Of a stretch of DNA of 64,000 bases, positions 1 through 64,000 are shown piece after piece; the stretch's first letter is position 1, and every line of letters starts with the position of its first letter. A program made the translations under genes and the position numbers. The notes beneath the pieces are model-generated. The model worked only from the letters and a program-made list of their open reading frames with translations, made no database searches and had not been told where the DNA came from. The stretch is from Parasutterella muris. Lineage in GTDB: Bacteria > Pseudomonadota > Gammaproteobacteria > Burkholderiales > Burkholderiaceae_F. Location: positions 1-64,000 of the forward strand of contig NZ_WSRP01000007.1 of the NCBI RefSeq assembly GCF_009767915.1, read 5' to 3'.

Positions 1-126
1 TACTACTTCGGTGAAATCGCAGGGAAAAGACGGATGTTATTTGAAGCCCTCGGGGTTCCGGTTCCTGATGCAGAGCCTGAAAAGGCGCAGGTCTACGAAG
101 ACGACGAAGAAGAGACAGACTTCTAA
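1..126 (+). CDS. C-terminal 41 residues of an unidentified protein (cut by window edge)
   Basis: An open frame enters from the left edge in frame 1 and stops with TAA at 124-126. The 41 residues seen are hydrophilic and end in a strongly acidic tail (EDDEEETDF). I do not recognise the family from this fragment. In Burkholderiales the nuo operon normally lies on the far side of tpiA-secG-tRNA-Leu, but this gene points toward them on the opposite strand, so it is not nuoA in the usual arrangement. An overlapping short ATG-initiated frame at 11-211 is a shadow. Confidence 0.55.
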   Translation, partial: YYFGEIAGKRRMLFEALGVPVPDAEPEKAQVYEDDEEETDF

Positions 127-151
127 AGAAGATGCCTTCAGATTAAAAGCT

Positions 152-170
152 GAGCCTCTGCTAGAGGCTC
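152..170 (+). terminator. Perfect 7-bp hairpin downstream of the left-edge gene
   Basis: GAGCCTC and GAGGCTC pair perfectly around a 5-nt loop, 26 nt after the stop codon. No good T-run follows, so this may be a weak or factor-dependent terminator, or only an mRNA 3'-end stabiliser. Confidence 0.4.
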
Positions 171-212
171 TAGATTCTGCAATATTTCAGTCCTTCGTGA
201 TGTTTCGATGAA

Positions 213-253
213 AAAAATAAAAAGCCCGTAAAACTAAATTTACGGACTTTTAG
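213..253 (-). terminator. Terminator of the tpiA-secG-tRNA-Leu transcript
   Basis: On the minus strand an AAAAGTCCGTAAA arm pairs with TTTACGGGCTTTT and runs into a long T-run (the A-run at 211-222 on the plus strand). It lies just after the tRNA 3' end. The A/T tracts on both sides mean it could also end the plus-strand gene that stops at 126. Confidence 0.8.
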
Positions 254-258
254 AATTT

Positions 259-343
259 TGGTGCCTTCGATGAGACTCGAACTCATACGACTTTCGTCAC
301 CACCCCCTCAAGATGGCGTGTCTACCAATTTCACCACGAAGGC
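259..343 (-). tRNA. leuU: tRNA-Leu (anticodon GAG)
   Basis: Reading the minus strand, the acceptor arms GCCTTCG and CGAAGGC pair and are followed by ACCA, so CCA is encoded. The D-loop contains AATTGGTAGACAC, the anticodon stem CCATC/GGTGG holds the loop TTGAGGG (anticodon GAG), a long variable arm follows as expected for a class II leucine tRNA, and the T-loop is GTTCGAGTC. It lies 46 nt after secG on the same strand, the arrangement found in many beta- and gammaproteobacteria, and is probably processed from the secG transcript. Confidence 0.97.
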
Positions 344-389
344 TTTATTTATCGAATCTGATCTCCATCAGCTCCGAAAGATAGATATT

Positions 390-758
390 CTACTGCGGAA
401 TTAGATTTTTTGCAGGAGCATTAGTGGGTTCACTGCTCTTTTCCGTTGCCGGAGTTGTAACAGGAGCTTTCTGTTCAACCACTGTGCTCAGAACACCGCC
501 GGCTGCAGGCGCTTTGCGGACAGTCTGACCGCCGAAAGTTAAAGCCAGTGTCGCGCAGAAGAAAATTGTCGAGGCAATCGCAGTCGAGCGAGATAAAAAG
601 TTTGCACTGCCGGTCGCACCGAATAAAGAACCGGAAGCGCCGCCGCCAAACGCCGCACCCATGTCGGCACCTTTACCATGCTGAAGAAGAACCAGCACGA
701 TAATCGCTAAAGCAGACATTACCTGCAGCACTACAGCGATCGTAATCAATAATTGCAT
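390..758 (-). CDS. secG: Preprotein translocase subunit SecG
   Basis: SecG is the small, non-essential subunit of the SecYEG channel in the inner membrane and helps SecA-driven export. The 122-residue protein has the family plan: an N-terminal membrane helix (about residues 2-24), a conserved cytoplasmic stretch with [19 protein letters not shown], and a second helix (about 53-75) ending at a GQ. The C-terminal ~45 residues form an Ala/Pro/Thr-rich tail that varies among betaproteobacteria. It lies 13 nt after tpiA and 46 nt before tRNA-Leu, so all three probably share a transcript. Confidence 0.96.
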
Positions 759-771
759 AATAAGTTTCCGT

Positions 772-1539
772 TTAAATCATGTCAGAACCGCAAGCGGCCT
801 GAGCTATTTCGTAAAATTCATTGGCTTTCAGCGAAGCCCCGCCAATTAAGCCTCCGTCAATATCATTGCACGCGAACAGTTCTTTCGCGTTCGAAGGCTT
901 TACGGAACCGCCGTATAAAATACGCAGCGCTTCCGCGGCACGCGGATCACGCGATTCTACACTATCCCTGAGCGCAGCGTGCACAACTTCAGCTTGCTGA
1001 GGCGTCGCGGTTTTACCAGTACCAATCGCCCAAACAGGTTCATAAGCGAGCGCACCCGAGGCTAAAGCTTCAGCGCCGATCGCGTCCAGAACCGCGTTAA
1101 GCTGAGACAAAACAACGTCAGAAGTTCTTCCGGCCTCTCTTTCTTCCAGTGTTTCGCCAACACAGACAATCGGACGCAGTCCATACTGAACGGCCATCTT
1201 TGCCTTGGCCGCAACGATCTCATTGGTTTCTCCAAGACCGTGACGACGCTCGGAATGACCGACAATAACCCAGGGACATCCGATATCTCTCAGCATCGCG
1301 GCGCTGACTTCACCGGTAAACGCGCCGTTCTCGTGCGCAGAACAGTCCTGAGCACCCGTGTTGATCATAAGCGCCGAAGTCAGGAAACTCTGCTGAAGTT
1401 CATTGAGATAAACAAAGGGAGAACACACAACCAACTCCGTGTCTAACGGAGAAAAAGCTGAAAATTCCTGCACCCATTTACGATTCGCTTCAAGGGAACC
1501 GTTCATTTTCCAATTCGCTACAACCAAATTTCTGCGCAT
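772..1539 (-). CDS. tpiA: Triosephosphate isomerase
   Basis: This enzyme interconverts dihydroxyacetone phosphate and glyceraldehyde 3-phosphate in glycolysis and gluconeogenesis in the cytoplasm. The 255-residue protein has the usual length. It shows the N-terminal NWKMN motif with catalytic Lys11, the VGHSERR motif with the electrophilic His, the [15 protein letters not shown] segment with the catalytic Glu and flexible loop 6, and the phosphate-binding YGGSVK and GGLIGGASL segments. It is followed closely by secG, the normal order in Burkholderiales. The ATG at 1539 is supported by the family start ([10 protein letters not shown]). Confidence 0.98.
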
Positions 1540-1595
1540 CCGGGAACTCCGAACTGATTAATAATCGGACTATTTTAGTTGACTCGAGGAAAAAA

Positions 1596-2756
1596 CTAAA
1601 CCGCTTTAATCGGAATTTGTTTTACAGCACTTTGCTGAAGCCCGGCTTCCTTGCGCATAAGCCATTTACGGGAAGAACCGCTCTGATTGAATCCGACAGT
1701 TCTGCCGCGAGATTCAATTCTCTGCTGCAGGCCGGCTGCAAAAAATGAAGGATCGTCCGTAAGATTCGGCTTCTTATCGTAAAGCTGGTAATCACCTCGA
1801 TAACAAAGCGGCGTCAAATTCGGCATAATGACATTGGCCCCGTGTTCAATCCCCTTCTCTCGCCCTTCCGGATCAAGAACCTGAAGCGCAGTGGCCGCGG
1901 CAATGTTGATATTGCCGAGAACCAGCCGAGTGACTGCAATCATGTTCAGTGTCAGACGAATTAATTGCTTAGCCTCCATCTGTCCGATCTCTTTCAGATC
2001 CGCCCCTTCACTCATCAGGTACGGACCCATACCGATCATGTCGGCGTCAATTTTTTGAAAAAGACGAATGTCCGCACAAAGATCATGCAGCGTCTGACCC
2101 GGAATCCCGATCATAACGCCTGTGCCAACCTGATAGCCGCATTCTCTCAGCCACTGCAGACACTGCAGGCGATGCTCAAGATGCTTGTTCTTCTTCTTTG
2201 GCGTGTGATGAAGAAAATTAAAAAGTTCATGATTTGAAGTTTCAAAGCGGGCCAAATAGCGCAGATTATCTCTATTGCCGCTGCAATCGGCCCAGTATTC
2301 GTAAACTTCCTTCGTCTGATCTCCAAGAGAAAGCGTTATACCAACGCCGTTCGGCAGCTGCTCGCTTATCGTTTCAGCATGTATCGCGCGAAGTGCATCC
2401 GCAATAAATTCAATAAATTTAGGATCGTTTCTCTCTCCCGCCTGAAGACAGATGCTGCCGTAGCCGTGATCAGCCGCAAATTTGGCGCAGCCGACAATCT
2501 CCTCCTTTGTCATTTCAAAACGAGGAACCGAATGATTGTCTTTGCGAATACCGCAATAGCGGCAATCCGAAGTGCAGACATTTGATACTTCTATCAGGCC
2601 GCGGTAATAGACGTTGCTGCCCATCAGTTCAGTTGTCCGATCGTATGCGGCTTTCTGAAGCGCTCGGCAGTCCTGTTCGTCTTTCAGGCCTAAAAGATAA
2701 ACAATCTCTTCATCCGAAAAAACAGTTTGTTTGAGAAGAGTTTCTAAACTTTTCAT
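1596..2756 (-). CDS. hydE: HydE-like radical SAM protein ([FeFe]-hydrogenase maturase type)
   Basis: HydE enzymes act with HydF and HydG to build the 2Fe subcluster of [FeFe]-hydrogenase. The 386-residue protein carries the radical SAM cluster motif CxxxCxxC at C61, C65 and C68 in a VSNVCTSDCRYCGIR context. It also has HydE-like segments downstream: LQAGE, an RFETSNHELFNFLH segment, GYQVGTGVMIGIPGQT and ADMIGMGPYL. The related families PylB (methylornithine synthase) and BioB are alternatives; the pattern fits HydE best by eye. No hydrogenase, HydF or HydG is in the window. The gene sits alone between pnp and tpiA, inside a block that is otherwise conserved core synteny, which suggests insertion. 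A ~185-nt gap separates it from the pnp 3' end, and no strong ribosome-binding site precedes its ATG. Confidence 0.8.
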   Translation of the reverse strand: MKSLETLLKQTVFSDEEIVYLLGLKDEQDCRALQKAAYDRTTELMGSNVYYRGLIEVSNVCTSDCRYCGIRKDNHSVPRFEMTKEEIVGCAKFAADHGYGSICLQAGERNDPKFIEFIADALRAIHAETISEQLPNGVGITLSLGDQTKEVYEYWADCSGNRDNLRYLARFETSNHELFNFLHHTPKKKNKHLEHRLQCLQWLRECGYQVGTGVMIGIPGQTLHDLCADIRLFQKIDADMIGMGPYLMSEGADLKEIGQMEAKQLIRLTLNMIAVTRLVLGNINIAAATALQVLDPEGREKGIEHGANVIMPNLTPLCYRGDYQLYDKKPNLTDDPSFFAAGLQQRIESRGRTVGFNQSGSSRKWLMRKEAGLQQSAVKQIPIKAV

Positions 2757-2887
2757 ATCTTTTCTTTCATCTGCTCGTTCCGCTCAGCTCAGTAAACTTA
2801 TCACCGGACGACACGATTGATTTACTTTAAGATTGCAATATCTGCAAATATAGCGCAAATGATTTAATTTTTGGTAAGTGTTGAATT

Positions 2888-2924
2888 ATAAAAATCCCGA
2901 TGAAATGTTCGTTCCACCGGGATT
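2888..2924 (-). terminator. Rho-independent terminator after pnp
   Basis: On the minus strand AATCCCG pairs with CGGGATT across an 18-nt loop and is followed by TTTTTAT. It starts 18 nt after the pnp stop codon and separates pnp from the hydE-like gene. Confidence 0.8.
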
Positions 2925-2941
2925 ATCTTTTAAAGGATCAA

Positions 2942-5140
2942 TTAGCCTTTGATAACGTCAGGACTTTCATTTTCCTGCTGTTCCGCTTTTTCTTCCTTGA
3001 CGGGCTTTTCAAGCAAAGCCTTCATGGAAAGACGGATACGGCCTTTTTCATCCATTTCCAGTACCTTAACGCGGACAACCTGACCTTCCTTCAGATAATC
3101 GCCAACCTGGTTGACACGCTCATGGGCGATCTGGCTGATATGAAGCAGTCCGTCTCTTCCTGGCAGTACCTGAACAATGGCGCCGAAATCGAGAAGTTTC
3201 TGAACTGTGCCTTCATAAACCTTACCAACTTCAACTTCAGCAGTAATCTCTTCGATTCTGCGGCGGGCTTCCTGGCCGGCAGCCTGATCAACAGAAGCAA
3301 TGGTCACAGAACCGTCGTCTTCAATGTTGATTGTTGTTCCAGTTTCTTCGGTCAGCGCGCGGATAACGGCACCGCCCTTACCGATCACGTCACGAATCTT
3401 CTCGGGGTTGATCTTGAAGCTGATCAGACGAGGAGCGTATGGAGAAAGCTCTGTCTTCGGAGCGGAGAGCGCTTCATGCATCTTAGAAAGAATATGCATA
3501 CGGCCTTCTTTAGCCTGAGCCAAAGCGACCTGCATAATTTCTTTGTTGATACCTTCAATCTTGATATCCATCTGCAGAGCGGTCACGCCGTGATCCGTAC
3601 CGGCAACCTTAAAGTCCATATCGCCAAGGTGGTCTTCATCACCAAGAATATCGGTCAGAACTGCAAACTTATTGCCTTCCTTAATAAGACCCATTGCGAC
3701 GCCGGCAACGAAATCGCTCAGCGGAACACCGGCGTCCATCAGAGAGAGGCAGCCGCCGCAGACGCTGGCCATAGAAGAAGAACCGTTGGATTCGCAGATT
3801 TCGCTAACAACACGCATGGTGTACTGGAAATCTTCTTCCTTAGGAAGAACGGCAAGAAGAGCTCGTTTTGCAAGACGTCCGTGGCCGATTTCACGGCGCT
3901 TCGGAGAACCGACGCGGCCGGTTTCACCGGTAGCAAACGGAGGCATGTTGTAGTGAAGCATGAAGCGTTCACGCTGTTCGCCGGTCAGACTGTCAACAAC
4001 CTGTTCGTCCTGCTTTGTACCGAGCGTAGTGACAACAAGCGCCTGGGTTTCACCGCGGGTAAAGAGCGCAGAACCATGAGCGCGCGGAAGAACTCCGGTA
4101 CGAATTTCAATCGGACGTACAGTGCGGGTATCACGGCCATCAATACGAGGTTCACCGTTAAGGATCTTACCGCGGACGTGCTGAGCTTCCATCTCAAAGA
4201 GGATGTTGTTGACTTCGTTTTCTCCGATTTCGCCAAGCTCGCCGGCTTCAACAGCCGCATCAACCTTCGCGTTAACATCTTCATATACCGCACGCAGGCA
4301 TTCGTTTCTATCCTGCTTGCTTCTGTGTTCAAACGCTTCATGAATGCGGTTGCCGACGATTTCGGTAATGAGGGCGACGAGTTTCGGATCTCTCGGAGCA
4401 GGCTGCCAATCCCACAGCGGTTTGCCGCCTTCTTCCACCAGTTCGTCAATCGCGTCGATAACGACCTGCATCTTCTCGTGACCAAACATAACGGCGCCGA
4501 GCATGACTTCTTCAGAGAGCTGATCCGCTTCGGATTCCACCATCAGAACGGCTCTTTCAGTACCCGCGACAACCAAGTCCAGCTTGGAGTCCTTCATCTG
4601 AGAAAGATTCGGGCAGAGAACATACTCATTATTGATATAACCGACGCGCGCGGCCGCGATCGGTCCGTTGAAGGGGACGCCGGAAACAGCAAGTGCCGCA
4701 GATGCAGCGATCATGGAAGGAATATCCGGATCAACTTCAGAGTTCACGGAAAGAACATGAATAATGATCTGAACTTCGTTAAAGAATCCTTCCGGGAAAA
4801 GCGGACGAATCGGACGGTCGATCAGACGGGAAGTCAGAGTTTCTTTTTCGCTCGGACGGCCTTCACGTTTAAAGAAGCCGCCGGGGATTTTTCCCGCAGC
4901 ATAGGTTTTTTCAATGTAATCGACTGTCAGAGGGAAGAAATCCTGTCCAGGTTTGATTTCTTTTTTTGCAACTACGGTTGCAAGCACCACGGTGTCATCC
5001 ATGTCGCAGAGAACTGCGCCTGTGGCCTGACGAGCGATTTCACCGGTTTCAAGGCGAACCTTATGGTCGCCGTACTGAAAAGATTTAACTACTTTGTTAA
5101 ACATCGTCATGACGATTTTTCCTTTTTTATTCCCCGGCAC
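2942..5140 (-). CDS. pnp: Polyribonucleotide nucleotidyltransferase (PNPase)
   Basis: PNPase degrades RNA 3' to 5' by phosphorolysis and is a core of the degradosome. The 732 residues contain two RNase PH-like domains (about 10-230 and 315-550; the second includes [15 protein letters not shown] and the [12 protein letters not shown] metal-site region), then a KH domain ([15 protein letters not shown]) and a C-terminal S1 domain ([20 protein letters not shown]). The acidic C-terminal extension is short. The first residue could be 5140 ([16 protein letters not shown]) or the ATG at 5104 ([12 protein letters not shown]); the latter matches the usual family start better. It follows rpsO on the same strand, as in most proteobacteria, with two hairpins between them. 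Confidence 0.97.
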
Positions 5141-5159
5141 ATTGCGGTATCTACGACTC

Positions 5160-5174
5160 GGCGGCTAAGCCGCC
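5160..5174 (-). other. Hairpin in the rpsO-pnp spacer, just before pnp
   Basis: GGCGGC and GCCGCC pair around a 3-nt loop. It lies in the pnp leader. In enterobacteria RNase III cuts a pnp leader stem and PNPase then represses its own mRNA; this stem is shorter, so an analogous role is only a suggestion. Confidence 0.45.
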
Positions 5175-5232
5175 TTACGTACATACAGCAACGCGCCCGA
5201 GGCAAACAATAATTCAGCAATACAAACAAACA

Positions 5233-5266
5233 CAGCGGTCCACGGCTATGACGCCGAAGACCGCTG
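5233..5266 (-). terminator. Long hairpin after rpsO (attenuator or RNase processing site)
   Basis: CAGCGGTC pairs with GACCGCTG, and inside them CGGC pairs with GCCG, giving a 12-bp stem with one small internal loop. It starts 23 nt after the rpsO stop. A T-rich tract (TGTTTGTTTGT) follows on the minus strand, so it may act as a leaky terminator controlling read-through into pnp, or as an RNase III site. Confidence 0.6.
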
Positions 5267-5289
5267 CCAAAATCATCCTACCGACAAAA

Positions 5290-5559
5290 TTACTTGCGCA
5301 GACCGAGAGATTCGATCAGAGCTTTATAACCGTCGAGGTTTGTTCTCTTGAGATAATCAAGAAGTTTACGACGGCGAGAGACCATCTTCAGAAGGCCGCG
5401 ACGGCTGTGATGATCTTTCGGGTTGGCTTTGAAGTGCTCAGTGAGTTCGTTGATACGAGCTGTCAGGAGAGCAACCTGAACCTGAGAGGAACCGGTGTCA
5501 CCCTGAGACTGGGCGTACTTCGCAATGATTTCAGCTTTCTGTGCAGTAGACTGTGCCAT
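5290..5559 (-). CDS. rpsO: 30S ribosomal protein S15
   Basis: S15 binds the central domain of 16S rRNA early in 30S assembly and often represses its own mRNA. The 89 residues match the family length and contain the conserved [26 protein letters not shown] segment region in shortened form here as [10 protein letters not shown] and HHSRRGLL, followed by RRKLLDYLK. The ATG at 5559 is preceded by AAAGGAAATTTTAAA, a good ribosome-binding site. It is followed by pnp, the usual pairing. A probable promoter lies about 80 nt upstream. Confidence 0.98.
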
Positions 5560-5639
5560 TTTAAAATTTCCTTTGCCTTTTAGGCGTTACGTGCGATCCC
5601 GCTGGAAATACATCGGGACGTGTTTAAAAACGAACATGA

Positions 5640-5645
5640 ATTATA
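5640..5645 (-). promoter_or_regulatory. Probable -10 element of the rpsO promoter
   Basis: A consensus TATAAT is read on the minus strand, with A/T-rich sequence upstream that could serve as an UP element. I see no good -35 box at 16-18 nt. It would give a 5' leader of roughly 73 nt, enough for S15 autoregulation. Confidence 0.5.
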
Positions 5646-5777
5646 TAGGAAAATCCCGATCTGCCCATTAAAAACAAATAAAAATCTTACCTTTATTTAC
5701 TTTAGACAATCATTTGGTGCGTGCCGCCAATTCATCTAGGAGGTAATAAAACTCTGTTTTAATCCTAAATTCAAAGC

Positions 5778-5828
5778 ATTCAGCCGGTTTCGAGGTCCTC
5801 TTCCGTATAGAACCATTACGGGCTGAAT
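5778..5828. repeat. Inverted repeat with 8-bp arms between leuA and rpsO
   Basis: ATTCAGCC at 5778-5785 is matched by GGCTGAAT at 5821-5828, and inside it GGTT (5786-5789) faces AACC (5811-5814). It could be a second leuA terminator stem or a small structured RNA; nothing else supports either. Confidence 0.4.
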
Positions 5829-5899
5829 TAAGACTAATCAGACTCTAATCAATATCCGAAACTTTTCCATACTCAGCCGCAGCAGACCTAAAAGTGAGA

Positions 5900-5919
5900 A
5901 CGGGCGTTAATACGCCCGT
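5900..5919 (-). terminator. Hairpin after leuA
   Basis: ACGGGCGT pairs with ACGCCCGT around a 4-nt loop, starting 17 nt after the leuA stop. The minus-strand tail (TCTCACTTTT) is only moderately T-rich. Confidence 0.6.
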
Positions 5920-5936
5920 CCGAAACAAAAAGAAAA

Positions 5937-7496
5937 TTAAGGAGTCGGTTCCTGGCCGAACTGCGGATTGGTTCTCTCCGCCTGATTCGTGAGCTTATTC
6001 AGCGCGTCAAGGTAAGCTTTAGCACTCGCGGCAAGAATATCTGGGTCTGAACCGTTGCCGTTCACAACTCGTCCGCCTAAAGTCAGTCTGACAGTAACTT
6101 CGCCCTGAGACTCCGCTCCGCTCGTCAGCGCGTTGATCGAGAAAAGAAGCAGCTCTGCCCCGCTCTTGGCGCAGCTTTCAATTGCTCTGAAAGTCGCATC
6201 AACCGGACCGTTGCCGTCTGCTCTTCCGACCCGCTCTTCGCCGTGGTCCATGTAAACAACTTCCGCCTGAGGACGCTGTCCTGTCTCACTCGACTGTTTC
6301 AGTGAAACAAAATGAATCGCCTGCTGCACTACATTGCGTGTATCAAAGAGCGACTGAATGTCTTCATCAAAAATTTCAGACTTGCGGTCTGCCAGATCTT
6401 TAAAGCGTGCGAACGCTTCATCAATCTCTGTTTCACTCTTGGTCGGAATCGCTAGTTCTCGAACTCGCTGACGGAAAGCAGAACGCCCAGAGAGTTTTCC
6501 CAGCACCATACGGTTGCTCTTCCAGCCGACAGACTCCGGAGTCATGATTTCATAAGTTTCTTTGCTCTTTAATACGCCGTCCTGATGGATACCGGAGGCA
6601 TGAGCAAAGGCGTTGGCGCCCACAATCGCTTTATTAGGCTGAATCGGGAAGCCGGTAATGGAAGAAACCAGTTTGGAAGCCGGGACTAACTGCTGGGTAT
6701 TAATGTCCACGCCGAGGTTAAAGTAGTCGTTGCGGGTCTTGACCGCCATAACGAGCTCTTCCAGCGCGCAGTTGCCGGCTCTTTCTCCCAAACCGTTAAT
6801 CGAGCATTCCACCTGACGGGCTCCGCCGTGGATGACACCGGAGAGCGAATTGGCAAGCGCAAGCCCTAGGTCATTATGACAGTGCACCGACCAGACGGCC
6901 TGATCCGCGTTATAAACATGCTCGCGCAGATCTTTAATGAAATGTCCGAACTGAGACGGAAGCGCATAGCCGACCGTGTCCGGAATATTGATCGTGGTCG
7001 CGCCTTCGCGGATCGCAGCTTCAATGATGCGATACAGGAATTCCGGCGCTGATCTCGAAGCATCTTCACAGGAAAACTCAATATCGTCCGTATATTCTTT
7101 TGCGACACGAATCGCTTCAACCGCACGCGCGATAACCTGCTCAGGCGTCATCTGGAGTTTCTTCTCCATATGCAGCGTAGAAGTCGCAATAAACGTATGG
7201 ATACGTCTTCTCGGAGCTGCGGCAATCGCCTCGCCCGCTTTGCGGACGTCTTCGACTTTTGCTCGCGCGAGCGAGCAGACCGTGGAATTGCGAATCGATT
7301 TCGCAATCGCGCAGACCGCTTCGAAATCTCCCGGTGAAGCGGCCGCGAAACCGGCCTCAATGACATCCACTCCCAAAAATTCCAGTTTTTTGGCGATTCT
7401 CAGTTTGTCCGAAGCGCTCATGCCCGCTCCGGGACTCTGTTCTCCGTCGCGCAGAGTAGTATCAAAAATAATGAGTTTATCGCGTACTTTGTTCAT
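5937..7496 (-). CDS. leuA: 2-isopropylmalate synthase
   Basis: LeuA condenses acetyl-CoA with 2-oxoisovalerate, the first committed step of leucine synthesis. The 519-residue protein starts with the [13 protein letters not shown] motif (Arg16, Asp17), has the metal-binding HCHNDLGLA segment, the GLGERAGN motif and the HASGIHQDG segment, and ends with the regulatory LeuA dimer domain (about residues 380-505) that binds leucine for feedback inhibition. It follows psd and pssA, the Burkholderiales order, but a terminator after pssA and a promoter-like sequence at 7534-7562 suggest it is transcribed on its own. No leader-peptide attenuator was seen. Confidence 0.98.
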
Positions 7497-7533
7497 TTTT
7501 ATTTCTCTTTAGGTTTTGGCCCGTAACCTATTA

Positions 7534-7562
7534 AGTATAGAGGTCAAAGACTTTCGCACCAA
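7534..7562 (-). promoter_or_regulatory. Probable sigma-70 promoter of leuA
   Basis: On the minus strand TTGGTG is followed after 17 nt by TATACT (5 of 6 consensus bases). Transcription would start about 30 nt upstream of the leuA ATG. Confidence 0.5.
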
Positions 7563-7593
7563 GTTTTTTGCCATTGTTTTACCGCAGAAAACA

Positions 7594-7619
7594 AGAAAAA
7601 AGCCCGGACAATGCCGGGC
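7594..7619 (-). terminator. Rho-independent terminator after pssA
   Basis: GCCCGG pairs with CCGGGC and is followed by a T-rich tail on the minus strand. It lies 22 nt after the pssA stop. Confidence 0.8.
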
Positions 7620-7640
7620 GGAATTATGCGGATCTACAGC

Positions 7641-8513
7641 TTAGTGCTGCTCATCCTCTGGTTCGTCAAAATCAATATCGGAACGCTGAGGAATGACCGG
7701 GTTGGGCTGTCCGGTGTACCAGAGATAGAACTGATAAACAAAACCGGAAAGCGCGTACAGGCAGAAGAGGATAAAGACCATCAAGGCCGGATCCGTCGAC
7801 AGGATAAAGAGCAGAATCACGGCGGCGATCAGAACCCAGAAAGGCACGCTTTTGCCGTAATGGAAGCTCTTGCCGGAATAGAATGGCGCATTGCAGACCA
7901 TGGTAAGACCTGCATAAACCGTAATAATCATGGCAAGCCAAGGCAGCCAGTCACTGTTCACCGGCATTCTCTGATCCACAGCGAGCCAGACAAAACCTGC
8001 GACCAACGCAGCGGCCGCCGGAGAAGGCAGTCCCTGGAAGAAGCTCTTATCCACTACGCCGATGTTCGTGTTAAAGCGCGCAAGACGAAGCGCTGCGCCC
8101 GCGCAGTACACAAACGCCGCGGCCCAGCCGAGTCGTCCGAGATCGTGAAGCGCCCACTGATAAACCACCATCGCAGGCGCCATACCGAACGCGCACATAT
8201 CGGCGAGCGAGTCAAACTGCTCGCCAAATGAACTCTGAGTATGTGTGAGACGCGCGACACGGCCGTCGCAGCCGTCCAGAATCATGGAGACGAAAATCGC
8301 GATCGCTGCCTTCTCGAAGTCGCCCGCCATAGCGACCACAACCGCATAGAAACCGGAGAAAAGACTTGAGAGCGTAAAAAGATTCGGCAGTAAATAAATG
8401 CCTTTTTTACGAACCGTGTTAATTCTCTCTTTCACAAGAGCCTGCGGCGTTACGCGAGGACGCGGTTTGAAGTTTCTTCTGAGCGCCGGTCTGTTTTTAT
8501 TTTGAATTGCCAT
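7641..8513 (-). CDS. pssA: CDP-diacylglycerol-serine O-phosphatidyltransferase
   Basis: PssA makes phosphatidylserine from CDP-diacylglycerol and serine at the inner membrane; Psd then decarboxylates it to phosphatidylethanolamine. The 290-residue protein has the CDP-alcohol phosphatidyltransferase signature with its spacing intact in DGRVARLTHTQSSFGEQFD plus the final SLAD, and about 7-8 membrane segments. Its basic N-terminus (KNRPALRRNFKPRPR) precedes the first helix. It is the membrane (subclass II) type found in betaproteobacteria, not the soluble E. coli enzyme. It lies 14 nt after psd, so the two are surely co-transcribed. Confidence 0.96.
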   Translation of the reverse strand: MAIQNKNRPALRRNFKPRPRVTPQALVKERINTVRKKGIYLLPNLFTLSSLFSGFYAVVVAMAGDFEKAAIAIFVSMILDGCDGRVARLTHTQSSFGEQFDSLADMCAFGMAPAMVVYQWALHDLGRLGWAAAFVYCAGAALRLARFNTNIGVVDKSFFQGLPSPAAAALVAGFVWLAVDQRMPVNSDWLPWLAMIITVYAGLTMVCNAPFYSGKSFHYGKSVPFWVLIAAVILLFILSTDPALMVFILFCLYALSGFVYQFYLWYTGQPNPVIPQRSDIDFDEPEDEQH

Positions 8514-8527
8514 TGGAGCGTCTCCGG

Positions 8528-9319
8528 TTATTTGACTTCCGGCTCTGCAGTCGGTGTCATCTGTTCAGCAGTCTGAACTTCAGCTTCTGCGGCGGCAGGA
8601 GCATTCAACTCGGGAGCTTCTTCCGAAGACTCCGGCTTCTGAGGGTTCAAAAGCGCAAGAACGGTATCAGCGGCACGAACTTTCTGACCGACAAAAACCA
8701 AAACTTCCGCGTCTGTCGGAACATAAATATCCACACGAGAACCGAAGCGGATAAAACCGAAGCGTTCGCCTCTTGTCACTTCCTGACCGATATGCAGATG
8801 GCAGACGATGCGTCGGGCGATCAGCCCGGCGATCTGCACGCATGTGATTACAGGGCCTTCGTCAGACTGGATCACAATCGCATTACGTTCGTTTTCGCTG
8901 CTGGCCTTGTCAAGATCGGCGTTGAGGAATTTGCCGGGCTTGTAGTAGATCGCTTCAACCTTTCCGCCGATCGGGCTGCGGTTGGAGTGAATATTAAAGA
9001 CATTCATAAAAGTCGAAATCAGGACTTCTTCCTTGCCTGTGTAAGGATTCTCGACCTTTTGAATCTTGCAGATGCGGCCGTCGGCGCCCGCAAGCACGCT
9101 GTGCGGCGTCTGGCTGATCTCTCGCGGAGGATCGCGGAAGAACTGAATAACAAAAATCAGGATGACCCAAAAGATAAAGGAGATAAAGCCTCCGATGAGC
9201 CACCAAACTAACAGCGCAATGAATATGGCTGCTCCGATAATGCCCCAACCTTCTTTAGCCAAGATGGGATATGAAGAATTTAATTTCAAGCCTTTCTCCT
9301 TTACTGGTTCAGGCAGCAC
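8528..9319 (-). CDS. psd: Phosphatidylserine decarboxylase proenzyme
   Basis: Psd converts phosphatidylserine to phosphatidylethanolamine. It is a pyruvoyl enzyme that cuts itself at a Gly-Ser pair; here the site is in the RFGSRVDIYVP segment. The 263 residues match the short bacterial Psd type. Two adjacent membrane segments lie near the N-terminus (about residues 27-62). The protein carries a Glu/Ala/Pro-rich C-terminal tail of about 40 residues after the catalytic part, which the typical short form lacks or has shorter. The conserved NVFNIHSNRSPIGG segment is present. It is the first gene of the psd-pssA pair. Confidence 0.95.
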   Translation of the reverse strand: MLPEPVKEKGLKLNSSYPILAKEGWGIIGAAIFIALLVWWLIGGFISFIFWVILIFVIQFFRDPPREISQTPHSVLAGADGRICKIQKVENPYTGKEEVLISTFMNVFNIHSNRSPIGGKVEAIYYKPGKFLNADLDKASSENERNAIVIQSDEGPVITCVQIAGLIARRIVCHLHIGQEVTRGERFGFIRFGSRVDIYVPTDAEVLVFVGQKVRAADTVLALLNPQKPESSEEAPELNAPAAAEAEVQTAEQMTPTAEPEVK

Positions 9320-9408
9320 TGCTCACGCAACATGCTGAGCGTGCCGACTCAAGTGGCTATTTTAGCCAAAAAAAGCTTCTGTAAATGTTTACGATTAATG
9401 AGAACGCA

Positions 9409-10155
9409 TTAAGGCGTTAATGGGGAGTCCACGGTCAGGGTCGCTGCAACCGACATGGAAAGCTTGGTTGAACCTGCTTCAAATGCCGGAGCCGCGACTT
9501 TTGCGTTCGCTGCCGCGCTCATATAAACGCCTCTAGCCATCACGCCTTCGGGGAATCCTCCGTCTGTAAATTCAAGTTTTTTGAATTTCAGTGACTGAGG
9601 CGCAAGCTTCATCGCAAGCGCCACGGATTCGGTCTGCTGATTCAGGGCCTGCACGGCCGCCTTTGAGAGATGATCCCGGGCGGACGATTTTGCTTCGTCG
9701 CTCATAGAGTACGAGACACCGTCTAAAGCAAGGCCGGACTGCTGCGCTAACTGCACGAGAGAACCTACTCCGTCTACATCTTCAGTCACCACGCGAATCG
9801 ACTGTCTGGCTCTCCAACCTGCGATTTGGGGCGCCTCTCCTTTTTTCGGTTCGGTGTAAACCGCCTGGGTGTAGTAGCCGTCGTTTTCAATACGTACCAT
9901 TGAAGAAAACTCTCGGATTGTCCCCTGAGCCTTTGCCATAGCCGCGTTAACCTTGCTTTGCGCATCCGCCAGATCATGCTCTTCGGCCTGCGCATAAAGG
10001 CGTATCGTAGCCAGATCATTTTTAAAACTCAGCTGAGCGGTCGCTGTGAGCATAATCTGCGCGTCTTTGCCCTCAGGCTGCAGATTGAATTCTTCAGCAG
10101 AGCTTGTGACGGCCGCAGCTGCCATAACCGTCGCGGCAACAACAGATTTAAACAT
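9409..10155 (-). CDS. Secreted SIMPL (DUF541) domain protein
   Basis: SIMPL-domain proteins are periplasmic or outer-membrane associated; E. coli YggE, a relative, has been linked to oxidative stress, and the biochemical role is unclear. The 248-residue protein begins with a signal peptide (MFKSVVAATVMAAAAVTSSA, cleavage near residue 20). The rest is a SIMPL domain with the usual 'LTATAQLSFKNDLATIRLYAQ' type N-terminal strand pattern (shown only in part: ATAQLSFKNDLA), alternating Ala-rich helices, and a C-terminal SVAATLTVDS strand. It stands alone, with divergent neighbour 10536 and psd downstream. A perfect 10-bp palindrome lies about 90 nt upstream. Confidence 0.85.
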   Translation of the reverse strand: MFKSVVAATVMAAAAVTSSAEEFNLQPEGKDAQIMLTATAQLSFKNDLATIRLYAQAEEHDLADAQSKVNAAMAKAQGTIREFSSMVRIENDGYYTQAVYTEPKKGEAPQIAGWRARQSIRVVTEDVDGVGSLVQLAQQSGLALDGVSYSMSDEAKSSARDHLSKAAVQALNQQTESVALAMKLAPQSLKFKKLEFTDGGFPEGVMARGVYMSAAANAKVAAPAFEAGSTKLSMSVAATLTVDSPLTP

Positions 10156-10535
10156 TGTTCAGCCTCCTTTATACAAATCGTTTCATCAAAGTCCGGTTAA
10201 ACTAGCACATCACTTATCACTTATGAGTCCATCGGTAACTATTTCCGGTATACCGCTAATAAATTTGAATAACGTATATACCAAAATTATGTGCTTTTCC
10301 TAGTTTAGACTCACATACGAATGACAATTAGACACGGCAATTTTCGCCAAACCTGCACAATCGTCGTCATAATTGTCCAATCTATTGATATCATCCATGA
10401 GAAATGTTTAGTTAACGACTCGTAAAAAGGACAAATGCGGCGGAAAGCTCAGATATTAGGAAAACTACCTTAATAACAATTACTAATACTCTTAGATCGC
10501 CTCTGCGCCTAGAATGCCTGTACAGGAGAAAAAGA
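10156..10535. other. Divergent intergenic region, SIMPL gene / epimerase-like gene
   Basis: This A/T-rich 380-nt gap must carry promoters for both genes. It contains the 10-bp palindrome at 10246-10255 and a tandem ATCACTT repeat near 10210-10223. I see no convincing -35/-10 pair, reading frame or RNA gene. Confidence 0.5.
10246..10255. repeat. Perfect 10-bp palindrome upstream of the SIMPL gene
   Basis: CGGTATACCG reads the same on both strands, about 90 nt upstream of the SIMPL start codon. It is a possible regulator site but short enough to be chance. Confidence 0.25.
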
Positions 10536-11522
10536 ATGGTTATGCGAGCCGCAGTTTTTGGTGGTGCCGGTTTTGTCGGTACAAACTTGGTCTATCGGTT
10601 GATAGATAACGGCTGTCAAGTTTTTAATTTTGACAACCTTTCCGGATTAGGAAATCTGCTGAATATTGCCGAGCTCATGCAGCAAAGCAATCATAGTTTT
10701 GCGCGCTGCGATGTGACAAACTCCGAAGAGATTCGTCAGTCGCTGCTCATGGCCGCGCCCGATACGATCTTTTTCTGCATTACTCCGAAAAAGCTGGACA
10801 GCAGCAATGCGCTCGAGCCCTTTGAATGCTTTCTAAAGACACTTAAAAACTGGCGGGAAACCTTTGCCGACCGTGTTCTTCCGGTCAGCAAGATTGTGAT
10901 CGTGATTTCTGAGTTCCACAAATCTCAGAAACAGCTGAAAAAGGTCTATGACGACATTAAAGCGGTTATTGATCAGTATGTCGCTGAGGGCCTGCCGGTC
11001 ACATCTCTTTTTGTACCGATTGCTTTCGGGCCTTTTCAGCAGCCCGACAGCCCGATTCCGCTCATCATCTATCGCGCGATCGAAGGCGAGACGATTCCGG
11101 TCATGTATCCGGAAGAGCCGGCCGGAGATCTGGTCTACGTCAAGGATGTCGCGGAAGCCTGTCTTTTAGTTGAAGACCGCGGTCAGATCGGCGTTCATTA
11201 CGAGATGGAGGGAACTCAGCCCTCTTTCACAAATATCGAAGCGGCCGACTGTATCTGTTCAGTGCTGAATAAATACCTTCCTCCGCCGGTGGGACGCTAC
11301 CAGGCACTCATCGAAGAGATCGCCGCGGATACACCGCCTGCTCCTGAAATTCCAAAGAATGAAGCGAGTCTGGATAGGCTCGGTCACCTTACTAAAACAC
11401 CGCTGAGCGAAGGGCTTTCTGCCACAGTCAAGTGGTACTTGGATAATGATCGCTGGTACAGCCAATCGAAGACAAGGTTCTTCTATCTCTGGCAAAACCC
11501 GGAAAACGTTTTATCGTCATAA
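10536..11522 (+). CDS. NAD-dependent epimerase/dehydratase-like protein (extended SDR)
   Basis: The 328-residue protein has the Rossmann start of extended short-chain dehydrogenases (GGAGFVGTNLV, residues about 9-19) and a YxxxK candidate (VYDDIKAVID) at the catalytic Tyr-Lys position, so it probably binds NAD(P) and acts on a nucleotide sugar or related substrate. The middle is divergent, lacking the usual serine-rich catalytic loop, so the substrate cannot be named. AGGAG precedes the ATG by 8 nt. A second ATG two codons later is possible. It stands alone, four kilobases from the surface-polysaccharide genes, and is followed by a good terminator. Confidence 0.7.
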   Translation: MVMRAAVFGGAGFVGTNLVYRLIDNGCQVFNFDNLSGLGNLLNIAELMQQSNHSFARCDVTNSEEIRQSLLMAAPDTIFFCITPKKLDSSNALEPFECFLKTLKNWRETFADRVLPVSKIVIVISEFHKSQKQLKKVYDDIKAVIDQYVAEGLPVTSLFVPIAFGPFQQPDSPIPLIIYRAIEGETIPVMYPEEPAGDLVYVKDVAEACLLVEDRGQIGVHYEMEGTQPSFTNIEAADCICSVLNKYLPPPVGRYQALIEEIAADTPPAPEIPKNEASLDRLGHLTKTPLSEGLSATVKWYLDNDRWYSQSKTRFFYLWQNPENVLSS

Positions 11523-11526
11523 AACT

Positions 11527-11559
11527 TAAGGCCTGGAAAATTTTTCTCAGGCCTTTTGT
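11527..11559. terminator. Bidirectional terminator between two convergent genes
   Basis: AAGGCCTG pairs with CAGGCCTT around a 12-nt loop. TTTTG follows on the plus strand and AAGTTTT on the minus strand, so it can serve both the epimerase-like gene and the lipoprotein gene. Confidence 0.75.
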
Positions 11560-11576
11560 CTGTTTTGTGCAGCGGA

Positions 11577-12263
11577 TTACTTGATCTTGTTGGTTTTAGA
11601 CCAGCGCTCCTCTTCGTCCTCCCCAAGGAAAACACTCTGGATGCTTGCCGCCTTCATGCTCGGCACAAAATCAAGACCCGGCTGAACCAGATTTTGGAAT
11701 CTCGGATCGCTTGTAATCTCCAGGATGGACCAGCGAACCGCCTTATCCAGCCCTGCGGCTAAACGGCGGCATCCGTCCTGCATGTTTTTAAGGGAATCCG
11801 TAGGCACGTTGTAGACAACCGCCGCTTTCATGGAGGAGCCGTTTGAAGAGAAGATCTCCATATTGATTCGCCAAGCCAGCATCGTCGGCTCAGCTTGAAT
11901 CTTGACTGAATCGATCAGGTTGTAGATTTTGACCTTCGGTTTGTCCTGATTCAAAGCGCCTCCGTTTTTCAGGTCCGCCATAAAGGCGTTTTTCCAATAA
12001 GCGGCAAACGCATCATTGAGGTTTTTATATTTTTCTTCCCCCGGGATCGGAAAAATCGTTCCTGCGCAGTCAAGATCCATCGCTTTAGCTACTCGAACTT
12101 CCGCCACCGCGACATCTTCGGCCTGAAGACGTTTAACACTTCGCGCGTTCTGCGCGTTAGGCTCGTAGGCGTAGGTTACATAAGGCTCAGGCGTACTGCA
12201 GCCGCTGAGCAGCACCGCGCTGAGAGACGATAAGAGCAAACAAATCCTGAATCGATTAAGCAT
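11577..12263 (-). CDS. Putative lipoprotein of unknown function
   Basis: The 228-residue protein has a lipoprotein signal peptide: a basic start, a hydrophobic stretch and the lipobox LLSGC with Cys22 as the acylated residue. Cys is followed by Ser-Thr, which favours transfer to the outer membrane. The mature part resembles lipoproteins that precede or accompany envelope complexes (a DUF3313/DUF4410-type pattern is possible), but I cannot assign a family with confidence. The C-terminus is highly charged (EDEEERWSKTNK). Transcription runs toward the epimerase-like gene, and the two share a terminator. Confidence 0.7.
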   Translation of the reverse strand: MLNRFRICLLLSSLSAVLLSGCSTPEPYVTYAYEPNAQNARSVKRLQAEDVAVAEVRVAKAMDLDCAGTIFPIPGEEKYKNLNDAFAAYWKNAFMADLKNGGALNQDKPKVKIYNLIDSVKIQAEPTMLAWRINMEIFSSNGSSMKAAVVYNVPTDSLKNMQDGCRRLAAGLDKAVRWSILEITSDPRFQNLVQPGLDFVPSMKAASIQSVFLGEDEEERWSKTNKIK

Positions 12264-12426
12264 AGACGATTGAACATCACGGGTTTAAGACGCCTCTATT
12301 GTACGAGCAAAAGATGAATTTCTTTCTTCCGGAGGTTTATGGACGCAAATTGGAGAACGGAGCGTATAAGTCTGCGGGCTTTCCACTAAACTCATTGGAA
12401 AGAACTCAAAAGAGGAGACTAAAAAA

Positions 12427-13263
12427 ATGATTTTTGCCTGGTACCGCTACTGCTTTAAAAAATATTTTTCCGGCGGCGGCAGAGCTTCCAGAAAAGAGTA
12501 TTGGAGTTTTACTCTGATCAATGCCGCGATATTCATACTCTTCTGGCTGATCTCCCGAGTGGTGGACGCGCCCGCAGATCCTGCGGCAGTCGGACAGGCC
12601 GATGCGCTTCCGGAAGATCCGGTGCTTTCAATTCTCTTCGGAACGCTTTATCTGATTTTTATTCTGGCGATCTTAATACCGTCATTTGCCGTCACAATGC
12701 GCAGACTGCACGACAGAAATCACAGCGCATTATGGATTCTGGCTCAGTTTATTCCGGTACTGAACCTCGTTGTACTGATTATGCTTTTACTGCCCTCCAG
12801 CCCGCGTCCGAACGCATACGGGCTGAGAGCGCCGAGAACGCCCGATGATATTGTTCCGAATATCGCGCAAAACATTTACGGTCCCTACGGTCAAGTGGTA
12901 TACACTTCCGACAGTAACAATCCGTATGAACCGACACGGCAAACCACTTCACAAGGAACACCTATGGCACAGCAAAACTCGGGCGAAGTTCAGACCAACA
13001 GTGCAAACCATCGTCCCATGAAAGCGGATGAATCCGGAATTGTCTCTCTTCTCAAAGGACTTTCCGGAGCGAAGGCTCAGGCAAAATCGCCTGAAGCCGC
13101 ACACGAAACCGTCTTAGACGAGATCATGAAAGAAGATCTGCCCAATGCGGATACTCAGGCGGGTATCGCTATCGAGCCCGCTGCAGATAAGTCGAACCAT
13201 CGTCCGATGACGCCGCAGCAGTCCGATCTGGTCGGTTTTCTGAATCAGATTTCTAAAGGCTGA
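12427..13263 (+). CDS. DUF805 membrane protein with a duplicated C-terminal motif
   Basis: The first ~130 residues are a DUF805 domain: the FSGGGRASRKEYWSF motif, four predicted membrane helices, the MRRLHDRNHSALW motif and the LPSSPRPNAYG end. DUF805 proteins are small inner-membrane proteins without a known function. Unusually this one continues for ~140 hydrophilic residues. In that tail the motif NHRPM occurs twice (residues 194-198 and 257-261), each followed by an amphipathic segment (ESGIVSLLKGLSG and QSDLVGFLNQISKG) that reads like a repeated short helix, perhaps a docking peptide. AGAGGAG precedes the ATG. Two other DUF805 genes lie at 58.5-59.4 kb. Confidence 0.85.
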   Translation: MIFAWYRYCFKKYFSGGGRASRKEYWSFTLINAAIFILFWLISRVVDAPADPAAVGQADALPEDPVLSILFGTLYLIFILAILIPSFAVTMRRLHDRNHSALWILAQFIPVLNLVVLIMLLLPSSPRPNAYGLRAPRTPDDIVPNIAQNIYGPYGQVVYTSDSNNPYEPTRQTTSQGTPMAQQNSGEVQTNSANHRPMKADESGIVSLLKGLSGAKAQAKSPEAAHETVLDEIMKEDLPNADTQAGIAIEPAADKSNHRPMTPQQSDLVGFLNQISKG

Positions 13264-13286
13264 CAACAGCATCTAAGAAGCGGCGG

Positions 13287-14741
13287 CTACTCTTCCGGAT
13301 AGACTTCTTCGTCATGTCTTCTGACGGTGGATCCGAAAATAATCCGCATCGCTTCCTTCAGGTTGTCGACACCGACAATTTCCACGCCCGGGATATCCTG
13401 GGCTTTATTTTTAAGGGGGACAATCAGGCGGCTGAATCCGAGTTTAGCTGCCTCACGGATTCTCTCCTGTCCTCTTGCGACCGGTCTGATTTCCCCGCCC
13501 AGACCGACCTCTCCGAAGATCGCCGTTTTGCTGCTTACAGGACGATTGCACATAGAAGAAACAATGGCCGTCAGTACAGCCAAATCGCTCGCGGTTTCCG
13601 TGATTTTTATACCGCCGACTGCGTTTAAAAACACGTCCTGATCATACGTCGGCAGGTTCACATGCCTGTGCAGGATGGCAAGAAGCATTGTCAGGCGCTG
13701 CCCGTCCGTCCCTACTGTCAGTCGTTTCGGATTAGGTAGCATGGATTTATCCACGAGTGCCTGAATCTCAATCAGAATCGGCCTTGTCCCTTCCAAATTA
13801 ATAAATGTGACGCTGCCGGGGACACCTTCGCGCCGCTCAGCGAGAAACAGAGCGGAAGGATTGCGCACGCCTCTGAGTCCTTTATCCGTCATCCCGAAAA
13901 CTCCGATCTCATTGACCGAACCGAAGCGGTTTTTACAGGCCCTGAGGATGCGGTAGTTGGATTCTGGATCACCCTCGAAATACAGTACCGTGTCGACCAT
14001 ATGTTCAAGCACACGGGGACCTGCCATTGCGCCTTCCTTAGTGACATGACCGACAAAAATCACACCGATGCCTTTTCTTTTGGCGATTCGAGTCAGTCTC
14101 GCCGCGCATTCCTTTACCTGAGAGACTGATCCCGGAGCTGCTGACAACTCTTCAGAAAACAGCGTCTGAATGGAATCGATAACAACCCACTGCGGAGAGA
14201 CATCATCAATGACGGCTTCAATTTTTTCCAATTGAATTTCACTGATAAATTTCAAACCTTTGGTACTGACTTCCAAACGCTGAGCTCTGAGCGCGACCTG
14301 TGTCGGACTTTCTTCGCCGCTCGCATAAAGACAGACTTGGCCCAGAGCGACCATCTTGCACATTGACTGCAGCAGCAGTGTTGATTTACCGATACCCGGA
14401 TCTCCGCCGATAAGAACGACTGAGCCGGGAACAAAGCCGCCTCCGAGCGCTCGCTCGAGTTCGGCGAATCCGATCAGAATCCGCGGTGACTCTTTGGCTT
14501 CAATCTCCGACAAGTCAACGATATCAGAGGTGCCCGCAAGAGAAGCTCTGCCTCTGCCCGCGGTCGAAGAAGCCGACTTCGATTCCGCTCTGGCGAATCG
14601 ATTGGTGCTTTCAGCCTCGATACGAAATTCTTTCATTGTGTTGTAGGCCTTACAGGACGGGCACTGACCGAACCACTTAGGAGCGTCATAACCGCACTCT
14701 GAGCAGACCCAGGCGGTTTTGGTTTTTGATTTTGAAGCCAT
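13287..14741 (-). CDS. radA: DNA repair protein RadA
   Basis: RadA (Sms) is a RecA-like ATPase that drives branch migration and helps resolve recombination intermediates. The 484 residues show the N-terminal C4 zinc finger (C13, C16, C27, C30), a RecA-like core with Walker A GDPGIGKST at 113-121, the family-specific KNRFG motif, and a C-terminal Lon-protease-like domain (GGIKITETASDLAVL and FGEVGLGGEIRPV). Length and domain order are those of bacterial RadA. The gene is convergent with the DUF805 gene and divergent from the wbaP-like gene; an inverted repeat lies between radA and the latter. Confidence 0.97.
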   Translation of the reverse strand: MASKSKTKTAWVCSECGYDAPKWFGQCPSCKAYNTMKEFRIEAESTNRFARAESKSASSTAGRGRASLAGTSDIVDLSEIEAKESPRILIGFAELERALGGGFVPGSVVLIGGDPGIGKSTLLLQSMCKMVALGQVCLYASGEESPTQVALRAQRLEVSTKGLKFISEIQLEKIEAVIDDVSPQWVVIDSIQTLFSEELSAAPGSVSQVKECAARLTRIAKRKGIGVIFVGHVTKEGAMAGPRVLEHMVDTVLYFEGDPESNYRILRACKNRFGSVNEIGVFGMTDKGLRGVRNPSALFLAERREGVPGSVTFINLEGTRPILIEIQALVDKSMLPNPKRLTVGTDGQRLTMLLAILHRHVNLPTYDQDVFLNAVGGIKITETASDLAVLTAIVSSMCNRPVSSKTAIFGEVGLGGEIRPVARGQERIREAAKLGFSRLIVPLKNKAQDIPGVEIVGVDNLKEAMRIIFGSTVRRHDEEVYPEE

Positions 14742-14787
14742 AATCTTTAAAAAAACGTTTTACGCATTTTAGTCATTCTATTGTAGG

Positions 14788-14804
14788 CAATTGTGCGACA
14801 ATTG
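14788..14804. promoter_or_regulatory. Perfect 17-bp inverted repeat between radA and wbaP-like gene
   Basis: CAATTGT and ACAATTG flank the 3-nt centre GCG. The site lies 46 nt upstream of the radA ATG and 55 nt upstream of the wbaP-like ATG, overlapping sequence where promoters for both genes should lie. The shape is that of a dimeric repressor or activator site. The regulator is unknown. Confidence 0.5.
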
Positions 14805-14859
14805 ATGTCCTTAAAATTAATAGCAGATCCCAAATTGCTGTACCATTCACAGTCCGAAG

Positions 14860-16356
14860 ATGCTGAGAGTAGAATTCAGGACAATATCTCTACCAAGCAT
14901 ACCGATGAAGCCAGTAAAGATCTCATTTTCAGACCGGTTCAGCTCTACGCTGCAGCCGATTTTTCTGCTGTACTTGGATTATGTCTCCATTATTGCGGCG
15001 GAAGCTTTTGCCGTTTTATTCCGTGAATGCGTTTTAGTGCTTCTTGATCGTGAATATGACGCCTTTGATATTGAAGATCTGGATTTTTACGTCCTTATTC
15101 CTCTGGTATTTCTCGTCTTCCTTCACTGGGGACGTACTTATATTCGGCTGCTTTCCATCGGAGAAATGGTACGCAGAACTTTTTATTCTGTGCTCTACGC
15201 CATTATCGCTTCGATTGTGGTTTTATTCCTCGCCGGCAAAGCGCCGGTTATTTCCCGACTCTTTATTACCTTCTTAGGCATTTTTGTTTTCATTTTTGTC
15301 TGCTTTGCCCGCTTGGTTTGGCGTCTTATCTGCAATCGATGGAATCTGCTTTTGGAGCCGACCATCCTCATCGGTTCGGACCAAACAGCACGCAGGCTCT
15401 TAAACTATACGGCGAGCAACTCTTTCTTCGGAATTAAGGTTGTCGGAATTATCGATGACAGTCCCAAAGGCAAAGCCCTCGAAGGAAAGTTTCCGCTCCT
15501 CGGACCTCTTGCCGAGGCCCAGGACATCGTTAGAAAAACAAAAGTCCAGAATGTACTCGTACTTGCGCCCAACATGAAATCGCAGAGGCTGCACAGTTTA
15601 ATGGACAGCCTCTTCCCCTACGTAAAAAACATCTCGTTTGTTCCCAGTACTGAAGACATGCCGGTTTCCAACATGGAGATCCATCGACTCTACTCGGAGA
15701 ACATGGTTGTTATTTCGGTAAAGAACAACCTCTCGAGATGGTACAACCAGGTTTTTAAACGGGTATTTGACTTCTTAGCGGCGTTTTTCGGTACTTTAGT
15801 GATTTCGCCTTTCTTAGCGACAATTGCGCTCATTATTGTCTGCACGAGTCCCGGACCTGCGATATATGCGCATCGCCGTGTCGGAAAGAATGGAAAGCAC
15901 TTTAACTGCTATAAGTTCCGTTCGATGGTTCAGAATGCGGATGAGCAGCTGAAACAATATCTCGCCGCTAATCCTAAGGCGGCAAAAGAATGGGCTGAGA
16001 CCCAGAAGCTCAAACATGATCCTCGCGTCACAAAAATCGGCGCATTCCTGCGCAGAACTTCGCTGGATGAGCTGCCGCAGCTCTTTAATGTCATTATCGG
16101 ACAGATGAGTCTGGTGGGACCCAGACCGATTGTTGACTCTGAAATCCCGAAGTACGGAGACTACTTCTCTGACTACAAAATGGTTCGTCCCGGAATGACG
16201 GGTCTATGGCAGACCAGCGGCAGAAGCGACACTTCTTACGAAAGACGTGTTCGACTTGATGCCTGGTATGTGCGCAACTGGAATATTTGGCTTGACATCA
16301 GTCTTATCGTTAAAACCATCAGAGTACTTCTCAGCTCTAAAAACGGAGCGTATTAA
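14860..16356 (+). CDS. wbaP: Undecaprenyl-phosphate sugar phosphotransferase (WbaP/WcaJ type)
   Basis: Enzymes of this family begin O-antigen or capsule synthesis by moving a sugar-1-phosphate, often galactose or glucose, from its UDP form to undecaprenyl phosphate at the inner membrane. The 498 residues have four or five N-terminal membrane helices, a CoA-binding-like middle domain (TILIGSDQTARRLL), and a C-terminal catalytic domain with KRVFDFLAAFFGT, SPGPAIYAHRRVGKNG, YKFRSM, RTSLDELPQLFNVI and GPRPI. The sugar cannot be read from sequence. The ATG at 14905 (MKPVKISFSD) is an alternative start; neither has a clear ribosome-binding site. rmlB follows after 6 nt, so this opens an operon with rmlB-rmlC-rmlD. 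Confidence 0.92.
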   Translation: MLRVEFRTISLPSIPMKPVKISFSDRFSSTLQPIFLLYLDYVSIIAAEAFAVLFRECVLVLLDREYDAFDIEDLDFYVLIPLVFLVFLHWGRTYIRLLSIGEMVRRTFYSVLYAIIASIVVLFLAGKAPVISRLFITFLGIFVFIFVCFARLVWRLICNRWNLLLEPTILIGSDQTARRLLNYTASNSFFGIKVVGIIDDSPKGKALEGKFPLLGPLAEAQDIVRKTKVQNVLVLAPNMKSQRLHSLMDSLFPYVKNISFVPSTEDMPVSNMEIHRLYSENMVVISVKNNLSRWYNQVFKRVFDFLAAFFGTLVISPFLATIALIIVCTSPGPAIYAHRRVGKNGKHFNCYKFRSMVQNADEQLKQYLAANPKAAKEWAETQKLKHDPRVTKIGAFLRRTSLDELPQLFNVIIGQMSLVGPRPIVDSEIPKYGDYFSDYKMVRPGMTGLWQTSGRSDTSYERRVRLDAWYVRNWNIWLDISLIVKTIRVLLSSKNGAY

Positions 16357-16362
16357 CCTGTC

Positions 16363-17442
16363 ATGAAAATTCTTGTCACCGGCGGCTGCGGCTTTATCGG
16401 TTCCGCATTTATTCTTCAGCAGCTCAGCCTTGGAAGAACCGTTCTTAACCTTGATGTTCTCTCCTACGCCGGCAATCCTGAAAACTTATATTCTGCCGCC
16501 TGCTCCCCAAACTATTATTTTGCGCATGGCGATATTGGCGATCGAGTTCTAGTTTCCGGACTGCTTCAGGAATTTTGTCCTGACGCAGTTGTCAATTTCG
16601 CCGCTGAAACGCATGTAGACCGCTCTATAGTCGATCCGACACCCTTTTTTAAAACCAATGCGTACGGAACAGCGTCGCTTTTGATCGAAACACTAAACTG
16701 GTGGAAGAATTTGTCAAAAGCACAGCGGGAATCGTTTCGTTTCTTACACATTTCCACGGACGAAGTATTTGGCTCGCTCTCTGGTGATGAAGCGGCTTTT
16801 TCTGAAGAAAGTCCATATCGTCCGAGAAGCCCCTATTCCGCTTCAAAGGCTGCTGCAGACTTTTATGTTCGCTCGTTCCATGAAACATACGGTCTGCCGA
16901 CTTTAATCACAAACTGCTCGAATAATTACGGGCCGCGTCAGTATCCGGAGAAATTCATTCCGCTGCTGGTCATCAATGCGCTTCAGGGTAAGCGGCTGCC
17001 GATTTATGGAAACGGAACCAATATTCGGGACTGGCTCTACGTTGAAGACCACTGTCAGGCGATTGACACGGTTCTGACCCGTTCTCGTCCCGGAGAAACC
17101 TACAATATCGGCGGTAATTGCGAAAAAAGCAATCTGGACATAGCGTACGCAGTGACAGGTATGCTTGATGAAATCAAGCCAAGAGCAGACGGAAAGTCTT
17201 ACAGCGATCAAATTGCTTTCGTTAAAGACCGTCCGGGACATGATTTTCGTTATGCGATAAATGCGGAAAAAATCCGTCGTGACTTTGGTTGGAAACCGAC
17301 GCATTCCTTGGCTTCCGGTCTTCACGACACCATCAGCTGGTATCTCGCCAATGACGGCTGGCTTGAGACCATTCAAAGCCGTTCATACAAAGATTGGTAT
17401 GAACTGAATTACGCCGAACCTCGCTTTGAGGATGAGAAATGA
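16363..17442 (+). CDS. rmlB: dTDP-glucose 4,6-dehydratase
   Basis: RmlB (RfbB) turns dTDP-glucose into dTDP-4-keto-6-deoxyglucose, the second step of dTDP-rhamnose synthesis. The 359-residue protein has the Rossmann motif GGCGFIGS, the AETHVDRSI segment, the catalytic STDEVFGSL (Asp-Glu pair), YSASKAAAD with the Tyr-Lys pair, and the substrate-binding NNYGPRQYPEKFIPL. Length and motifs are standard. It overlaps rmlC by ATGA, which indicates translational coupling. Confidence 0.97.
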   Translation: MKILVTGGCGFIGSAFILQQLSLGRTVLNLDVLSYAGNPENLYSAACSPNYYFAHGDIGDRVLVSGLLQEFCPDAVVNFAAETHVDRSIVDPTPFFKTNAYGTASLLIETLNWWKNLSKAQRESFRFLHISTDEVFGSLSGDEAAFSEESPYRPRSPYSASKAAADFYVRSFHETYGLPTLITNCSNNYGPRQYPEKFIPLLVINALQGKRLPIYGNGTNIRDWLYVEDHCQAIDTVLTRSRPGETYNIGGNCEKSNLDIAYAVTGMLDEIKPRADGKSYSDQIAFVKDRPGHDFRYAINAEKIRRDFGWKPTHSLASGLHDTISWYLANDGWLETIQSRSYKDWYELNYAEPRFEDEK

Positions 17443-17981
17443 ACGTCATTGCTTCAGACCTTTCCGGAGTATTGGAAATAAGGCCGAAGGTATTTTCGGA
17501 CGAACGAGGCTTTTTTGTTGAAACCTGGCAGTCGGAGCACTATTGCTCGCTTGGGCTTCCCGAAAGATTCGTTCAGGACAATCACTCGTTTTCAGTCAAA
17601 GGAACACTGAGAGGACTGCATTTTCAAAAAAAGTTTCCGCAAGGTAAGCTGATTTACGCGGTCACCGGCGAAGTATTTGATGTCGTCGTAGACATTCGCA
17701 GAGATTCTCCGACGTTTGGTTCCTGGTGTTCTTTTCGGTTATCTGAGAAGCGATGCAATCAGCTGTGGATTCCGCCCGGATTTGCGCATGGATTTTTAAC
17801 GCTCTCTCCTTCTGCGCACATTATCTATAAGTGCACGGATTTTTACCATCCCGAAGACGAAGGCAGCATCTGCTGGAATGACCCGACTCTGTCGATCAGC
17901 TGGCCTATTTGCGATTCTCCCCTTCTCAGCAAGAAGGATGCCGCAGCTCCGAGATTCAGTGAAGCCCTTAAATCACTATGA
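17439..17981 (+). CDS. rmlC: dTDP-4-dehydrorhamnose 3,5-epimerase
   Basis: RmlC (RfbC) epimerises the 4-keto-6-deoxy sugar at C3 and C5. It is a 180-residue cupin-fold protein with the conserved SEERGFF-type start (here VFSDERGFFVETW), FVQDNHSFS, the catalytic His in LRGLHFQ, the VVDIRRDSPTFG segment with the Asp partner, and the LWIPPGFAHGF motif. It overlaps rmlB and rmlD by ATGA at both ends. Confidence 0.97.
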   Translation: MNVIASDLSGVLEIRPKVFSDERGFFVETWQSEHYCSLGLPERFVQDNHSFSVKGTLRGLHFQKKFPQGKLIYAVTGEVFDVVVDIRRDSPTFGSWCSFRLSEKRCNQLWIPPGFAHGFLTLSPSAHIIYKCTDFYHPEDEGSICWNDPTLSISWPICDSPLLSKKDAAAPRFSEALKSL

Positions 17982-18832
17982 AAATTCTGATTACCGGCGC
18001 CAAAGGACTTCTTGGACAAGCGCTTGCTCAAACTTTAAAAAACGAAAGACTGGTTTTAGCCGGCAGAGACGAGCCCGATGTCACAAACTTAGAGGACTTT
18101 AAAAAGTTCGCCTCTGAAGTTAAGCCGGATGTCATTATCCATTGTGCCGCCATGACCGATGTCGACGCCTGTGAAACGGATAAAAGGCAAGCATATCTCG
18201 TCAACGCCGTAGGATGCGGATACGCTGCAGCCGTCAGCCATCTCGTTAAAGCAAGACTCATCTCCGTCTCAACAGATTATGTCTTTGACGGAAAACAGTC
18301 CGAACCGTATGGAGAAGAAGATGCGGCAAACGGCGGAGATTCCGTATACGGACGTTCAAAATTTATCGGAGAGGAGTTCATTCGGGCGTTAAATCCCAAC
18401 CACGTTATTATTCGCACGGCGTGGCTGTACGGCCGCGGCGGAAAAAACTTTGTTGATTCCATGCTTTCACTTTCTCGGAAAGGAGTTCCTGAACTCAAAG
18501 TTGTTTCCGATCAGCGCGGCAATCCCACAAGCGCTGTCAGCGTTGCAGAAAAAATCCGGGAAATATTACAGCGGCCGGATATTAACGGAACTATTCATGT
18601 CACGAGCGAAGGTTCGGCAACTCGATATGAATTTGCTGAAGAAATTTTTAGACTTGCGAATATTTCGCAAAAGGTTGTTCCGTGCAGCTCTGAGCAGTTT
18701 CCGAGGCCGGCGCCCAGACCAAACAATTCTTGTCTGTCTAAGAACGCTCTTCGACGGTACGGTTTATCTCCTATGCCGGACTGGCGTTCGGAGCTCAAAG
18801 AGTACCTAACCTCCTTAAAGAAAGAGGATTAA
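17978..18832 (+). CDS. rmlD: dTDP-4-dehydrorhamnose reductase
   Basis: RmlD (RfbD) reduces the 4-keto sugar with NAD(P)H to dTDP-L-rhamnose. The 284-residue protein has the Rossmann start GAKGLLGQAL, the AAMTDVDACE segment, STDYVFDG, the catalytic YGRSKFIGE (Tyr-Lys) and RTAWLYG. It ends the wbaP-rmlBCD operon, and its stop codon overlaps the stop of the convergent sulfatase-fold gene. RmlA, which makes dTDP-glucose, is not in the window, so the pathway must be completed elsewhere. Confidence 0.97.
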   Translation: MKILITGAKGLLGQALAQTLKNERLVLAGRDEPDVTNLEDFKKFASEVKPDVIIHCAAMTDVDACETDKRQAYLVNAVGCGYAAAVSHLVKARLISVSTDYVFDGKQSEPYGEEDAANGGDSVYGRSKFIGEEFIRALNPNHVIIRTAWLYGRGGKNFVDSMLSLSRKGVPELKVVSDQRGNPTSAVSVAEKIREILQRPDINGTIHVTSEGSATRYEFAEEIFRLANISQKVVPCSSEQFPRPAPRPNNSCLSKNALRRYGLSPMPDWRSELKEYLTSLKKED

Positions 18833-20502
18833 TAAATTTCCTGATTCTTTTCGTGTTTTTTTAATTCTGTAATTTCCTTTGGTTCAGTCCACAAGTAATT
18901 CTCGTTAAGCCAAGATTTTTCTGCATACGGAAATTTACATTGTATTCCTGCGATATCGAGCAGCATATATGAAAGCCAGTCGCCCCTGAACGGCCTCTTT
19001 TCCAAATCCTCAGCGATCAGCTTCACATCCGATCGATTTGTCCAAAAGAGAAACGGTATTGTATATCCGCCTAACGTTGTTGAGGAATGCCCCATCAAAT
19101 CATCACGACGGCCTGTCTCTGCGCCATGGTCGGATAAGTAAACCCAGGAAACAGGCTGTCCGGCTGAGTGCTCTTTTGTAATTTCAAAAGTCTTCGCGAG
19201 GATCCTATCCTGATACAGCATTGCCAGATCATATTGACTTTTCAGAAGTTGATTTCTCAAGCTTTGACCGTTATCTTTCAGCATTTGTTTCACTTCATCA
19301 TTTTCGTCCCAATTAGGTTTGAGATCATGTGGATATCTCAGAGAAAAATGAGGATGAAGTCCGATTAAATGCACAATGATAAGTGTTTTTCCATGTGCTT
19401 TTTCCAGTGCTGACGCCAATTCCGGAAGCACTTTTTCATCCATAGAAGCGCTTGAGCGGCCGCCTTTTCTGTTCAAACTGACGTTCTCATCGGAAAAAGT
19501 CTGATATTCCGCATGTATCGCCGTATCTTCCTGATTACTGATCCATACAATATGAAATCCGGCTTTCTTAAAAAATGCCAGGACATGACCGTGTTCAGGC
19601 AAAGGCGCAGGATCGAACTCAAGCATCGTATTAAATGCTGCTACCGTACTGAATCGAGTGGAGTACGCGATTTTTGCTTTGAGGAAATTTCTCTCGTTTT
19701 TATCAATCTCCTCTAAACGAGGCGTTGTTTTTCTGGAGTAGCCGTACAAACTCATGTCTTCGCGGTTCATGCTTTCACCGATTACTAAGACAATCGTCTG
19801 CGGCTTATCTCCGGCTTGGGTAATGTATTTTTCTGCAGTGTGAAGGTACTTTTCGTTTTCCTTTTCAATATTTGTCCAGAAATCTTTTTGGATGCTTAAC
19901 TGGTGATACAAGTCCATATACACGCAGATTGGAAACCTGTTGCGCCATGCATCCTGGTAAAAGGAGAAGCAGAAAAGAAGCAGAAGAAGAAACGCGACTC
20001 CGTCTAATATTTTGGAAACGACAGGCTTTGCAGCAAGCAATTTAACCAAAGCGTATACATAAACAGCGTACGCAAAAATGGCAAGGCAAGTCCAAAGAAC
20101 AATATTCTGCAGACTCGTTTGAATGTAGTCTGATGCTTCTTTTTGATTCGTGTTTGAGATGGACTCCACGATGAACCTCGAAGTAAGACTTGCATCATAG
20201 TTCTCGTAGAAATATCCCTGCAATCCGCAATAAGAAAAAACAATAAACGACAGAACGACTGCAGCAATAAAACTGAGTATGCGATGGACCTTTCTTCTTA
20301 AAAGAGCAGTGAGAAAGACAAACGGCAGAAAAAAGACAGAGATCTGCAGGCCTCTGACTAAACCGAGACAGCAGGAGGAAAAAATCAAACCTATTGCAAC
20401 AGCGCCGAGTAAATAAAGCCCGATTAAGCCACCATTACGTAATTTGTCGGCATTAGAAATTTCAGTCCTCCAACTCTCGCACCTCAACTCTTGGAAGGGC
20501 AA
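18829..20502 (-). CDS. Phosphoethanolamine-transferase-like membrane enzyme (CptA/EptC-like)
   Basis: Proteins of this family move phosphoethanolamine from phosphatidylethanolamine to lipid A or LPS core sugars on the periplasmic face. The protein of up to 557 residues has about five N-terminal membrane helices (to about residue 190) and a sulfatase-fold periplasmic domain with the zinc-site motif VIGESMNREDMSLYGYSRKTTP, a likely Thr/Ser nucleophile region (RFSTVAAFNTM), a HLIGLHPHF segment and YLSDHGAETG. The first gene of a series of three related-fold enzymes on this strand. The start is uncertain: there is no in-frame ATG or GTG, only TTG at 20502 and 20487, while an ATT at 20460 has a perfect GGAGG 6 nt upstream. 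Confidence 0.85.
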   Translation of the reverse strand: MPFQELRCESWRTEISNADKLRNGGLIGLYLLGAVAIGLIFSSCCLGLVRGLQISVFFLPFVFLTALLRRKVHRILSFIAAVVLSFIVFSYCGLQGYFYENYDASLTSRFIVESISNTNQKEASDYIQTSLQNIVLWTCLAIFAYAVYVYALVKLLAAKPVVSKILDGVAFLLLLLFCFSFYQDAWRNRFPICVYMDLYHQLSIQKDFWTNIEKENEKYLHTAEKYITQAGDKPQTIVLVIGESMNREDMSLYGYSRKTTPRLEEIDKNERNFLKAKIAYSTRFSTVAAFNTMLEFDPAPLPEHGHVLAFFKKAGFHIVWISNQEDTAIHAEYQTFSDENVSLNRKGGRSSASMDEKVLPELASALEKAHGKTLIIVHLIGLHPHFSLRYPHDLKPNWDENDEVKQMLKDNGQSLRNQLLKSQYDLAMLYQDRILAKTFEITKEHSAGQPVSWVYLSDHGAETGRRDDLMGHSSTTLGGYTIPFLFWTNRSDVKLIAEDLEKRPFRGDWLSYMLLDIAGIQCKFPYAEKSWLNENYLWTEPKEITELKKHEKNQEIY

Positions 20503-20607
20503 TGATTAGTCTTGCTCAGATTGTATATGAATCCCTGCGAGACTATGCATCCAAACCATCTTTGTTAACAACTTATCCCCAAACAATTAGCTGTCAGAGA
20601 TTTAGTG

Positions 20608-20634
20608 TAAAAACCTCTCCCTTTGGGGTTTCTG
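20608..20634 (-). terminator. Possible terminator after the LtaS/OpgB-like gene
   Basis: On the minus strand AAACCCC pairs with GAGGTTT (one G-T pair) and TTTACA follows. It starts about 50 nt after the stop of the gene at 20684. Confidence 0.4.
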
Positions 20635-20683
20635 TCATACATATATCGCCGATGACAACCGACTCAAAATCATTGTCCATTTC

Positions 20684-22651
20684 TCATTTCGCTATTAAAC
20701 CTTCTCTTACGATCAGTTCACTAAGCGCTCTCTGAGCACGTGCAATCTCGCCCATCTCAATCTGTTCATTAGTGCAGGAGTCAGACCTTTGTAAAGTATC
20801 CCCATGCCATTTGTAGCAATCGTAAGAATTGCCGCCTTTTAAGGTCACGAGACCGGCATCTCCTATCGTAAATCCATTGTTATCCCAGGATATGAAGGAA
20901 ACTGCGCCATCAGGTATTTTCTCTTTTGCAAAAAGATTTCTTCCCTTACTGATCCCCGATTTTGCACCCGTAGCCGCAGAAAGAAGCGTTGGAATTATGT
21001 CTCTATGCGAAGCCCATTTATCCGTGTTCGCAAGCTGTCTTGTTCCCGCATTAGGAATCCAGAAGATAATCGGAACTCCATAAACATGGTGCCAGTTACC
21101 TTCTACAATATATTTCAAACGAGCATTATGATCACCCGTAGCTGCGACAACTGTATTTTTCAGCCAGCCGTTTTTGTCTAAATTCAAGACAAATTTTCCT
21201 AAGTTGTCAGCCGCATACTGATACGTCTGCAAAAGCAAATTGTTTTGTTCTTCAGAGGAATCTCTCTTAATGTAATTCGGCAAAACACTGAAATTGGTCC
21301 CCTGCACTGTTTCATTATCAGGAACTTTAAAAGGCGGGTGATTAGTGGTAGACAACATCATAATGAATACAGGCTGTTTGTCTTTTTCCGCTTTATCGAG
21401 AATATCCTCAGCATACTTGAACATCCACTTATCCCCAATTCCCCAAGGGCCAAGTTCGGCCTCAGGAAACTTATCGGATATAGCTGCACTTCCTATGACT
21501 TCATCGAATCCGAAATTTCTAAAGGTTTCGTTAATTTGTCGCCATGACTCTGGAGAACCTGTAAGAAATATTGTCTTATACCCCGCCTTCTTGAAGTCAA
21601 AAATCTGAGAAAAAGTTAATTTGTTTCTTCCGTAAATACCTTGTGAAATAGGCGTGATAGGTGTGTCAAAAATAAGTCCTTCTAAAGAAGGGAAGGTCCC
21701 GTTCATGATACTGACGGCCTTCTTAAATACCACTGCAGACGATAATGCTTCTTCCAAACTTCCTAGTGTATTGTTGCCTTTCGACGGATTATGAGAAAGA
21801 AAGATGTCTGCGCTCATCGATTCCATAACAGCAAAAACAACATTAGGCTTATCAGAAGGGGCGACTGGTTCTTTTGATGCGGGTGTCAGCTTCTTCTCCG
21901 CTTCCTCTCTTGAGGTATAACCAAACTTATGCAGAGCCTGATTTGGATCGCCTGCGATCTGTGTATTTTTCCAAGCTTTTGTTGCTTCATATAATGCCGC
22001 AGCTCCATTGGGTACGCAGGAATTAATCAGGCTTATTTTGCTTACAGAAAAGTCCTCTTGGCGTAAAGGAAACTTCGTCAAAGATCCCCGAACAATAACT
22101 GCTAATACAAGAGTAATACACAAGCCCAAAACAAACGCCCTGCCCCTACCCATTGGTGAACAGGTTTTCGGACTTTTAACCATGCGGCAGCACAAGAAAG
22201 GAATCGCCACGGAAACCAATATAACGATTAAATAACTAACTACAGGCCAATCTTCCCATATCGTTTCGATAATCGCCTTAGTATCATCTTGAAGCAATCC
22301 GTAAACCAGAGCGCTGATCGGAGTCTTATAGAATCCGTAAAAACCAAAATTCCCGGCGTCCAGAAGAATCAACAGGAAATATCCGATGCCGGCAAGTACG
22401 CATGAAATGATGTAGAAGGATCTGATCCAACAGGAAAGGATAAGTGCCAACCAAGCTGGGATTAGGGCTAAGCCAAGCCATTTAGCATCAACTCTTATTC
22501 CCGTCCAAACCGCAGGAAGGAAATCCATTAAAGTGATATTCGGATTACCTGAGGAATAAAAAATAAAGAAAACAAAACGGTACAAAGACAGGATTACAAG
22601 CCCTATCAAAAAAAATAAAAAAGCTTTTTTGACTTTAGTCTGCCAAACCAT
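20684..22651 (-). CDS. LTA-synthase family membrane sulfatase-fold enzyme (OpgB/LtaS-like)
   Basis: This family transfers phosphoglycerol from phosphatidylglycerol to a glycan or lipid; in Gram-negatives the known member OpgB modifies periplasmic glucans. The 655-residue protein has five predicted membrane helices (to about residue 190), a linker, and a periplasmic domain opening with PNVVFAVMESMSADIF (metal-binding Glu). The nucleophile region is IMNGTFPSLEGLI (Thr), followed by GPWGIGDKWMF, the MLSTTNHPPF motif, and AATGDHNAR (metal-binding Asp-His). These are LtaS-type motifs and differ from the EptA type. The true substrate is not known. The genes on both sides have the same fold but belong to other subfamilies. 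Confidence 0.85.
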   Translation of the reverse strand: MVWQTKVKKAFLFFLIGLVILSLYRFVFFIFYSSGNPNITLMDFLPAVWTGIRVDAKWLGLALIPAWLALILSCWIRSFYIISCVLAGIGYFLLILLDAGNFGFYGFYKTPISALVYGLLQDDTKAIIETIWEDWPVVSYLIVILVSVAIPFLCCRMVKSPKTCSPMGRGRAFVLGLCITLVLAVIVRGSLTKFPLRQEDFSVSKISLINSCVPNGAAALYEATKAWKNTQIAGDPNQALHKFGYTSREEAEKKLTPASKEPVAPSDKPNVVFAVMESMSADIFLSHNPSKGNNTLGSLEEALSSAVVFKKAVSIMNGTFPSLEGLIFDTPITPISQGIYGRNKLTFSQIFDFKKAGYKTIFLTGSPESWRQINETFRNFGFDEVIGSAAISDKFPEAELGPWGIGDKWMFKYAEDILDKAEKDKQPVFIMMLSTTNHPPFKVPDNETVQGTNFSVLPNYIKRDSSEEQNNLLLQTYQYAADNLGKFVLNLDKNGWLKNTVVAATGDHNARLKYIVEGNWHHVYGVPIIFWIPNAGTRQLANTDKWASHRDIIPTLLSAATGAKSGISKGRNLFAKEKIPDGAVSFISWDNNGFTIGDAGLVTLKGGNSYDCYKWHGDTLQRSDSCTNEQIEMGEIARAQRALSELIVREGLIAK

Positions 22652-22954
22652 ATATTTCTCAGTATTAAAAGTTCAATAGAGGGCGCCCCGCGCTCAGCCT
22701 CTACAACATTGTTCAATAACTTTTCTAAAATCTTCCGGTTGTATCAGGGTCTTTAAATAAGCGCATTGGCTGCCATGCAGTCTCTCGAGATTTTAGGAGC
22801 CCCCTCGCATATTCAATAACAACGTCCAATAAAGGACACAGCATCATAGATCAACAACCTGCCTTTAAACTAGTTCACTATTTCCGTCGCTTCTTTTAAG
22901 GCGCAACTCTCTGTCTAATTCCAACATAGAACTTCACTTCAATGTCGGTGTCTG
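22652..22954. other. Gap between two sulfatase-fold genes
   Basis: This 303-nt A/T-rich region should carry the promoter of the gene at 20684. No reading frame, RNA gene or strong hairpin was seen. Confidence 0.5.
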
Positions 22955-24805
22955 CTACTTGGAATAGCGCCTTAGCTCCTCTAACACTTCCGGCATGTAA
23001 TTCGGTATATCTTTGTCGGGAGCGGGTCTGAAGGTTTTGTCTAAGTGTTCCAGCATTCCGGCTCGATTAATAAGAACAATCCGATCGGGTTCAACAAATC
23101 CGTCAAGGCTGTAACCGCTAACGTATACCCAATCTCTTCTGTTCTCAGGCTCCCAAATCGACTGTCCTACAGAGTAGTCTTTTGTTGGATTTGTACAGCC
23201 CAAAACCTCCGGAAGAATTGTCGGAACCAAATCAAGATGTGATGTTAGGTAATTTACCTCTCTGGCTTCTTTCCCCGGCCAATGAATGACTAAAGGCACC
23301 TTGACCTGAGGATCCGTAAAGTTTCCACCATGGCTCCAATAATTCAGTTTGTTATCGTTAAATTCGTCTCCGTGATCCGAACTAATAACGACAATAGTAT
23401 TGTCCATTAGTTTCTTTTCTTCAAGGAACTTCAAGACATTTTCAATCTGATCGTCCGCATAGCGAACCGCGTTCTTATATCGAGCTAAATACGGTGCGGG
23501 ATCAAAAGAATTAGACAGTTCTAAATGATTGACGTTCTTCCAATAGGGCTTAAACACCTCATACTTTGGCTCTCTTGGAAAATCATAAGCGTGCACTGAA
23601 TCTAAGAAGATAAAGCCGAAAAAAGGTTCTCCGTTCTTGATTGATTGCTGCCACTTTTCAAAATCCTCTACGGCAAACTTATCTGATTCGACTGAATTGT
23701 CTCCTCTCGGATCGATGCGCAAACCCTTAATAGAGGAAAAGATGGTTTTATGGAATTCCGGCATATCCAACGGAGCCCCTGCAAATATTCCGATGTTGTA
23801 ATGAGCATCCTGCAGAGCGGTGATAAGGATTCCGGGAGTTGACCCGGTCAGTGCTTTCTTCCAATAGCTTCCGGGCAGTCCGGTAAATAGAGAGAAAATA
23901 CCATGCCGTGTATTGTTGCCGTTGGAATAATGATTCGTGAAAGTAATGTTCTTCTTTGAGAACGCATAGGTATTAGGCATAACATCCGCCGTCAGCATGT
24001 CATACCGAAGCGTGTCGACAAAAAGAAATAATATGTTGTAGCGTTTGCCTCCATGGCATGTAAGAGGTTCCAGCGGATATTTCATATTCGAAGAACCGTC
24101 TGCTTGAATTTTCTGGGAATTTGCATTAATAGCATCTCTATTAACAAGGCCGAGCTTTATAAAAACATTGTTCATTCTCAGAGGCCGAGCTAAGGGAATT
24201 TTCTCGGGAACTGTCGTAACTCGAGTATCAAAATGGACGAACCCCCAGGCGTAATAAACATTTGCCCAAATAAAGCCGAGTAAACAAACCAGGGAAATAA
24301 TTCCAACTATTTTGACCCCTGACACTCTCCTCGCAGCCTTAAAAAACAATGCAATGACTGTTGAAATAACTACAAGATAACCAATAATTTCAACGATCAT
24401 CGGAAGAGAAAAGCTCACAATTCTTCCCCCTCCAAGGAAGGTCATTTGAAGCATCGCCAGATTCAGATGGGTCCGGTACATCGGATAAACAAATGTATCT
24501 GCGGCAAGGTATACGATAACTAAAAAATCGAATAGTGCTGCCGCCATCGGAATAAGATAATTCAAACGAAAGAGCTTCAGAAGTAAAAATAACAATCCGA
24601 CGATAACAAGGGAATAGACAAAATAAGCTCCACCGGTAAAAGCCGCAAAGAGCAGTTTTTGAAACCAACTCCATGCAGCGCAAAGACCTAAAGCGTTGAT
24701 CGAAACAGCCCCTAAGGCGATAGAAATAATCGCAATAAAAATAGAATTCAGCAAAAGTAGGAGAAAGGGCCTACTACTTCCGGAGAGATGTTTTGTGGAT
24801 TTCAT
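22955..24805 (-). CDS. yejM: YejM/PbgA-like inner-membrane protein
   Basis: YejM (PbgA, LapC) is an essential inner-membrane protein in enterobacteria that senses LPS in the periplasm and controls LpxC breakdown through LapB; some members keep a phosphatase-like site. The 616-residue protein has five N-terminal membrane helices (to about residue 195), a linker, and a sulfatase-fold periplasmic domain with FLFVDTLRYDML, NTYAFSKKNITFTNHYS, GNNTRHGIFSLFTGLPGSYW, LDSVHAYDFP, SSDHGDEF and HGGNFTDPQVKVPL. The GNNTR...FTGLPG...YW pattern is the YejM signature. The metal-site residues appear intact, so it may be an active hydrolase. It lies divergent from ugd. Confidence 0.82.
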   Translation of the reverse strand: MKSTKHLSGSSRPFLLLLLNSIFIAIISIALGAVSINALGLCAAWSWFQKLLFAAFTGGAYFVYSLVIVGLLFLLLKLFRLNYLIPMAAALFDFLVIVYLAADTFVYPMYRTHLNLAMLQMTFLGGGRIVSFSLPMIVEIIGYLVVISTVIALFFKAARRVSGVKIVGIISLVCLLGFIWANVYYAWGFVHFDTRVTTVPEKIPLARPLRMNNVFIKLGLVNRDAINANSQKIQADGSSNMKYPLEPLTCHGGKRYNILFLFVDTLRYDMLTADVMPNTYAFSKKNITFTNHYSNGNNTRHGIFSLFTGLPGSYWKKALTGSTPGILITALQDAHYNIGIFAGAPLDMPEFHKTIFSSIKGLRIDPRGDNSVESDKFAVEDFEKWQQSIKNGEPFFGFIFLDSVHAYDFPREPKYEVFKPYWKNVNHLELSNSFDPAPYLARYKNAVRYADDQIENVLKFLEEKKLMDNTIVVISSDHGDEFNDNKLNYWSHGGNFTDPQVKVPLVIHWPGKEAREVNYLTSHLDLVPTILPEVLGCTNPTKDYSVGQSIWEPENRRDWVYVSGYSLDGFVEPDRIVLINRAGMLEHLDKTFRPAPDKDIPNYMPEVLEELRRYSK

Positions 24806-25284
24806 CTTATAGAATCTTCTCTAATAAACTTACTCTGTCTCTTTGGAAAAAGCTCGCACCAGAATTTTGAAGAGTTGGTTTAAAAGTATTGCTGATTGTT
24901 TTACCTTACAATGACTAAAAACAAGCATATGCAGCCGGACTATTGACCACAGCACTTAAAAATAAAACAGTTAATTGTACTTTTATTTGCATGTAATTAA
25001 GCCCTCTGCTGTCAATGTGTTTTTCTATTAATTAAAGTGTTGTCTGAAAATCCGGCAGAAATCACAGCCTGCTTTCGGTTCAAATTAACTAATAACTTTT
25101 CTCAGACTCTTTAAATAATATATTCTAAAATCTGACGGGACGAAATTGGCTTTCAGCACGAATAGTGATTTGTAGGGAAGACCATTCCTTTTTTGATCTG
25201 CTGGATATAGCTGAAGCCGCGCGAAAGCGGATTTCTCCTTTAAGACAAATGCCTCAGGCTAAAAAGACTGTATTGGGTTAGATA
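24806..25284. other. Divergent A/T-rich region, yejM-like / ugd
   Basis: This 479-nt region separates two divergent envelope genes and must hold both promoters. The stretch near 25100-25130 (TTTAAATAATATATTC) could supply a -10 box for ugd. A small hairpin (CCGC/GCGG around a GCGAAA loop, 25217-25230) lies in the ugd leader. I see no JUMPstart/ops element and no reading frame. Confidence 0.5.
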
Positions 25285-26451
25285 ATGAAAAACATTGTGA
25301 TATTTGGAACTGGATATGTTGGACTTTCCAACGCAGTTCTTCTTGCGCAGCACAATCATGTAGTTGCCGTTGATATTGTCGATAGCAAAGTTCAACTGAT
25401 TAACAATAAAAAGAGCCCAATTGAAGATAAAGAAATTCAGGATTACTTAAAAAACAAAAAATTAAATTTATGGGCGACAACTGACGCCAGCGAATCGGTA
25501 AAAACTGCGGATTTCGTCGTTATCTGTACTCCCACCAATTATGATCCTGAAACTAATAAATTTGACACTTCAAGCGTTGAAACGGTCCTGGATCAAGTTA
25601 AAGCCATCAATCCAAACACTACCGTTGTTATTAAATCCACAGTTCCGGTCGGCTATACCGAAGGGTTAAAGAAACGCAGATATAAAAATGTAATCTTTAT
25701 CCCTGAATTTCTCAGAGAGGGAAAAGCGTTGTACGACAATCTGCATCCTTCTCGTATCGTCATCGGAGACTTTTCAGATAAAGCAAAAGAATTTGCGTCT
25801 CTGTTAAAAGAAGGCGCTTTGGATAAAGATGTTCCCATTCTTTACGCCTCTTCAACGGAAGCGGAGGCAATCAAGCTCTTCTCCAACACCTACCTTGCAA
25901 TGAGAGTCGCTTTTTTCAACGAACTCGACAGTTATGCCCTGGCCAAGAAACTCAGCTCTGACGAAATAATCAAAGGTGTTTGTCTCGACCCTAGAATTGG
26001 AGATCACTACTGTAATCCCTCCTTCGGCTACGGTGGTTACTGTCTCCCAAAAGATACAAAGCAGCTTCTGGCAAACTTTGCGGGTGTTCCTCAGACTTTG
26101 ATCCGAGCAATTGTTGAATCAAACAAAATTCGCAAGAACTTCATTAGCGACCTAGTTGCCTCCAAGTCTGCTAATACGATTGGGATTTTCAGACTAATAA
26201 TGAAGAGCGGCTCCGATAATTTCAGGGATTCCGCAATTCAAGACATAATCGAGGAACTGACGAACAAGGGCAAGGATCTAATAATTTATGAACCGTCCTA
26301 CCAGGGAAGCTCTTTTAAAGGAATCCCGGTGATCTCTGATTTAAACCAATTTAAAGAAAAAACAGACTTAATCATAGCTAATCGGTTTTCTAAAGATTTA
26401 GAAGATGTAAAAGATAAGGTCTTCACTAGAGATATCTTTCATAACAACTGA
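25285..26451 (+). CDS. ugd: UDP-glucose 6-dehydrogenase
   Basis: Ugd oxidises UDP-glucose twice with NAD+ to UDP-glucuronate, a precursor for capsule sugars and for aminoarabinose on lipid A. The 388-residue protein is of the short type (as in E. coli and streptococci). It has the NAD-binding [14 protein letters not shown] start, KSTVPVG, the [10 protein letters not shown] segment, the [21 protein letters not shown] helix region (given in part: [12 protein letters not shown]) and the catalytic Cys253 in [11 protein letters not shown]. The glycosyltransferase gene follows after 7 nt, so the two are an operon. Confidence 0.96.
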
Positions 26452-26458
26452 GAAAGAG

Positions 26459-27229
26459 ATGAAAGTCACTGCCTACATAATGGCTAAGAATGAGGAGTCA
26501 ACCATTCAGGCCTGTGTTAGAAACCTAGCTTGGTGCGACGACGTTGTCGTCGCCGATACAGGCTCAACGGACAAAACCAAAGAAAAGGCCCTTGAAGCGG
26601 GCGCACGGGTTGTAAATATACCTTTTCAAGGGTTCGGAAAAACAAGAAACGAAATCATCCGAACAATTGAGGCGGATTGGATTGTATGTTTCGATGCAGA
26701 TGAAATTTGTACTGAAGCTCTATCTAAAGAATTAAGTGCAGCTATCGCTTCCGGAAAATACGCCGCAATTAAAGCTCCGAGACAAAATTTTCTTCTAGGA
26801 AAGAAAATTAAACACTCAGGCTGGTATCCGGATTATCGACATCCTGTTGCGTTTAGCAAAAAGCATGCGATCTATGACGACAAAAACGTCCATGAGGGCC
26901 TCATCGTAGACGGACCTCTTGGGTATCTCAATGAACCCTTTCTTCATTATTCATTCAAAGATCTCAAAAGTTATTTTGTAAAATCACAGAAATACGCCGA
27001 AATAGGCGCAAATGAGTTAGCAAAAAAAAATAAGAAGATAACTATGGGTTCTGCTTTGCTGCACGGAAGCGGCAGATTCCTTAGGCACTACTTTCTCAAG
27101 CTTGGGCTCCTTGACGGCTGGGCAGGACTAATTATCTCGCTTACCTCTTCTTATGGGACGTTCTGTAAATATGCGCGAGCCTACGAGATCCAAAATAATA
27201 TGAGTACTGAGCCAAAAAAAAATAATTAG
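26459..27229 (+). CDS. Family 2 glycosyltransferase (LPS core, WaaE/KdtX-like)
   Basis: Members of this group add a glucose to the inner-core heptose of LPS. The 256-residue cytoplasmic protein has the GT2 start (YIMAKNEESTIQACVRNL), a VVADTGSTDKT motif, the metal-binding FDADE, and the WYPDYRHPVAF and HEGLIVDGPLGYLNEPFLHYSF segments typical of WaaE-type enzymes. The C-terminal ~50 residues include a hydrophobic stretch (GLLDGWAGLIISLTSSYG) that may touch the membrane. It follows ugd closely and ends 5 nt from the convergent GT4 gene. Donor and acceptor are inferred from family only. Confidence 0.85.
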   Translation: MKVTAYIMAKNEESTIQACVRNLAWCDDVVVADTGSTDKTKEKALEAGARVVNIPFQGFGKTRNEIIRTIEADWIVCFDADEICTEALSKELSAAIASGKYAAIKAPRQNFLLGKKIKHSGWYPDYRHPVAFSKKHAIYDDKNVHEGLIVDGPLGYLNEPFLHYSFKDLKSYFVKSQKYAEIGANELAKKNKKITMGSALLHGSGRFLRHYFLKLGLLDGWAGLIISLTSSYGTFCKYARAYEIQNNMSTEPKKNN

Positions 27230-27234
27230 TACAA

Positions 27235-28266
27235 TCAGTTGTAACCCAGCACGCGTTCATATATTGCCAAGTATTTAGGTGCGGTTTGCTCAATTGCAAT
27301 AGATCGAACAAAAAGACGGGCATTTTCGACCATTTGCTTTTTTAGTCCTTCATCATTTTTTTCTAGAAGAATCGCATCAGCAAGAGCTCGCGGAGAATTC
27401 GGCGGGATCAAAAGACCTGTCGTTCTATCTTTAATAACATCCGGGATACCGCCGACATTAGCTCCAATAACAGGCGTTCCCGCCTGCATAGCCTCCAATA
27501 GAACGCTGCCCAACCCTTCATTACGGGACGGCAGAATCAAGCAATCCGCCGCATTAAACCAATTCCCCATGTCTGAGCGCTTTCCTAAGAATTGAACATT
27601 GGAGCATCCCTTTGCAAGGGCCGTCAATTGAGTTTTATACGGCCCGTCTCCGAGAAATAAAAATTGGACATCTTCATTCTCCAACTCCCGCGCTGCGCTG
27701 ATCGAGATATCAAAACCTTTATGCTCTAGAAGAGTTGCCGCCTGAACAACTAAAAACTTCCCCTGATATTGCGCTCTTATTCCATTGACAACCTGCTCCT
27801 CAAGCTCATATGAAACCGGCGAAGACGGTATAAGCTCAACATCTTTTTGCGGAAGATATTCTTTTAATACACTGCAGATTTTTCGCGAAATTCCAACAAG
27901 CAAGGAAGCCCTTTCATAGCTTAATTTCGTTAGAAATCTCTCACTTATATTATTGTCAATTCGTCTCGTGATGATAAACGGGGTACCTCGGAGCATATTA
28001 TGGACAGAGGCCCAGTGAACCCCGCGTCCGTCGTGAACATGCAGCAAAGAAACATCTTTAAGGAGAGGAGCGTTATGTCCTCGGAAAAAATTTGTCGTCT
28101 TAACAACTTCTACGCCAATCTGTTCTAATTTTGATGTTAACGGACTTCTAGGATGAGTCACTGCAACTAAATCAATATTTACCCTCTTCAATTCCCGGGC
28201 CAGCAAAAATGTTTGATTTTCGCCTCCGCTATACCCCGAAGCAAGGTTCACAAAACAAATCTTCAT
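27235..28266 (-). CDS. Family 4 glycosyltransferase
   Basis: The 343-residue protein has the GT-B fold signals: an N-terminal CFVNLASGYSGGENQTFLLARE, where the glycine-rich loop binds the acceptor side, and a C-terminal donor-binding half with LEHKGFDI, FLGDGP, and PSRNEGLGSVLLEAMQAGTPV followed by GGIPDVI. The E..G....E pattern is that of retaining GT4 enzymes using UDP- or GDP-sugars. It probably extends LPS core or O-antigen in the cytoplasm. AGGATG lies just upstream of the ATG. Convergent with the ugd-GT2 pair and next to hupB-type HU. Confidence 0.88.
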   Translation of the reverse strand: MKICFVNLASGYSGGENQTFLLARELKRVNIDLVAVTHPRSPLTSKLEQIGVEVVKTTNFFRGHNAPLLKDVSLLHVHDGRGVHWASVHNMLRGTPFIITRRIDNNISERFLTKLSYERASLLVGISRKICSVLKEYLPQKDVELIPSSPVSYELEEQVVNGIRAQYQGKFLVVQAATLLEHKGFDISISAARELENEDVQFLFLGDGPYKTQLTALAKGCSNVQFLGKRSDMGNWFNAADCLILPSRNEGLGSVLLEAMQAGTPVIGANVGGIPDVIKDRTTGLLIPPNSPRALADAILLEKNDEGLKKQMVENARLFVRSIAIEQTAPKYLAIYERVLGYN

Positions 28267-28337
28267 TAGATCATCCTAGATATGACACTTCTGCGCATCA
28301 CTAAACACCGATGCAAATATCTTAGTAACTATAAACA

Positions 28338-28365
28338 GAAAAGCCTCCCAAACAAAGGAGGCTTT
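28338..28365 (-). terminator. Rho-independent terminator after the HU gene
   Basis: AAAGCCTCC pairs with GGAGGCTTT around an 8-nt loop, followed by TTCTG on the minus strand. It lies 23 nt after the stop codon. Confidence 0.85.
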
Positions 28366-28387
28366 CTCTGAATGCGAAACAAGCTAA

Positions 28388-28702
28388 TTATTTCTTAGCT
28401 TTGCGTGCACCTTTTGCAGCTTTTTTCGGAGCGTTGACAGCGTCTTTGAAAGCTTTGCCGGCAGAGAACTTCGGAACTTTAGCGGCAGGGATCTTGATCT
28501 CGGCGCCGGTTGAAGGGTTGCGGCCGATGCGAGCCTGACGTTCGGACTGATAGAACTTGCCGAAGCCAACTGTAACGTAATCGTCGCCGGCAGCAACTGC
28601 TTTGACGATTTCATCGGTGTAGGCGTTGATGACTTTGGCGACATCTGCTTTTGTGACACCTGTCACTTTGGCAACTGCGTCAATCATTTCTGTCTTGTTC
28701 AT
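28388..28702 (-). CDS. hup: HU-family DNA-binding protein
   Basis: HU dimers bend and compact DNA in the nucleoid. The 104-residue protein has the normal HU fold: the N-terminal helices (MNKTEMIDAVAKVTGVTKAD), the VTVGFGKFYQ strand and the RIGRNPSTGAEIKIPA arm, which inserts into the minor groove. After the standard end it adds about 14 basic, Ala/Lys-rich residues (APKKAAKGARKAKK), a histone-H1-like tail found in some betaproteobacterial HU proteins. AGGAGA precedes the ATG. It has its own terminator and is single-gene. Confidence 0.95.
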   Translation of the reverse strand: MNKTEMIDAVAKVTGVTKADVAKVINAYTDEIVKAVAAGDDYVTVGFGKFYQSERQARIGRNPSTGAEIKIPAAKVPKFSAGKAFKDAVNAPKKAAKGARKAKK

Positions 28703-29038
28703 TGGTCTCTCCTATGTAAACCGAGTTGACATTCATATAACAGTAATATATTACGCTGATTTGAGCGTCTTAGGCGTAACTCTCTAGGATTACTACAAGT
28801 TTTTGCGTATTAACAACACTTCGGCCGTCTACTCATTATTTGATTCACTTGAAAAGCATTTTTTGCCGTTAATAATTTGTTTAAAAAAGTTGTAACTCTT
28901 GCCTTTTCTCTGCTCTTATCTACAATGCCAATCAAGTTTTTGGAATGACTTTTCATAATGTGAAAAGATTCTAAACACGCTACGGTATCAGGTCTCTTTC
29001 TGACCTAAAATTAGTAGGTTATGCAAACCTTTTAACGG
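28703..29038. other. Divergent region, HU / acyl-CoA synthetase operon
   Basis: This 336-nt region carries a promoter-like pair for the rightward operon at 28899-28926 and a small leader hairpin at 28990-29006. The leftward HU promoter is not clear. No reading frame was seen. Confidence 0.5.
28899..28926 (+). promoter_or_regulatory. Probable sigma-70 promoter of the oxoacid oxidoreductase operon
   Basis: TTGCCT (4 of 6) and TACAAT (5 of 6) are 16 nt apart. The transcript would have a leader of about 105 nt that contains the small hairpin AGGTC/GACCT at 28990-29006. Confidence 0.5.
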
Positions 29039-31156
29039 ATGTCATATATGCACGGATTAGATAAGATTATGCGTCCCCGCAGCATTGCGGTCATCGGCGC
29101 CTCAACCAAGGAACACACAATCGGTTCAGATATTATGAAACGTCTGCTCGAGTACGGATACACGGGCAATATTTATCCTATCAATCCGAAAGACTCCGAA
29201 ATTCACGGACTCAAAGCATATCCATCCGTTCTCGATGTTGCCGATGACATCGATATGGCGCTTATCGTTATCAATGCGAAGTACGTTCTCTCCGTAATTG
29301 ATCAGTGTCATCGGAAAGGCATCAAAGGTGTCGTAGTAATCAGTGCCGGATTTAAAGAAACCGGATCAGCCGGCGCCGAACTTGAAAAGCAGCTCGCGGC
29401 AAAGATTCACGAATACGGCATGACGCTGGTTGGACCCAACTGCCTGGGCGTTGTAAATACCGACCCCGCAGTTCGCCTTGACGCCTGCTTTGCTGAGTCG
29501 CTCCCCGTACGCGGCGATATCGGCTTTGTCTCCCAATCAGGCGCGCTCGGAGGCGGAATTCTCAATATTCTTAAAGACCTGAATCTCGGCTTTGCCCAGT
29601 TTATTTCTATTGGCAATCAGGCTGACGTAAACGCTGACTCTGCTATTGAATACTGGGAAAATGTGGATGACGTCCGTCAGATTCTCCTCTATATGGAATC
29701 CATCGCGGACCCGAAGAAATTCAGAAAGCTTGCAACCAGCACCACAAAGAAAAAAACGATTCTCGCACTGAAAGCCGGCCGCTCGGCTGCAGGCGCTTCT
29801 GCTGCTTCTTCACACACCGGTTCGCTTGCCGGTGCTGACAAAGCGGCAGACGCTTTGCTGAAGCAGTCCGGCGTCATCCGCGAATTCACGCTTCAGAACC
29901 TATTTAATACAGCTAAAGTGTTCAGCCACTGCCCTATTCCTAAGGGCGACAGAGTCGCTATCGTAACCAACTCCGGCGGTCCCGGAATTATGGCGACCGA
30001 CACCGTCGTTGAATGCGGCATGCAGATGGCAGAACTGAGCGAAGCGACTAAAGAAAAACTGCGCTCTTTCCTGCCGGCCGCGGCTTCGGTTAAAAACCCG
30101 GTGGACATGATTGCTTCAGCTCCTCTTGACCATTATCAGCAAACGCTCGAGACAGTACTCTCTGACGACGGCGTCGATATGGTCATTGTGATTTACCTGC
30201 CCTTCCTTGGCCTAAAAGATATCGATGTCGCCAAAGCGGTTATGGACATCAAAGCTCAGCATCCGAACAAACCGATTGTCGGTGTGTTCATGACAAAGAA
30301 CGAATTCTTCGCCAAACTCTCCGACATGGAAGTCAACGTACCGTTCTTTATGTTTGCTGAAGAAGCGGTCATGGGTCTGAATCGTCTCAACCAGCAAAGA
30401 AAGTGGATTGAGCGTCCGATCACGTCACCTATGCGCTTTGACGTTGACGCAGAAAAGGCAGCAAAGATTTTCAGCAATGCTGCAGCGGAAAACCGCGAAC
30501 AGCTGACAACTGGCGAATCCCTCCAGGTTCTTTCTGCCTACGGCATTCGTGTCTGTAAAGACGGCGAGGCGAAAAATGCCGACGAAGCAGTCGCACTGGC
30601 AGAAGAAATCGGTTATCCCGTTGTCATGAAGCTCAACTCAAAGAAAATTTCCCATAAGACAGACGTTGGCGGTGTTCGCGTCGGAATTAAAGATGCTGAA
30701 CAGCTGAGAGCTGAATACGCTGATCTGGTGGCAAAGCTTGAAGCCAAAGGTCTTATGGAGGGTTTTGAAGGCGTCATTGTTCAGGAAATGGTCAAGAGCG
30801 ACAGAGAAATGGTCTGCGGCTGCGCTAAAGATCCTCAGTACGGTCCGATGATGATGTTCGGTCTTGGCGGCGTGTTTGTCGAAGTGATGAAAGATGTCAC
30901 CTTCCGCCTTGCACCGCTTACGCCTGAAGACGCAAATGACATGATTACATCCGTTAAAGCGTACAAACTTCTGCAGGGAGCGCGAGGCGCTATTCCGGCT
31001 CAAATCGACAAAGTTGAAGAAACACTGATGAGACTTTCTCAGCTTGTTGAAGACTATCCCTCTATTGAAGAATTAGATATCAACCCCTTGATGATCAGTG
31101 ATAAGAATGGTGAACCCATTGCCGTCGACGGCCGTATCAAAGTCTCGCTGACTTAA
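29039..31156 (+). CDS. acdA: ADP-forming acetate/acyl-CoA ligase, fused alpha-beta chain
   Basis: This enzyme converts an acyl-CoA, ADP and phosphate to the free acid, CoA and ATP, so it saves the thioester energy of oxoacid oxidation. The 705 residues join both chains: CoA-binding Rossmann domain (about 10-105), two succinyl-CoA-ligase-like domains with the phosphorylated His259 in SSHTGSLAG and NSGGPGIMATD, then an ATP-grasp domain (about 485-700) with GYPVVMKLNSKKISHKTDVGG-type contacts (in part: VVMKLNSKKISHK) and DINPLMI. No acetyltransferase domain is attached, so it is not a Pat-type protein. An ATG at 29048 is an alternative start. It heads a five-gene operon with an oxoacid:ferredoxin oxidoreductase. 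Confidence 0.92.
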   Translation: MSYMHGLDKIMRPRSIAVIGASTKEHTIGSDIMKRLLEYGYTGNIYPINPKDSEIHGLKAYPSVLDVADDIDMALIVINAKYVLSVIDQCHRKGIKGVVVISAGFKETGSAGAELEKQLAAKIHEYGMTLVGPNCLGVVNTDPAVRLDACFAESLPVRGDIGFVSQSGALGGGILNILKDLNLGFAQFISIGNQADVNADSAIEYWENVDDVRQILLYMESIADPKKFRKLATSTTKKKTILALKAGRSAAGASAASSHTGSLAGADKAADALLKQSGVIREFTLQNLFNTAKVFSHCPIPKGDRVAIVTNSGGPGIMATDTVVECGMQMAELSEATKEKLRSFLPAAASVKNPVDMIASAPLDHYQQTLETVLSDDGVDMVIVIYLPFLGLKDIDVAKAVMDIKAQHPNKPIVGVFMTKNEFFAKLSDMEVNVPFFMFAEEAVMGLNRLNQQRKWIERPITSPMRFDVDAEKAAKIFSNAAAENREQLTTGESLQVLSAYGIRVCKDGEAKNADEAVALAEEIGYPVVMKLNSKKISHKTDVGGVRVGIKDAEQLRAEYADLVAKLEAKGLMEGFEGVIVQEMVKSDREMVCGCAKDPQYGPMMMFGLGGVFVEVMKDVTFRLAPLTPEDANDMITSVKAYKLLQGARGAIPAQIDKVEETLMRLSQLVEDYPSIEELDINPLMISDKNGEPIAVDGRIKVSLT

Positions 31157-31198
31157 TCGCTCGATCTCTTGTTTGCAATTTAGTTATAAGGAAAAAAA

Positions 31199-31771
31199 GT
31201 GTTCCAGATCAGATTACACGGCCGAGGAGGCCAAGGTGTTGTAACGAGTGCGGAAATGCTTTCTCTTGCAGCCTTTACAGAGGGCCATTACGCCCAGGCT
31301 TTCCCAAGTTTCGGAAGTGAACGAACCGGCGCTCCTGTTGTCGCCTTTGCTCGAGTCAGCGACCATCAGATCCGTCTTCGTGAACCGATTACAGAGCCGG
31401 ATGCGGTGCTTATCCAGGACCGTACGCTGCTTGAAAGCGTCAACGTCTTTAGCGGTCTCACAGATAACGCTTACGTTCTTCTCAACAGCTCTCAGACTCC
31501 TGAAGAACTCGGTTTGGCTGATCTTGTGAATCGCCTTCCCAAGGGACATGTCATTACGCTGCCCGCCACCAAGTTCGCGATGGAAAGAATCGGACGTCCC
31601 CTTCCCGGCGCCGCGATGCTTGCGGGCTTTGCCGCTCTGACCGGAAAACTTAAGCTTGAAAGCGTTCAGCAGGCGTTCATGACACGCTACAAAGGAAAGG
31701 TTGCTCAGGCCAATGCCGATGTCGCATCCGACGCTTTCAATTTTGTTCTTAACGCTAAGAAAAACTTTTAA
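31199..31771 (+). CDS. porC: 2-oxoacid:acceptor oxidoreductase, gamma subunit
   Basis: The gamma domain of pyruvate- or other oxoacid:ferredoxin oxidoreductases contacts CoA. The 190 residues show the family start RLHGRGGQGVVTSAEML, the FPSFGSERTGAPV motif, and PGAAMLAGFAALTG. The start is GTG with AAGGA upstream. It is 42 nt after the acyl-CoA ligase gene and 11 nt before the alpha-subunit gene. The substrate is set by other subunits and not readable from this one. Confidence 0.93.
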   Translation: MFQIRLHGRGGQGVVTSAEMLSLAAFTEGHYAQAFPSFGSERTGAPVVAFARVSDHQIRLREPITEPDAVLIQDRTLLESVNVFSGLTDNAYVLLNSSQTPEELGLADLVNRLPKGHVITLPATKFAMERIGRPLPGAAMLAGFAALTGKLKLESVQQAFMTRYKGKVAQANADVASDAFNFVLNAKKNF

Positions 31772-31782
31772 GGAGAGCCTCA

Positions 31783-33039
31783 ATGCTCAAACAAATCGAA
31801 GGCTCACTGGGCGTAGCCGAAGCTGTAGCGCTTTGCCGTCCTGAAGTCGTCTGTGCTTATCCTATTTCTCCCCAGACACATATCGTTGAAAATCTGGGCG
31901 CCATGGTCAAAAAAGGCACGCTTACAGACTGCGAATTCATTAACGTGGAAAGTGAATTCGCCGCTATGAGTGTCGCAATCGGCGGCTCTGTCGCAGGCGG
32001 CCGTGCTTATACCGCTACCGCTTCTCAGGGTCTGCTGTACATGGCTGAGGCCGTATACAACGCTTCCGGCCTCGGCCTCCCTATTGTGATGACTGTCGCA
32101 TCTCGAGCAATCGGAGCTCCGATCAATATTTGGAATGACCACTCCGACTCTCTGAGCCAGCGTGACTGCGGATGGATTCAGCTCTTTGCTGAAGACAACC
32201 AGGAAGCGGTGGATCTGCACATCCAGGCGTTCAAAATCGCTGAAGAAGTTTCTCTTCCTGTTATGGTCTGTATGGACGGCTTCGTGCTGACACACGCGTT
32301 CGAAAGAATGGACATTCCGACTCAGGAACAGGTTGACGCCTTCCTTCCGCCTTACGATCCGCGTCAGAGTTTGGACCCGGAAAACCCGGTTTCAATCGGC
32401 GCCATGGTTGGACCCGAAGCGTTCACTGAAGTTCGCTATCTTGCACACGCGCACCATCTGCAGTCTCTGCAGGTCATCGACCGTGTTTCTAAAGAATTTG
32501 AAGAAATCATCGGAAGAAAAACCGGCGGACTCATCGACCTTTATCGCGCAGAAGACGCTGAGGTCATGGTTATCGCGCTTGGCTCCACTATTGGAACCAT
32601 CAAAGACGTTATTGATGAAATGCGTGAAGACGGCAAGAAAGTCGGTCTTCTCGGTATTAAAGCCTATCGCCCGTTCCCGCAGCAGGAAGTCTTCGCGGCT
32701 CTTGAAAAGGTTAAAACAGCGGTTGTTATTGACCGAGCGCTTCAGGTCGGCATCGGCGGCGTTGTAACCGACGACATCATTCGTTCTACCAGAGGTTTGG
32801 ACAAGCTGAACATCTGCGGCGTTATCGCGGGTCTTGGCGGACGTCCGATCTACAAGAGAAGCCTGCACAAAGTATTTGATGCTGCGCTTAGAAATGAGCT
32901 TCCTGAGCTGAGTTTCTTGGACCTTGAAGAAAAAGTTGTTAACGATCAGCTGAGACACGAGCAGGAAGAGCGCCACATCGGACCAACCGCCGAAGCGATT
33001 GTTCGAGCGGTTGCGGATCACCATAAAGGAGAGGTATAA
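31783..33039 (+). CDS. porA: 2-oxoacid:acceptor oxidoreductase, alpha subunit
   Basis: The alpha chain forms part of the active site with the thiamine-diphosphate subunit. The 418 residues contain the CAYPISPQTHIVE motif, the VESEFAAMSVAIGGSVAGGRAYTATASQG region (in part: AGGRAYTATASQGLLYM), and the RAIGAPINIWNDHSDSLSQRDCGWIQ region (in part: NIWNDHSDSL). These match PorA of pyruvate oxidoreductases more closely than the oxoglutarate (KorA) form, as far as I can judge by eye. AAGGAG precedes the ATG. Confidence 0.93.
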   Translation: MLKQIEGSLGVAEAVALCRPEVVCAYPISPQTHIVENLGAMVKKGTLTDCEFINVESEFAAMSVAIGGSVAGGRAYTATASQGLLYMAEAVYNASGLGLPIVMTVASRAIGAPINIWNDHSDSLSQRDCGWIQLFAEDNQEAVDLHIQAFKIAEEVSLPVMVCMDGFVLTHAFERMDIPTQEQVDAFLPPYDPRQSLDPENPVSIGAMVGPEAFTEVRYLAHAHHLQSLQVIDRVSKEFEEIIGRKTGGLIDLYRAEDAEVMVIALGSTIGTIKDVIDEMREDGKKVGLLGIKAYRPFPQQEVFAALEKVKTAVVIDRALQVGIGGVVTDDIIRSTRGLDKLNICGVIAGLGGRPIYKRSLHKVFDAALRNELPELSFLDLEEKVVNDQLRHEQEERHIGPTAEAIVRAVADHHKGEV

Positions 33040-33042
33040 GTC

Positions 33043-34104
33043 ATGTCCGAGCATCAGATTAAGTTTTATCAGACAGGCACGTTCACTGTCGGCAACCGTC
33101 TCCTGAATCCTGATCAGCGAAGCGGTCAGGCTAATATCGAGCGTTACAACTCCTTGAACTCCGGCCATCGCGCCTGTCAGGGCTGCGGTGAAGCGCTTGG
33201 CGCACGCTACGCAGTTGACGCCGCAATGCGCGCTACTCACGGCCGCCTGATCGCCGCCAACGCGACCGGCTGTCTTGAAGTGTTCTCTACTCCTTATCCG
33301 GAAACCAGCTGGCAGCTGCCTTGGTTCCATTCGCTTTTTGGTAATACTGCGGCCGTCGGCACAGGTATGGCCGCTGTCGCTCGTGTTAAAGCCAAAAAGA
33401 CCAGCAAACCGCTGGTCCGCGTTATCGCTCAAGGCGGTGACGGCGGTACCACAGATATCGGTTTCGGCTGCCTGTCCGGTATGTTCGAACGCAACGACGA
33501 CGTTCTGTACATCTGCTACGACAACGAAGGCTACATGAACACCGGTGTTCAGCGCTCCTCAGCCACACCTCCCGCAGTTCGCACAGCCACGACTCAGATT
33601 CTCGGCAGCCACCCCGGAAACGCATTCGGTCAGGGCAAGGATGTTCCTCTGATCGCTATGGCTCACGGCATTCCTTATGTGGCAACTGCTACAATCGCTG
33701 ATCTTCGTGATCTGGAAAGAAAAGTTGAAAAGGCGATGACATTCCACGGAGCGCGCTATCTGCACGTTCTGGTTCCCTGCCCGCTCGGCTGGGGAGCCAA
33801 ATCCTCCGACACGGTACGTTTAGCCCGTCTTGCCACCGAAACCGGCCTTTTCCCGGTATTTGAAGCTGAATACGGCGAAATCACAAACGTTCATAAGATT
33901 CGTCAGCTTCGCCCGGTTGAAGAATACATGAAGCTTCAGAAACGCTATGCGCACCTGTTCGGCGCTAAAGCCGACACCGAAGCGCTCACGAGAATTCAGG
34001 CAATATCAGAGAGAAACATCCGCAGATTCGGTCTTCTCGGCGAAGAAGAACCCGAAATTATTCCGCCTGCTGTTCAGGCTGACGAACGCGCAGATCGAAT
34101 CTAA
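33043..34104 (+). CDS. porB: 2-oxoacid:acceptor oxidoreductase, beta (thiamine-diphosphate) subunit
   Basis: The beta subunit binds thiamine diphosphate and usually one [4Fe-4S] cluster. The 353-residue protein has HRACQGCGEALGARY, ATGCLEVFSTPYPETSW, the diphosphate-binding AQGGDGGTTDIGFG and YDNEGYMNTGVQRSSATPP, and a later Cys in VLVPCPLGWG. The GCGE, GC and PC cysteines are those that hold the cluster in PorB. The EGYMNTGVQRS segment is characteristic of pyruvate-type enzymes. The gene starts 3 nt after the alpha-subunit stop. Confidence 0.94.
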   Translation: MSEHQIKFYQTGTFTVGNRLLNPDQRSGQANIERYNSLNSGHRACQGCGEALGARYAVDAAMRATHGRLIAANATGCLEVFSTPYPETSWQLPWFHSLFGNTAAVGTGMAAVARVKAKKTSKPLVRVIAQGGDGGTTDIGFGCLSGMFERNDDVLYICYDNEGYMNTGVQRSSATPPAVRTATTQILGSHPGNAFGQGKDVPLIAMAHGIPYVATATIADLRDLERKVEKAMTFHGARYLHVLVPCPLGWGAKSSDTVRLARLATETGLFPVFEAEYGEITNVHKIRQLRPVEEYMKLQKRYAHLFGAKADTEALTRIQAISERNIRRFGLLGEEEPEIIPPAVQADERADRI

Positions 34105-34118
34105 GAGGAATTACATTT

Positions 34119-35747
34119 ATGAAAAAACCATTTGCTATTACGCTGGATGTCGGAACCTCTTTGGAAAACAGAACCGGCAGCTGGAGAACACTTCGTCCGA
34201 CCTATGTCCACAAACTGCCGCCCTGCAATAAACAATGTCCTGCGGGCGAAGATATTCAGGGCTGGCTTTTCTATGCAGAAAGCGGAAATTATGAAAAAGC
34301 ATGGCGCCATCTGGTCAAACGCAATCCTTTCCCTTCCTGCATGGGTCGTGTCTGCTATCACACCTGCGAAGGTGCTTGCAACCGCGGACAGCTTGATGAG
34401 TCCGTAGGTATCAATTCTGTGGAACGCTTCCTTGGCGACAATGCTCTGGAAAACGGCTATAAGTTTGAGAAACCCGCAAAGAAAACCGGTAAGAAAGTTC
34501 TGATCGTCGGATCCGGCCCTGCCGGTCTTTCCGCGGCTTATCAGCTCGCACTCAAAGGTCATGAAGTCACTGTTAAGGAAGGCAGTCCTGAGGCTGGCGG
34601 CATGATGCGCTACGGTATTCCTAAGTATCGTCTGCCGCGCCGAGTGCTCGATCAGGAAATCGCTCGAATCGCGGAACTGGGTGTCAAGATTGAACTCAAC
34701 TACACCGTCAAGAGCATTGAGGAAGAAAAAGAAAAATTCGGTTATGACGCTGTATTCCTCGGTGTCGGCGCCGGTATGGCCAAGAATGCCTACATTCCGG
34801 GCGGTGACTCGAAACACATGATGGATGCCGTCTCTGTTCTTCGTTCCATGGAAGGCGAAGAAGAACCGCTGCTTGGACGCAGAGTTGTCGTTTACGGCGG
34901 CGGCAATACGGCAATTGACGTTGCTCGCTCCGCAAAACGTCTTGGCGCAGAACCGCTCATCATTTATCGCAGAACACGCGACAAGATGCCTGCGCATGAC
35001 TTCGAAGTTGAAGAAGCCCTTCAGGAAGGTGTTTCTGTGAAGTGGCTTTCTACAATTTCCGAAGCTGAGAATCCGAAAGAAATCAAGATTGAAAAGATGA
35101 AACTTGATGAAAACGGAAATCCGCAGCCGACAGGTGAATTCGAAACGGTTGAAGCCGATACTGTTGTTCTCGCTCTTGGTCAGAACGTTGACCAGAGTCT
35201 CATTGATAAGATTCCGAATCTTAATATCGAGAAAGGCGTTGTTCAGGTTGACCGTTTCATGCGTACCAACGTTCCCGGTATCTATGCGGGCGGCGACATG
35301 GTCCCCGGCGACAGAAACGTAACGGTTGCTATCGGTCACGGCTATAAAGCGGCCTATGCGATTGACTGCTTCCTGAACGGCAAAGAACCTGTTGATCATC
35401 CGAAGAAACAGGTTGCTGAATTTAAGAACCTGAATACTTGGTACTACTCGGACGCCCCGAAGACTGTTCGTCCGATGCTTGATTTGGTTCGCCGACAGAG
35501 CACGTTTGATGAAGTCCAGCACGGTCTGACTGAAGAAAACGCGCTTTTTGAAGCTCGTCGCTGCATGTCTTGCGGCAACTGCCTGCAGTGCGATAACTGC
35601 TATGGTGTCTGCCCGGATAACGCGGTCATCAAGACCGGAGACGACAACGTGCCCTACATTTTCAATTATGACTATTGCAAGGGCTGCGGCGTATGTTCTC
35701 AGGAATGTCCATGCGGCGCAATCAACATGGAAACTGAGTCCATTTAA
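34119..35747 (+). CDS. GltD-like NAD(P)-binding flavoprotein fused to 2[4Fe-4S] ferredoxin domain
   Basis: The 542-residue protein seems to link the oxidoreductase to NAD(P). Its N-terminal region (about 1-115) has the cluster cysteines of glutamate synthase small subunits (PCNKQCPAGEDI and CMGRVCYHTCEGACNRG). Then come an FAD-binding GSGPAGLSAAYQLA, an NAD(P)-binding GGGNTAIDVARSAKRLGA and a second flavin segment (GIYAGGDMVPGDR). The C-terminus (about 480-542) has eight cysteines in two [4Fe-4S] motifs (CMSCGNCLQCDNCYGVCP and CKGCGVCSQECP). A similar flavoprotein subunit is known in phenylglyoxylate:NAD+ oxidoreductase. It is the last gene of the operon. Confidence 0.88.
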   Translation: MKKPFAITLDVGTSLENRTGSWRTLRPTYVHKLPPCNKQCPAGEDIQGWLFYAESGNYEKAWRHLVKRNPFPSCMGRVCYHTCEGACNRGQLDESVGINSVERFLGDNALENGYKFEKPAKKTGKKVLIVGSGPAGLSAAYQLALKGHEVTVKEGSPEAGGMMRYGIPKYRLPRRVLDQEIARIAELGVKIELNYTVKSIEEEKEKFGYDAVFLGVGAGMAKNAYIPGGDSKHMMDAVSVLRSMEGEEEPLLGRRVVVYGGGNTAIDVARSAKRLGAEPLIIYRRTRDKMPAHDFEVEEALQEGVSVKWLSTISEAENPKEIKIEKMKLDENGNPQPTGEFETVEADTVVLALGQNVDQSLIDKIPNLNIEKGVVQVDRFMRTNVPGIYAGGDMVPGDRNVTVAIGHGYKAAYAIDCFLNGKEPVDHPKKQVAEFKNLNTWYYSDAPKTVRPMLDLVRRQSTFDEVQHGLTEENALFEARRCMSCGNCLQCDNCYGVCPDNAVIKTGDDNVPYIFNYDYCKGCGVCSQECPCGAINMETESI

Positions 35748-35756
35748 TCCATCATA

Positions 35757-35790
35757 GAAGAAGCGGTGCCGAGGCACCGCTTCTTTTTTC
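35757..35790. terminator. Strong terminator closing the oxoacid oxidoreductase operon
   Basis: AGAAGCGGTGC pairs with GCACCGCTTCT around CGAG, followed by TTTTTT on the plus strand. It ends next to the stop of the convergent endonuclease gene and may work for both. Confidence 0.92.
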
Positions 35791-36551
35791 TATCTCCACA
35801 TTCCCTTATTCACACAGGCTTCTTTGACGAACGGATTTTCGTTTCTCTGAAGCCTTTCAATTCTGAGTGCACGCGTGCATTCCCACTGTTCAACGGGATA
35901 CTGCTTGTCCCATGCGTCCATCAGTCTGCGCTGAGCCGAACTCATTTGATATCGAGGGTAGGCGTACTCCATATATTTATAAGTTCTTGCGACAGCACCT
36001 TTGGCTCTCGCAGGCGGCTCCGCTTTGTTGCCCACAATCTTCATTTCGCAAACACCAAACTTGGAAGGGACCGACTTCGCCATTGCTTCAAAGTTTTTAT
36101 TACCTCTATCCGCGTTCACAGAACCAACCGCAGGATAAAGGTTGTACATATCGCTCTGCATGTAACGGAACTCTTTGTTTACCTTTTCTGCGCATTTGCG
36201 GCCCTTAAAGGATTTCCCTTTGCTGTCCACGCAGTCAGGATGTCCGCTGCGCCACTCCGAAAACGTCTGACCGAGATTTTCTGCAGGGACAACATGTTCC
36301 CATTCAATTTTTCCTGCCCGCTTAGGATGAACCGGTGATTCAAAGCCGGATGGGAGTATTGTATTTTTATGTTCATCGAACTTTACTCCGCAATATATCG
36401 TTGTCCTTTGATCGTAAACGACATTTCGTTCGAGCAGCTTCTTGGCTTTATTAAAGCTGTCAATTGAATAATTTCCTTTGTAGTTAGCCGCGCTAAAAGC
36501 TACAGAAGAACAGCAGGAAAGAAGAGCGAAAAACAGTAATATTTTTTTCAT
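35790..36551 (-). CDS. endA: Endonuclease I, periplasmic
   Basis: EndA-type enzymes cut double-stranded DNA non-specifically in the periplasm or outside the cell. The 253-residue protein has a signal peptide (cleavage near VAFSA, residue 21). The catalytic core has the beta-beta-alpha-metal motif WEHVVPAENLG with the catalytic His, followed by cysteines and the MQSDMYNLYPAVGSVNADRGN segment with the metal-binding Asn. The six or more Cys residues probably form disulfides as in Vvn/EndA. It stands alone between the oxidoreductase operon and the copper ATPase. Confidence 0.93.
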   Translation of the reverse strand: MKKILLFFALLSCCSSVAFSAANYKGNYSIDSFNKAKKLLERNVVYDQRTTIYCGVKFDEHKNTILPSGFESPVHPKRAGKIEWEHVVPAENLGQTFSEWRSGHPDCVDSKGKSFKGRKCAEKVNKEFRYMQSDMYNLYPAVGSVNADRGNKNFEAMAKSVPSKFGVCEMKIVGNKAEPPARAKGAVARTYKYMEYAYPRYQMSSAQRRLMDAWDKQYPVEQWECTRALRIERLQRNENPFVKEACVNKGMWR

Positions 36552-36638
36552 CGGGACTACATCAAACTACAAAAGCCGCTGATTATAAAAGCAATGGGAA
36601 ATTACCGTTTTCCCTCCGAGACTCTACATTTTGATGAC

Positions 36639-39440
36639 TTACGCCTCTCTTGCCTCTGTCAGCTCATAGCCTTCCTCCTCTATCGCTTGCTGAAATTCTG
36701 ATTCCGTAATCGGCTTAGAGGATTCAACCTGTGCAGATTTATTCTCCAAAGACACCTCGCAATGAACTACCCCGTCAAGTCCTGATAGTTTCTTAGTTAC
36801 CGACTTAACGCAATGACAGCACATCATGCCTTCGATCCCAAGTAAATAATTAAAACCCTTTGTCTGCCCAGGCGTTGAAATACATTCAATCGACTCTAAT
36901 TTGTAGCCGTCTTCCTCGATCAATGATTTTAATTTTGCCTCGTCGATCGGGGCTGAGCTTTGTACATCTGCAGTCCCCTTCTCTAAATCGACTTTGCAGT
37001 CGATAACTCCGGGCAATCCGGTAATCATGCCGGTTACTGCTTTTACACAATGCTGGCACATCATGCCGGAGATATAAATCTTGTATTCATACTTAGGCGT
37101 TTCTGCAGCGGTTTTCTCGATGGCTAAGTTCATAAGTTTAGGTTCCATTCTCTGATTTTCATTATCCATTGCTCCCGAAAGTACAGGACGCCAGCGACGC
37201 AGTCTCAGTGCATTAGAAACCACACTCACCGAGCTCATGCTCATGGCGGCTGCTGCAATCATCGGGTTAAGCACCCATCCAAAAACTGTATAAAAGACAC
37301 CTGCGGCAACCGGAATGCCGATGATGTTGTAAATAAATGCCCAGAATAGATTTTCACGAATGTTGTTCATACAGGAGTGTGAGAGCGCTCCGGCATTGAC
37401 AACATCAGAAAGGCGGCTCTTCATGATCACGATATCAGCCGCTTCAATCGCTACATCTGTACCGGCGCCGATTGCCGCTCCAACATCCGCTCTTGCAAGA
37501 GACGGCGCATCGTTAATTCCGTCCCCAACCATCATGACCTTCTTTCCGGCTTCCTGAAGTTCACGGACAAGAGCCTCTTTTTCTGCGGGTTTAACTTCTG
37601 CACGAATATTTTTGATACCGACTTGTGCGGCCACAGCTTGCGCTGTCTTAATATTGTCCCCTGTCAGCATCCAAACTTCTTTGTCCTGCTTGAGCATCGC
37701 TTGAACTGCGTCTTTGCTGTCAGCTCGCACAGGATCAGCAGCCGCGATCAAACCGGAAAGTTTTCCGTCCAGCAGAACATAAAGCGGAGTTTTACCTTGA
37801 TCCGCTAATTGATCCGCTAATTCACGAACTTGTTCAGGCAACTCACCGACAACAACGCTCTTATTGCCGATTTTCACATTTTTCCCAATTACCTGAGCAG
37901 ACACATTACCCAGATTTTGCGTGAAGTTTGAAGCCTCCCGAAGCGGCACTTCTAAGGACTTTGCTCCATCAACGACAGCTGCCGCAAGCGGATGCTCCGA
38001 CTTATTTTCCACAGAGGCGACGAGACTCAAGAGTTCCTTGGGGGGAAGACTGAAACTGACAACATCTGTTAGTGCAGGTTTTCCGCTGGTGACCGTTCCT
38101 GTCTTGTCAAGCACAATAACATTGACTTTTTCGGTTGTTTCAATAGCTTCTGCCGAGCGGAAAAGGATTCCGTTCTGTGCGCCTCGACCGCTTCCAACCA
38201 TGATTGCTGTCGGAGTCGCCAAACCCAATGCGCATGGACAAGAGATCACAAGAACTGAAACGCCGATCATCAGCGCGAATTCCCACGAATATCCAAGCAT
38301 CAGCCAAACCAGGGAAGCTGCAATTGCGATCGAGATCACCGTTGGAACAAAGATGCCGCTGATTTTATCAGCGAGTCTTGCAACCGGCGGTTTTGTTGAT
38401 GTTGCTTCATCAACAAGTTTAATGATCTGAGCCAGAGCAGTATCTCCGCCTACTCGAGTGGCCTTCATTTTGATATAACCGCTCGTCAGAAGCGTAGAAG
38501 CCGACATTTGAGAACCAACCGTTTTTTCTACCGGAACACTCTCTCCCGTCAGGGAAGATTCATCTACTGTCCCGCTTCCGTCCTCTACAACACCGTCAAC
38601 CGGAACCCTTGAACCGGTTTTTAAAAGAACCAAATCTCCTACAGCGATTTGCTCCAAAGGCACAACTTCCTGCTTACCGTCTCTTTCGACCAACGCATTT
38701 TCCGGAACCAAGGCCATCAATTTGGAGATCGCATCCGTCGTCTTGTGCTTTGCTCTCGACTCAAAATATTTGCCCAATGTGATAAGTGCCAATATCATTG
38801 CGGCTGAGTCAAAGTACAGATTATGTGCATAATGCGCAAGCTGTTTCTCATTTCCTTGGGCAAGTGCCCAAAGCATCATGTAAAGGGCAAACAGTCCGAA
38901 TAAGACAGAGGCGGCTGAGCCGATCGCCACCAGAGAATCCATATTTGGCGCCCGATGCCAAAGGGACTTAAAACCGTTTCGGAAATACTTAAAGTTCACA
39001 AAAATGACCGGAAGCGTAAGCAAAAACTGGGTCAGAGCGTTTATCGGTGCATTCTTTGTTCCGCTGAGAATCTCAGGCAAAGGCATCCCGAGCATTGGTC
39101 CCATTGCCAAAATCATAAGAATTCCGGCAAAAATCAAGGATACCCAAAGCCTAAACTTCATTTCTTCGGAAGCCTTTTTAGCCTCAAGCGCAGGATCCGC
39201 TGTTTGAACCGAACCTCCTTTATCTTCACTCCTTTCCGACGCGCCATAGCCGGCGTCCGTTACCGCTTTGACGATCTCCCCGACATTTGTCTTTGCGTCG
39301 TCAAACTCGACGGTCATACTGTTTTTCAGGAGATTGACATTCACATTGTCAACCCCGGGTATGGAAGAGACCGCCTTCTCAACTCTGGCTGAGCAGGCCG
39401 AGCAGCTCATCCCAGTCACATCAAAATTCTTTTTCTGCAT
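36639..39440 (-). CDS. copA: Copper-exporting P-type ATPase with three metal-binding domains
   Basis: CopA pumps Cu(I) from the cytoplasm at the cost of ATP. The 933 residues contain one N-terminal HMA domain (GMSCSACSARV, C13 and C16), eight membrane helices with the copper-transport CPC motif (VISCPCALGLATPT), the phosphorylation site DKTGTVTSG, and the hinge GDGINDAPSLARADVG. Unusually, two more HMA domains follow the last helix (GMMCQHCVKAV and GMMCCHCVKSV, about residues 800-930). AAGGA precedes the ATG, and a promoter-like pair is at 39465-39492. It is divergent from an HxlR regulator, which may control it. Confidence 0.95.
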   Translation of the reverse strand: MQKKNFDVTGMSCSACSARVEKAVSSIPGVDNVNVNLLKNSMTVEFDDAKTNVGEIVKAVTDAGYGASERSEDKGGSVQTADPALEAKKASEEMKFRLWVSLIFAGILMILAMGPMLGMPLPEILSGTKNAPINALTQFLLTLPVIFVNFKYFRNGFKSLWHRAPNMDSLVAIGSAASVLFGLFALYMMLWALAQGNEKQLAHYAHNLYFDSAAMILALITLGKYFESRAKHKTTDAISKLMALVPENALVERDGKQEVVPLEQIAVGDLVLLKTGSRVPVDGVVEDGSGTVDESSLTGESVPVEKTVGSQMSASTLLTSGYIKMKATRVGGDTALAQIIKLVDEATSTKPPVARLADKISGIFVPTVISIAIAASLVWLMLGYSWEFALMIGVSVLVISCPCALGLATPTAIMVGSGRGAQNGILFRSAEAIETTEKVNVIVLDKTGTVTSGKPALTDVVSFSLPPKELLSLVASVENKSEHPLAAAVVDGAKSLEVPLREASNFTQNLGNVSAQVIGKNVKIGNKSVVVGELPEQVRELADQLADQGKTPLYVLLDGKLSGLIAAADPVRADSKDAVQAMLKQDKEVWMLTGDNIKTAQAVAAQVGIKNIRAEVKPAEKEALVRELQEAGKKVMMVGDGINDAPSLARADVGAAIGAGTDVAIEAADIVIMKSRLSDVVNAGALSHSCMNNIRENLFWAFIYNIIGIPVAAGVFYTVFGWVLNPMIAAAAMSMSSVSVVSNALRLRRWRPVLSGAMDNENQRMEPKLMNLAIEKTAAETPKYEYKIYISGMMCQHCVKAVTGMITGLPGVIDCKVDLEKGTADVQSSAPIDEAKLKSLIEEDGYKLESIECISTPGQTKGFNYLLGIEGMMCCHCVKSVTKKLSGLDGVVHCEVSLENKSAQVESSKPITESEFQQAIEEEGYELTEAREA

Positions 39441-39464
39441 ATTATTTCCTTGCGTAGCGGTATT

Positions 39465-39492
39465 ATTTTACGTATTATTATCTTATTAGCAA
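39465..39492 (-). promoter_or_regulatory. Probable sigma-70 promoter of copA
   Basis: On the minus strand TTGCTA (4 of 6) and TAAAAT (5 of 6) are 16 nt apart. Its -35 box lies 15 nt from the inverted repeat at 39507-39529. Confidence 0.5.
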
Positions 39493-39506
39493 GAACTAAC
39501 TGTTTT

Positions 39507-39529
39507 GTATATTAGTATATAAAATATAC
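39507..39529. promoter_or_regulatory. A/T-rich inverted repeat between copA and the HxlR gene
   Basis: GTATAT and ATATAC flank an 11-nt centre. The site touches the HxlR start codon and lies just upstream of the copA promoter, so it could be the HxlR operator. It also looks like a -10 region, in which case the HxlR mRNA would be leaderless or nearly so: no ribosome-binding site precedes that ATG. Confidence 0.4.
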
Positions 39530-39530
39530 C

Positions 39531-39890
39531 ATGAAAGATAATCATTCATCTGCCAATCAAGATGACTGCCGCTGCCCATGCCCCATAGAGACCTCATTGA
39601 ATCTCATCGGAGGAAAATACAAGGCACTAATTTTATGGAAGCTCATGAATAGAACGCTGAGATTTTCTGAGCTTCGTAAGCAAGTACCCAAAGCGACGCC
39701 TAAGATGCTGACGCAGCAGCTTCGTGAGTTGGAACAGGATGGTTTGGTCCTCCGTCAGGTCTATGCGGTTGTTCCTCCGAAAGTAGAATATTCCCTCACA
39801 ACGAAAGGAAAGTCGCTGGAACCGATACTTCAAGCCCTTTGCAGCTGGGGAAAGACCTGTCTTAACAATGCGGCTGAATCCTCTGACTAA
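39531..39890 (+). CDS. HxlR-family winged-helix regulator
   Basis: HxlR proteins are dimeric DNA-binding regulators that often sense oxidants, electrophiles or metals through cysteines. The 119-residue protein has the family pattern CPIETSLNLIGGKYKALILWKL, TLRFSELRKQVPKATPKMLTQQLREL (recognition helix, in part: ATPKMLTQQLREL), the wing VYAVVPPKVEYSLT and the end LCSWG. Three Cys lie close together near the N-terminus (CRCPCP, residues 13, 15 and 17) and one near the end, which could bind a metal or form disulfides. It is divergent from copA at 90 nt, hinting at a link to copper. Confidence 0.9.
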   Translation: MKDNHSSANQDDCRCPCPIETSLNLIGGKYKALILWKLMNRTLRFSELRKQVPKATPKMLTQQLRELEQDGLVLRQVYAVVPPKVEYSLTTKGKSLEPILQALCSWGKTCLNNAAESSD

Positions 39891-40002
39891 GACCCGTAAT
39901 CAGGATTAAATATCTCAATTTTTCTGCTCATTGTTGGGGAAAGGACGTGATCTTCAATGAATTTGAATTAATATTGGAAGCAGTTAAGACATCAGATCAG
40001 AT

Positions 40003-41124
40003 ATGAAACTGCCATCATTCATGGATCGCACCGATTTTGTTGTGCGATTCTTATTTGGATCCTTCATCGCAATTGGATGCGTGTTGGTCGTTTGGCCTTT
40101 CGCTACGGCAATTTCCGTTGCGGCAGTTATCGCAATGGTCTCGTGGCCCTTATTCAAACGAATTCGCTCAGCTGTAGGCGGACGTAATCTGTTGGCAACC
40201 TGCATTATCGTGGGCTTGCTCGCTGTTTTGATCGTACTTCCGATCGCGGCTCTTTCTCTTGTTTCCGCGCAGGAAATTCCGACACTCATTCGTTATATCC
40301 GTGATTGGATTGCCTCCGGTTTTAACATCCCCGAGCAAATCAAAGAGATACCGCTGATTGGCAATTGGATCTTTGATCAGGCTCATGATTTGCTTGGCAG
40401 TAAAGAGGACCTTACTGCGCTAGCTCAAAAGCTTTTTGACCCGGTTAGCCGTGCAGCGCTTGCGGGCGCGGTTATGTTGGGAGACGGCCTCTTCCAGCTC
40501 TTCTTAATGCTGTTTGTAATTTTCTTCTTCTACCGCGACGGTGAATATTTGTCCCAGAAGTGCCTGGCGCTTCTGACACGCATGAGCGGAAACATTGCTG
40601 TAGAAGTTCGAAATATTATCGTCAACACTACCAGAAGTGTTGTGTTCGGCATTGTCGGCAGCGCAGCAGGCCAAGGGATTGTTGCGTTAATCGGCTTTTG
40701 GATTGCCGGAGTTCCCGGTGCATTGACTCTGGGCATTGCTGTGTTCGTGCTATCTGCCGTACCGATCGGACCTCCTCTTGTTTGGGGACCGGCTGCCTGC
40801 TGGCTTTACTACAAAGGAGAGGTCGGAATGGCGATCTTTCTGGTGCTCTGGGGCTCTCTTGCCGTATCGAGCGTTGATAATTTCCTGAAGCCGCTTCTCA
40901 TTTCAAAGGGCGCTTCGCTGCCGCTTTCTTTGATCTATTTAGGCGTTTTCGGCGGCATCATTGCCTTCGGCTTCATGGGCATTATCCTCGGTCCGGTTGT
41001 GATCGCAGTGGGAATCGCCATGAGTAAAACCTGGCTGTCAATCACTGCTACAGTTGATTCCTCTAATCACCCAACTAAAGCGACCAAGGCCGTCTTGGAA
41101 AAGCTGTCACGAAACATCAATTGA
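40003..41124 (+). CDS. AI-2E family transporter (PerM/YdiK-like)
   Basis: The family includes TqsA, reported to export autoinducer-2, and Na+/H+ antiporters; most members have no known substrate. The 373-residue protein has about eight membrane helices. It has the family pattern: two N-terminal helices in close pair, a soluble segment (about 85-150) with IPEQIKEIPLIGNWI, then FVIFFFYRDGE, a VPIGPPLVWGPAACWLY segment and PLLISKGASLPLSLIYLGVFGG (in part: KGASLPLSLIYLG). It stands alone, with no clear ribosome-binding site before the ATG. Confidence 0.88.
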   Translation: MKLPSFMDRTDFVVRFLFGSFIAIGCVLVVWPFATAISVAAVIAMVSWPLFKRIRSAVGGRNLLATCIIVGLLAVLIVLPIAALSLVSAQEIPTLIRYIRDWIASGFNIPEQIKEIPLIGNWIFDQAHDLLGSKEDLTALAQKLFDPVSRAALAGAVMLGDGLFQLFLMLFVIFFFYRDGEYLSQKCLALLTRMSGNIAVEVRNIIVNTTRSVVFGIVGSAAGQGIVALIGFWIAGVPGALTLGIAVFVLSAVPIGPPLVWGPAACWLYYKGEVGMAIFLVLWGSLAVSSVDNFLKPLLISKGASLPLSLIYLGVFGGIIAFGFMGIILGPVVIAVGIAMSKTWLSITATVDSSNHPTKATKAVLEKLSRNIN

Positions 41125-41173
41125 AAATGATGTTGTTGTGACGCCCAAAAAAGAAGATTCGTAAACCGGAGAG

Positions 41174-41192
41174 CGGGCAGTTAGACTGCCCG
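41174..41192. terminator. Perfect 8-bp hairpin between two convergent genes
   Basis: CGGGCAGT pairs with ACTGCCCG around a 3-nt loop. Neither side has a clear T-run. It lies between the AI-2E transporter stop and the O-antigen ligase stop, and may act for either or both. Confidence 0.5.
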
Positions 41193-41235
41193 TCAGAACT
41201 CAACAAATGCGTTGCGAAAAAACATTTAAAAGTTC

Positions 41236-42474
41236 TTAGGCAGGCCGCGCCTCATTATTTTTCATATCTTTAATACGCGAGAGCACAATAAGCGAAGCGA
41301 GAGCTACCCAGTAAAATTTCACAACAGCAGAATTACCAAAATTAAATTCAGTTAAACCTTGAATAAAGAAAGACATTGATACTGAGACAATGAGCATCCC
41401 ATAAAGATTTTTATTCCTCCACATGCTCTTAAAGCCAAACCAAAAGATATATCCAAATAGGAGAACAAAAGAAATCAGCCCAATAGCTCCACTTTGTCCA
41501 AGCATCTGAAAAATATTGCTGTGCGCATGCTTTTGTCTTCTCTCTTTCGCTTCAGGAAGAATGTATTCTTTTTGATATTTATCCGCATATTGGCCAACTC
41601 CGACCCCTAAGACCGGATGATCTAAGAACATGTTAGTGGCGCTCTTCCACATCAGCAAACGCTCAGAATTGGATTGATAGGCCATATCTGTGATTGTATC
41701 TACTCGTCTTTGAACCTGATCAAGCGAACAAAATAAAGATGCACAGATCGCGGCGATCACAATAAATGCCATGGTTTTTTTGACGGATTTGAGAGAAAAC
41801 CACATCCCAACCAAAAAGAGCGCTGGTATTACTCCAAGCCATGCTCCCCTTGTCGCATTTAGCATCAGACCTACTGCAAGGATAGAAAATAGAACTAAGT
41901 TGAATATTAGGAATGGTAATTTTTGAGCTCTATTCAGAATTAGAGATAAACACAACGGAAGAGACACACAAAGAAAACCCGCCAAGGTCATCATGTGGCC
42001 AAATAGCCCTTTAAGTCTCACTGCTCCGGCCGGCGCAATAATATACCCTCCGATCACATCAAGCGCACAAGAGATAATACTTATTATTAGAAAAATAAAT
42101 ACTAATTTAGGTTTATCAAAGAACAGAAGAATGAAAAAAAATGGAAAGGTTCTAAACACGTAGGTATTAAAAAATACTTTAGCGCCTTCTATAGGCTCAC
42201 CACTAAACAGAGCAGAAAGCAGCATTATTGCCCAGAAAAAGCCAAATATCAGAAACCAAGTTCGATTATTTTTAATTTTTAAATAAATATCATTAATCTT
42301 TTTTTCTTTTATTCTTTTTGCCAAAACAAGAATCGCAAAAAAAATGGAAATTCCTAAGAAAATATTCGCAACAGCAATTGATAAACACTGAAAAAAAATA
42401 AAAAGGGAAAAAGCAAACAAGAAAATGATTTCCAGCCTGCTGAAATTTTGAATTTCTTTTTTAATTCCGAACAT
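41236..42474 (-). CDS. O-antigen ligase/polymerase family membrane protein
   Basis: The Wzy/WaaL-type family joins O-antigen to LPS core or polymerises lipid-linked repeat units on the periplasmic face. The 412-residue protein is nearly all membrane, with about 11-12 helices, and a larger periplasmic loop with the conserved HPVLGVGVGQYADKY and KHAHSNIFQMLGQSGAIG (His pair). These are the Wzy_C/O-antigen ligase signatures. Ligase or polymerase cannot be decided from sequence alone. It is A/T-rich compared with nearby housekeeping genes, as often seen for surface-antigen genes. It is followed on the same strand upstream by the phosphodiesterase-like and transferase genes. Confidence 0.85.
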   Translation of the reverse strand: MFGIKKEIQNFSRLEIIFLFAFSLFIFFQCLSIAVANIFLGISIFFAILVLAKRIKEKKINDIYLKIKNNRTWFLIFGFFWAIMLLSALFSGEPIEGAKVFFNTYVFRTFPFFFILLFFDKPKLVFIFLIISIISCALDVIGGYIIAPAGAVRLKGLFGHMMTLAGFLCVSLPLCLSLILNRAQKLPFLIFNLVLFSILAVGLMLNATRGAWLGVIPALFLVGMWFSLKSVKKTMAFIVIAAICASLFCSLDQVQRRVDTITDMAYQSNSERLLMWKSATNMFLDHPVLGVGVGQYADKYQKEYILPEAKERRQKHAHSNIFQMLGQSGAIGLISFVLLFGYIFWFGFKSMWRNKNLYGMLIVSVSMSFFIQGLTEFNFGNSAVVKFYWVALASLIVLSRIKDMKNNEARPA

Positions 42475-42808
42475 GTCTTTTGTCCACAGTAACAGCGGAA
42501 GCTGCTGTCCTTGTAAATCTCAGGATATCCATTCCGAGAGAAGATACGGAGGATATTATCAGAGAATACAAGTCTGCACTTGAACAGTGCGAGTCTCAAC
42601 AGAAGAATAATCATGAAAAACAACTTAATGTCGCTTTTCCAATACGACATTCACGCGTTACTCCTCATTAGACTCAATTTCTCGAGTAGAAATACGGCAG
42701 AAAAGGATCGATGGGCATCTTACAACTTATGAAAAATACCTCCGACACTTATTGGGGAGAAAACAACCTAGATGCTATTTGGATCCGGCACCTTGATGCT
42801 TCTTTTAT
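42475..42808. other. Gap with possible remnant of a plus-strand gene
   Basis: In one plus-strand frame, a protein-like stretch from 42480 to 42671 is followed by two stop codons close together, and an open stretch from 42711 to 42818 in the same frame. It may be the remains of a decayed gene, or chance; I recognise no family. The promoter of the O-antigen ligase gene should also be here. Confidence 0.25.
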
Positions 42809-43549
42809 TCACCTGTGAAAATGTCCTCTTTCCTTAACGAGAATAACTTCAACATCCTTATTTTTCACAGCATCCTGGTACATTTTTTTGTTGTTCACCT
42901 TGTACCAAGGTTCCCAGTAATACCAAACTAAATACTTCTTATTCTTCAGAAGGTCATTCTTTTTAACAAGCTCATACATATGACCGTCCATAGAAAGGTA
43001 TTTGCAGTTTGATTTATATGCTTCATAAATTTGTGTTTTTACATCTTCCTGGCGCTTTCCTTCACCGATCAGATAAAAAGCTGTTTTCCATCCTTTTGAA
43101 GCAAAGAAATTAAGACATGGAACGCAATGGCTCTCCACAATGCATTTATTCTTATCAATACCAGCCTCCTTGACAATTTTTGAAAGGTCTTCCTCTGCGT
43201 TAAAGCTATTTGCTTCAGTTAAATTCTTAACATCAAACCAAGCTCCCTTTGATGGCTTAAGAAACTTCAGCGTTTCAGATAAAGGAACTTGACCATCTCC
43301 TGCATCATGAGAGTTATTGAAAATTCTGTCTTTCTCGTTGTAGAGCGCATCCATTTCGAAACGGCTGTATTTCTCCGAAAACTCTTTCATTTTTAAGGGA
43401 GAGTTCACACGATGCAGCCAAAATTTTTCAGGAATATCCTGAAATTTGCCTACCAGCCATAAATAATAAGAATTGCGCAACGCAACAAAAGCAAGAGCAA
43501 GAACTAGCAGAATCGCTATGACTCCTAAGGTAATTTTCCCTTTCCTCAT
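42809..43549 (-). CDS. Membrane-anchored PLC/GDPD-superfamily-like protein, unknown role
   Basis: The 246-residue protein has one N-terminal membrane helix (about residues 6-25) and a domain that should lie in the periplasm. It recalls TIM-barrel phosphodiesterases of the PLC/GDPD superfamily: WLHRVNSPLKMKEFSEKYSRFEMDALYNEK (in part: HRVNSPLKMKEF and FEMDALY), NSHDAGDGQVPLSETLKFL, WFDVKNLTEAN and CIVESHCV. The H-R-N, E-x-D and S-H-D elements sit where the catalytic metal site lies in that fold. Assignment is by pattern only. Its ATG overlaps the stop of the phosphoethanolamine-transferase gene by ATGA, so the two are translationally coupled. Confidence 0.55.
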   Translation of the reverse strand: MRKGKITLGVIAILLVLALAFVALRNSYYLWLVGKFQDIPEKFWLHRVNSPLKMKEFSEKYSRFEMDALYNEKDRIFNNSHDAGDGQVPLSETLKFLKPSKGAWFDVKNLTEANSFNAEEDLSKIVKEAGIDKNKCIVESHCVPCLNFFASKGWKTAFYLIGEGKRQEDVKTQIYEAYKSNCKYLSMDGHMYELVKKNDLLKNKKYLVWYYWEPWYKVNNKKMYQDAVKNKDVEVILVKERGHFHR

Positions 43550-45414
43550 TCTTTTCTCTCCTCAAAAGATTTCCTGCCGTGCAGTGTCTTCAATTCATTC
43601 ATAGTGCATCCGTAGCTTTCGGAGGAAATATCATTGTTGTCATTTTTGAATTTGCTTTCAATGCCTAGAACGCTCGACATCGTGTCAAACAGCATGTCAT
43701 TAGTGAACGGCTTATCTGAATTCTTTTTCAGATTCCTAACAACAGACGAGTGATCCTTCGCATATTTGTCAGAGAAGACCATCCAGAAAGGAATTTCCGT
43801 TAAATCCCAGCCAAATTGACTGCTGTCATGAGATACTCCCCTATCAACGCCTTCTGAGTGATCTGCTACATATGTCAAAGACATAAAGTTAGGTTGTTTT
43901 TTAGCCCATTCATAAATATCTTTTACTACAGCATCGTTATAAAGCATACTGTTGTCGTACTTATCAATTGAAGTTCGACCAAATTTCTTAAAGGAGCCCG
44001 GGTATCTTTCTTCATAAACTGTATGGTTGTCCATTAGATGAAGAACAATCAAAATACGGTCGCTATTGCTGTGCAGATTTTTGAGACTGTTGACCAATTC
44101 TCCGTCGTAAAAGGTAGTACCTGTATCCGTGCCAAAGTTCGTATTAATGAACATCTGATGATCCGCCGTCGAGGCTATAAGCGTGACAGGCGTATCCCAA
44201 GCCGACAGCTTGACTTGATTACTTATCCAATAGGTTTCGTATCCTGACGCATTTGCCAATTCAATTAACGAAGGACAATCCTGAAGAAGATTGTCATCGT
44301 ATTGAGACTTAGAGGTCAGAGCATACGTTAAAGCCGGAACGGTATGGGTGTGATTGGAATATGCGTTAGAAAAGATAACCGCATTCGGATCATTCTTCAT
44401 TTTCGATAGCCACGGTGTCGTCTCTCGCTTATACCCGTAAGCGGACATGTGATTTCTGTTCTGAGACTCTCCTATCACCAGGATGTATAAACCTTTATAT
44501 CCGTCTTTCTCTATAGCGAGTGTTCCAAATTTGTGAATCCTCTCAAGAGAGGCATCTTTAAAGTCTTTATATAGTTTCAAGCCTTCAGCTAAACCTATAA
44601 AGGGTTTAGTGATTAGATTGTGACTAGTTTTACTAATCAAAATGGAAGAAATAACAATCGCAAGCAGCGAGATAAATGCAGTACCAAAGAGCCTAATCCT
44701 TAGTTTCTTTGCATCAGTATACGACCTTGTTTCCTTATTTGTAGTCCCATGATCTGTCTGCTGTGTCACTACTGATTTAGCAAGAAGAATAACTAAACAG
44801 AAAATGAAAAGAGCGGCAACGACAAAAAGCAGCGACGAACCGACAGTCATATTCTCTTTTAAATACGCAAAAGCCTCATTGTTGTTTGTCTGGGCGATTG
44901 CAAGCAAAGTATCTGCAGATAATACGGAACCGGAGACTAAGTAATAAGAGAAAAAAGACAAGCTGAGAAAGGCCGGAATAGCCATGCATAAGAAGACAAG
45001 AAACGCACTCAATACTCGGGCAGCATTGTCGTTACCGATCTTTGAAAAGCAACCCCCGGCAACATAAGGTATTAGCGCGAGAACAACTGAAATCCCGGCG
45101 AGCCAGTAAATAGCTGTTGTTAGCGGTCGAGCAGATATCGAGCCGGCAACAAAAATTTGAATGATGACCGGTATCAAACCTAAGAGCAGGGACAGATAGA
45201 AGAGCAGCTTCAGGCGATAACGCCGGAGTAAAGCGGACTCAATAGACGTTATGAGACCACTGAAGCAAAAGAGGGAAATCAGCGCAAGGATAAAAAATTT
45301 AAACAGTCCAATACCAAGGGAGGACTGAGACACTGTCTCTAAACCAAAGATAGGAATAAAAAGAACTAAGAGCGCCCACAGTACACTTGAAAGAATCGTT
45401 TTTAGTACAGACAT
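43546..45414 (-). CDS. Phosphoethanolamine-transferase-like membrane enzyme
   Basis: The 622-residue protein has about six to seven predicted N-terminal membrane segments (to about residue 275) and a sulfatase-fold periplasmic domain. That domain opens with LYILVIGESQNRNHMSAYGYKRETTPWL, here seen as VIGESQNRNHMSAYGY and RETTPWL. Then come the likely Thr nucleophile region (SNHTHTVPALTYALT), a LHLMDNHTVYEERYP segment and YVADHSEGVD. This is the phosphoethanolamine-transferase (EptA/CptA) pattern, the second in the window. Unlike the first, it is coupled by ATGA to a phosphodiesterase-like gene, and both lie beside an O-antigen ligase gene, so it probably decorates LPS. Confidence 0.87.
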   Translation of the reverse strand: MSVLKTILSSVLWALLVLFIPIFGLETVSQSSLGIGLFKFFILALISLFCFSGLITSIESALLRRYRLKLLFYLSLLLGLIPVIIQIFVAGSISARPLTTAIYWLAGISVVLALIPYVAGGCFSKIGNDNAARVLSAFLVFLCMAIPAFLSLSFFSYYLVSGSVLSADTLLAIAQTNNNEAFAYLKENMTVGSSLLFVVAALFIFCLVILLAKSVVTQQTDHGTTNKETRSYTDAKKLRIRLFGTAFISLLAIVISSILISKTSHNLITKPFIGLAEGLKLYKDFKDASLERIHKFGTLAIEKDGYKGLYILVIGESQNRNHMSAYGYKRETTPWLSKMKNDPNAVIFSNAYSNHTHTVPALTYALTSKSQYDDNLLQDCPSLIELANASGYETYWISNQVKLSAWDTPVTLIASTADHQMFINTNFGTDTGTTFYDGELVNSLKNLHSNSDRILIVLHLMDNHTVYEERYPGSFKKFGRTSIDKYDNSMLYNDAVVKDIYEWAKKQPNFMSLTYVADHSEGVDRGVSHDSSQFGWDLTEIPFWMVFSDKYAKDHSSVVRNLKKNSDKPFTNDMLFDTMSSVLGIESKFKNDNNDISSESYGCTMNELKTLHGRKSFEERKE

Positions 45415-45634
45415 AAATTTTTATTTAGTATTAGTAGGTAAGCCTATTTTTAGGCAAACGCATTAGACGTCATAATTATAAATACGCGATTCAAATTGAA
45501 CCGTTTTTGATTCCCCTCTTTTTACTGGAGAAATCTGCTGAGAAAAAATCAAGAACGTCATTGCTGTTTCTGGCCATTGCATGTGTTATTGCGTCTATAC
45601 TTCCTCTATCTACATTCCCCGGATCGATAAAACT

Positions 45635-47098
45635 ATGTCAGCCAAAGATCAGACAATCATCGGACTTTGCCAAGTCGGTTCCCCTGCCCCCTTTGTTAAA
45701 GCCCTGAAAGAAAAAATCGCGAATACCTACTTACCCGACGGTACAAAAGCCATCCTCAAAACCGTCGATTTTGAGTGGCAGAGCCCAAATAGCGATGCTT
45801 CTAAACTCGTACGCGACGGAGATTTCAAGATCCGCGCCTTCGAAGAAGTCAGCCGACTGAGAGCCGCTGGTGCTAAGGTCGCAGCTGTGACAAACTGCCG
45901 CACTCTCGGTTTTAAAAATGAGCTTCAGGAAGAAATCACAACGCCGATTACTGACTTCCCCACTGCATGCGCGCATGCCGTCTCTGAGAACCCGAATTTA
46001 AAACTCGGCTATTTGGGAAGCACTTCCGCTCCGAAGGCAGCTGCGATCAAAGAAGCGGTTGAAAAGGTCTTCAAGCCGCAGTGGGTTGATCTTGACAAGT
46101 CTTTCGACCCGATCGTTGAAGAAATCCAGGAACTGCTCCATAAGGGCAAATCTTCCGATGAAAAGGAAGCGCTCGATAAACTCGCCATGCTCTGCTCCGA
46201 ATTAGTCAGAGGCGGCGCAGAAAAAATCCTTCCGACCTGCGGCCTTCAGGCACTTCTCTCGGAAGCTTTAAACGCCAAAGGCTATCCGGTTATCGATGTC
46301 GTCAAAGCCTTCGCTGATTATCTCTGCTTCACCGAGTGGCACAACCTTCCGAAACCCTTCAAGATCGGTATTGTGGGCGGCCTCGGACCGGCTGCGACTG
46401 TTGACCTGTACGATAAAATTACGCGCTTTACACTGGCTAAAACCGATCAAAAGCATATTAAAGTCGCGGTTGAGCAGAACCCTCAGGTTCCTGACCGCAC
46501 GAAATACCTGCTCGAAGGCGGTGTTGACCCGACACTTGCCTTATACCAGGCCTGTAAACGACTGGAAAACGATGACGTCGACGCCATCGTAATCGCCTGC
46601 AACACAGCCCACGCTTACTTCGAAACCATCCTTCCTCATTTGTCCGTCCCGCTCATCAATATGCAGCAGGTCACACTCGAAGAGATTATCGAGAAGTACG
46701 GTAAAAACGCAGTGGTCGGCCTTATGGCCACCGACGGCACCATCCAAACCGGAATTTATTCTAATAAGGCTAAGAGCATGAATCTTTCCATGGTCACGCC
46801 GGATAAGGAATATCAGGCGCTTGTCATGGAAGCGATTTACGGTGAGCTCGGCGCGAAAGCCGGTTACACCGAAGGACACTGCAAAGAGGTTCTTCTGAAG
46901 GCAGCCCGCCACCTCGCTAAGGAAAAAGGTGCGACTGTTCTCGTACTCGGCTGTACGGAACTCCCTCTGATTCTTGATGAGACAGACAATCTCGATCTTG
47001 GCGACTGCAGCGCGGCTGTTATTGACCCGACATCTTCTCTCTCCCGAAGAGTTGTGAAGGTTGCCGAAGAGATCATTAAGATCCGAGGACGCCGCTAG
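45635..47098 (+). CDS. Two-domain aspartate/glutamate racemase family protein
   Basis: The protein (487 residues from the ATG at 45635; an upstream ATG at 45581 is in frame but its segment looks non-coding) has two racemase-like halves. The C-terminal half (about 245-487) is a full Asp/Glu racemase domain with GIVGGLGPAATVDLYDKI, the first catalytic Cys in IVIACNTAHAYF, and the second in VLGCTELPLIL. The N-terminal half has a related fold pattern with candidate Cys residues in AVTNCRTLGF and ILPTCGLQALL. D-amino-acid synthesis or use is the likely role. It is followed by a terminator and a dehydrogenase gene. Confidence 0.8.
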   Translation: MSAKDQTIIGLCQVGSPAPFVKALKEKIANTYLPDGTKAILKTVDFEWQSPNSDASKLVRDGDFKIRAFEEVSRLRAAGAKVAAVTNCRTLGFKNELQEEITTPITDFPTACAHAVSENPNLKLGYLGSTSAPKAAAIKEAVEKVFKPQWVDLDKSFDPIVEEIQELLHKGKSSDEKEALDKLAMLCSELVRGGAEKILPTCGLQALLSEALNAKGYPVIDVVKAFADYLCFTEWHNLPKPFKIGIVGGLGPAATVDLYDKITRFTLAKTDQKHIKVAVEQNPQVPDRTKYLLEGGVDPTLALYQACKRLENDDVDAIVIACNTAHAYFETILPHLSVPLINMQQVTLEEIIEKYGKNAVVGLMATDGTIQTGIYSNKAKSMNLSMVTPDKEYQALVMEAIYGELGAKAGYTEGHCKEVLLKAARHLAKEKGATVLVLGCTELPLILDETDNLDLGDCSAAVIDPTSSLSRRVVKVAEEIIKIRGRR

Positions 47099-47112
47099 AG
47101 TTTTTAATTTTT

Positions 47113-47137
47113 CCCGCCTTTCACGGCGGGATTTTTA
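47113..47137 (+). terminator. Rho-independent terminator after the racemase-like gene
   Basis: CCCGCC pairs with GGCGGG around a 6-nt loop and ATTTTT follows. It lies 15 nt after the stop codon. Confidence 0.88.
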
Positions 47138-47152
47138 TGGAGTAAGTAAGCT

Positions 47153-48073
47153 ATGAACTTCTTCCCTAAAACAGATTACACACCGATTCCGGCCGGAACT
47201 AAAGCCGCTTTTATCGGCCTTGGTGTCATGGGCAGTCCAATGGCCGCGCATTTGAAAGCGGCCGGGTGCGAAATGACTGTCTACAACCGAACCACGTCAA
47301 AAGCGAAAGACTGGATTGAAACCTTCGGCGGCAAATACGCCTCAACTCCTGCAGAAGCAGCCAAAGACGCAGACATCGTTTTTACATGCGTTGGCAATGA
47401 TGAAGACCTCAGAAGCGTTCTATTAGGAGAAAACGGCGCTTTTGCCGGAATGAAGAAAGGAGCTGTTCTTTGGGATGCAACTACCGACTCTGCAGAGGTA
47501 GCCCAGGAAATGTACGCCAAAGCTAAGCAACTCGGCCTGAGTTTTGTAGACGCTCCGGTTTCCGGAGGACAGGCAGGTGCGGAAAACGGCGTTCTGACTG
47601 TTATGTGCGGCGGTGACGAAGATGTTATCGAGCGCTGCACGCCAATCGCATCCGCTTTTGCCTGTTCCGTCAAAAGAATCGGAGATAGCGGCAGCGGCCA
47701 GCTTGCCAAGATGTGCAACCAGATTTGCATCGCAGGAATCCTGCAGGGACTCTCTGAAGCGATCGCCTTTGGTAAAACCGCGAACCTGAATATGGAACTC
47801 GTTTTGGAAGTTATCGGCAAAGGCGCCGCAGGTTCCTGGCAAATGAACGGCAGAGGAAAATCTATGATTGAGAACCAATTTAATTTTGGTTTTGCCGTGG
47901 ATTGGATGCGCAAGGATTTAGGCATTGCGCTCAGTCAGGCTCGACGCAGCGGTGCGTCGCTTCCGCTTACCGCGCTGGTGGATCAGTTCTATGGTGACAT
48001 TCAGAACATGGGCGGCGGAAGATTAGATACGTCAAGCCTCATTCTGCGACTAAATCAAAAGCCGAAGCAATAA
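47153..48073 (+). CDS. NAD(P)-dependent 3-hydroxyisobutyrate-dehydrogenase family protein
   Basis: The 306-residue protein belongs to the beta-hydroxyacid dehydrogenases (3-hydroxyisobutyrate, tartronate semialdehyde, gamma-hydroxybutyrate or glyoxylate reductases). It has the Rossmann start AAFIGLGVMGSPMAAHL, the substrate loop FVDAPVSGGQAGAENGVL (in part: DAPVSGGQAGAENG), the catalytic Lys in GQLAKMCNQICIAG and the KDLGIALSQAR segment. The exact substrate cannot be read. The first ~15 residues precede the usual start and are slightly long. GGAGTAAG precedes the ATG. Confidence 0.88.
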   Translation: MNFFPKTDYTPIPAGTKAAFIGLGVMGSPMAAHLKAAGCEMTVYNRTTSKAKDWIETFGGKYASTPAEAAKDADIVFTCVGNDEDLRSVLLGENGAFAGMKKGAVLWDATTDSAEVAQEMYAKAKQLGLSFVDAPVSGGQAGAENGVLTVMCGGDEDVIERCTPIASAFACSVKRIGDSGSGQLAKMCNQICIAGILQGLSEAIAFGKTANLNMELVLEVIGKGAAGSWQMNGRGKSMIENQFNFGFAVDWMRKDLGIALSQARRSGASLPLTALVDQFYGDIQNMGGGRLDTSSLILRLNQKPKQ

Positions 48074-48081
48074 ACAACAGA

Positions 48082-48097
48082 GCCCGCAAATGCGGGC
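48082..48097. terminator. Hairpin between the dehydrogenase gene and orn
   Basis: GCCCGC and GCGGGC pair around AAAT. The tail is T-rich on the minus strand (TCTGTTGTTTATT), so it fits orn best, and it lies 7 nt from the orn stop. Confidence 0.65.
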
Positions 48098-48103
48098 CCG
48101 TCC

Positions 48104-48682
48104 CTAAATCTTCATCACTTCCTGCCGATAAAACCTCAACTCTTCAATCGAATCGTAGATGTCTGACAAAGCCTCATGTTTGGAAGTCTTCTGATACTTT
48201 TTACCCACTTCCGGAGCCCAGCGCTTAACACATTCCTTAAAGGAAGAGACATCCAGATTGCGGTAGTGAAGAAACTGCTCCAAATCCGGCATCCATCTCG
48301 CCATAAATCTTCTGTCCTGACCAATGGAATTCCCACAAAGCGGACTCTTGCCTGCCGGTACATATTGAGAGAAGAAATCAATATAAATTTTCGCGGCTTC
48401 GGCTTCACCAACCGTGCTCTTCAGCACGCGATCAACTAATCCGCTTCTTGTATGTGTCGCTGTGTTCCACGAGTCCATCGTATCGAGAACGGCTTTATCC
48501 TGATGAATCGCAATAACTGGACCCTCTGCGATCACATTCAGCTGCGGATCCGTGATGATCGCGGCCAGCTCAATAATACGGTTAATCTGAGGCTCCAGGC
48601 CTGTCATTTCCAGATCCATCCAGATTAAATTCTGTTCATTAAAAAGCGGGCTTCTCTCGCTTTTAAATTCATTGACTGACAT
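48104..48682 (-). CDS. orn: Oligoribonuclease
   Basis: Orn degrades two- to five-residue RNAs, mainly dinucleotides such as pGpG, to mononucleotides. The 192-residue protein is a DEDDh exonuclease: WMDLEMTGL with Asp23 and Glu25, then [11 protein letters not shown] (third Asp) and the final His-Asp pair in [11 protein letters not shown]. Length and motifs are standard. In Burkholderiales orn is usually next to the M48 peptidase and rsgA genes; here a small His-rich gene separates them. Confidence 0.97.
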
Positions 48683-48749
48683 TCCAAAATTCTCACAAAA
48701 CGAATGGACGCATTTTAATGCATCGAATTATGCGCTTGCTTGATCGCGC

Positions 48750-49199
48750 TTAATCATCGTCATGCTTGTGATGTTTTTTCCATTTTTTATGCTTATGAAA
48801 ATCATGCCCATGATGATGATCATCATGGTCAAAATGCGGGCGGTGATGTGGATGGTGGTGTTTCACGTAATGCTTATCGTACCAAGGGCGTTGGACGAAA
48901 TACACAGGTCTTGAACACGCATCGTAGCGGTCGCAATACCTATCCCAATGTTTTCTGTGTTCCAAAGGAACAGTAAGATAAATCGGACCGACACCCGGAA
49001 TTGCCGTCCCTACTGCAATAACCGGATTACTGTTAAAAACCTGAGGCACGACACCCTGAATTGGAAGAATCCCATAATATCCCGGGGCTCCGACACCGAC
49101 ATTTACATCAAGATGAATACCGGCTTGTGCGATAGGTGATGAAAAATGAAGTACACAAACTGATAAACAGCATGCGCTTAAAATTTTTCTGAAATTCAT
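48750..49199 (-). CDS. Secreted His-rich protein, putative metal-binding
   Basis: The 149-residue protein has a signal peptide (cleavage near SPIAQA, residue 26), a Gly/Val/Pro-rich middle with PGYYGILPIQGVVPQVF, a short EHRKHWDRYCDRYDAC segment with two Cys, and a C-terminal tail of about 40 residues with 17 His plus Asp and Lys (HHHPHH, DHDDHHHGHD, KHHKHDDD). The tail can surely bind divalent metals such as Zn, Ni or Cu; a storage, scavenging or chaperone role is inference. YXWXXXH-like secreted proteins of betaproteobacteria with similar middles are known as hypothetical proteins. It lies between orn and the M48 peptidase gene. Confidence 0.75.
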   Translation of the reverse strand: MNFRKILSACCLSVCVLHFSSPIAQAGIHLDVNVGVGAPGYYGILPIQGVVPQVFNSNPVIAVGTAIPGVGPIYLTVPLEHRKHWDRYCDRYDACSRPVYFVQRPWYDKHYVKHHHPHHRPHFDHDDHHHGHDFHKHKKWKKHHKHDDD

Positions 49200-49365
49200 A
49201 GGAAGCTCCTTCCATGTCTTTTCGTTTTAAGTATAGAGATTCCGTCTGTCACTGCTTTTTGCTCAAACCACTCTGAGCGTTTTAGCGATTAATAATCCTG
49301 CAGCTGTCCGTTTCTCTGCAAAATGCGCTATCTTTGCTCTTACATCGGACTATAAATATCCAAAA

Positions 49366-50646
49366 ATGAACTATTCCTCTGCTTTTGAAACTCTTTTTCT
49401 TTTCTTCCTTTTCGGTGGCTTCGCGCTTAAATATTATTTGGACTGTCGTGAAATTCGATGTATCCGAGAGAATCGCGGAAAAGTCCCGGAGGCCTTTGCA
49501 GAAAAAATAACGCTGGAAGCTCATCAGAAAGCGGCGGATTACTCAATTGAAAATGTCCGCTTCGGAGAACTCTCCAGACTGGTTTCTCTAGGGCTAACGC
49601 TGATACTTACCGTGGGCGGGCTGCTCCAAATTATTTATCTCATGACAACCGGCTGGCTTGGCAACACCATTCTCGCTCAGGTCGTCATCATCCTTCTGAT
49701 CGGCTTTATCTCCGGCCTCATTGATCTTCCCTTCAGCTGGTACCAGACCTTCAAGATTGAAGCAAAGTACGGTTTCAACACCACAACGCCGGCAAGATTT
49801 ATCAAGGACACACTGATGTCAGCTGCGCTCAGCATTGTGCTTGGCGTGCCCATTGTTTCGCTGATTCTCTGGCTCTGGAATGTCTCCGGCCCCTACTGGT
49901 GGGTTTGGGCCTGGGCCGCTTACATGCTTTTCAATGTCATTATTCTTTGGCTGTATCCGGCTGTGATCGCACCGCTCTTTAATAAATTCTCTCCGCTTCC
50001 CGATGGTGAGCTCAAAGACAGACTCGAATCCCTGCTCTCCAGAATCGGTTTCTCGTCCCGCGGGCTTTACAGCATGGATGCCTCCAAGCGCAGCGCTAAG
50101 GGCAACGCCTACATGACCGGCTTTGGAAAGAACAAACGCATCGTTCTTTTTGACACGCTCATGAATAAACTCACACCTGAGGAAACAGAAACGGTGCTTG
50201 CGCACGAACTCGGACACTACAAGCTCAATCACATTTATAAGATGCTCGCCTTCTCCTGCGTTTTCTCCCTGCTCTTCTTTTGGCTTCTGAGCGTTCTTGC
50301 TGACTGTCAATGGTTCTATGAAGGACTCGGTGTCAACCTGATTCAAGGCGCAAGTCACGGAACCGCGCTTGTGCTCTTCTCCATCGCAGTACCTGTCTTC
50401 ATGTTTCCTCTTGCTCCGCTCAGCAGTTACTTCTCACGCAAGCATGAATTTGAAGCAGACGCCTTTGCCGTCAAATATTCCAACGGACATGCCCTCATTA
50501 GTGCATTGGTTAAGCTTTTTTCTGACAATGCGTCTACGCTGACGCCTGATCCGGTTTATTCGGCCTTTTATTCTTCGCACCCGGACGCGGCAATCCGCAT
50601 TCAGGCGATCGAAGAAGCCGAAAAAGCCAAAGCTGCGTCTCATTAA
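49366..50646 (+). CDS. M48 family (Ste24-like) membrane metallopeptidase
   Basis: The 426-residue inner-membrane protein follows the CAAX-protease Ste24 plan: an N-terminal domain with several helices (about 1-205), then the zinc site HELGH at 280-284 with two His and the catalytic Glu281, and a third ligand Glu in the RKHEFEADAFAV segment (about 365). Its substrate in bacteria is unknown; a role in membrane-protein quality control is likely from HtpX. It precedes rsgA by 13 nt, a standard Burkholderiales pairing. Confidence 0.93.
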   Translation: MNYSSAFETLFLFFLFGGFALKYYLDCREIRCIRENRGKVPEAFAEKITLEAHQKAADYSIENVRFGELSRLVSLGLTLILTVGGLLQIIYLMTTGWLGNTILAQVVIILLIGFISGLIDLPFSWYQTFKIEAKYGFNTTTPARFIKDTLMSAALSIVLGVPIVSLILWLWNVSGPYWWVWAWAAYMLFNVIILWLYPAVIAPLFNKFSPLPDGELKDRLESLLSRIGFSSRGLYSMDASKRSAKGNAYMTGFGKNKRIVLFDTLMNKLTPEETETVLAHELGHYKLNHIYKMLAFSCVFSLLFFWLLSVLADCQWFYEGLGVNLIQGASHGTALVLFSIAVPVFMFPLAPLSSYFSRKHEFEADAFAVKYSNGHALISALVKLFSDNASTLTPDPVYSAFYSSHPDAAIRIQAIEEAEKAKAASH

Positions 50647-50659
50647 GGTGTTCTAGATA

Positions 50660-51568
50660 ATGGCTGAATCTGTTCGGTTTAATGCTCGTGTGGTGTCCAC
50701 CCACGGCAAACATAGTTTTGTGGAAAAAAACGACGGCACGGTACTCGAAGCCACGCGTAAAGGCAAAAAAGGCGATGTGGTGGTCGGAGATATTGCGCAG
50801 TGCCTGCAGACTTCACCGACGCAGGTTTCCGTTGAAAAGATTGAACCGAGAAAATCACTTCTTTATCGAAGCGACGATCTGCGCACGAAACCGCTGGCAG
50901 CCAACATAGATCAGGTTGCGGTCGTCTTTGCCACACGACCGAGTTACAACCCGCACTTTATTTGGAAGGCGCTCCTTGCGGCTGAAACGGCGGACATTCC
51001 GACCGTGATTATCCGCAATAAATGCGACTACATACAGGATGAAGCTGCAGTGCGCCCCTTTATCGATCAGCTTAAAGAACTCGGAGCCGAGGTTGTTGAA
51101 GTCTCCGCGACCAAAGATCCGGAAAAAACCAGGGAAATCTTAGAGCCGATCTTTAGGGATAAGATCACGCTTCTGATCGGACAGTCCGGCATGGGTAAAT
51201 CCACAATCCTTAATCTTCTGATTCCGGGCGCAGCGCAGAGAACTCAGGAATACTCCGTCGCGCTCGATCTTGGCAAGCAGACGACTACCGCCGCGCGCTG
51301 GTTTAACTTCGAGGGCGGTGCGCTCGTTGACTCACCGGGGTTTCAAGAGTTCGGCCTGTCTCACCTGACACTGAACGATATTATGCGCGGCATGCCGGAA
51401 ATTCGTGATCGTGTGGAACATTGCCGCTTTACGAACTGTCGTCACCTGCAGGAGCCTGGCTGCGCGGTGAAGAAGGCGGTTGAAGACGGAGAAATCGATC
51501 CCGAGCGCTACGCCTTCTATAAGGAACTCGCGGAAGAGGCGATTGCCAGAGAAAGCGGCAGATACTAA
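50660..51568 (+). CDS. rsgA: Ribosome small-subunit-dependent GTPase RsgA
   Basis: RsgA (YjeQ) is a GTPase that helps late maturation of the 30S subunit. The 302-residue protein has the N-terminal OB-fold (about 1-65), the circularly permuted GTPase core with the G4 motif NKCD at 120-123 before the G1 motif GQSGMGKST at 174-182, DSPGF (G3), and the C-terminal zinc-binding set in CRFTNCRHLQEPGCAV. All are in the family order. It follows the M48 gene and ends at a strong terminator. Confidence 0.97.
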   Translation: MAESVRFNARVVSTHGKHSFVEKNDGTVLEATRKGKKGDVVVGDIAQCLQTSPTQVSVEKIEPRKSLLYRSDDLRTKPLAANIDQVAVVFATRPSYNPHFIWKALLAAETADIPTVIIRNKCDYIQDEAAVRPFIDQLKELGAEVVEVSATKDPEKTREILEPIFRDKITLLIGQSGMGKSTILNLLIPGAAQRTQEYSVALDLGKQTTTAARWFNFEGGALVDSPGFQEFGLSHLTLNDIMRGMPEIRDRVEHCRFTNCRHLQEPGCAVKKAVEDGEIDPERYAFYKELAEEAIARESGRY

Positions 51569-51582
51569 GACAGCGTTTTAAC

Positions 51583-51616
51583 ACCGTCCGACGGAATCGT
51601 CGGGCGGTATTTTTTT
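51583..51616 (+). terminator. Rho-independent terminator after rsgA
   Basis: ACCGTCCGAC pairs with GTCGGGCGGT (one G-T pair) around a 6-nt loop and ATTTTTTT follows. Confidence 0.9.
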
Positions 51617-51987
51617 ATCATATAACGCATTCACGTGATCTATAAACTCGTCTGACTTAGAAAAATTAGAGAGAAATCCGTTCTCGATTAAATAAGAAAA
51701 TTGATTGTCAAGGATCAAACCGCCCAATAAATGTTCGTACAAATGAAATCAATTCCTGCCAAAGAGCTCAGGACAATTCTCTTCATATGCTAACCGTAAT
51801 CTTTGGGAATCACTGAACCGCAGCTCTTACCATTTTGGTGCGTCACAACATTTTGGGTTTATCAATTCTTCGCTGACTAATCGCCTTAATGAGTAATTTA
51901 CAATTAATTACATATATTTTTAAAGCAACTCAACTTATTTAAGTAGTAACCCGAAGTGCCTGTCAATCAAGGGATTAGAGGAAATAC

Positions 51988-52023
51988 CTAGGTTTAAAAA
52001 CCTAGAAAATCCTATAGATTTTC
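51988..52023. repeat. Two adjacent hairpins
   Basis: CTAGGTTT/AAACCTAG (51988-52005) is directly followed by GAAAATC/GATTTTC around CTATA (52005-52023). The pair could be the end of a small RNA, regulator sites or a leader element. It is in a long non-coding gap. Confidence 0.4.
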
Positions 52024-52067
52024 TTCAAAATAGCGTGTTCTAGTTATCTTGTAATTAGTGTAATCAC

Positions 52068-52096
52068 TTGCTCATTACGGGATTTCCCGATATTAT
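52068..52096 (+). promoter_or_regulatory. Promoter with a palindrome in its spacer
   Basis: TTGCTC and TATTAT are 17 nt apart. Between them lies the perfect 12-bp palindrome CGGGATTTCCCG (52078-52089, arms CGGGA/TCCCG). A protein bound there would block polymerase. The downstream winged-helix gene may regulate itself. Confidence 0.45.
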
Positions 52097-52171
52097 GTTC
52101 TCAACTTAGATGGAAACAAAAAAGAATTTCATCAAAGGTCGAGGTTAAAAAATTACATAGGAGTGATAAAG

Positions 52172-52690
52172 ATGTTAAGAACACGCCGCACACCCAAAGA
52201 CAGAGCTGCTTTCCCCACTGAACTCCCTACAGGACTTCATATTCCGGCCGGTGTCTCTCCTGAAGTTTATGCTTCTCATCGCGATATTCTCTCAGTACTG
52301 CTGCTTCGTTTCATGACAAGCAGACTTCGCGCCATGTACCAGGCCTATGACGGTGACCTGACACTTTGTTTGGTCCTCGGTGAAATCGCTTCGCGCAATA
52401 CCGAACGTTTCTATGACGAGCGCCGCGGTTATATGCCGGCTGACGCACACGGTCAGAGACAGCTGCTTCCGTGCAACGCACTCTCTATTTCGGACGTGAC
52501 CGGTATTCCTCGCGAAACCGTTCGCCGCAAACTCGCAAAACTCGTCGAACTTGGCTGGATCGAGAAGACACCCGAAGACATGTACGTCATCACCGATAAG
52601 ATCGGCACCGTCTTTGCCGCATTCGATGACAGCCAGACATATGATCTGATGAAGACCAGCGAAAGAATCTCTAATGTACTGCGCAGCTAA
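52172..52690 (+). CDS. Winged-helix transcriptional regulator, unknown target
   Basis: From the ATG at 52172 (AGGAG 8 nt upstream) the protein has 172 residues; a GTG three codons earlier overlaps that ribosome-binding site and is less likely. The C-terminal half carries a helix-turn-helix with SISDVTGIPRETVRRKLAKLVELGWIEKT-type sequence (in part: DVTGIPRETVRRKLAKL), close to the Crp/MarR type, followed by a short wing. The N-terminal ~95 residues have helices (about 35-80) but no cyclic-nucleotide fold. It has a long upstream regulatory region and its own terminator. Target and signal are unknown. Confidence 0.75.
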   Translation: MLRTRRTPKDRAAFPTELPTGLHIPAGVSPEVYASHRDILSVLLLRFMTSRLRAMYQAYDGDLTLCLVLGEIASRNTERFYDERRGYMPADAHGQRQLLPCNALSISDVTGIPRETVRRKLAKLVELGWIEKTPEDMYVITDKIGTVFAAFDDSQTYDLMKTSERISNVLRS

Positions 52691-52735
52691 CCGAAAGACA
52701 CTGCCTTACAGATTATCCAAGGCTTGAAATACTTA

Positions 52736-52761
52736 GACCGCCCGATCGGCGGTCTTTTTTT
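52736..52761 (+). terminator. Rho-independent terminator after the winged-helix gene
   Basis: GACCGCC pairs with GGCGGTC around a 5-nt loop and is followed by seven T. Confidence 0.92.
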
Positions 52762-52848
52762 ATCTCTTCCGGACAAAGAAAAAGCCCGGATGCGCTCCGA
52801 GCTCTTTCTCGGTCCCCCGCTTTAGGAAGGACCGCCCATATCCTAAGA

Positions 52849-53217
52849 TTAGGCCTTGCGAACCAGTTTTTCTTTGATTCGGGCAGCCTTACCGGACAGA
52901 TTGCGCAGGTAGTAAAGCTTAGCGCGGCGAACATCGCCGTGACGCTTAACTTCGATGCTGGCAATCATCGGAGAATACAGCTGGAAAGTACGTTCAACGC
53001 CTTCGCCGCTGGAAATCTTACGAACGGTGAAAGCGGAATTCAGACCGCGGTTGCGCTTAGCGATCACAACGCCTTCAAAGGCCTGTACACGCTTGCGGGA
53101 ACCTTCAACAACGTTGACGTTAACAACAACGGTGTCGCCGGGGTTGATCTGCGGGAAAGTTTTGCCTTCAGAAAGACGGGCAATCTCTTCCTTTTCAAGT
53201 GTTTCAATCAAATTCAT
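52849..53217 (-). CDS. rplS: 50S ribosomal protein L19
   Basis: L19 sits at the 30S-50S interface. The 122-residue protein has the family pattern [30 protein letters not shown] (in part: [15 protein letters not shown]), [13 protein letters not shown] and the basic [14 protein letters not shown] end. It is the last gene of the rpsP-rimM-trmD-rplS operon, 64 nt after trmD. The ATG at 53217 has AGATTAC upstream, a weak ribosome-binding site. Confidence 0.97.
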
Positions 53218-53281
53218 TTGTAATCTCCAATGACCATCATCATGCAGATCTTTTCGTCTTAAACTGCCGAGAGGATGGGTT

Positions 53282-54040
53282 TTAAACCAAGAAGTCCGAA
53301 GACTCCGAACTAAGCGTTCTCAGAACTTTCTCATCCTCTTCGGAGAGAAGATTCTTCGAGCGCGCTATTTTAACCAAATCCGGACGGTTTGTGGCGGTTG
53401 TTTGTAACGCCATTTTTCTCGTCCAGTCCTGAATATGCTTATGGTGCCCGTTGACCAGCACTTCCGGCACTTTCATCCCTCTCCACTCTTCCGGCCGCGT
53501 ATAGTGCGGCGCGTCCAAAAGACCTGTGGAGAAAGATTCGTCCGAAGCCGAGAGCTCTTTAATGGCTCCGGGAAGACGCCTCACAACCGCGTCCATCAGA
53601 ACCATTGCCGCTAGTTCTCCGCCGGAGAGGACATAGTCGCCGATGGAAATAATCTCGTCCACATAAGTGTCGAGAAACCGCTGATCGATGCCTTCATAAC
53701 GCCCGCAGACAAGAATCATGTCCTCGTCGCTTTCCGCAAGCTCAAGCACTCGCTCATCGCAAAGCGTACGGCCAGAAGGCGCAAATGCGAACACACGTCC
53801 CCGGTTTCCGTCTGCGCGGATCGCGTCAATCGTCTGAGCTAAAGGCTCAGCCATCATGACCATGCCGGGGCCGCCCCCGAAGGGACGATCGTCGACAGTG
53901 CGGTGCGCATCATGCGTGAATTTGCGCGGATTCCATATCTTGAGCTGCCAAAGGCCAAGCTTTGCAGCCCTCGAAGTAATACCGCACTCGGCAATCAGTG
54001 CCGGCATCTGCGGAAAAAGGGTTACGACGTCAATACGCAT
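53282..54040 (-). CDS. trmD: tRNA (guanine-37-N1)-methyltransferase
   Basis: TrmD methylates G37 next to the anticodon of tRNAs reading CNN and some other codons, which prevents frameshifts. From the ATG at 54040 the protein has 252 residues; it starts [12 protein letters not shown], the usual family start. It carries the trefoil-knot SAM site ([11 protein letters not shown]-type, here [14 protein letters not shown], and [18 protein letters not shown]). A reading frame open to 54079 would overlap rimM and is less likely. Gap to rimM is 7 nt. Confidence 0.97.
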
Positions 54041-54047
54041 CGGCCGA

Positions 54048-54572
54048 TCAGCTCCAGGTGGGATCCCAGTCAAGAACAATCTTTCTGTTCTCTAAATCCG
54101 CCTCAACAAAGTAGCTGTCCACAAAGGGAATCAAAACAGAACTTCCGTCAGGCTTCTGAACATCCAAAATGTCATGAACGCCGTTGTCGATCAGACCTTT
54201 AACCACTCCGATCGTCTCGCCTGCCTTGTTCACCGCTTCACAGCCGATCAGATCCACCCAGTAGAATTCGCCTTCTTCGATCTGCGGAAAATCCTTTCGG
54301 TACATGCCGACAGCGCCTCTAAGTTCGGCAGCCTGCTCCGGAGTCTCAATCCCTTCGAGCTTGGCAATGAGACCGGCTCCGTGCACCTTGGCTTTTTCCA
54401 TGCGAATAGGACGCACACCGCCCTCCCGATCACAGATTAACCAGTTTTCGGAGGACAGAAGCGCCTGAGTGTCCTGAAAAGGCTGAACGCGAACCCAGCC
54501 CTTCAAGCCGTAAGCACCATGCAAAACGCCGAGCAGTATAGGCTCGGCGCTGAAATTCTTTTCGTTTGTCAC
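54048..54572 (-). CDS. rimM: 16S rRNA processing protein RimM
   Basis: RimM binds S19 and helps the 30S head mature. The 174-residue protein has the N-terminal RimM domain starting with LGVLHGAYGLKGWVRVQPF (in part: HGAYGLKGWVRV) and the C-terminal PRC-barrel with EGEFYWVDLIGCEAVN and a final KIVLDWDPTW. Order and spacing (16 nt after rpsP, 7 nt before trmD) are standard. Confidence 0.96.
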   Translation of the reverse strand: MTNEKNFSAEPILLGVLHGAYGLKGWVRVQPFQDTQALLSSENWLICDREGGVRPIRMEKAKVHGAGLIAKLEGIETPEQAAELRGAVGMYRKDFPQIEEGEFYWVDLIGCEAVNKAGETIGVVKGLIDNGVHDILDVQKPDGSSVLIPFVDSYFVEADLENRKIVLDWDPTWS

Positions 54573-54587
54573 AAACGGTGAGGAAAA

Positions 54588-54848
54588 TTAGGCAGCGGGA
54601 GCGGCTGTCTTTTTGAATTCCTTGTAAAGACGGGCAACTGTGTCGCTCATCTTTGCGCCGTTAGCAACCCAAGCGTTGAGGCTGGCTTCGTTGATAGAGA
54701 GACGCTGAGCAGCGCCGCTGGCCATCGGGTTGTAGAAACCGATGCGTTCATTGAAACGTCCGTCACGGGGATTGCGGGAGTCGGTCGCGACGATGTTAAA
54801 GAAGGGGCGCTTCTTGGAGCCGCCACGAGCCAGACGAATAACGACCAT
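54588..54848 (-). CDS. rpsP: 30S ribosomal protein S16
   Basis: S16 binds 16S rRNA early in 30S assembly. The start is the ATG at 54848 ([19 protein letters not shown]), preceded by GAGGTAA; the frame is open to 54917 but the longer form adds a non-family stretch. The 86 residues have the standard length and the [12 protein letters not shown] motif. First gene of the rpsP-rimM-trmD-rplS operon, with a good promoter about 75 nt upstream. Confidence 0.97.
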
Positions 54849-54893
54849 AGTTAAATTACCTCTATAGAAATATATTTTAAAAATGAAAATAGT

Positions 54894-54909
54894 AGGCGCT
54901 ATAACGCCT
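54894..54909 (-). other. Small hairpin in the rpsP leader
   Basis: AGGCG pairs with CGCCT around a 6-nt loop, just after the predicted transcription start. It could stabilise the mRNA 5' end. Confidence 0.35.
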
Positions 54910-54920
54910 GAAAACACGTG

Positions 54921-54949
54921 ATTCTATCCCATTTTTCCTAATTAAACAA
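54921..54949 (-). promoter_or_regulatory. Sigma-70 promoter of the rpsP operon
   Basis: On the minus strand TTGTTT and TAGAAT are 17 nt apart, in an A/T-rich context. The start would lie about 65 nt upstream of the rpsP ATG. Confidence 0.6.
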
Positions 54950-54997
54950 TCCACAAGCGATAATTTGTTGCCGAATTGTTACGGAAAAGCGGAAAGC

Positions 54998-55025
54998 GAA
55001 AGAACGCGGCACGCCGCGTCCTTTC
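54998..55025 (-). terminator. Terminator-like hairpin after etfA
   Basis: GAAAG-G-ACGCGGC pairs with GCCGCGT-T-CTTTC, a 12-bp stem with one mismatch, 12 nt after the etfA stop. The minus-strand tail GCTTTCCGCTTTT is only partly T-rich. Confidence 0.7.
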
Positions 55026-55037
55026 CCGGATCACAAA

Positions 55038-55967
55038 TTAAAGCTTCTGTTCCAATTCGCGGACTGTCGCCATGGCGTCAGCCACCAATCCGTAATCAGC
55101 TACTTCGAAGATCGGCGCTTCCGGATCCTTGTTGACCGCAACAATGACTTTGGCGTCTTTAATGCCGGCAATGTGCTGGATCGCGCCTGAAATACCGAAA
55201 CCGATATAAAGGTTCGGCGCAATGATCTTGCCGGTCTGACCGATCTGCCAATCATTGGGCGCAATGCCCGCGTCCACAACCGCGCGCGTTGTGCCGACCG
55301 CTGCGCCAAGCTTATCGGCTAAGCGGCCCATTTCTGCGAACTCCGCCTCATCGACCAAGCCTCTGCCGCCCGCAAGCACAATCTTCGCGCTCTGCAGATC
55401 GGGACGATCATTCTTAACCTGCTCTTTACGGACGAAAGTCACTTTGATCACAGGAGAAATCGGAACCACACGCTCAATCTGCACTGAAGTTTCACCCTTC
55501 TCTGCCGGATCAAAAGCGGTCGCGCGGACAGTAAGAACGACTTTTTCGTCAAGCGTACGAACGGTCTCGATCACGGAGCCTGCGTAGATCGGATGCTTAA
55601 ACGTTTTGCCGTCAACCACATCGGTCACTTCAGAAATCTGTGCGACATCGAGTTTTGCCGCGACGCGCGGCGCAGCGGCTTTGCCGCTCGGATTGGCGAT
55701 AAAGAGAATATGGGAATATTCCGAGCTGACTTCTAATACAGAGGCGCTCATGTTTTCTGGAAGTTCTTCGGCAAAATAAGGCGCTTCCGTCAGAAGAACG
55801 CGTCTGATGCCTTTAATAGAGCTCGCCTCTTCAAGCACTTTAGACCCGTCCTGTGCCGCGATAAACACATCGATATCTCCGCCGATTTTCTGAGCGGCGG
55901 TCACAAGCGAGTAAACCGCAGGATTCAGAGCGACCTGATTGTGATCAGCAATAATTAATACAGACAT
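55038..55967 (-). CDS. etfA: Electron transfer flavoprotein, alpha subunit
   Basis: EtfAB carries electrons from flavin dehydrogenases such as acyl-CoA dehydrogenases to the quinone pool. The 309-residue protein has an N-terminal adenine-nucleotide-like domain and the C-terminal FAD domain with [38 protein letters not shown] in family form (in part: [12 protein letters not shown] and [10 protein letters not shown]), [23 protein letters not shown] (in part: [13 protein letters not shown]) and the final [19 protein letters not shown]. It is 12 nt after etfB. No partner dehydrogenase or ETF-quinone oxidoreductase is in the window. Confidence 0.96.
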
Positions 55968-55979
55968 TGTTTTCGCTCC

Positions 55980-56732
55980 TTAAAGTACCTTAGCCTCGTT
56001 CTTGAGTTTGTCGATCAGTTCATCGACACTGGCAACACGCTGTCCGACTTTTCTTGCGGCAGGAGCCTCATAGCCGACAACTTCAGTGTGCGCACGAAGC
56101 TGTACGCCGAGCGAAGCCGCTTCAATGACTTCCTGCGGCTTGCGCTTTGCCTTCATCATCATCGGCAGCGTCACATAACGCGGTGCGTTCAGACGCAGAT
56201 CCGCGGTCACCACCGCGGGCAGCGTCAGTTCGACGATCTCAAAACCTCCGTCTACTTCACGGGTAACGACAAGGCGGCCTTCTTTCATTTCCGCGCCAGA
56301 TGCATGCGTACCCTGCGGGTAGCCGCAAAGCGCGGCAACCATCTGACCGACCTGATTCGCATCGTCATCCACGGCCTGCTTGCCGCAGATAATCAAATCA
56401 GGAGTCGACTGATTCACATAAGCGGCCAGAATCTTGGCCACATTCAGCGGCTCAAGCTCGTAGGCCTGAGATGTCTGCAAAAGGACTGCTTTGTCGGCGC
56501 CCATGGCAAGCGCGACACGAAGCGTTTCTGCGCACTGCGCTTCACCGACGGAGACCGCGATAACTTCATGCGCAATGCCTTTTTCTTTCATCTGAACCGC
56601 CTGTTCCAAGGCGATCTCATCAAACGGGTTCATGGATTTCTTGAGCGAACTCACATCAAGCGTGCCGTCCGCACCGAGTTTGACTTTAATGTTCGCATCC
56701 ACGACCCGTTTTACCGGGACAAGAATCTTCAT
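55980..56732 (-). CDS. etfB: Electron transfer flavoprotein, beta subunit
   Basis: The 250-residue partner of EtfA binds AMP. It has the family start KILVPVKRVVDANIKVK, the NPFDEIALEQAV segment, the LAMGADKAVLL motif, GKQAVDDDANQVGQM with the AMP-binding loop, and the VTADLRLNAPRYVTLPMMMKAKRKP end (in part: RLNAPRYVTLP). The group (I) features fit ETF of the common housekeeping type rather than an electron-bifurcating one, but this is a judgement by eye. A consensus TATAAT at 56770-56775 lies about 40 nt upstream. Confidence 0.96.
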   Translation of the reverse strand: MKILVPVKRVVDANIKVKLGADGTLDVSSLKKSMNPFDEIALEQAVQMKEKGIAHEVIAVSVGEAQCAETLRVALAMGADKAVLLQTSQAYELEPLNVAKILAAYVNQSTPDLIICGKQAVDDDANQVGQMVAALCGYPQGTHASGAEMKEGRLVVTREVDGGFEIVELTLPAVVTADLRLNAPRYVTLPMMMKAKRKPQEVIEAASLGVQLRAHTEVVGYEAPAARKVGQRVASVDELIDKLKNEAKVL

Positions 56733-56769
56733 TTTCTCTTTCTCTGTGCTTTAAGTAACAATACAGGGG

Positions 56770-56775
56770 ATTATA
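56770..56775 (-). promoter_or_regulatory. Probable -10 element of the etfBA promoter
   Basis: A perfect TATAAT is read on the minus strand 38 nt upstream of the etfB start. No clear -35 box is present. Confidence 0.4.
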
Positions 56776-56926
56776 GCCACCGAGGCTTCAAGGATTTCAC
56801 GCAAAAAACGCTTTTTTTACTCTTACTCGGGAATTTCACGCTGTTCAAATGTGTTAACTGCTTAACGGGGTACGTTTCGCTGATTTGCTAGCATTTTCAT
56901 AACCTTACAAAGACCAGGAGAATAAG

Positions 56927-58444
56927 ATGTCTCAAATCAAAATTTCCGGATTATGCGCTGCTGTCGTCTTATGTTTCGGCAGTCATTCTTTCGCAGCGGA
57001 CCAGAATCTGAACACTGACCTTATCGTCGTCGGTGCGGGTTCCGCCGGACTTTCCGCTGCCGTTCAGGGCGCTGAACTCGGTAAAAAAGTGATTCTGCTT
57101 GAAAAGAATCCGTATGTCGGCGGCAATTCCCAACACGCCGAAGGCCTTTTTGCCGTGGATTCCGAATGGAACCGTCTTAGAGGCGATCCGCTCACACGTC
57201 AGGAAGCCTATCGTCAGTTCATCGAACGCCAAAACCACCTCGTAGACCCGTATAAAAACAAGGATTTCGTTGAAGGGTCCGCTGAAAACATCGAATGGCT
57301 CTCCAAGCACGGCATTGAGTTTGAAGTCATTCGCGAAACACCGCTCAAGGACAACACCTGGCACATCATTAAGAACTACAAAGGTGTTAACCACGGTGCC
57401 GGTCTTATCAAGGGCATGAAAGATGCCGCCGATAAACTCGGTGTGCAGACCATGCTTGCCACACCTGCCGTCGATCTGATTAAGAAAGACGACAAAGTCG
57501 TTGGCGTTATCGCTAAAGACAACAAGGGCAACACTTATCACATTTCCGGCAAAGCGGTCATTCTCGCTTCCGGAAGCTTTGGCGACGATCCGAAGAAAGT
57601 TGCCGAATGGGGTCACAGAGACCCTGAAGCATGGAAGAGCTCCGTGCCTATCAACAAGACCGGTGACGGCATTGTCATGGCGATGAAAGCCGGTGCGGAA
57701 AGAGGTCCCGTCAGCTTTATCGGTCATCTCGGCACCGAGGGCAAAGGCATCAAGTTCCTCAGCAACCTTTACGGAACATCCTGGCAGCCCTTTAACCTTT
57801 GGGTTAATCGTGACGGTCTGCGCTTTACGGATGAATCCCAGTGCAACGCCTTCAGTGAAGCAGCTAACGCGATCTACGCTCAGCCGGGTCACTATGGCTG
57901 GTGTATCTTTGACGAAAATACCGTCAAGTACTTAATGGAAAAAGGCGCCTCTTCCGGCATCGGTGTTTTAGTTCCGATCGGAACGAAATACGCCAACCTG
58001 CAGAAGGACATCGACGAAGCTCTGGCAGCTGACTCGGACGGATTCAAGAGCGCCTCTACCGTCGCAGGGCTCGCTAAAGCCATCAATGTCCCTGCCGCAG
58101 CACTGGAAAAGACGGTTGCCGAATACAACAAGAACTGCGAACTGCAGAGCGATCCGATGTTCCTGAAAGATCGCCGCTACTTAGTTCCGATTGAAGGCAA
58201 GAAACTCTATGCGCTGAAACTGAAATCCTACTTCTTCAGCGCCTACGGCGGTCTGATCACCAATCGGGATCATCAGGTCCTCGATAAAGACTCTCGTCCG
58301 ATCAAAGGTCTTTACGCCGCAGGTCTTGAAGTATCCAACATGGTCGGCCCGACCTACCCGGACTTCTTCTCCGGCCACGCTTTCGGCTTTGCTTCCTACT
58401 CCGGACGCCATGCCGCTATCAACGCTGTTAAAGAAATGAAATAA
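56927..58444 (+). CDS. Secreted FAD-dependent reductase (fumarate reductase/flavocytochrome c-like)
   Basis: The 505-residue protein has a signal peptide (cleavage near SFAA, residue 24) and the FAD_binding_2 fold of fumarate, urocanate and related reductases: VVGAGSAGLSAAVQGAELGKKVILLEK (in part: GAGSAGLSAAVQGAEL), GGNS, a VNHGAGLIKGM segment, VILASGSFG, NKTGDGIVMAMKAGAE and the C-terminal GGLITN and GLYAAGLEV. There is no heme-binding CxxCH and no FMN-binding domain, so electrons must come from a separate protein. The substrate may be fumarate, urocanate or another enoate. GGAG precedes the ATG, and a terminator follows. Confidence 0.88.
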   Translation: MSQIKISGLCAAVVLCFGSHSFAADQNLNTDLIVVGAGSAGLSAAVQGAELGKKVILLEKNPYVGGNSQHAEGLFAVDSEWNRLRGDPLTRQEAYRQFIERQNHLVDPYKNKDFVEGSAENIEWLSKHGIEFEVIRETPLKDNTWHIIKNYKGVNHGAGLIKGMKDAADKLGVQTMLATPAVDLIKKDDKVVGVIAKDNKGNTYHISGKAVILASGSFGDDPKKVAEWGHRDPEAWKSSVPINKTGDGIVMAMKAGAERGPVSFIGHLGTEGKGIKFLSNLYGTSWQPFNLWVNRDGLRFTDESQCNAFSEAANAIYAQPGHYGWCIFDENTVKYLMEKGASSGIGVLVPIGTKYANLQKDIDEALAADSDGFKSASTVAGLAKAINVPAAALEKTVAEYNKNCELQSDPMFLKDRRYLVPIEGKKLYALKLKSYFFSAYGGLITNRDHQVLDKDSRPIKGLYAAGLEVSNMVGPTYPDFFSGHAFGFASYSGRHAAINAVKEMK

Positions 58445-58463
58445 GTTCTCCTAAGAGCGATAA

Positions 58464-58500
58464 GCCCGCAGCTCATTTAATGATCTGCGGGTTTATTTTT
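58464..58500 (+). terminator. Rho-independent terminator after the flavoprotein gene
   Basis: CCCGCAG pairs with CTGCGGG, and inside them TCA pairs with TGA. TTTATTTTT follows. Confidence 0.88.
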
Positions 58501-58511
58501 CATTTATCGGT

Positions 58512-58859
58512 CTAATCGGGATACTTCGAGCCTTTGAAGAGCAGCAGCAAACCGTAGATGAATCCGACAATAGGAATGATGAACAGCACGACCGACCAAG
58601 GCGAGTACTGTATGTCTCGGCAGCGCTTAATACAGGCAAAGAGCTGAAGCACTAAAACAATGACCGGAAACCAGCCGATCGCTTTGACATTGACTGTACC
58701 CGCTGAAGCGTTATAGACCGAAGAAAAATCAACGAACCAGGACGAGATAAAGCACAGAACCAGCATCGTCAGAAAAAACGACAGTCTGTGTATTCTTCCG
58801 TCCGGCAAAAACGGATTGTTATTGACTCTCGGCACTGCCAAATTAAACTGCTGCGACAT
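58512..58859 (-). CDS. Small DUF805-like membrane protein
   Basis: From the ATG at 58859 (MSQQFNLAVPRVN), preceded by AGGTGAAA, the protein has 115 residues; a longer frame to 58931 is open but has no support. It has the DUF805 pattern: a short hydrophilic start with NNNPFLPDGRIHRLSFFLT, about three to four membrane segments, the FACIKRCRDIQYSPWSVVLF motif and an LFKGSKYPD end. It is a close paralogue of the gene just upstream. Function unknown. The gene runs toward the convergent flavoprotein gene. Confidence 0.8.
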   Translation of the reverse strand: MSQQFNLAVPRVNNNPFLPDGRIHRLSFFLTMLVLCFISSWFVDFSSVYNASAGTVNVKAIGWFPVIVLVLQLFACIKRCRDIQYSPWSVVLFIIPIVGFIYGLLLLFKGSKYPD

Positions 58860-58932
58860 ATTTTCACCTCTGCTTTCGTTTTCAAAGACTGTAGCCCGAA
58901 AGGATTGCAAAGGCTGTGAAATAACCTCCAAA

Positions 58933-59358
58933 CTAGGCAGGTTTCGTCAAAAAAATAAACCCGAAGATCGGCAATTGATCTGCGGGCTGATTGGTCTCTG
59001 CCGGTTTAATTCGGATAGCGGGGACCTTTAAACAGCAGAATAAGACTGTAAACAAAACCGACGAGCGGAATAAACAGAAGAAGTACGCACCACGGAGAGC
59101 TTTTAATACATCTCTGCAGCGTTTGATGCAGGCAAAGATCTGAAGAAGCACGGTACCGAGAGATGCACTAACGGCTGTTTCAAAGACCATAGCGTCCTCT
59201 GAAACGACACCCGCCTCAGTCACACCGTAAAAACAACTCGCAATCAGGCTCAGCACCAGCGTCGTCAGAAAAAACGACATTTTGTGAATTCGTCCCTCCG
59301 GTAAAAACGGATTGTTATTGACTTTAGGAATGGATTCCTGCTCAAACTGTTCTGACAT
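58933..59358 (-). pseudogene. Frameshifted DUF805-like paralogue
   Basis: The 141-residue frame matches the paralogue downstream through LQIFACIKRCRD and then diverges into an unrelated basic stretch. A two-base shift after that point restores a good match: the other frame reads IKSSPWCVLLLFIPLVGFVYS, then an LFKGPRYPN end, with its stop at 59006-59008 aligned with the paralogue's end. The present frame instead runs through the gene's own terminator (58950-58986). So the gene was an intact DUF805 protein and is now frameshifted near 59113, or the sequence has an error, or frameshifting is used. The N-terminal membrane half is intact. Confidence 0.8.
58949..58986 (-). terminator. Terminator of the frameshifted DUF805 gene
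   Basis: CCCG-AGATC pairs with GATCT-CGGG with one mismatch and a long T-run follows on the minus strand. It starts 20 nt after the stop of the restored frame, where a terminator is expected. Confidence 0.85.
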
Positions 59359-59389
59359 TTTTTCCTTCGTTCAATTTTTAGAAAACACA

Positions 59390-59426
59390 AACCGGCAGGA
59401 AGTCAATCTTCAAAGACCTGCCGGTT
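59390..59426 (-). terminator. Terminator after the AspT/YidE-like gene
   Basis: AACCGGCAGG pairs with CCTGCCGGTT around a 17-nt loop, with TTTGTGTTTTC after it on the minus strand. It lies 20 nt after the stop codon. Confidence 0.82.
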
Positions 59427-59445
59427 CACGGATCAGCACACTGAT

Positions 59446-61116
59446 TTAAGCGGCCCAAAGAATCATCAGGAGCACCTGACCGGAAATAATTCGCAGGAAC
59501 ATCGCAAGCGGATAGACCGTTGAATAAGAAATCAGCGCGATACTGCGTTCCGAAAGACTCGAAGCAAAGCCAAGCAGTGATGTGTTGGTGGTGCAGCCCG
59601 CAAGGAAACCTGCGATGGAATGGAAGTTCATATTCATCTTGGTGCGTGCGATAAAGCCCGCGATCGCAAGCGGAATCACGGTAATCGGAATTCCCAAAAG
59701 CACGTACAGATAGCCGCTTCCGTTGATAAAGGCTTCAAAGAAGGGTTTGCCGGAAGCCAAGCCGACGCTCGCCAAAAAGAATGTCTGCCCCCACTGCCTC
59801 AGCATCAGATTCGCCGAATGCGTAGTATAAGTCACCAGATGGAACCTCGGACCGTAATAGCCTAAGAGAATCGCGGCGATGAGCGGGCCTCCCGCCAAAC
59901 CAAGCTTGATCGTCACCGGTATGTACGGAAATGCGATCGGAACAGACCCGAGAAGCACCCCAAAGGCGATCGCCGCAAAGATAGCGATGACATTGGGTTT
60001 TTCCAACTGCTTCTCACGATTGCCGACAAGCGCGGCCAAACGACTGATCGCGTTTGCCGGACCGACGCAGATCAGCGTATCTCCGAGCTGCAGACGAAGC
60101 GAGTTGTAGGGGAAGAACGTAACGCCTGCGCGAGCGACACGCGTGATATTGACACCGTCAAAACGACTTAAATGCAAATCTTCAATTTGAACACCCTGCA
60201 TATTCGGTTCCGTCACACGAATGCGCTCGTTTTTGATCGGAGAATGCGCAGTGGCCAAATCCACCTCTTTATCTTCCTCACCGCAGAAAGCACAGACCGC
60301 GGTTTTGTGCTCCGCGTTGGAAACAATGCGCAGGCGGTCTCCGACATAAATCAGACTGTCCGCGGTCGGACTGGTGATTGTTCCGTCATGGAGCACTCGG
60401 GAACAAATAAAGGGACGTCCGATAATGGCACGGATTTCGCGAAGCGTAATGCCGCTTAAAGCCTTGTTGTTTGCCTTGACATGATAAAAAATCGGGGCGC
60501 GGTTCATATTCTGCTGCGCTAAATCCCATTTCTTGTCTTCTTCTGCAAGATCAACATTGAAGAATCGTTTAAGACCCATGATGACCGCCATGGTCGAAAG
60601 GATCGCAAACGGATAAGCGCAGGCATATCCGACCGTAATATCGATCTTCGAACCCAAAGACTGCAGGGCTTCCTGCGTCGCGCCGAGACCGGGCGTGCTT
60701 GTGACCGCACCGAACATGATGCCGAGCATCTCGGGAAGAGAGACTGCGGGTGCGCAGAGAAAATAAAGAATGACAGTGACCGCTAAGCTCAAACCGACCG
60801 CAAGCACCATCAGACCGACGAGTCCCGCGCCGCTGCTCTTAAATGTCGCAAAAAATGACGGCCCAACCTGCAGACCGATAAAGAACACAAACAGAATCAG
60901 GCCGAAATTTCTGAAGAAGCCCAGCATAGAGGCATCCACTTCGATGCCAAGCCAGCTCATAATCAGACCGACAAAAAGAACACAGGTCGCGCCGAACGAC
61001 AACCCGAAAAACTTTAATTTGCCAAGATAAAGACCAAGCGATATCGCAATACTAAAGGCAAGAATACCGTGCGAAAAAGAACCCGATTCGAATAAAAGCG
61101 AGCTGAGCCAATTCAT
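59446..61116 (-). CDS. AspT/YidE-type transport protein with TrkA-C domains
   Basis: AspT exchanges aspartate and alanine; YidE-type members of the same family have no proven substrate. The 556-residue protein has two membrane halves, each of five or six helices, around a cytoplasmic middle (about 200-360) with two TrkA-C (RCK_C) domains (LRIVSNAEHK and DTLICVGPANAI). The duplicated motif GAVTSTPGLGATQEAL and GFLAGCTTNTSLLGFA has the paired gly-rich re-entrant loop of the family. Any amino-acid exchange is inference. It stands alone and ends at a strong terminator. Confidence 0.85.
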   Translation of the reverse strand: MNWLSSLLFESGSFSHGILAFSIAISLGLYLGKLKFFGLSFGATCVLFVGLIMSWLGIEVDASMLGFFRNFGLILFVFFIGLQVGPSFFATFKSSGAGLVGLMVLAVGLSLAVTVILYFLCAPAVSLPEMLGIMFGAVTSTPGLGATQEALQSLGSKIDITVGYACAYPFAILSTMAVIMGLKRFFNVDLAEEDKKWDLAQQNMNRAPIFYHVKANNKALSGITLREIRAIIGRPFICSRVLHDGTITSPTADSLIYVGDRLRIVSNAEHKTAVCAFCGEEDKEVDLATAHSPIKNERIRVTEPNMQGVQIEDLHLSRFDGVNITRVARAGVTFFPYNSLRLQLGDTLICVGPANAISRLAALVGNREKQLEKPNVIAIFAAIAFGVLLGSVPIAFPYIPVTIKLGLAGGPLIAAILLGYYGPRFHLVTYTTHSANLMLRQWGQTFFLASVGLASGKPFFEAFINGSGYLYVLLGIPITVIPLAIAGFIARTKMNMNFHSIAGFLAGCTTNTSLLGFASSLSERSIALISYSTVYPLAMFLRIISGQVLLMILWAA

Positions 61117-61213
61117 TCTTAATATTTGATTTGGAATTTGAGATTGACATCAGATATTAAGCATTAATTAGCGAGGAAAAGAAAATCAAAAAAGGAATAA
61201 CCCTTAGTCCCGC

Positions 61214-61624
61214 TTACCCTAATATACCAAGCGTTACGGCCGCGAGAACCCAATACCGAGCCGCTTTGCCGATGAGAATGAGAACGACGGACAGACAGAA
61301 ATTCACTCTCAGCCAGCCTGCGGCCAAACAAAAGCCGTCCCCCACGATCGGAACCCATGAGAAAAGCAGTGTGATCGGCCCCCACTTTTTAAAGAGTCCT
61401 AACGATCTCTCGTCCTGTTTTTTATTGGGAATAAGCCGCCCGATCCCGTAAGTGACAATCGCTCCGAACGTATTGCCGATCGTTGCGGTCAGCACCAGTG
61501 AAAAGAGCTTGTCCGAGTATTCTGTCATGCCGTAAACGACGAGCGCTTCGCTGCCTCCGGGCAGCAAAGTCGAAGAAACAAAGGCGCTGCAAAAGAGCGA
61601 CCATAAGAAGGTCGTATACGACAA
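61214..61624 (-). CDS. yqaA: YqaA/DedA-like small membrane protein (VTT domain)
   Basis: The 136-residue protein has four or five membrane segments and the VTT/SNARE-associated pattern: LPGGSEALVVYG at the N-terminus, GNTFGAIVTYGIGR in the middle, and FSWVPIVGDGFCLAAGWLRVN with the characteristic G-D-G element. These are YqaA features. DedA-superfamily proteins help flip lipids or phospholipid precursors; the role of YqaA is not settled. It starts at TTG, preceded by AGAGGA at 9 nt. Divergent from the unknown 212-residue gene. Confidence 0.82.
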   Translation of the reverse strand: MSYTTFLWSLFCSAFVSSTLLPGGSEALVVYGMTEYSDKLFSLVLTATIGNTFGAIVTYGIGRLIPNKKQDERSLGLFKKWGPITLLFSWVPIVGDGFCLAAGWLRVNFCLSVVLILIGKAARYWVLAAVTLGILG

Positions 61625-61693
61625 CAGGAAATCCTCTCAAAGATAGTGTAAATTTAAGGCTCTTCAAAACTCAATATACAAGAGCATTGGTTC

Positions 61694-62332
61694 ATGGCGA
61701 AGAAAAGTGATCTTAAAACTAAAATTGACGGTCTGAACAGGGCCTTTCAGTTCTATTACAAAGCCAACAACAATACGCTCAGAAAAGCCTCAGACTTTTA
61801 CCTGCCGTTTATTTTCGGAAGAAAAAAACGCATGGCTGAATTTAATGCTCAGTACATTCCGCTCAGCGTCGCGATGTTCCTGGAAGGTGTTCGCAACACC
61901 ACCGCTAAAATGGAAGGAGCGCCCGACGTCGAACTGATTGAGGCACTGAAAGAAAAACTTCTGCCTAAAGTCTATAAAGATGACTTTGATAAATACTGGA
62001 ACGTCATAGAGAGCGAGCTTGAAATTAATCCTGAAGAGCCTAAAGCTATCTCGGTTGCGCTCACCAACCTCTTCATGTTCCAAATTTTCGGACCGGGTTC
62101 AAGCGATCCGAATCCGTACAACCAAAGTTCGGACCGTCATCAAGTCGCTATCGAATTTCAGCTCGGAAAGATTCTCTATCAGTATGCGCGCAGCTCCCGA
62201 GTTGTGCTCGAAAAAATCAAGGATCCGAACTACAACGCTGCTGTGATCCCGACCGCCGCCGAAACAGCGGCCGCTGAGGCCGAAAAGCCGAAAGATGCGC
62301 CCGAAAACGCTGAGGAGAAATCCGTGAAATAA
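61694..62332 (+). CDS. Hypothetical protein of 212 residues
   Basis: I do not recognise this family. The protein is soluble, mostly helical in pattern, with a basic N-terminus (MAKKSDLKTK), a conserved-looking FYLPFIFGRKKRMAEFNAQYIP segment (in part: FYLPFIFGRKKRM), and an FQIFGPGSSDPNPYNQSSDRH segment (in part: FGPGSSDPNPY). It ends in an Ala/Glu/Pro-rich tail of about 30 residues. No signal peptide, membrane helix or catalytic motif is visible. It precedes fhs by about 100 nt with a terminator between them. Confidence 0.7.
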   Translation: MAKKSDLKTKIDGLNRAFQFYYKANNNTLRKASDFYLPFIFGRKKRMAEFNAQYIPLSVAMFLEGVRNTTAKMEGAPDVELIEALKEKLLPKVYKDDFDKYWNVIESELEINPEEPKAISVALTNLFMFQIFGPGSSDPNPYNQSSDRHQVAIEFQLGKILYQYARSSRVVLEKIKDPNYNAAVIPTAAETAAAEAEKPKDAPENAEEKSVK

Positions 62333-62342
62333 CTGATTAAAG

Positions 62343-62369
62343 AGGTCTGAATGTTTTCAGGCCTTTTTG
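62343..62369 (+). terminator. Rho-independent terminator after the 212-residue gene
   Basis: AGGTCTGAA pairs with TTCAGGCCT (one T-G pair) around a 4-nt loop and TTTTTG follows. Confidence 0.85.
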
Positions 62370-62433
62370 TTTTACCGTTTAACCGCTTTTGAATGTTTAA
62401 AATTTCGCTAACCCACTTGACTCAAGGACAGAC

Positions 62434-64000
62434 ATGCTGACTGATATCGAAATCGCGCAACAAACCACGCTTATCCCGATCGACAAGCTCGCCCATGAAT
62501 ACGGTCTTAAAGACGATCAATTCATCCCTTACGGCCGTGACAAGGCAAAAGTCGCCATTGACACCTCCAAGGCCAAAGGCAAGCTCATCCTCGTGACTGC
62601 GACTTCCGGTATGCCTGCGGGCTCCGGCAAGACAACCACCTCCATCGCGCTTGCTCAGGCCTTTAAGAAACTCGGAGAAAAAGCCTGCCTTGCGCTCAGA
62701 GAACCCTCTCTCGGACCATCCTTCGGTATGAAGGGCGGTGCCGCAGGCGGCGGATACTCTCAGGTTGTCCCGATGGAATCCATCAATCTGCACTTCACCG
62801 GCGACTTCCACGCCATTACCGCCGCGAACAACCTCTTGGCCGCATTAATTGACAATGCCCGTCATCAGGGACAGGCCGATCTCAAAGAAATTTCCTGGAG
62901 ACGCGTTCTGGACGTCAATGACCGTATGCTTAGGAATATCGTCACAGGTCTTGGCGGCTCCGCTAACGGTATCCCGACGGAAACCGGTTTTGACATTACA
63001 GCTGCTTCCGAACTGATGGCGATTATCTGTCTTGCCGACGGGGAAGAAGATCTGCGTGTCAGACTTGACCGTCTCGTTGTCGGCTACAAGAGAGACGGCT
63101 CGGCATACACCTGCAAAGAACTCGGCGCCACAGGCGCTCTGATGGCGCTTCTCAAAGACGCCATGCTGCCGAACCTCGTTCAGTCGATTGAAGGCGTTCC
63201 CGCTTTTGTTCACGGCGGCCCGTTTGCCAACATCGCGCACGGCTGCAACTCGGTTGCCGCCACCCGCGCCGCTATGACCATCGCTGACTATGCGATCACG
63301 GAAGCAGGCTTCGGCAGCGACCTCGGCGCAGAAAAGTTCTATGACATCAAATGCCGTATGAACAACCTGCACCCGGACGCCACCGTGCTCGTCACATCGC
63401 TCCGCGCCCTCAAGTGGCACGGCGGTGTCGCCCTTCCTGAAATCGGCAAAGACAACATGGACGCTCTGATCAACGGACTGCCCAACCTGAAAGCGCATAT
63501 CTGCAACCTGAAACGCTTCGGTCAGCAGGTTGTCGTTTCTCTCAATCATTTTGCCAATGACAATGAAGAGGAAATCGACGTTGTTCGTAAAGAGTGTCTC
63601 GCTCAGGGCGCCCGCTTCGCGGTTTCCGACGGCTTTGCCAAAGGCGGCGAAGGCGCTGTTGACGTCGCCAAAGAAGTGATGGCTGCGGTCAAAGAAGGCT
63701 CAGGCCCCCTCAATTTCGCCTACGGTCTCGATGAATCGATCGAAGAAAAGATTCAGGACATCAATACCAAGGTTTACGGCGGTAAAGATGTTTCCTACTC
63801 TTCAGCTGCGCTCAAAGACATCGCGAAGATCAAAGCACTGAATATGGGCTTTGAGAAGCTTCCGATCTGTATCGCGAAGACTCCTTTCTCTATGTCTCAC
63901 GATCCTGATCTGAAGGGCGCTCCGCAGGGCTTTACGCTTCCGGTTCAGCGCGTCATTCTGAACGCCGGCGCGGGCTTCCTCGTTGTCACCACCGGCGCCA
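62434..64000 (+). CDS. fhs: Formate-tetrahydrofolate ligase (3' end cut by window edge)
   Basis: Fhs makes 10-formyltetrahydrofolate from formate, tetrahydrofolate and ATP, feeding purine synthesis and one-carbon reactions in cells that produce formate. The frame is open from ATG 62434 to the window end, 522 residues; the family has about 556, so about 34 are missing. It shows FIPYGRDKAKV, the P-loop PAGSGKTTT, EPSLGPSFGMKGGAAGGGYSQVVPM (in part: EPSLGPSFGMKGGAAGGG), NLHFTGDFHAI, DVNDRMLRNI, HGGPFANIAHGCNS and EAGFGSDLGAEKF. The P-loop start TATSGMPAG differs from the common TPTPAGEGKT. No upstream promoter pair is clear. Confidence 0.97.
   Translation, partial: MLTDIEIAQQTTLIPIDKLAHEYGLKDDQFIPYGRDKAKVAIDTSKAKGKLILVTATSGMPAGSGKTTTSIALAQAFKKLGEKACLALREPSLGPSFGMKGGAAGGGYSQVVPMESINLHFTGDFHAITAANNLLAALIDNARHQGQADLKEISWRRVLDVNDRMLRNIVTGLGGSANGIPTETGFDITAASELMAIICLADGEEDLRVRLDRLVVGYKRDGSAYTCKELGATGALMALLKDAMLPNLVQSIEGVPAFVHGGPFANIAHGCNSVAATRAAMTIADYAITEAGFGSDLGAEKFYDIKCRMNNLHPDATVLVTSLRALKWHGGVALPEIGKDNMDALINGLPNLKAHICNLKRFGQQVVVSLNHFANDNEEEIDVVRKECLAQGARFAVSDGFAKGGEGAVDVAKEVMAAVKEGSGPLNFAYGLDESIEEKIQDINTKVYGGKDVSYSSAALKDIAKIKALNMGFEKLPICIAKTPFSMSHDPDLKGAPQGFTLPVQRVILNAGAGFLVVTTGA

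Follow-up and report, generated by a model that had tools for sequence, protein, structure and literature searches.

What might a phosphodiesterase-like protein do when its gene overlaps that of a phosphoethanolamine (PEtN) transferase? We asked this of a locus in the window, by which we mean the whole stretch of Parasutterella muris DNA that was analysed (64,000 nucleotides). The locus and its surroundings comprise the following features.

40003-41124: AI-2E-family transporter gene
41125..45580: block flanked by the AI-2E-family transporter and racemase genes, delimited by synteny
41236..42474, (-) strand: O-antigen ligase-like gene (Pfam Wzy_C, E 2.2e-25)
42809..43549, (-) strand: P0001 gene, ORF of 246 aa
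43546..43549, (-) strand: ATGA overlap of the P0002 stop and the P0001 start, from the sequence
43546..45414, (-) strand: P0002 gene, ORF of 622 aa
43558..43563, (-) strand: GAGGAG, a ribosome-binding-like run 8 nt 5' of the P0001 ATG, from reading the sequence
45581-47098, (+) strand: racemase gene, 505 aa

The two ORFs and the ATGA that they share lie exactly where the earlier note had placed them. The GAGGAG run sits within the 3' end of the P0002 gene, and the overlap itself suggests translational coupling from P0002 to P0001. An O-antigen ligase gene had also been reported beside the pair; the Wzy_C match bears this out, with the gene 334 bp downstream of P0001 on the same strand, where it may provide the acceptor context for a surface glycan.

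P0002 is a member of the sulfatase/alkaline-phosphatase superfamily (Pfam Sulfatase, 2.2e-39 at residues 310-585). Hydrophobic segments up to residue 265 are consistent with N-terminal membrane helices, followed by a C-terminal periplasmic sulfatase-superfamily domain at about residues 310-585. The best NCBIfam model was CptA (1.9e-51), and the best solved relative, by alignment with PDB sequences, was E. coli EptC (5zzu, 6.3e-32); we take EptC and CptA to be one protein, the core-LPS PEtN transferase. GES, HTVPAL and ADHSEG in P0002 line up with their EptC counterparts, and E316, T358, D518 and H519 fall on the conserved E, T, D and H of EptC, which presumably serve in catalysis (metal, nucleophile). 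P0002 scored 175 bits against a CptA cut-off of 404, far under it, and 104 bits against a cut-off of 500 for the P_eth_NH2_trans model, and it is therefore a relative rather than an assigned CptA. By its sequence, P0002 is an EptC/CptA-like PEtN transferase, in agreement with the identity first suggested for it; its acceptor may differ from that of EptC. We know of no P0001-like partner of E. coli EptC.

P0001, used alone as a query, retrieved nothing significant from Pfam, NCBIfam or PDB sequences; its relationships emerged only with an alignment profile and by comparing folds. Hydropathy indicated one N-terminal membrane helix at about residues 6-24, and an AlphaFold2 model (pLDDT 91.7, with alignment A4 of 25 sequences as input) shows a long N-terminal helix, then strands and helices that succeed one another as in a barrel. 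GDPDs made up most of the significant Foldseek matches of this model; the top four (E 2.4e-7 to 1.1e-6) were chains of two archaeal GDPDs, from Pyrococcus furiosus and Thermococcus kodakarensis. VIA-align matched the model to Thermus GDPD 1vd6 with a Z of 17.4 and 3.1 A over 180 residues. Foldseek TM-scores to these GDPDs were moderate, about 0.55-0.60, which suggests that P0001 is a diverged member of the GDPD type. When 22 family sequences were compared, profile against profile, with four ordinary GDPDs and L097, the probability was 97% and E 3.2e-11, a value that holds for that single comparison. The HR, ExD and H motifs of GDPDs align with H46-R47, E65-x-D67 and H81 of P0001, but the nine-residue loop after HR is missing, and a conserved asparagine comes directly instead (HRxN). 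A search of viral predicted structures with the P0001 fold also returned mainly GDPD-like proteins at the top. The earlier note had proposed a membrane-anchored protein with phosphodiesterase-like elements, and both parts of that proposal stand: the protein has one predicted N-terminal helix, and its modelled TIM barrel is of the GDPD type, with GDPDs as its best solved matches.

P0001 shares the barrel and the three motifs with the GDPD family proper (PF03009) but differs from it in the lost loop, the membrane anchor and the transferase partner, and, having no Pfam match, falls outside it. Among seven members of the P0001 family scored against PF03009, L097 exceeded the cut-off and L069 and L098 matched below it. 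The commonest Pfam match in the family was Menorin (PF10223), found in 10 of 28 members at E <=0.1 (best 4e-5). P0001 itself has no PF10223 match, and the one member scored against the curated cut-off of 25, L023, reached 17.8 bits. Menorin/FAM151 is an animal family; its authors describe PLC-like phosphodiesterase-superfamily proteins with a conserved active site, whose substrates and function they call unknown (PMC6965129). We place P0001 in the GDPD superfamily, near animal menorin/FAM151 and outside that family.

Homologues came from several sources. The first sequence search found one directly 3' of a PEtN-transferase gene on a small (9.6-kb) Acinetobacter plasmid and, on inspection of the ORFs, another directly after such a gene in Vibrio. 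A pattern scan of 84,980 species genomes contributed 22 loci. Surveys gave matches in 6 of 369 genomes of the organism's class (the window's own included, and one of the six weak), in 16 of 295 Bacteroidia genomes (11 strong) and, within the family to which one Vibrio genome belongs, in 7 of 121 (5 strong). With P0001 as query, across 60 relatives and the organism's own genome the only match was in the latter, and phage records and viral contigs gave none. All loci were re-scored with a profile built from alignment A3, and removal of duplicates and weak matches left 41 distinct loci from Proteobacteria and Bacteroidota. We set aside L013, L089, L094 and L095, which are weak, incomplete or interrupted by stops; L007, the same Vibrio pair as L026, and L099, beside L030, each with equal lengths and scores, were not counted, and L012 and L014 are represented in the count by L070 and L071, which span the same sites over a greater length. 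The five weak Bacteroidia matches were also rejected: Pfam identifies L052 and L054 as ordinary GDPDs, alignment with those two does the same for L053 and L055, and L056 looks unrelated. Three of the 41 (L069, L097 and L098) form a separate branch closer to ordinary GDPDs.

Across these loci, E65, H81, W104, D106 and K108 (P0001 numbering) occur in 41 of 41, D67 and E139 in 40, N49 in 38 and H46 in 37. At the aligned GDPD site, the residues for metal binding and acid-base chemistry are nearly invariant, and most family members look like enzymes. H46 is absent in L065, L068, L069 and L098, the first catalytic histidine being alanine in L069 and L098, and L068 has also lost D67; because of the four losses of H46, a few members may not be enzymes. 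Such losses would suit a P0001 that serves the transferase as a subunit for binding or specificity, without catalysis of its own. We regard that role as distinctly unlikely, since full conservation of E65, H81, D106 and K108, and of E139 in all loci but one, exceeds what binding would need.

In 35 of the 41 loci the P0001-family gene lies adjacent, on the same strand, to a gene for an alkaline-phosphatase-superfamily transferase or is fused with it, a proportion that may overstate pairing among distant relatives because the loci were gathered by similarity from three seeds, all of them paired. In L065 the transferase neighbour is divergently oriented, four loci (L016, L017, L070 and L071) have no transferase nearby, and L067 stops at a contig edge. 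Six loci carry a fusion of the transferase with a P0001-like domain (L035, L062, L063, L064, L068 and L096). The 29 unfused same-strand pairs overlap in 19 cases, abut in 2 and are spaced by 3-50 nt in 8, counts that use the first possible start codon and so overstate overlap; the P0001-like gene comes second in 24 of them. Beyond the partner, the closest flanking ORFs (62, drawn from 33 of the loci) are almost all different. Recurrence among them is limited to two pairs of ORFs that resemble each other and a further pair from the sulfatase superfamily; the sulfatase profile matches three of the 62, in every case an additional copy next to a pair. Because the partners recur while their nearest flanks hardly do, the pairing exceeds chance, and the pair appears self-contained. 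Conservation of the pair in other genomes, on which the earlier note's reading depended, thus extends, as adjacency or fusion, to two phyla. One of the fused genes, in L068 (4752-8513, (-) strand; the same fusion as L010), encodes 1253 aa, in which a pair of similar repeats at the N-terminus precedes the transferase; the next gene is a nucleotidyltransferase-like sugar gene.

The window's own copy of the pair has the look of an insertion. In two genus-mates (L106 and L108) the AI-2E-family transporter and racemase genes are directly adjacent, and a P0001 match is absent from both genomes. GC is 0.364 in the ligase gene, 0.372 in P0001 and 0.41 in P0002, against 0.476 for the window, and a 49% identical ligase is encoded elsewhere in one genus-mate, among genes resembling the window's other polysaccharide-region genes. 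Ligase, P0001 and P0002 (41236-45414) may be read as a small acquired surface-glycan cassette. An inserted, low-GC block and a pair on a 9.6-kb Acinetobacter plasmid are also what one would see if the two were merely chance neighbours, or unrelated surface genes travelling together. Yet the same two partners occur at 35 of 41 loci in two phyla with flanks that otherwise hardly recur, and the six fusions contradict this account, which we hold to be very improbable.

Other genes of the window are worth recording. The protein encoded at 45581-47098 (+) matches Asp/Glu racemase (cysteate racemase CuyB) over residues 262-494 only, its first 260 residues having no such match. The gene at 36639-39440 (-) encodes a CopA-like P-type ATPase of 933 aa. 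It has three matches to heavy-metal-associated domains, and one of these, a CopP match at residues 867-927, is in an unexpected place near the C-terminus. The stretch at 18829-24805 (-), of low GC (0.42), encodes three sulfatase-superfamily proteins in a row: one CptA/EptA-like, one LtaS/phosphoglycerol-transferase-like and one YejM/LapC-like. All four sulfatase-superfamily matches of the genome fall in this 64-kb window.

A tree of the 36 partner transferases and four other sulfatase-superfamily proteins put 30 of the partners on the PEtN side and 6 (L015, L019, L065, L066, L069 and L098) on the LtaS-like/phosphoglycerol side. Best NCBIfam matches for 10 of the 36 agree with the tree (five CptA and five LtaS/phosphoglycerol-transferase, all below curated cut-offs). 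P0002 falls in a clade of six with support 97/95, whose remaining five rows are all fusions. The sixth fusion, L062, is elsewhere in the partner tree, so there has been more than one event of fusion or splitting. In the tree of the P0001 family, P0001 is unresolved and does not group with the fused domains; co-inheritance of the window's pair is not supported. PEtN-type and LtaS/phosphoglycerol-type transferases probably draw on different lipid donors, and that a P0001-like protein partners both kinds suggests that its target is what their products have in common, a head group phosphodiester-linked to an acceptor. In L069 and L098, which are related to each other, an LtaS/phosphoglycerol-transferase-like protein accompanies a GDPD-like protein, with a further sulfatase-superfamily gene nearby. 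The partnership is recurrent and uncharacterised and its parts are of known kinds; what is new is the standing partnership itself, together with the fusions and the recruitment of partners from two branches of transferases.

What was computed is the gene structure, the family of P0002, the predicted fold of P0001, the conserved catalytic residues and the recurrent pairing and fusion. With these in hand, we propose that P0002 would transfer PEtN from a phospholipid to a surface glycan, which we infer to be of the core or O-antigen type, while P0001, tethered at the same membrane face via its one helix, would act as a metal-dependent phosphodiesterase of the GDPD type on the phosphodiester newly made. 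Its presumed enzymatic activity on the transferase product could run in either direction: the decoration would be removed again, or the diester would be cut so that the phosphate remains on the sugar. Because their relatives are adjacent or fused in distant bacteria, P0001 and P0002 are probably directed at one and the same bond, although adjacency would be explained no less well by common regulation or a complex than by a common substrate. We put the chance that P0001 edits the phosphodiester made by its transferase, in a periplasmic "add and edit" module, at about even.

The substrate could instead lie on the donor side, P0001 being a lysophospholipase-D-like or glycerophosphodiester-cleaving enzyme that clears lysolipids or glycerophosphoethanolamine where phospholipid is consumed. 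It is membrane-tethered, and its fold matches also include the lysophospholipase D enzymes 8ghi, 8ghh, 7ym0 and 9yd8. Such a chore, however, needs no fusion to the transferase, of which there are six, and the by-product of such transferases is diacylglycerol, which has no phosphodiester. On balance we think a donor-side role unlikely.

The earlier note knew of no described pair of this type, and here it needs correction. In Shewanella vesiculosa HM13, HM3344, a PEtN transferase annotated 'OpgE', adjoins HM3345, annotated 'GDPD', within the P49 vesicle-cargo cluster (PMC6971210, Table 1). This pair resembles ours in joining a PEtN-transferase gene to a GDPD/PLC-like gene, both products being predicted inner-membrane proteins, beside Wzx/polysaccharide genes, and by its annotation HM3345 is a candidate homologue of P0001; unlike ours, it lies in a T2SS-like/P49 cluster (PMC6971210), and no such cluster was seen in the window. 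Alongside their tabulation, in the part of the article covered here, we found no experiment on HM3344 or HM3345 (PMC6971210). The open-licence papers searched yielded no further mention of either gene, no described transferase/phosphodiesterase pair beyond the Shewanella table, and no account of a bacterial enzyme for editing or removing PEtN or phosphoglycerol decorations; such absence is weak evidence, because open-licence papers only were covered.

PLC-fold enzymes can form cyclic phosphates, and P0001 might be a second transferase that passes the phosphate group, via a cyclic or metal-bound intermediate, to a second sugar or a protein. The place of the Shewanella pair in a cluster for export of vesicle-borne protein and polysaccharide, as far as the part of the article covered here describes it (PMC6971210), would suit such attachment of a protein to a glycolipid. 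But no second acceptor site is evident in the sequence and no third partner gene recurs among the 62 flanking ORFs of 33 loci, and a second transfer step seems to us distinctly unlikely.

The editing that we favour has a bolder form. P0001 might "uncover" the installed diester by removing the ethanolamine (or glycerol), and the sugar would keep a phosphate or cyclic phosphate; the two enzymes would together achieve a two-step extracytoplasmic phosphorylation of a glycan without ATP. The lysosomal mannose-6-phosphate uncovering enzyme follows the same logic. We offer this form tentatively and think it unlikely to be right.

Decoration of surface glycans with PEtN and phosphoglycerol is widely studied, and the P0001 family supplies a testable candidate for its editor, as well as a bacterial entry point to the question of the menorin/FAM151 substrate. 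If the uncovering form were true, menorin/FAM151 proteins, as distant relatives, might act on head-group phosphodiesters of glycans, for example the ethanolamine-phosphate on GPI.
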